Below, in pieces: positions 1 through 20,216 of a DNA stretch of 20,216 nucleotides. Under the pieces are notes generated by a model. The model saw only the letters and a program-made list of their open reading frames with translations, did not search any database and was not told the DNA's origin. This DNA comes from Calditrichota bacterium. Its GTDB lineage: Bacteria > Calditrichota > Calditrichia > RBG-13-44-9 > J042. The DNA lies in NCBI GenBank assembly GCA_013150955.1, contig JAADJD010000066.1, positions 1-20,216 of the forward strand. Reading direction: 5' to 3'. How positions within the stretch are numbered: position 1 is the stretch's first letter; every line of letters starts with the position of its first letter. The position numbers and the translations under genes were made by a program.

Positions 1-29
1 CGGCGGCAAAATGCCTGACGCTTGCACAT

Positions 30-3000
30 ATGGCACAGGATATTTTGAATGTCATACCTGCTACATACAGGGCAGAAGTTAATCTTTATGAAAAATTTCA
101 TCAAATTAATAAGAAGATTAACGAGATTAAGTCTGAAGTTTCAACTGCATCGGTGCTCAATAAGGCTCAATTATCTAATTATTTGAATAGCCAAATTCAG
201 CAATTAAAATCAGGCGATTCGGCTTCCGACGATGAGAAGGAGGATTTTTCTAATATTTCCATCCAAAGGTCTGCTGCTTCTAATGAAACAGAAAAAATGC
301 AGAACGTGTATTGCATAGCTGGAATGCATCGTTCGGGTACTTCCGTACTTGCCCATATGCTTAATGTGATGGGCTTGTTTTTAGGGGAAGAAGATGAGTT
401 ATTGCCACCAGCAAAAGATAATCCCGAAGGATTTTGGGAGAATATCAATTTTATAGCAATCAATGATGCCATTTTAAACCTGTTAAATGGGAGTTGGGAT
501 AACCCACCTGAATTTGCAATTCGTCCGGAACAGGACAAGGAACAATGGGTTTTGATTTCGCTTCAAGCAAAAGAAGTAATAGCCAAGTATCAAAACCTTT
601 TCTTATGGGGCTGGAAAGATCCCCGAAACTGTATAACCTTTCCATTCTGGAAAGCCCTGATTCCGAATCTGAAAACAATCATTATTTTCCGAAATCCCAT
701 TGATGTGGCTGCTTCCCTTCAAAAACGAGATGGTTTCTCATTAGAGAAATCATTGGATTTGTGGTTCAGATACAATTCCGCTCTCGTCAAAAATGTTTCA
801 AATTCAGCAATCTGGATACCTTATGAAGCCCTTTTGCTACGTCCAGAAGTAGTATTGGAACGTCTTTTGGGTTGGCTGAATTGGGATGTTGGGCATAAGC
901 AAATAAATGATGCAATAAATTTAATTCACAAAAAAGAAATTGATGTTCAAAAAATATTTGAGAATCATGAATTACCAGAATACATCGCTAATTTATATCA
1001 AAAACTGTGGGAATTTTCAATAATCCAGAAGGAAGAATTGATTGATAAAAAAGCTTCTGATCAATCCACTATTGCTTCCTTAAATAAGAAACTTTCTCCA
1101 AAAAATGAAGCGACCAGTAACGAAGTCGAGCAGTGCCCAGCCTGTGGGAGTCTGGCCACGCAGCGCGCGCGGTACACCGCCGATATCGTGACCTGTGTGG
1201 ATTGTGGATTGACCTACCTGCGTCGCCTGCCCGAGGCCAGTCAATTGAAAAATTTGTATGATCTGTACGCCGATGAATTCTCCCACATGCGCCTGCCCCG
1301 AAATCCCGAGGAAGTGAAACGCAGCCCGCTGCGCCGGGAAACATTCCTGGAAGAGATTGAGCCATTCGTAAAACGAAAGGGACGCATTCTGGATGTTGGA
1401 TGTGGCTGGGGCGCCTTCCTGGATGCCGCTCGTGACAAAGGCTTTGAACCTTTCGGTATTGAAATTACCCCATCGGCAGTCGAATATGCCAACAGCCAGT
1501 TGAAAATTCAGGTCGATTCCCGCCCCCTGGAAGAGCAATCCTTTCCACGGAACAGTTTTTCTCTGGTGACCATGAATCACGTACTGGAACATCTGCCCCG
1601 TACCCGGCAGGTGTTGAACAAGGTGTTCGACATCCTGGAGCCGGATGGCGTCTTTGCGGGAATGGTGCCCAATTTTGCCTCCTTCTGTTCGGAAATGGAA
1701 CGAGAGAGATGGGATTGGCTGGATCCCAATTTCCATTACGTCCATTTCACTCCAGAAACATTACGCGCCAATCTGGAAAAGGCCGGCTTCGTGATCGAGA
1801 AATTGTATACCACGCGAGGGGATTATTCCCTGCATCGCTTGAAGAATTGTGTGTACCAGAAGTATGGAAAGGTGACAGATGAGGAGTTCGAGCGAATTGT
1901 GCAGGAACTGGAAGCCGATGGCAGGGGGGAAGAAATTCGATTTGTAGCCCGCAAACCCGCCCGACCTATCCAGCCGGAAGAGCGACCGGAGTCCCGATCC
2001 CACCGCCAGCATCGTGCAACAAAGTCAAGCGAATCGGAGGTGGCGGTGCGTCAGCCCGAAGGCATCGCCCGCAAGCAAAAATCGCATGAAAAAATACCCA
2101 TTCAGGTTTCCATCATCATCCCGGTGTACAACCAGGTTGAATATACCCGCGTGTGCCTGGAAAAAATCTACCAGCACGCCGATCCAGACGTCACCTTCGA
2201 GGTGATTGTGGTGGACAACGCCTCCACCGATGAAACCCCGGCCTTCATGAAACAGGCGCAGAACATGTACCCCAATCTCACCTACATTCGCAGCGAAGAG
2301 AATTTGAAATATGCGGGTGGGTGTAACCTGGGGGCTCACAGGGCAAAAGGCAAGTATCTGGTCTTCTTAAACAACGATACCGAACCGGAACCGGGATGGT
2401 TGAAACAGGCCATTCGGGTGTTTCAGGAAGAACCCAATGTTGGGGTTCTGGGAGCAAAATTGTTGTATCCCGATCGCACCATTCAACATTGTGGAATCGA
2501 ATTTCAAAATTCCAAGATTGAGCACAATTTCATCTGGCCGTTCCATCGGTATCGCCATGCGAAGGAAGACAATCCGCTGGTCAATCGTCGAGAAGACGTC
2601 CATGCGGTTACCGGTGCGTGCCTGTTTATACCTCGCAAACTGTTTCAGCAGGTGGGCGGTTTCGACGAAAGTTACGGAATGTATTTCGAAGATACCGACC
2701 TGTGCTTTAAGGTGCGCAGGAAAGGGAAACGGGTGGTTTATGATCCCGACATCGTGGTCATTCACCACGAGGGGAAATCCACCGAAAACCTGGACAAGAT
2801 CCACGAGCTGAATCACAAAGCGGCAACGATATTTTACCAGAAATGGGAAGATGAACTGGTGGATATCGCGCTCGATGTTCTGCTGGAGAGGGTGGATGGC
2901 AAGTATCATTATTTTTCGGATTTCTTTTATCCCCGGGAATATAAAGAGGGGACGATTGTATTTTTGTACAAGTTGTTTAAACGATTGGGCAATTTCTATG

Positions 3001-5978
3001 CGTTTACGGGTGGCATAGGCGACGCGTTGCTGTTCCTTTCGACATTTTACGATTCAGTGGACGAGGCCACGGTGGTTTGTGCCCCCAACAATGTGGCAAC
3101 AGCACGGATTTTGTTTAATCAGTTTCCGAAAATCAAAAAGGTGTATTTCCTGCCGTTTCCCAATGCAAACGTGTGGCATTATACCCTGCGGAACCTGTGG
3201 TATAAATTGCCCAACTGTAAAGGGGTTGGGGTCACCCCGGCAGAATCCTACGAAAGCGACTGGAATGCCCGGCTGAATATTTTCCAGAAATACGGGGTGA
3301 AGGCACAACCGGATTGGATTCAGATGTTCCGTGGCAAGAAGATCACCGATTTTCAGGTGACCCTGCAGCCCAAGGGCAGCGTGCGGGGCATGGTGGGCAC
3401 CAAACGCAACATTATTCGTCCGCGGGACTGGCTGAAATTGCAAAAATATTTGATCGACAACGGCATTACCCCGGTGATACTGGGTGCACCGGATGAACGC
3501 GCCGTTTACCCGGCACTGGAAGGAGCGATTGACCGCCGAAGTTATAATTTGATCGAACAGATGGAATTGATTGCTTCCAGCGATGTGTTCATTGGTGCCG
3601 ATTCGTGGGGAAAGACGATGGCTGGACTGGCAGGCATCCCCACATTTGTTTTTCGATCCTGCCGTGGCAAAGATCTGCAGGGCTGGACGGATCCATCGGA
3701 GTTTGTGTTCATGCGTCCCTGGAAAAATATGGTCATCGTGGATACATTCGAAGAACTGATACAGCAGTTTCCCCGGCGGGTTGCCCGTCCCATGAAGGCG
3801 CTGGTGGATTATTCCAACTATCGGTTGCAAAAAACGGAAAACCTGTCGCCCTATTTTGAGGCACTGGTAAAGAACGATCAGATATTCCTGTGCCGACTGG
3901 CAGGCCTGGGCGATGTCCTGATGGCCTTTCCGCTGGCTCGCGCGCTGAAAAAGCAGTATCCGCATCTGGAGGTCAACTTCGTGACCGCTTATGCTTACAA
4001 ACACCTGGTGGATGCGAATCCGGATATTGATCGGTTTATCCCGCCGGAAGTGTATGGGGAATATCTGGTATTCGAGCCCTTTTCCGTCGATTTGAATCAG
4101 GGACGTTACGGGTATGCCACCAAACATCAGGTGGATGCGTTTCTGGAAGGATTGAATCTCCAGCTTTCCAATGAAGAAAAACACATTGAATTGAAGGTGT
4201 CCGCGGCTGCCGAGCGCACCGTGGAACAAAAATTTCAGGACATTATGTCTGCCTATCGCCGGAATGGTGCCCGCAGCTGGAACCGGGTGATCTTGCTGCA
4301 TCCTGCCAGGGGCGATGTGAACCGCACCTGGCCAAAGGAACGCTGGGAAGAGCTGGCCCGTCTGCTGGTAGGCAGTGGCAATCTGGTCATCATCGTTGGG
4401 AATTCCAGCGCCTCGCCCGATCGAGGCATTCACCAGCTGGATGTGGATGGGGTTTTTCATCTGGAAGATCAGCTATCCCCACTGGAATTTGTTGCCCTGT
4501 GCCGCAGAGCCGACGTGTTGATCTCCACCGACAGCGGCCCCATTCAGCTGGCGGGCGCTACCGACATTGCCATTGTAGGCATTTACTCCGTGGTGCGGGG
4601 GCGAAACCGGTTGCCTTACCGACATGGCGAACCGGGATGGAAGGCCGTCGCCGTGGAACCGTCCTGCCCCTTCAAAGGCTGTTACGAGAAAATGAATGAT
4701 GCGGCGTTTATGGAGCCGTATTTGAAAATGATTGAAAATGGACAGATTGCGCCAGCCACACTGTTTTCCCGCTGGTGTGTCCATCAGGATAAATATGCAT
4801 GTATGCGTTACCAGATCACCGTGGAGCAGGTGTGGGAAGCCCTGCAGCCCTTTCTGTTCTCCGAAACCGATAGCGCACGCCTGCTGGAAGAAGTCGATCG
4901 CTACCTGAAAATCCGCCGTCCCGATGAGGCGTTGAAGTTGCTGGAGAAAACCGTCTCCCGCGGCAATGCCGATGCCCGCGTCCTCCGGAAGTACATCGAA
5001 CTGCTCAAACAAAAGGGCGATCTGGTTAATTACATCCATTACCTGGAGCGCTATGTGGAAATGAATCCCGAAGATGCTACTGCCTTAAACGAGCTGGGCG
5101 TGGTGCGCTGGCAACAGGAACGGTTCGATGAAGCCATTGCCCTGTTCGAGAAAGCCGTGAGCTACAATGGCAATCATCCGGATCATATTAAAAACCTGGC
5201 CGATGCTTACCTGTCTCAGGAAGAATTCGAAAAGGCGATTCAGCTCTACGTTTATCTCATTCAGAAATATCCGGAGGACACGGAGGCCTATCAGCGACTG
5301 GCCATGTTGTATATCGAGAATGGGGATTATGACAGTGCGCGCTTGCTGCTGGATAAGGCGCTGGAATATCATCCAGAGGATCGTTACCTGCAGGACTGGC
5401 GGCGTTTGCTGGATACGCCGCGGGTGTATCTGGCGTATCAATTTATTAATGCCGGGGAGCTGGACACCGCCCGTGCGCTACTGGAAGAAGAGCTTACGGA
5501 GAATCCGGATCAGCTGGCCGCACGACTGGGCCTGGGCAGCGTGCTGTTTCACCAGGAGGATTACGCGGCGGCTAAAAATGTCTATCAACAAACATTGACA
5601 AAATACCCGGACAATGCCGAAGCTCTGTTCTATCTGGCAAAAATCCACCTCATGCAGGAAGATTGGCAGGGATTTGAAACGCTCCGTCAGGCGCATACGG
5701 AAGCCTTTCAGGCGGTTCCCGAGTTGCGCAAACTCTACATTCAGGCATTGATCGAAAAGGGGGATTTTGAACAGGCGCTGCGGGAGCTGGATCAATATCT
5801 GGAAGTGTTTCCCGAAGATGCCGATGGCTACATCATACTGGGAAATCTGTTTTACGAAGGCGGTAAGTCCCGGGAAGCCCTGAACTTTTACCACCGGGCA
5901 TTACAGCTGGAGCCGGAGAATGAAGACGTAAAAAGGATGGTGGAAAGTCTTTCCGGAGATGATTCTCCGCTGACCTGA
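30..5978 (+). CDS. Giant multidomain glycan enzyme: sulfotransferase - methyltransferase - GT2 - GT9-like x2 - TPR (probably 5'-partial)
   Basis: From the first ATG the product is 1982 aa; numbering starts there. Residues 1-90 are a polar, coil-like linker. Residues 92-340 are a sulfotransferase: PAPS-loop GMHRSGTS near 98, WGWKDPR near 193, and IIFRNPIDVAASLQKR near 217 (3'-phosphate site). Residues 369-650 are a SAM methyltransferase with a Zn-ribbon (CPACG 369, CVDCG 389), motif I ILDVGCGWG at 453 and NHVLEHL at 516. Residues 693-960 are a GT2 enzyme: VSIIIPVYNQ 693, VVDNAS 727, NNDT 781 and EDTD 887. Residues 985-1280 are a divergent GT9-like module (GGIGD 994). Residues 1285-1610 are a more typical one (GLGD 1292, STDSGP 1499). 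Residues 1640-1975 are TPR repeats. Domain roles come from family knowledge; the substrate is unknown, probably a cell-surface glycan. The frame is open to the left edge and no Shine-Dalgarno precedes the ATG, so the true start is probably outside the window. Base composition changes sharply near 1110. Confidence 0.9.
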   Translation: MAQDILNVIPATYRAEVNLYEKFHQINKKINEIKSEVSTASVLNKAQLSNYLNSQIQQLKSGDSASDDEKEDFSNISIQRSAASNETEKMQNVYCIAGMHRSGTSVLAHMLNVMGLFLGEEDELLPPAKDNPEGFWENINFIAINDAILNLLNGSWDNPPEFAIRPEQDKEQWVLISLQAKEVIAKYQNLFLWGWKDPRNCITFPFWKALIPNLKTIIIFRNPIDVAASLQKRDGFSLEKSLDLWFRYNSALVKNVSNSAIWIPYEALLLRPEVVLERLLGWLNWDVGHKQINDAINLIHKKEIDVQKIFENHELPEYIANLYQKLWEFSIIQKEELIDKKASDQSTIASLNKKLSPKNEATSNEVEQCPACGSLATQRARYTADIVTCVDCGLTYLRRLPEASQLKNLYDLYADEFSHMRLPRNPEEVKRSPLRRETFLEEIEPFVKRKGRILDVGCGWGAFLDAARDKGFEPFGIEITPSAVEYANSQLKIQVDSRPLEEQSFPRNSFSLVTMNHVLEHLPRTRQVLNKVFDILEPDGVFAGMVPNFASFCSEMERERWDWLDPNFHYVHFTPETLRANLEKAGFVIEKLYTTRGDYSLHRLKNCVYQKYGKVTDEEFERIVQELEADGRGEEIRFVARKPARPIQPEERPESRSHRQHRATKSSESEVAVRQPEGIARKQKSHEKIPIQVSIIIPVYNQVEYTRVCLEKIYQHADPDVTFEVIVVDNASTDETPAFMKQAQNMYPNLTYIRSEENLKYAGGCNLGAHRAKGKYLVFLNNDTEPEPGWLKQAIRVFQEEPNVGVLGAKLLYPDRTIQHCGIEFQNSKIEHNFIWPFHRYRHAKEDNPLVNRREDVHAVTGACLFIPRKLFQQVGGFDESYGMYFEDTDLCFKVRRKGKRVVYDPDIVVIHHEGKSTENLDKIHELNHKAATIFYQKWEDELVDIALDVLLERVDGKYHYFSDFFYPREYKEGTIVFLYKLFKRLGNFYAFTGGIGDALLFLSTFYDSVDEATVVCAPNNVATARILFNQFPKIKKVYFLPFPNANVWHYTLRNLWYKLPNCKGVGVTPAESYESDWNARLNIFQKYGVKAQPDWIQMFRGKKITDFQVTLQPKGSVRGMVGTKRNIIRPRDWLKLQKYLIDNGITPVILGAPDERAVYPALEGAIDRRSYNLIEQMELIASSDVFIGADSWGKTMAGLAGIPTFVFRSCRGKDLQGWTDPSEFVFMRPWKNMVIVDTFEELIQQFPRRVARPMKALVDYSNYRLQKTENLSPYFEALVKNDQIFLCRLAGLGDVLMAFPLARALKKQYPHLEVNFVTAYAYKHLVDANPDIDRFIPPEVYGEYLVFEPFSVDLNQGRYGYATKHQVDAFLEGLNLQLSNEEKHIELKVSAAAERTVEQKFQDIMSAYRRNGARSWNRVILLHPARGDVNRTWPKERWEELARLLVGSGNLVIIVGNSSASPDRGIHQLDVDGVFHLEDQLSPLEFVALCRRADVLISTDSGPIQLAGATDIAIVGIYSVVRGRNRLPYRHGEPGWKAVAVEPSCPFKGCYEKMNDAAFMEPYLKMIENGQIAPATLFSRWCVHQDKYACMRYQITVEQVWEALQPFLFSETDSARLLEEVDRYLKIRRPDEALKLLEKTVSRGNADARVLRKYIELLKQKGDLVNYIHYLERYVEMNPEDATALNELGVVRWQQERFDEAIALFEKAVSYNGNHPDHIKNLADAYLSQEEFEKAIQLYVYLIQKYPEDTEAYQRLAMLYIENGDYDSARLLLDKALEYHPEDRYLQDWRRLLDTPRVYLAYQFINAGELDTARALLEEELTENPDQLAARLGLGSVLFHQEDYAAAKNVYQQTLTKYPDNAEALFYLAKIHLMQEDWQGFETLRQAHTEAFQAVPELRKLYIQALIEKGDFEQALRELDQYLEVFPEDADGYIILGNLFYEGGKSREALNFYHRALQLEPENEDVKRMVESLSGDDSPLT
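303..1050 (+). other. Sulfotransferase module of the giant enzyme
   Basis: This encodes residues 92-340. The 5'-phosphosulfate loop (GMHRSGTS) and the 3'-phosphate-binding strand (IIFRNPIDVAASLQKR) are intact, as is the WGWKDPR motif common in bacterial glycan-associated sulfotransferases. The DNA is AT-rich (20 of 60 bases G/C at 541-600), unlike the rest of the gene (41 of 60 at 1141-1200). I infer that this module was joined to the methyltransferase-glycosyltransferase part by recombination. Confidence 0.75.
4860..5960 (+). other. TPR repeat tail of the giant enzyme
   Basis: Residues about 1640-1975 form consecutive 34-residue helix-turn-helix units. They show TPR spacing, for example ALNELGVVRWQQERFDEAIA, AYQRLAMLYIENGDYDSARL and GYIILGNLFYEGGKSREALN, each followed by a hydrophobic helix ending in P-E/P-D. 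Such tails bind protein partners or scaffold glycosyltransferases. The C-terminus is a short acidic end (GDDSPLT). Confidence 0.8.
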
Positions 5979-6029
5979 ACAGGGCATGCTGCGTTTTTGA
6001 GCATCGATGCCTCCCTGATTATGGATACG

Positions 6030-6058
6030 GCGGGATAATCCCCTGTGGATTATCCCGC
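6030..6058. terminator. Strong stem-loop after the giant gene, possible terminator
   Basis: A perfect 12-bp inverted repeat (6030-6041 with 6047-6058) encloses a 5-nt loop, starting 51 nt after the stop codon of the giant gene. No T-run follows on either strand, so it is not a classical intrinsic terminator. It may be an mRNA 3'-end stabiliser or a Rho-assisted stop. A 10-bp palindrome, GCATCGATGC, lies just upstream at 6001-6010. Confidence 0.45.
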
Positions 6059-6090
6059 ACCCGCCTTTGGGGGAAATAGAAACTGATGAC

Positions 6091-6283
6091 GCGTTAGACC
6101 ACGAATTGCACGAATGAACACAAATAAATCCAGATTATGCAATAGCCTACGAATTACACGAATGAACACCAATAAAAATAATAAAATGCACTTGATTCTA
6201 TCTGGATGAAAAAATTTTCTCGGATATATTCGCTATTTTGTTGATTTTTTTCGAATTCATTCGCGTGATTCGTGGTTTAACGC
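6091..6283 (+). repeat. MITE-like palindromic repeat, copy A, with terminal inverted repeats
   Basis: The ends 6091-6121 and 6253-6283 are inverted repeats of each other with 25 of 31 positions matching; both begin or end with the GCGTTA/TAACGC core. A second left-type half site lies at 6146-6170, 48 bp inside the first and nearly identical to it. The segment 6131-6287 matches 16294-16450 at 145 of 157 positions without gaps, in the same orientation. The interior is AT-rich with no plausible gene. Family identity is unknown to me; size, inverted ends and dispersal suggest a non-autonomous mobile or RNA-hairpin repeat. Confidence 0.75.
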
Positions 6284-6308
6284 TTTATTTGGGATTATCA
6301 TTCATTAA

Positions 6309-6328
6309 CACCCAGATTTATCTGGGTG
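6309..6328. repeat. Short perfect hairpin
   Basis: CACCCAGAT (6309-6317) is followed after two bases by its exact reverse complement (6320-6328). A folded RNA would use 7-8 of the 9 pairs. It lies 25 bp past repeat copy A and shares the CCCAGATTA-like word found at the left end of repeat copy B. The function is unknown. Confidence 0.4.
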
Positions 6329-6366
6329 GACAACTCCTATAGTAACAAGTACGTGATAGAACCGTT

Positions 6367-6395
6367 TTGACAGTTTGGGTCGTCTAATTTACACT
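6367..6395 (+). promoter_or_regulatory. Sigma-70-like promoter candidate pointing into the 3' end of the Lon-like gene
   Basis: A consensus -35 box TTGACA (6367-6372) is followed by a 17-bp spacer and TACACT (6390-6395, four of six consensus bases). No credible coding frame follows. A transcript from here would run through repeat copy C and antisense to the end of the protease gene. The only evidence is the match to consensus. Confidence 0.3.
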
Positions 6396-6424
6396 ACGGG
6401 TTGAAGTATATTGGATTGAGTCTT

Positions 6425-6499
6425 GATGAAAATGTATTCCGGGATTTATTCGCAATTTTTGTGGATATATTTTGGTTTCATTCGTGCAATTCGCGGTTT
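6425..6499 (+). repeat. Decayed partial repeat, copy C (right half)
   Basis: This stretch aligns to the right half of copies A and B. The first 29 bases differ from copy B at three positions, and the rest is looser but keeps the TTCATTCG...ATTCGCGGTTT end pattern. The left half is missing. It ends 16 bp from the stop codon of the convergent Lon-like gene, so it lies in that gene's 3' untranslated region on the minus strand. Confidence 0.55.
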
Positions 6500-6515
6500 C
6501 ATGCATGGTTTGGAA

Positions 6516-8990
6516 TTATGCGTTGGCGTTATCGTTGTCGTTGCCCTCTTCCTCCGGTTTGGGGGCGGGTTTATCCGCAGTTTTCTTTTTATTTTCACCA
6601 GAAATTTTCTTGCGGAAGGCATCAGCCCGTTTGGCCAGTTTTTTCAGGTTCTGTTCCACCCGATAATAAATCGTGTTCCGCGGAAATCGTCCCCGCCGAT
6701 CACGCTCCCCTGCAGGCATGCCGGTTAAAATCTCCAGCCCATCTTCCACCGTATCGATGGCCCAGATGTGAAACTTCCCTTCGGCAACCGCCTGAATGAC
6801 TTCATCTTTAAGCATCAGATGATCCACATTGCTGCGAGGAATGATGACCCCCTGCTCTCCGGTCAGCCCTTTGGCCTGGCAAACCCGGTAGAATCCCTCG
6901 ATCTTTTCGTTTACGCCACCAATGGCCTGTATTTCGCCGTTTTGATTCACCGAACCAGTCACCGCAATGCCCTGTTTGATTGGCACTTCGGCCAGACTGG
7001 AAATCAGGGCAAAAAGCTCCGTGGAAGATGCGCTATCCCCGTCAATCACCGAGTAACTTTGTTCAAACGTTAAACTGGCCGAAAAAGACAGCGGGATGTG
7101 ACTGCCAAATTTGGAGTTAAAGAATCCGCTGAAAACGTAAACGCCTTTGTCGTGAATTTTACCGCTCAATCGGGCCTTGCGCTCAATGTGCACCACCTGT
7201 TCGTTGCCTATGTAGGTTTTCGCGGTGATGCGGTTGGGTCGACCAAAGCTGTAGTTGCCCACGTTTAAAACCGCCAGACCATTAATCTGCCCCACGGCCT
7301 CGCCATCCACCTGAATGCGGTAGATATCTCGCTCGATCATTTCCTGGATCTTTTCTTCAATCATGTTGTGGCGGTATTCATATTCCGAAATGGCTTTCCG
7401 CACGTGCCCTGCCGATACCACCGGTTGTCCATCCTGCTGTGCCCAGTAGGACGCTTCCCGAATGATACCCACAATTCGACCAAACTGCAGGGAAATTTTT
7501 TTCTGATCCTCCACCAGCCGATGCCCGTACAGGATCACCTCCCGTACTGCGCTGCGATCGAAGGGCAACAGGTGTTCCTCATCCACCACTTTCTTGATGA
7601 ACCGTGCATACTGGTGAATGGTGTGTTGGTCGGAATGGGTTTCGTAGTCGAAGTCGGCGCGGATTTTGAAAATCTTGGAAAATTCCTCGTCATACGCCTG
7701 GAGCAGGTAGTAAATCAGGCTGGAACCGATCAAAACCACCTTCACATCCAGGGGAATCGGCTGGGGTTTGATGACTGCGGAAGAGATGAAGCCGTAAAGT
7801 TCAGACACATCTTCGATACGGATTTCCTTGTTTTTGATGGCGCGTTTCAGCGCGTCGTATACAAATGGATTTTTCAGGATCTGATACGCATCTACCATCA
7901 AGTAGCCCCCATTGGCGCGCAGCAGGCTACCCGCTTTGATCATGGTAAAATCGGTTAAATACGTGCCAAACACGGCGTATTTTTCGATGCGGCCGATCAG
8001 ATTATTGTAGGTGGGATTGGTTTCGTAGATCACCGGTGCACCGGTTAAATGACGATTATCCACTACCACATTCACCTTATAGCGTTTGAAGTGCGAACGC
8101 CGTTCCAGATCCACCGGTGGTTTTTGCTCTTCCTTCTCCACTTCGGAAAGAAATTCATTGATGTTGTTTATAATGTCGCGCGAGACGTTGTCCAGGTATC
8201 GCAGGATTTGCGCATGATCGCGGTATTTTTCCTTCAATTCGTTCACGTATTGTTCGGTAACGAAACTGGCCACACGTTCATTCAGGGTGTTCAACGATTT
8301 TTGCGCCTCCATGTCCATGCGGGTGAGTGCCCGCACGGTTTCGGCAATTTTATTTTCCAGCATTTGAATGCGCCGGCTGATTTCTTCCTTCTCCTCTGGC
8401 GCCAGCTTTTCGTAATCTTCTGGTTTTATGGGTTTGCCATCTTTTAAAATGATGGTCTGGAAGCCCATGGGTGTACTTTGAATTTGCAGTCCCAGCCGCT
8501 TGGCCTCTTCGTCCAGCTGTTGAATTAACTTCCGCTTCTGTTCGTTGGTGCGGTTGATGATGATCATTTTCTGTTCATCGTAATTTTCGCTGGAAAAGGC
8601 GCGTTTAATTTCCCGTTTCAGCGTGCTGATCAGCTGATCCATATCCCACTGGAATTCTTTGCCCATGCCCGCCGGCAAATGAAACGCCTCCGGGGAGTCA
8701 GGATCGGTGAAGTTGTAAACATAGACCCAGTCGCTGGGCACCGGACGTTTTTCGGCAAAGCGGTTCAAAATGTCCTTTACAATGGTGGTGCGTCCGGTAC
8801 CGGATGCGCCGGTCACAAAAATATTGTAACCGGAGGATTGAATGCCCAGTGCCAGCTCCATGGCACGCAGCGCCCGATCCTGACCAATCACCGTTTCCAG
8901 CGCCGGTAAATCCTGGGTGGTTTCGAACGGAAAACTCTCCAGGGGAAAATGCTTCTTTAATTGTTCGGGTTTCAGTTCTGTGATGGACAT
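6516..8990 (-). CDS. Lon-like ATP-dependent protease (AAA_32 / Lon_C type)
   Basis: This 824-aa cytoplasmic protein has an N-terminal ATPase and a C-terminal Lon-type peptidase. The P-loop is GASGTGRTT at 61-69, with Arg where classical Walker A has Lys; I recall GTGRTT as usual in this subfamily. A Walker-B-like stretch, GGYLMVDA, has Asp at 367. Residues about 145-290 are a charged coiled-coil insert. The peptidase keeps GDSASS (Ser653) and GGVNEKIEG (Lys696). Their 43-residue spacing equals that of the E. coli Lon Ser-Lys dyad, so it should be catalytically active. Classical LonA has a different N-domain; this resembles the separate family of Lon-related putative proteases. The tail (about 780-824) is Lys-rich, then acidic, ending EEEGNDNDNANA. 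It is transcribed divergently from the yceD-fab operon. Upstream of the ATG only a weak GGGA is visible as a ribosome site. Confidence 0.93.
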   Translation of the reverse strand: MSITELKPEQLKKHFPLESFPFETTQDLPALETVIGQDRALRAMELALGIQSSGYNIFVTGASGTGRTTIVKDILNRFAEKRPVPSDWVYVYNFTDPDSPEAFHLPAGMGKEFQWDMDQLISTLKREIKRAFSSENYDEQKMIIINRTNEQKRKLIQQLDEEAKRLGLQIQSTPMGFQTIILKDGKPIKPEDYEKLAPEEKEEISRRIQMLENKIAETVRALTRMDMEAQKSLNTLNERVASFVTEQYVNELKEKYRDHAQILRYLDNVSRDIINNINEFLSEVEKEEQKPPVDLERRSHFKRYKVNVVVDNRHLTGAPVIYETNPTYNNLIGRIEKYAVFGTYLTDFTMIKAGSLLRANGGYLMVDAYQILKNPFVYDALKRAIKNKEIRIEDVSELYGFISSAVIKPQPIPLDVKVVLIGSSLIYYLLQAYDEEFSKIFKIRADFDYETHSDQHTIHQYARFIKKVVDEEHLLPFDRSAVREVILYGHRLVEDQKKISLQFGRIVGIIREASYWAQQDGQPVVSAGHVRKAISEYEYRHNMIEEKIQEMIERDIYRIQVDGEAVGQINGLAVLNVGNYSFGRPNRITAKTYIGNEQVVHIERKARLSGKIHDKGVYVFSGFFNSKFGSHIPLSFSASLTFEQSYSVIDGDSASSTELFALISSLAEVPIKQGIAVTGSVNQNGEIQAIGGVNEKIEGFYRVCQAKGLTGEQGVIIPRSNVDHLMLKDEVIQAVAEGKFHIWAIDTVEDGLEILTGMPAGERDRRGRFPRNTIYYRVEQNLKKLAKRADAFRKKISGENKKKTADKPAPKPEEEGNDNDNANA

Positions 8991-9281
8991 GCTGTGGTTC
9001 CCGTGTTTTGATGATGATTAATTTAACCGTTAACGGGCGGAAGGAGCAATGCAAATTTCAGAATGGAACGCCAGGACGTTTCCAGCGTTCTATTGGCAGT
9101 ATTAACGGCACGGAAAGAAGAAACCCAATGGCAGGTTCCCGGAACAGATTTATGGAATCCGGGAGTGTGGCGGAGGAATGGGGAGAGTTTTTCCGAATCT
9201 GTGGCGAAACCTGCCGGAATTTGGGCTTCTGACAAAGGTCTTGACAAAATTTTGTGGGAGACTTAAATTTGGAGTTTAGTT
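8991..9281. promoter_or_regulatory. Divergent control region between the Lon-like gene and the yceD-fab operon
   Basis: These 291 bp must hold the promoters of both outward-facing genes. A perfect 10-bp palindrome CCGTTAACGG (9027-9036) lies 37 bp upstream of the protease start and could be an operator. Small frames exist on both strands (9008-9266), but none resembles a known protein or has a convincing ribosome site. I see no CIRCE-type inverted repeat that would mark HrcA heat-shock control. The central 9060-9230 part is GC-richer than usual for a promoter region and remains unexplained. Confidence 0.5.
9241..9269 (+). promoter_or_regulatory. Promoter candidate for the yceD-rpmF-fab operon
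   Basis: TTGACA (9241-9246), a 17-bp spacer and TAAATT (9264-9269, four of six consensus bases) precede yceD. The predicted transcript start near 9276 would leave only about 6 nt before the ATG and would exclude the GGAG at 9271-9274. Either the mRNA is nearly leaderless or the real start site lies further upstream. Confidence 0.35.
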
Positions 9282-9794
9282 ATGAAGATACCGATTCTAC
9301 ATCTGGAAGAGGGGATTCACCATTACGATTTCACAATTGAGGGTGGATCCTTACACTTTTATCGCGAAGAGGTGTATCCGCATGAAATGCAGGTGCACGT
9401 GGAATTGAACAAGTTCGAACGTAACATCAAGTGCACCATTCATGTGGAGACCACGGCACATTACATCTGTGATCGCTGCCTGGTGGAATACGAACGGCCT
9501 TTTGCCGAGGATTTTGAAGTGTTGTTCCACATCGGTACGCGCGATTTGATCACCGATGAGGAAGATGTAATCATTCTGCCACCGGAAACGGTGGATATTG
9601 ATCTGACAGAGCGGTTGCAGGAGTTTTTGATTTTAAACGTACCGATGAAAATGTTGTGCACCGATACCTGCAAGGGGATTTGTGCGGGCTGTGGTGCCGA
9701 TTTAAACCATGAAGAGTGCCGTTGCACTGAGCAGCCCATTGATCCCCGCTGGTTGAAATTGAAAGAGCTATTAGATAAGTCACCTGAGCGCTGA
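9282..9794 (+). CDS. yceD: YceD / DUF177 family protein
   Basis: This 170-aa protein belongs to the family almost always encoded just upstream of rpmF; in plants and bacteria it is linked to 23S rRNA processing and accumulation. It carries the family's cysteine pattern: CDRC at 63-66, then CTDTCKGICAGCG at 126-138 and CRC at 146-148, suggesting metal binding. The PIDPRWLKLKELL end is also typical. The start has a GGAG seven bases upstream. It is followed after 39 bp by rpmF, giving the expected yceD-rpmF pair at the head of the fatty-acid operon. Confidence 0.92.
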   Translation: MKIPILHLEEGIHHYDFTIEGGSLHFYREEVYPHEMQVHVELNKFERNIKCTIHVETTAHYICDRCLVEYERPFAEDFEVLFHIGTRDLITDEEDVIILPPETVDIDLTERLQEFLILNVPMKMLCTDTCKGICAGCGADLNHEECRCTEQPIDPRWLKLKELLDKSPER

Positions 9795-9833
9795 GGTGCG
9801 ATGGTAGTGGAGTCATAGCACGAGGAGAACGAA

Positions 9834-10022
9834 ATGGCGAATCCGAAACGGAAGTTGTCCAAATCCAAACGCGATAAACGGCGTGCCGTGTGGATGCGTC
9901 GCTTAACAGCCAGAACCCTCTCGACTTGTCCCAACTGTGGGGAAGCAAAACTGCCCCATCATGCCTGTCCGCATTGTGGCTATTACCGGGGGCAGCAGTT
10001 GTCGATTGCCAGGGAAGAATAA
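9834..10022 (+). CDS. rpmF: Large ribosomal subunit protein bL32
   Basis: This 62-aa basic protein begins [17 protein letters not shown], the standard bL32 N-terminus. It has two CxxC pairs (Cys32, Cys35, Cys45, Cys48), so it is the zinc-binding form rather than the cysteine-free paralogue some bacteria induce under zinc starvation. AGGAG lies about 8 bases before the ATG. It is cotranscribed with yceD upstream and plsX 21 bp downstream, coupling ribosome and lipid synthesis genes as in many bacteria. Confidence 0.97.
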
Positions 10023-10043
10023 TTTGTCCAGGAGTCTGGCTGG

Positions 10044-11078
10044 ATGCGAATTGTTTTAGATGCAATGGGTGGTGATTACGCCCCACGAGCCCCGGTTGAA
10101 GGGGCTCTTTTATATGATAAGGAATTTAAGGGGCGCGATCAAATCATCCTGGTGGGGGATAAAGCTCAGATCGAAAAAGAGATCGAGCGCCACCATTTCA
10201 CCACACCCCGAAACATTAAAGTGGTGCATGCTTCCCAGGTGATTACCATGCACGAACAGCCAGCGACCGCCATCCGGCGGAAAAAAGATTCATCCATGGT
10301 GCGCGGATTACAAATGATCAAGGAAGGTCTGGCCGATGCCTTTGTAAGTGCCGGCAGCACCGGCGCGCAGATGGCCGCCAGCCTGTTCATCCTGGGACGC
10401 ATTCCGGGCGTGCACCGTCCCGCACTGGGAGCTTTCCTGCCACGGGAAGGGGGTGTCGTTTTACTGATTGATGTGGGTGCCAATGCCGATTGCCGCCCCG
10501 TAAACCTGCTTCAGTTCGGCCTGATGGGCAGTATCTTCATCGAATACATTTACGATGTGCCGCATCCTCGGGTGGGATTGTTGAACATTGGCGAGGAACC
10601 GGGCAAGGGAAACGAGTTGACCCGCGCCGCCTACGAGCTGATGAAAGAACATATCCCGGACTTTGTGGGCAATGTGGAAGGCCGAAACGTGCTTCACGAA
10701 GTGACCGACGTCATCGTTACCGATGGCTTTACCGGTAACGTCATCCTGAAATTCGCCGAAAGCATCCTGGAAGTCTTCGGACGGTCATTCAAACGAAGCG
10801 TGGGCAAGAATATCTTTTCTCTGACCGGCGCCTTCCTGGTGCGCCACGCGTTTCGAGACATGAAGCGCAACTTCGATTATCAGGAATATGGGGGAGTGCC
10901 TTTGCTGGGCGTGGATGGCATCTCCATCATTTGCCACGGAAGTTCCTCTCCCCGCGCGTTGAAAAACGCCATCAAAGTGGCCCGTCTGATGGGGGAAAAG
11001 CAGGTGAACCGTCACATCCAGCAGGAATTAAAAACGCGAGGAATGATATGGGAAGAAAAGCCGTCGTTACAGGGGTAG
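10044..11078 (+). CDS. plsX: Phosphate acyltransferase PlsX
   Basis: PlsX (344 aa, normal length) converts acyl-ACP plus phosphate to acyl-phosphate, the donor used by PlsY for the first step of phospholipid synthesis. The family start DAMGGDYAP (6-14) and the glycine-rich SAGSTGA (102-108) are present, as are GNVEGR and TDGFTGNVILK further on. AGGAG (10030-10034) sits 9 bases before the ATG. The 3' end overlaps the start of fabH by 31 bp in another frame, implying translational coupling. It is a peripheral membrane or cytosolic enzyme. Confidence 0.97.
   Translation: MRIVLDAMGGDYAPRAPVEGALLYDKEFKGRDQIILVGDKAQIEKEIERHHFTTPRNIKVVHASQVITMHEQPATAIRRKKDSSMVRGLQMIKEGLADAFVSAGSTGAQMAASLFILGRIPGVHRPALGAFLPREGGVVLLIDVGANADCRPVNLLQFGLMGSIFIEYIYDVPHPRVGLLNIGEEPGKGNELTRAAYELMKEHIPDFVGNVEGRNVLHEVTDVIVTDGFTGNVILKFAESILEVFGRSFKRSVGKNIFSLTGAFLVRHAFRDMKRNFDYQEYGGVPLLGVDGISIICHGSSSPRALKNAIKVARLMGEKQVNRHIQQELKTRGMIWEEKPSLQG
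11038..11042 (+). promoter_or_regulatory. Ribosome binding site that fixes the fabH start
   Basis: GAGGA lies 5 bases before the ATG at 11048, inside the plsX coding region. The reading frame is open back to 10931, but the upstream 39 residues are only plsX read in another frame. Protein similarity to FabH begins at MGRKAVVTGVG. Confidence 0.7.
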
Positions 11079-12040
11079 GGCAGTATGTGCCACCGGGTGT
11101 GCTTACCAATAAAGATCTGGAAAAAATGGTGGATACGTCCGACGAGTGGATTGTAACCCGAACGGGAATCAGGGAGCGCCACATCCTGGGGAAAAACCTG
11201 CCAACTTCCTACATGGGGGTGCGGGCAGCCCAGATGATCCTGAATGAGAAAAATATCGATCCCCTGGAAATTGACATGATTGTGGTGGCGACCGTTACGC
11301 CGGATATGATGTTCCCCAATACTGCATCGCGCATTCAGGAAAAGCTGGGCGCAAAGAACGCCTGGGGGATGGATGTGAATGGTGCCTGTACCGGATTTAT
11401 TTACGCGCTGGCAACGGGAGCCATGTTTGTGGAAAGCGGGCGTTATAAGAAGGTGCTGGTAATTGGTGCGGACAAAATGAGCAGCATTGTGGATTATACC
11501 GATCGAAACAACTGTGTGCTTTTCGGCGATGCGGCGGCAGCCGTCTTGCTGGAGCCGGGTGAAGAACGCGATTACGGTGTGGTCGACTTTATCCTGAAAA
11601 CCGATGGCACCGGCGGCAAATACCTGTACATGCCGGGCGGCGGCAGTTTGCATCCCCCATCTCACGAAACCGTGGATAAAAAAATGCACTTCATTCATCA
11701 GGAAGGCCGAACCGTGTTTAAATTTGCGGTCACCGAAATGGCCAACGTTTCCGAGGAAATATTGCAAAAGAACGGCCTCAGTGGAACGGACATCAAATAT
11801 TTCATCCCCCATCAGGCCAATTTGCGTATTATTGACGCCACGGGGAAACGATTGGGCTTGTCGGATGATCAGGTGGTGGTCAACATCGACCGCTACGGTA
11901 ACACCACCGCGGCCACCATTCCCCTGGGACTGTACGAGCTTTACAGCCAGAATAAATTGCAGCGGGGAGACTACGTCCTGATGGCCGCTTTTGGCGCCGG
12001 TTTTACCTGGGGAAGCTTACTGCTTCGCTGGGCAATTTGA
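11048..12040 (+). CDS. fabH: Beta-ketoacyl-ACP synthase III
   Basis: FabH (330 aa from the chosen start) condenses acetyl-CoA or a branched primer with malonyl-ACP to begin fatty-acid elongation. The catalytic triad is complete: Cys114 in NGACTGF, His255 in PHQANLR and Asn285 in RYGNTTAA. These correspond to Cys112, His244 and Asn274 of E. coli. The N-terminus VVTGVGQYVPPG and the TSDEWI...TGIRERH stretch are family hallmarks. It overlaps plsX by 31 bp. A 106-bp gap to fabD follows, the longest in this part of the operon, with an A-rich run but no clear promoter. Whether it uses acetyl or branched primers cannot be read from sequence alone. Confidence 0.97.
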   Translation: MGRKAVVTGVGQYVPPGVLTNKDLEKMVDTSDEWIVTRTGIRERHILGKNLPTSYMGVRAAQMILNEKNIDPLEIDMIVVATVTPDMMFPNTASRIQEKLGAKNAWGMDVNGACTGFIYALATGAMFVESGRYKKVLVIGADKMSSIVDYTDRNNCVLFGDAAAAVLLEPGEERDYGVVDFILKTDGTGGKYLYMPGGGSLHPPSHETVDKKMHFIHQEGRTVFKFAVTEMANVSEEILQKNGLSGTDIKYFIPHQANLRIIDATGKRLGLSDDQVVVNIDRYGNTTAATIPLGLYELYSQNKLQRGDYVLMAAFGAGFTWGSLLLRWAI

Positions 12041-12146
12041 TTGTTTCCCAAAAAAATCGTAATATTAGGGTTGTCTGGATTCGGGGGGCAAAGTACCCCG
12101 GGAGAAAGAAAAAAATCGAAAAAACATAAAACGGTGAGGGGGTCTA

Positions 12147-13085
12147 ATGGGAAAAGTGGCATTTCTCTTTCCCGGTCAGGGTTCCCAGTATGTGGGAATG
12201 GGAAAAGATCTGTATGAGGCGTTTCCCCTGGTTCGGGAAGTGTACGATGTGGCAGAGGAAATTTTGAAATTGCCCATCAAACAACTCAGCTTCGATGGGC
12301 CAGAAGAAGCGCTAACCCAAACGCAGTACACCCAGCCGGCCATTTTTGTTCACAGCGTGGCGGTGGATCGCTTGCTTAAAGAGGAAGAAGGCATTGAGCC
12401 GGAGGGGACGGCCGGTCACAGTCTGGGGGAATATTCGGCGCTGGTGAGTGCCGGCGCTATTGCGTTTGAAGATGCCCTGCGTCTGGTAAAAATCCGGGGC
12501 GAACTGATGCAACACGCCGGAGAGAAAAATCCCGGAACCATGGCCGCCATCATGGGGGCCAGCCGGGAACAGGTGGAGGAAATCTGCAACCGGGCGTCGC
12601 AATTTGGGGTGGTGCAACCGGCCAACTTTAATTCGCCGGGACAGATTGTGATTTCCGGGAGCATCGAAGCGGTGCGAAAGGCCATGGACATTGCCCGGGA
12701 AATGGGAGTGCGCCGGGTGCGCGAACTGACCGTCAGCGGTGCCTTCCATTCGCCATTAATGAAAGATGCCCTCAATGGGCTGGTGCAGGCCCTGCAGGAA
12801 GTGGAAATCCGCCCGGCCCGGGTTCCGGTTTACACCAACGTGGAAGCACTGCCCGTTACCGATCCGGAAGAAATTCGAGAATTGTTGCTCCAGCAGCTGC
12901 TTTCGCCCGTGCAGTGGGAAAACATTATCCGCCAGATGGTTACCGATGGATACGATACATTTTATGAAGTTGGCCCTGGAAAGGTCTTGCAGGGGCTGCA
13001 AAAGCGAATCGTTCCAGAATTTCCCTGTCTGGCAGTGGGGGATCTGGAGAAATTGCAATCCCTAAAAGTGGGGAACCAGGTATGA
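12147..13085 (+). CDS. fabD: Malonyl-CoA:ACP transacylase
   Basis: FabD (312 aa) moves malonyl from CoA to acyl-carrier protein. It starts MGKVAFLFPGQGSQYVGMG, the usual FabD opening. The nucleophile is Ser92 in GHSLGEYSAL and the catalytic His is 201 in SGAFHSPLM; both numbers match E. coli FabD exactly. GAGGGGG lies about 5 bases before the ATG. The last four bases (ATGA) overlap the fabG start, a typical coupled stop-start. Confidence 0.97.
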   Translation: MGKVAFLFPGQGSQYVGMGKDLYEAFPLVREVYDVAEEILKLPIKQLSFDGPEEALTQTQYTQPAIFVHSVAVDRLLKEEEGIEPEGTAGHSLGEYSALVSAGAIAFEDALRLVKIRGELMQHAGEKNPGTMAAIMGASREQVEEICNRASQFGVVQPANFNSPGQIVISGSIEAVRKAMDIAREMGVRRVRELTVSGAFHSPLMKDALNGLVQALQEVEIRPARVPVYTNVEALPVTDPEEIRELLLQQLLSPVQWENIIRQMVTDGYDTFYEVGPGKVLQGLQKRIVPEFPCLAVGDLEKLQSLKVGNQV

Positions 13086-13825
13086 GGTTAAAAGACAGGG
13101 TTGCCATTGTAACCGGATCCACCCGGGGCATTGGGGAAGCCATTGCCCGGGCCTTTGCGCGGGAGGGCGCCTGGGTGGTGATTGTGGGCCGCAACGGCGA
13201 GCGGGCCGAGAAAGTGGCCGCCGAAATCCGCGAACAGGGAGGCCAGGCCATGGCGGTAGTCGCCGATGTCTCCCGAATGGAAGACGCCCAGAACTTAGTA
13301 AAACAGACGTTGGATACCTGGGGAAAAATTGATATTTTAGTGAACAATGCCGGCATTACCCGGGACAATCTGCTGCTGCGGATGTCCGAGGCAGAATGGG
13401 ATGAGGTACTGAATATTAATCTAAAAGGGGCGTTCAACTGTACCAAAAGTGTTGTCCGGCAGATGATGAAACAGCGGCAGGGGCGGATCATCAATATTAC
13501 CTCGGTTGTGGGACAGATGGGCAACGCGGGACAGGCCAATTATGCGGCTTCGAAGGCGGGATTGATCGGTTTCACCCGTTCCGTGGCGCGGGAGCTGGCT
13601 TCCCGGAATATTACCTGCAATGCCATTGCTCCGGGGTACATCGAAACGGATATGACCGCAGCGCTGGATGAGCCGGTACGCGAAGCCCTTCAAAAACAAA
13701 TTCCTTTAAATCGCCTGGGCCAGGCCGAGGATGTGGCCAGAGTTGCCGTGTTCCTGGCCAGTGACGACGCCGCTTACATCACCGGACAGGTGATTAATGT
13801 GGATGGGGGAATGGTGATGGCTTAA
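13082..13825 (+). CDS. fabG: 3-oxoacyl-ACP reductase
   Basis: FabG (247 aa) is the NADPH-dependent short-chain dehydrogenase that reduces beta-ketoacyl-ACP. The nucleotide-binding motif GSTRGIG is at 12-18, NNAG follows in the central strand, and the catalytic Ser141, Tyr154 and Lys158 (YAASK) are intact. The C-terminal YITGQVINVDGGMVM is diagnostic of FabG among short-chain dehydrogenases. It overlaps fabD by 4 bp and precedes acpP by 37 bp. Confidence 0.97.
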   Translation: MRLKDRVAIVTGSTRGIGEAIARAFAREGAWVVIVGRNGERAEKVAAEIREQGGQAMAVVADVSRMEDAQNLVKQTLDTWGKIDILVNNAGITRDNLLLRMSEAEWDEVLNINLKGAFNCTKSVVRQMMKQRQGRIINITSVVGQMGNAGQANYAASKAGLIGFTRSVARELASRNITCNAIAPGYIETDMTAALDEPVREALQKQIPLNRLGQAEDVARVAVFLASDDAAYITGQVINVDGGMVMA

Positions 13826-13862
13826 TCATAAACCGAAACCTAAATAACTAAAAGGAGGTCGT

Positions 13863-14105
13863 ATGTCTTTAGAAGAAAAGGTCAAGGATATCATCGTGGA
13901 CAAGCTGGGGGTGGCACCGGAAAAGGTAACTCCGGAGGCCCATTTTATCGAGGATCTGGGAGCCGATTCGCTGGATACTGTGGAACTGGTCATGGCATTT
14001 GAAGAGGAGTTCAATGTGGAAATTCCTGACGAAGATGCGCAAAAGATTACTACCGTGCAGGCGGCCATTGATTACTTAAGTCAAAAGATTCAGGAAGCCG
14101 AATAA
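13863..14105 (+). CDS. acpP: Acyl carrier protein
   Basis: This 80-aa, strongly acidic ACP carries growing acyl chains. The 4'-phosphopantetheine site is Ser36 in [12 protein letters not shown], the canonical DSL motif. A strong AAGGAGGT (13852-13859) sits just before the ATG, the best ribosome site in the window, which fits the high ACP level cells need. A conspicuous stem-loop follows in the 122-bp gap to fabF. Confidence 0.98.
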
Positions 14106-14117
14106 TTTTCCCTACAT

Positions 14118-14185
14118 GGGGTGACTCAAAAACAGTTTTTTAGTCTGTAACAACGTTCTACACTGCAGGGGTTTTGAGTCACCCC
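14118..14185 (+). promoter_or_regulatory. Large stem-loop between acpP and fabF
   Basis: A perfect 14-bp inverted repeat (14118-14131 with 14172-14185) encloses a 40-nt loop. Inside it, CAGT (14133-14136) can pair with ACTG (14162-14165). It starts 13 bp after the acpP stop codon and ends 42 bp before the fabF ATG. No T-run follows the right arm on the plus strand, so a simple intrinsic terminator is unlikely. Plausible roles are an mRNA 3'-stabiliser that raises acpP over fabF, an attenuator, or an RNase III processing site. Confidence 0.7.
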
Positions 14186-14215
14186 TTCTGTTTTGGGAGC
14201 AGAGGTGAAAAAATT

Positions 14216-14223
14216 AAGGAAGG
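14216..14223 (+). promoter_or_regulatory. Ribosome binding site that fixes the fabF start
   Basis: AAGGAAGG lies 4 bases before the ATG at 14228. The frame is open back to 14174, but that upstream part lies in the stem-loop arm and would add residues unlike any FabF. Starting at 14228 also gives active-site numbering identical to E. coli. Confidence 0.7.
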
Positions 14224-14227
14224 CTCT

Positions 14228-15466
14228 ATGAATAGAAGAGTAGTCGTAACCGGCATGGGGGCAGTGACCCCCATTGGCAATTCGGTGAAGGCTTTTTGGG
14301 AGGGATTGGTGGAGGGACGTAACGGTGTGGATTTTATTACCCGGTTTGATGCCTCGGCATTTGCGACCCGTTTTGCGGCCGAGGTGAAGGACTTCCATCC
14401 GGAGGATGTGCTGTCTCCGCGGGAGATTAATCGGATGGATCTGTTTAGCCAGTACACCATGGTCGCCGCCGAAGAGGCCGTCCGGGATGCTGGCCTGGAT
14501 TTCGAGAAAATCGATCCCGAGCGAGCTGGTGCCATTATCGGTTCGGGGATTGGTGGATTGCAATCTTTTGAAACCGAGCATTCTAAATTTCTGGAAAAAG
14601 GGCCCCGGCGGGTCAGTCCCTACTTCATCACCCAGATGATTATCGACATCGCCGCTGGCCATGTATCCATGAAATACAATCTGAAAGGCCCCAACTATGC
14701 CACCGTGTCTGCCTGTGCCACGGCATCCCATGCCATTGGCGATGCGGTGCGGTTAATCCGTTATGGGGATGCCGACCTCATTTTGGCGGGTGGATCGGAA
14801 GCCTCCATTACCCCCATGGGATTGGCCGGTTTTAATGCCTTGAAAGCACTTTCCACCCGTAATGATGATCCCCAGCATGCCAGCCGCCCCTTCGATCGCC
14901 TGCGGGATGGCTTTGTGATGGGAGAAGGCGGCGGAATCCTGGTGCTGGAGGAACTGGAACATGCGAAGAAGCGAGGTGCCCGTATTTATGCCGAGGTGCG
15001 TGGGGTGGGCTTCACGGCGGATGCTTACCATATGACCGCACCCGCACCGGGTGGCGAAGGGGCTGTCCGCGCCATGCGTCGCGCCGTTGAAGATGGTGAA
15101 CTCAACCTGGATGAAATTGACTACATCAACGCCCACGGAACCTCCACCCCGTACAACGACAAATCCGAAACCGATGCCATCAAAACACTTTTTGGGGATC
15201 ATGCCTATAAACTGCATGTAAGTTCTATTAAATCCATGATCGGGCACCTTCTGGGTGCAGCGGGAGCCGTGGAGCTGATCGCCTCCGTGCTGGCCGTCTA
15301 CCACGACGTCATCCCGCCCACCATTAATTACGAAGAACCCGATCCCGAATGCGATCTGAACTACACCCCTAACCAACCTGTCGAAAAGAAAGTTCGGGCA
15401 GCCATATCCAATACATTTGGGTTTGGTGGCCATAATGCATGTATAACGGTTAGCAAATTCGAATAA
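14228..15466 (+). CDS. fabF: Beta-ketoacyl-ACP synthase II
   Basis: FabF (412 aa) elongates acyl-ACP with malonyl-ACP. It begins MNRRVVVTGMGAVTPIG. The catalytic residues Cys163 (SACATASHA), His303 (NAHGTSTP) and His340 (GHLLGAAG) match E. coli FabF numbering exactly. Length is standard. It follows acpP, with the stem-loop between them, and precedes rnc by 9 bp, so acpP-fabF-rnc is probably one transcription unit. Confidence 0.97.
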   Translation: MNRRVVVTGMGAVTPIGNSVKAFWEGLVEGRNGVDFITRFDASAFATRFAAEVKDFHPEDVLSPREINRMDLFSQYTMVAAEEAVRDAGLDFEKIDPERAGAIIGSGIGGLQSFETEHSKFLEKGPRRVSPYFITQMIIDIAAGHVSMKYNLKGPNYATVSACATASHAIGDAVRLIRYGDADLILAGGSEASITPMGLAGFNALKALSTRNDDPQHASRPFDRLRDGFVMGEGGGILVLEELEHAKKRGARIYAEVRGVGFTADAYHMTAPAPGGEGAVRAMRRAVEDGELNLDEIDYINAHGTSTPYNDKSETDAIKTLFGDHAYKLHVSSIKSMIGHLLGAAGAVELIASVLAVYHDVIPPTINYEEPDPECDLNYTPNQPVEKKVRAAISNTFGFGGHNACITVSKFE

Positions 15467-15469
15467 CGC

Positions 15470-15473
15470 AGGA
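15470..15473 (+). promoter_or_regulatory. Ribosome site bearing on the rnc start
   Basis: AGGA is only 2 bases from the GTG at 15476 but 8 bases from an in-frame TTG at 15482. Normal spacing favours the TTG. The two choices differ by only two residues. Confidence 0.4.
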
Positions 15474-15475
15474 AC

Positions 15476-16279
15476 GTGCATTTGGATTTACTCAGAAGAC
15501 TGCTTCGAAAGGCTTCTTCCAATTCGACGGAGAAAAATCCCGCCCCGTCTGCAACAGAATCGGCAGACGGGGGGGATGCTGTGCAGGTGTTTCGAGAAAA
15601 ATTTGGTATTCAGTTTCACAATCCACAATTATTGATCACCGCCCTGAAGCATCGATCGTATCTAAACATCACCAACGAACCCCGCATCCATTCCAACGAA
15701 CGTCTGGAGTTTCTGGGCGATGCCGTACTGGACTTGATCGTTACGCATTATTTGTACGAAAAATTTCCTCAGCGCACCGAAGGCCAGTTGTCCAAAGTCA
15801 AGTCCATTCTGGTTAGCAAACCGGTGTTGGCCGATATCGCCGTAAAAATCTCCCTGGGGGAGATGATCCTGATCAACTGGGGAGAAGAAAAAACCGGAGG
15901 GCGCCAGCGTCAATCCATCCTCGCCGATGCCTTTGAAGCCGTCATTGGTGCCATTTTTCTGGATCAAGGTCTGGACGTGGCACAGCGTTTCGTTCAACAG
16001 CATTTGTTAAACGATTTTCAAAAAATTATCCGGCGGGGTCTGTACCGCAATTACAAAAGCATATTGCTGGAGTTTGTGCAAAGCAAGGGGCAGGGATTGC
16101 CAGAATATCGGGTGGTTCAGGAATTTGGCCCTGATCATGCCAAGGAGTTTGTGGTTCAGGTGAGGGTGGGCGAAGAAGTGCTGGGGGAAGGTCGGGGAAA
16201 AAGCAAAAAGATCGCCGAACAGGAAGCCGCCAAAATGGCGGTAAAAAAGTTGCACATTGTGGACAACTGGCTGGAATAG
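15476..16279 (+). CDS. rnc: Ribonuclease III
   Basis: RNase III (267 aa from the GTG) cleaves double-stranded RNA and matures rRNA. The nuclease signature NERLEFLGDAVLDLIV and the second acidic site DAFEAVIGAIFLD are both present, giving the metal-binding Glu/Asp set. The C-terminal third is a double-stranded RNA-binding domain, ending GKSKKIAEQEAAKMAVKKL. The first 40 or so residues are a non-conserved Ser/Ala-rich extension before FREKFGIQF. There is no ATG start; GTG at 15476 or TTG at 15482 is used. It is the last gene of the fab operon, and repeat copy B begins 15 bp after its stop. Confidence 0.95.
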   Translation: MHLDLLRRLLRKASSNSTEKNPAPSATESADGGDAVQVFREKFGIQFHNPQLLITALKHRSYLNITNEPRIHSNERLEFLGDAVLDLIVTHYLYEKFPQRTEGQLSKVKSILVSKPVLADIAVKISLGEMILINWGEEKTGGRQRQSILADAFEAVIGAIFLDQGLDVAQRFVQQHLLNDFQKIIRRGLYRNYKSILLEFVQSKGQGLPEYRVVQEFGPDHAKEFVVQVRVGEEVLGEGRGKSKKIAEQEAAKMAVKKLHIVDNWLE

Positions 16280-16293
16280 CCCGATTTTCAACC

Positions 16294-16450
16294 CAGATTA
16301 TGCATTCGCCTACGAATGACACGAATGAACACCAATAAAAACAATAAAATGCAATTGATGCTATCTGGATGAAAATGTTTTCCCGGATATATTCGCAATT
16401 TTGTTGATTTTTTTCGAATTCATTCGCGTGATTCATGGTTTAACGCTTTT
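16294..16450 (+). repeat. MITE-like palindromic repeat, copy B
   Basis: This matches 6131-6287 at 145 of 157 positions with no gaps and in the same orientation. The right end keeps the inverted-end pattern (TTCATTCGCGTGATTCATGG then TTTAACGC). The left side keeps the inner half site (ACGAATGACACGAATGAACA from 16312) but lacks the outer terminal repeat present in copy A. It lies in the gap between rnc and wecB and contains no credible gene. The remaining 127 bp to wecB show only a weak promoter-like pair (TTGCCC 16533, TGTAAT 16557). Confidence 0.75.
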
Positions 16451-16568
16451 TGGGGGGTTCAATTTTTCATCCGTTTTTCCCACCACGTTTTCCTCCCCAG
16501 ATCTGAAGATGATTTATGCCTTGCGATATATATTGCCCCGGTGTAAATTTTGCACTTGTAATTTGAAC

Positions 16569-16573
16569 GAGGA
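16569..16573 (+). promoter_or_regulatory. Ribosome binding site that fixes the wecB start
   Basis: GAGGA lies 4 bases before the ATG at 16578. The frame is open back to 16401, inside repeat copy B, but those 59 codons read repeat DNA and leader sequence. Similarity to the epimerase begins at MKRILNVVGARPNF. Confidence 0.65.
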
Positions 16574-16577
16574 CTCC

Positions 16578-17672
16578 ATGAAAAGAATTTTGAATGTGGT
16601 TGGTGCACGGCCGAATTTTATGAAGATTGCTCCCATCCACCGGGCAATGAAGAAATTTGATTCCGAGTTCGAACCCATCCTGGTGCATACCGGTCAGCAT
16701 TACGATGAACGCATGAGCAAATTATTTTTCGAAGACTTGCAGCTTCCCGAGCCCGATATATACCTGGGTGTTGGTTCCGGAAGCCATGCCGAGCAAACGG
16801 CAAAAATCATGCTGGCATTCGAAAAAGTGGTGCTGGATACCGAACCGGATCTGGTCATCGTGGTGGGTGATGTTAATTCCACCGTGGCCTGCAGTCTGGT
16901 GGCTGCAAAATTGTGGGTGCCAGTGGCGCATGTGGAAGCGGGATTGCGCAGTTTCGACCGACGCATGCCGGAAGAGATCAATCGACTGGTAACGGATGCA
17001 CTTTCTGACTACCTGTTCACCACCGAAAAAAGCGGCAACGAAAATTTGATGCGCGAGGGCATTCCCGCTACCAAGATCTATTATGTGGGAAACGTCATGA
17101 TCGATTCCCTCATTTTTTTTCTGGAAAAGGCACGCAAATCCAACATACTGGAACAGCTGAAACTGGAGCCACAGGGATTTGCCCTGGTCACTTTGCACCG
17201 GCCCTCCAATGTTGACGATCCGGAAAATTTTAAGAAAATACTGGACGCATTCGAAGAAATTCAAAAGGATATCCCAATTATCTTTCCCGTACATCCCCGA
17301 ACAGAAAAAAATCTGAACCACTTTGGCCTTCAGGATCGGGTGGCGAACATTCCCAATTTGAGGATCATTCCTCCGGTGGGGTATCTGGACTTTATGCAGC
17401 TCATGCAGAACAGCAAATTTGTGATGACCGATTCCGGCGGCATTCAGGAAGAAACCACCTATTTGCGCATACCGTGTTTAACCATCCGGGAGAATACCGA
17501 ACGACCGGTAACTGTGGAGCTGGGCACCAATGAGCTGGTTGGCACCGACACGCAAAAGATTATCCGGAATGCCAGAAAAATTTTAGCCGGTGAATGGAAA
17601 AAAGGTGCCGTCCCCGAACTCTGGGATGGCCACACCGCTGAGCGTATTGTGAAAATTTTGAAGGGAGATTGA
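16578..17672 (+). CDS. wecB: UDP-N-acetylglucosamine 2-epimerase (non-hydrolysing)
   Basis: This 364-aa cytoplasmic enzyme interconverts UDP-GlcNAc and UDP-ManNAc, supplying ManNAc or ManNAcA for surface polysaccharides. It starts MKRILNVVGARPNFMKIAP, typical of the family. Asp98 (VVGDVNST), Glu120 (HVEAGLRS), the MPEEINR motif at 130-136 and His207 (VTLHRPSN) match the catalytic and UDP-binding positions of the E. coli enzyme. The SGGIQEE motif near the C-terminus binds UDP. Its stop codon directly abuts the next start (TGAATG), so it is cotranscribed with the exporter gene. No dehydrogenase (wecC) is visible here. Confidence 0.95.
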   Translation: MKRILNVVGARPNFMKIAPIHRAMKKFDSEFEPILVHTGQHYDERMSKLFFEDLQLPEPDIYLGVGSGSHAEQTAKIMLAFEKVVLDTEPDLVIVVGDVNSTVACSLVAAKLWVPVAHVEAGLRSFDRRMPEEINRLVTDALSDYLFTTEKSGNENLMREGIPATKIYYVGNVMIDSLIFFLEKARKSNILEQLKLEPQGFALVTLHRPSNVDDPENFKKILDAFEEIQKDIPIIFPVHPRTEKNLNHFGLQDRVANIPNLRIIPPVGYLDFMQLMQNSKFVMTDSGGIQEETTYLRIPCLTIRENTERPVTVELGTNELVGTDTQKIIRNARKILAGEWKKGAVPELWDGHTAERIVKILKGD

Positions 17673-18890
17673 ATGAAAGTCCCCGTTTGGCTGTTTCTCC
17701 TTGTTTTCTGTATCAATGTGTTTTCGCAGGAAGCCCGCACTACCGAAGAGCGGGCCCGTGTTTTTGACATTGATTTACAACAGTTGGAGAAAACGAACGA
17801 GCAGATCATCCCTCAGCGGCAGTTATTGGAGCAGGCGCTGGAAAGGCAGATCGATTCCACGACCTATATTGTGGGGCCGGGAGATCAATTATTGCTGAAG
17901 ATCTGGGGGGTTATGGAGACCCAGTTTATCACCGAGGTCACGCCAGAAGGTTTTGTGATTATTCCAGGCATATCCCAGGTCTATGTCGCCAACGAAACCC
18001 TTGCGGAAGCCAGTAAAAAAATCCGTCAGGCCCTGGCTCAATCTTTTAAAAATTCCCGATTTACCGTTCGGTTGCTTCGATTGCGCAAATTTAAAGTATT
18101 TGTTGTTGGAGAGATTGAAAATCCGGGAACGTATTACCTGAGGGCGTCGGATCGCGTGAGTGACGCCATTCAATTGGCAGGGGGATTAACCAATTGGGGA
18201 GATGATACTCGCATTCAGGTTCGACATTATAATGGGCGGGTGGATACAATCAATATTAGCGAATTTTACCTGACGGGGAATTTGAATGAGAATCCACACC
18301 TGAATGGTGGCGATGTTATCTATGTCCCGCCGATCGATCTTAAAGAAAACTATGTGATCATTGAAGGGAATGTGGGTTCCCAGGGCGTATATCAAATCCT
18401 CCCCAACGAGACCTTATATGAATTTTTAACCCGCTTGCAGGCCATCAACCGCCGATCGGATATTGAAAATATTGTATTAATTCGCGGTACAGAAAAGAAA
18501 TACTACAATCTGTTAAAAAGCGAAACCCGCGCCAGGGTGGAAATGCTACAGACCGGCGATCGCATAATCATCCCATCGACGCGGGAAATGGTTTATGTTA
18601 AAGGAGAAGTCACTCAACCAGGGCCCTATCCCTATCTGGCAAATTACACTGCTTTGGATTACGCCGGGTTTGCCGGTGTGCTGGAGACGGCCAAATCATT
18701 AAAAGACATAATGGTTATCCACACCCGAACCGGCAAGGTAGAGAAAGGCGCCGATGTCATTGTGGAGAAAGGGGATATTGTAATTGTACCCCGAAGGAAT
18801 CGTGAATTGTTAAAAGATTATTTAGCAATAATCACCCCAATTATTAGTCTTGGAATTAGTGCATATGCATTAATTCGAGCGGCCAGATGA
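17673..18890 (+). CDS. Polysaccharide export protein (Wza-like, Poly_export plus SLBB)
   Basis: This 405-aa envelope protein has an N-terminal signal peptide (MKVPVWLFLLVFCINVFS, cut probably before QEA). A Poly_export domain begins near 64 (YIVGPGDQLLLKIWG). Three SLBB-type folds follow at about 140-195, 227-285 and 307-372, each opening with a strand and a G-x-V/I...PG turn. The last 24 residues form a hydrophobic helix (ITPIISLGISAYALI) and a basic end. Wza-type proteins form the outer-membrane channel for capsule or exopolysaccharide. No lipobox is visible (the cysteine follows VF), unlike E. coli Wza, so it may not be a lipoprotein. GGGAG precedes the start by 5 bases. Confidence 0.92.
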   Translation: MKVPVWLFLLVFCINVFSQEARTTEERARVFDIDLQQLEKTNEQIIPQRQLLEQALERQIDSTTYIVGPGDQLLLKIWGVMETQFITEVTPEGFVIIPGISQVYVANETLAEASKKIRQALAQSFKNSRFTVRLLRLRKFKVFVVGEIENPGTYYLRASDRVSDAIQLAGGLTNWGDDTRIQVRHYNGRVDTINISEFYLTGNLNENPHLNGGDVIYVPPIDLKENYVIIEGNVGSQGVYQILPNETLYEFLTRLQAINRRSDIENIVLIRGTEKKYYNLLKSETRARVEMLQTGDRIIIPSTREMVYVKGEVTQPGPYPYLANYTALDYAGFAGVLETAKSLKDIMVIHTRTGKVEKGADVIVEKGDIVIVPRRNRELLKDYLAIITPIISLGISAYALIRAAR

Positions 18891-18933
18891 GGTTTGATAA
18901 ATATGGCCATTAAAATTTTGAGGATATAATTCT

Positions 18934-20115
18934 ATGAATAAACAAAACATGATGGAAAATCAAAGAAAAGTACAGAAGAAAGCATTCACCTGGGCAGATT
19001 ATTTTTTAATCATTTTAAACTGGCGTAAATTTATTTTAGTCAACTTTATTGCAATTTCTATCTTGACATTTGTTGTCGTATCGTTAATGCCTAAAATTTA
19101 CTTTAGTAAGACGGTGGTCATCCCCTCAACCCAGGAAATGTCAGGTGCCTATCCGGGGCTTCTGAATATTTCAAGAATGTTAGGTTTTGTGGGAGGAGCA
19201 GGCGCACAACCGGAGATTTTTAAATATATATCAATTTTAAAAAGCAGAACCCTTCAGGAAGAGGTGATAAAAGAATTTGATTTAATAAATGTATATAAAG
19301 TTCCAAAAAAATCGATGGAATTGGCTTTAAAAAGATTGAATCAAAATGTTGTTATTAAAATTAATGATGAGGGGGCTTTGGTGATAGGCGTATTGGATGA
19401 AGATCCTCAAAGAGCTGCCGATATTGCTAATTTTTTTGTGAAAAAATTACATGAATATAATACACGAATAAATATTACAGAGGCTAAGGCAAAAAGAGAA
19501 TTTTTAGAAAAACGTTTATTACAAAATGAATTGGATTTGAGCCGGTTAGAGGAGAAAATTAAGGAACTGCAGGAAAGTTCTGGTTTAATAATGGGGACTG
19601 GACAGACTTTGGGTTCTGTGGAAATGATTGCGGAATTGTACGCGAGAAAAACGTTAAAAGAAATGGAAATTGAGCTTTATAAAAAAACGTTGGATGAAAA
19701 TAACCCTAAATATCATCAAGCATTGATTGAGTTAGAAATTATTAACAAGCGACTTGAAAATGTGCCCCAGGAAACGATTGATGCCTTACGGGTATATCGA
19801 GAGTATTTAATTCAACAAAAGATTCGAGAATTGTTGATGCCTATTTACGAACAGGCACGATTGGAAGAAATTCGAGATACCCCAACCGTTATCGTATTGG
19901 ATCCTGCGGTTCCAAGTGAACTGAAAGCTAAGCCAAAAAGGTTAAGAATAACAATTGCAATGGGTTTTGTAGGGCTGATTTTGTCAATTTTGTATGCAAT
20001 TTTTACAGAGCGATTTCGAATGATAAAGTCGGAAGATGATGAAAAGGCGAGAAAAATTATAGAAATTGAACGCATTATTAAAAACACCATACCTTTTGTA
20101 CGATCACGAAAATGA
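18934..20115 (+). CDS. Wzz-type polysaccharide co-polymerase / chain-length determinant
   Basis: This 393-aa inner-membrane protein has one helix near each end (about 33-52 and 340-359) and a large periplasmic, coiled-coil-rich middle, the Wzz/PCP architecture. A proline-containing DPAVPSELKAKPKR segment sits just before the second helix, as in this family. The cytoplasmic C-terminus is short and has no Walker motifs, so the tyrosine-kinase domain of Wzc-type PCP-2a proteins is absent. The DNA is strikingly AT-rich (14 of 60 bases G/C at 19261-19320) compared with wecB. GAGGA lies about 9 bases before the ATG. It overlaps the next gene by an ATGA stop-start. Confidence 0.88.
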   Translation: MNKQNMMENQRKVQKKAFTWADYFLIILNWRKFILVNFIAISILTFVVVSLMPKIYFSKTVVIPSTQEMSGAYPGLLNISRMLGFVGGAGAQPEIFKYISILKSRTLQEEVIKEFDLINVYKVPKKSMELALKRLNQNVVIKINDEGALVIGVLDEDPQRAADIANFFVKKLHEYNTRINITEAKAKREFLEKRLLQNELDLSRLEEKIKELQESSGLIMGTGQTLGSVEMIAELYARKTLKEMEIELYKKTLDENNPKYHQALIELEIINKRLENVPQETIDALRVYREYLIQQKIRELLMPIYEQARLEEIRDTPTVIVLDPAVPSELKAKPKRLRITIAMGFVGLILSILYAIFTERFRMIKSEDDEKARKIIEIERIIKNTIPFVRSRK

Positions 20116-20216
20116 AATTTTCAACAATTCAAATCTATACTGACAATTTTTTTAAACATATTTTATTTTTATTAGGATTAGAATTTTTATTCCTTTTTTC
20201 ATATTTCCTTCGTCAA
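20112..20216 (+). CDS. Partial membrane protein, possibly a polyprenyl-phosphate sugar transferase (3' end outside window)
   Basis: An ATG at 20112 overlaps the stop of the co-polymerase gene by four bases (ATGA). The frame then stays open for 35 codons to the window edge. The visible peptide is MKFSTIQIYTDN, a short amphipathic start, followed by the hydrophobic helix ILFLLGLEFLFLFSYF and Arg-Gln. Initiating sugar transferases of exopolysaccharide loci (WbaP/EpsB type) open in this way and often follow the exporter and co-polymerase genes. The identification rests on position and hydrophobicity only; any polytopic membrane protein such as a flippase or polymerase is possible. Confidence 0.6.
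   Translation, partial: MKFSTIQIYTDNFFKHILFLLGLEFLFLFSYFLRQ

Follow-up and report, generated by a model that had tools for sequence, protein, structure and literature searches.

The first gene of the window, the stretch of 20,216 nucleotides analysed here, is likely to encode a cytoplasmic, TPR-guided, multi-enzyme synthase of a flagellin glycan that would act in the manner of FlmG from Caulobacter crescentus. The protein is real and coherent, and I regard it as a probable variant of the flagellin glycosylation machinery, in which modules have probably been replaced within the gene. The window is the entire contig C42 of a 66-contig, 4.07 Mb genome (G000), and the reading frame of the gene (3-5978, forward strand) is uninterrupted for 1,991 codons and extends beyond the 5' end of the contig, so that this length is a minimum and the N-terminus lies beyond the DNA that was read. 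An earlier sequence-only reading gave a chain of at least 1982 residues from the ATG at position 30, but this ATG is not a demonstrated start. No other contig end in the genome matches the first 130 bases of the window. The gene comprises the following features:

3..5978, forward strand: giant open reading frame, partial, with the order sulfotransferase (ST) - ribbon/methyltransferase (MT) - GT2 - GT9-like module (GT9L) - GT9 - TPR; its 5' end is absent at the contig start
1..1109, no strand: stretch rich in AT (GC 0.37), putatively the right-hand end of an island acquired by horizontal transfer
315..887, forward strand: sulfotransferase module, Sulfotransfer_3, with GMHRSGTS at nt 321 and RNPIDVAAS at nt 690
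1134..1802, forward strand: CxxC...CxxC ribbon and SAM methyltransferase, Methyltransf_23, with DVGCG at nt 1392
2109..2837, forward strand: GT2 glycosyltransferase, with NNDTEP at nt 2370 and FEDTD at nt 2685
about 2982..3791, forward strand: GT9-like module 1 (GT9L), predicted heptosyltransferase fold, with GGIGDALL at nt 3009 and GADSWGKT at nt 3594
3900..4862, forward strand: GT9 module 2, Glyco_transf_9, with AGLGDVL at nt 3900 and STDSGP at nt 4524
4875..5942, forward strand: C-terminal TPR array seen as TPR matches, proposed by analogy with FlmG to be the flagellin-binding part

In a Pfam scan all modules except GT9L exceed the curated cut-offs: Sulfotransfer_3 with 41.3 bits (cut-off 27), Methyltransf_23 with 86.6 bits (cut-off 27), Glycos_transf_2 with 106.7 bits (cut-off 23.3) and Glyco_transf_9 with 39.1 bits (cut-off 22), which places the second GT9 module in the GT9 family, in addition to many TPR matches. 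GT9L has no Pfam or NCBIfam match, hence no GT9 profile membership, and its sequence profile finds no match in the PDB. Its AlphaFold2 model (pLDDT 74, pTM 0.79) does resemble the heptosyltransferases WaaF and WaaC in a fold search (Z 14.6, rmsd 3.8-4.1, 230-236 residues), as well as TibC (Z 13.1), and the module as modelled is GT9-like in fold, not a profile member of the GT9 family. WaaC, WaaF and TibC, which thus share the predicted fold of GT9L (Z 13-14.6), stand alone as enzymes and act on LPS or an autotransporter, whereas GT9L and GT9 are fused modules here; by sequence, the second GT9 module belongs to the WaaC/WaaF-type GT9 family. The proposal of five enzymatic modules and a TPR tail in one chain, for which domain searches and structure prediction had been suggested as a check, is thereby borne out in a single open frame, by Pfam for ST, MT, GT2, the second GT9 and the TPRs and by a predicted heptosyltransferase fold for GT9L. 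Only this first GT9-like module had been excepted from those keeping active-site motifs. It keeps GGIGDALL (the GGxGD motif) and GADSWGK, with key residues invariant in four homologues, and at the level of motifs the doubt therefore appears unfounded.

The core from MT to TPR is collinear in two other genomes, with 74% and 64% identity, and the codon-position composition of the giant frame keeps to one frame throughout. A frameshift joining two genes was therefore rejected as unlikely. In the nearest genome, G001 of the same genus, the MT-GT2-GT9L-GT9-TPR core (74% identity) is preceded by partial MT, GT2 and TPR modules where the window has ST. Two genomes of the same family show further orders, GT2-MT-ST-TPR-MT-GT2-GT9L-GT9-TPR in G003, where ST precedes the same MT within a single frame, and ST-GT2-GT9L-GT9-TPR, without MT, in G002. 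From these orders it follows that the core is a real unit, that ST recurs and that the N-terminal part is variable; between lineages, replacement affects the N-terminal part, and conservation is confined to the C-terminal core. The architecture had been considered unrecognised, and indeed no paper describing this type of protein was found in the open-licence literature searched. However, the order is neither unique nor fixed, as the proposed search for it elsewhere recovers it in G003 with TPRs inserted, and the N-terminal modules vary. Directly upstream of the ST-containing giant gene of G002, and slightly overlapping its listed frame, lies a sulfatase gene (L052:1-1365; PF00884, SGSH_C), whose product is a possible desulfation partner.

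An alignment scan with the core, using one genome per GTDB species, yielded ten loci, and those outside the family include metagenome-assembled genomes (MAGs) labelled Syntrophobacterales, Syntrophales, Ignavibacteria, Neomarinimicrobiota and Verrucomicrobiia. An Ignavibacteriae MAG also holds a single frame of 4,531 aa (L113:6356-19951) with at least four GT2-like stretches, which adjoins a WbsX glycosyltransferase. In a tree of GT2 modules, that of the window groups with G001 and G003 (support 100/99) and lies loosely near G002 and sequences from Ignavibacteria, Verrucomicrobiia and Syntrophobacterales. Giant glycosyltransferase proteins of the class range from about 860 to over 3,000 residues, and several contain ST modules.

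The association with flagella emerges from these relatives. By gene coordinates, 12 genomes of the class (G006, G010, G017, G018, G021, G022, G024, G027, G029, G031, G033 and G036) encode a giant multi-glycosyltransferase protein on the same strand as flgL and 0.1-11 kb downstream of it, and in many genomes a GT2-TPR protein is next in line. Among 40 class genomes, scored for flagellin (PF00669) and, in the best four candidates per genome, for a giant relative at E <= 1e-30, a relative is present in 24 of the 27 flagellin-positive genomes and in none of the 13 flagellin-negative ones (Fisher p = 4.7e-8, uncorrected for kinship); three flagellin-positive genomes have none at this threshold. The sole match in a flagellin-negative genome (G008), a 287-codon frame with MT only, was not counted as a giant relative. 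Within the class, the giant protein is thus found only where flagellin is present. Outside the class, genes with the GT2-GT9L pair lie near flagellin, FliS and FliD in an Ignavibacteria MAG, near FlaG and FliD in a Neomarinimicrobiota MAG, and near flagellin in a Syntrophobacterales MAG. As its relatives adjoin flagellum genes, the most likely role of the giant protein is to attach sugars to the flagellum. The sequence-only reading had left the target as a surface glycan or glycoprotein; its idea of a synthase is supported, and comparative genomics points more narrowly to flagellin.

In G017, which I take to be probably Caldithrix abyssi, a giant ST-ST-GT2-GT4-GT2-TPR protein (1,852 aa) follows flgF, flgG, flgA, flgH, flgI, flgK and flgL. 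A full flagellar gene set is reported for Caldithrix abyssi (PMC5317091). Like the window protein, that of G017 unites ST, GT2 and TPR modules in a single polypeptide, but it is encoded directly in the flagellar operon behind flgK-flgL and has two STs, a GT4 and two GT2s, while MT, GT9L and GT9 were not detected in it.

The window gene lacks the flagellar neighbourhood seen in many relatives: it is on C42, and the filament genes of G000 are on C12, namely flgK, flgL, fliW, a GT2-TPR protein, two flagellins and fliD. As the gene lies apart from them, flagellin is only its presumed target. A search for a giant gene in the flagellar locus itself (C12:4000-23900) found only this GT2-TPR protein (519 aa; L084:11871-13430 on C12), located between fliW and the two flagellin genes, whose homologues have the same place across the family and, in other families, come after the giant gene. 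In G001 the giant gene is preceded by MerR-DegT, ATP-grasp and methyltransferase genes, and in G024 DegT, ATP-grasp and methyltransferase stand in the same order between flgL and the giant gene. This agreement suggests that a flagellar glycosylation cassette was relocated. Convergent with the giant gene, the window contains a gene for a LonB/LonC-like AAA protease (6516-8990, reverse strand). About nine genes, mostly for fatty-acid synthesis, separate the giant gene from UDP-GlcNAc 2-epimerase (Epimerase_2) and SLBB/Poly_export genes about 10 kb downstream (16401-18890); the polysaccharide genes here (16401-20115) also include one for a chain-length-regulator-like protein of 393 aa with no Pfam match at 1e-5.

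In Caulobacter crescentus, the TPR part of FlmG binds flagellin and its glycosyltransferase part glycosylates it in the cytoplasm (PMC7591256). The giant protein has in common with FlmG a TPR array and a glycosyltransferase part in one polypeptide, and by analogy it may likewise carry out cytoplasmic O-glycosylation of flagellin. However, FlmG has 596 aa, one GT-B module and N-terminal TPRs (PMC7591256), whereas in the giant protein the TPRs are C-terminal and the enzymatic modules, MT and ST among them, number at least five; the likeness I propose is one of working, not of family membership. Flagellin glycosylation loci of Enterobacteriaceae contain GT2 and GT41 enzymes, in some cases as fusions with methyltransferase domains, and form islands of low GC that are horizontally exchanged and variable between strains (PMC4875605). 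These islands hold one to three glycosyltransferases each (PMC4875605), in contrast to the giant multi-module gene of the window, which stands apart from the flagellins and has the border of replacement inside a gene. The text of PMC4875605 contains no word starting with 'sulfo' and no 'multidomain', and the open-licence papers searched for flagellin together with sulfotransferase or multidomain glycosyltransferase describe no such protein type.

I propose that the glycan is built on flagellin in the cytoplasm, before export. The C-terminal TPRs would hold the flagellin, as in FlmG, while the GT2, GT9L and GT9 modules would add sugars one after another, in an order and with identities that I likewise infer; the methyltransferase module would modify a sugar, and the PAPS-dependent sulfotransferase module would put sulfate on a sugar or on the protein. 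The giant protein may act beside the smaller GT2-TPR protein encoded between fliW and the flagellin genes. Around a conserved C-terminal core, lineages would exchange N-terminal modules and the sugar genes beside the giant gene through horizontal transfer, and the glycan would change with them. This proposal is supported by the linkage to flgL and the co-occurrence with flagellin in the class, by the flagellar neighbours of core relatives in three other groups, by the agreement in gene order between G001 and G024, and by the presence in G000 of two flagellins with flgK, flgL, fliW, fliD and the GT2-TPR gene. The example of FlmG as a fusion that binds and glycosylates flagellin (PMC7591256), the methyltransferase fusions and low-GC exchange of enterobacterial flagellin loci (PMC4875605), and the conservation of the core while the N-terminal part was replaced support it as well.

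A probable replacement shows in the base composition. Inside the giant frame, GC shifts from 0.37 to 0.52 at about position 1109, just before the MT ribbon and at a module border. In G001 an Iso_dh dehydrogenase gene lies upstream of the giant-gene cassette, and its counterpart in G000 (91% identical) is found near the start of contig C36, pointing to it. GC on C36 is 0.38 up to position 2933 and 0.50 thereafter; the low-GC part (1-2933, L102) encodes a 441-aa CTP_transf_3-RraA (cytidylyltransferase-RraA) fusion and a Capsule_synth protein truncated where the contig ends. It probably belongs to the same island as window 1-1109 and forms its far part, with the order C36-C42, across an unread gap, suggested by synteny. 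G001 has normal GC over the corresponding stretch, and a search of the G000 genome found no counterpart of its N-terminal modules and ATP-grasp gene. All this is most simply read as the arrival of a low-GC cassette that took the place of both the upstream sugar genes and the N-terminal portion of the giant gene; one of its borders would then fall within the gene, and modules were probably swapped in by horizontal transfer. Alternatively, the first 1.1 kb may have been misassembled onto the rest, in which case the sulfotransferase would not be part of the protein; the contig does begin within the giant gene, and the jump in GC falls exactly on the module border. However, the reading frame is maintained across the join, the Iso_dh contig ends in equally low-GC DNA facing the giant gene, as a true island would, ST precedes GT2-GT9L-GT9 in G002, and a single frame in G003 independently places ST ahead of this MT, which makes a false join of ST and MT very improbable. 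Frameshift and misassembly, which had been named as fatal to the single chain, are thus both unlikely.

The main rival to a role in flagellin glycosylation is that the giant protein assembles a repeat unit of capsule, exopolysaccharide or LPS and that its TPRs merely hold partner enzymes. The epimerase and Poly_export genes downstream would fit such a role, as would the genes for Capsule_synth and the cytidylyltransferase on the presumed upstream stretch, and multi-module fusions of methyltransferases and glycosyltransferases are known in polysaccharide pathways, for example WsaE. These neighbours count against a flagellin synthase, as do the distance of the window gene from the flagellins, the lack of a strongly supported grouping of its GT2 with the flgL-linked GT2s of the class, and the three flagellin-positive genomes without a match. 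However, the intervening fatty-acid genes, the absence of giant relatives from all flagellin-negative genomes of the class and the flagellin or filament-cap genes beside relatives in three other groups speak against the polysaccharide role, which I consider unlikely. Within the flagellin reading there is also the question of what is sulfated. The ST module has the Sulfotransfer_3 profile, the PAPS-binding loops and the fold of a PAPS-dependent sulfotransferase, and a search of the genome for APS kinase, needed to make the sulfate donor PAPS, found it (G000:C43:69327-69776, 245 bits). A phmmer search of the PDB with the single ST sequence gave no match, whereas its profile matched protein-tyrosine sulfotransferases (E 2.2e-10), and the best matches of its predicted structure (pLDDT 87) are the human tyrosylprotein sulfotransferases TPST1/2 (Z 13-14, 20-22% identity; top match Z 14.1, rmsd 4.0 over 173 residues, 22% identity). 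This resemblance, closer than that to known glycan sulfotransferases, counts against sulfation of the glycan and would agree with sulfation of flagellin tyrosines by a protein sulfotransferase fused to a glycosylation machine, which is compatible with the flagellin glycan synthase; each flagellin of G000 has four tyrosines. However, other sulfotransferases, including heparan sulfate ones, match as well (Z 10-11.7), so that the acceptor, sugar or tyrosine, is not readable from the fold, and ST occurs here only among glycosyltransferase and methyltransferase modules; I consider tyrosine sulfation quite unlikely. Of the earlier claim of glycan sulfation, the sulfotransferase module therefore stands, with the glycan as no more than a possible target, as the nearest solved structures are protein-tyrosine sulfotransferases.

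The known flagellin glycosylation systems named here for comparison consist of one enzyme or of several small, separate ones, whereas giant proteins seem to unite much of the machinery in this class. More tentatively, Calditrichia and some unrelated bacteria might possess giant assembly-line proteins that bind flagellin, build a whole modified glycan and, in the manner of polyketide synthases, diversify it by intragenic exchange of modules, sulfation being one of the exchangeable steps. If true, assembly-line glycosylation of proteins would gain a model that can be tested, sulfation of bacterial flagellin would have a possible example, and the engineering of glycoproteins could draw on modules that can be interchanged.
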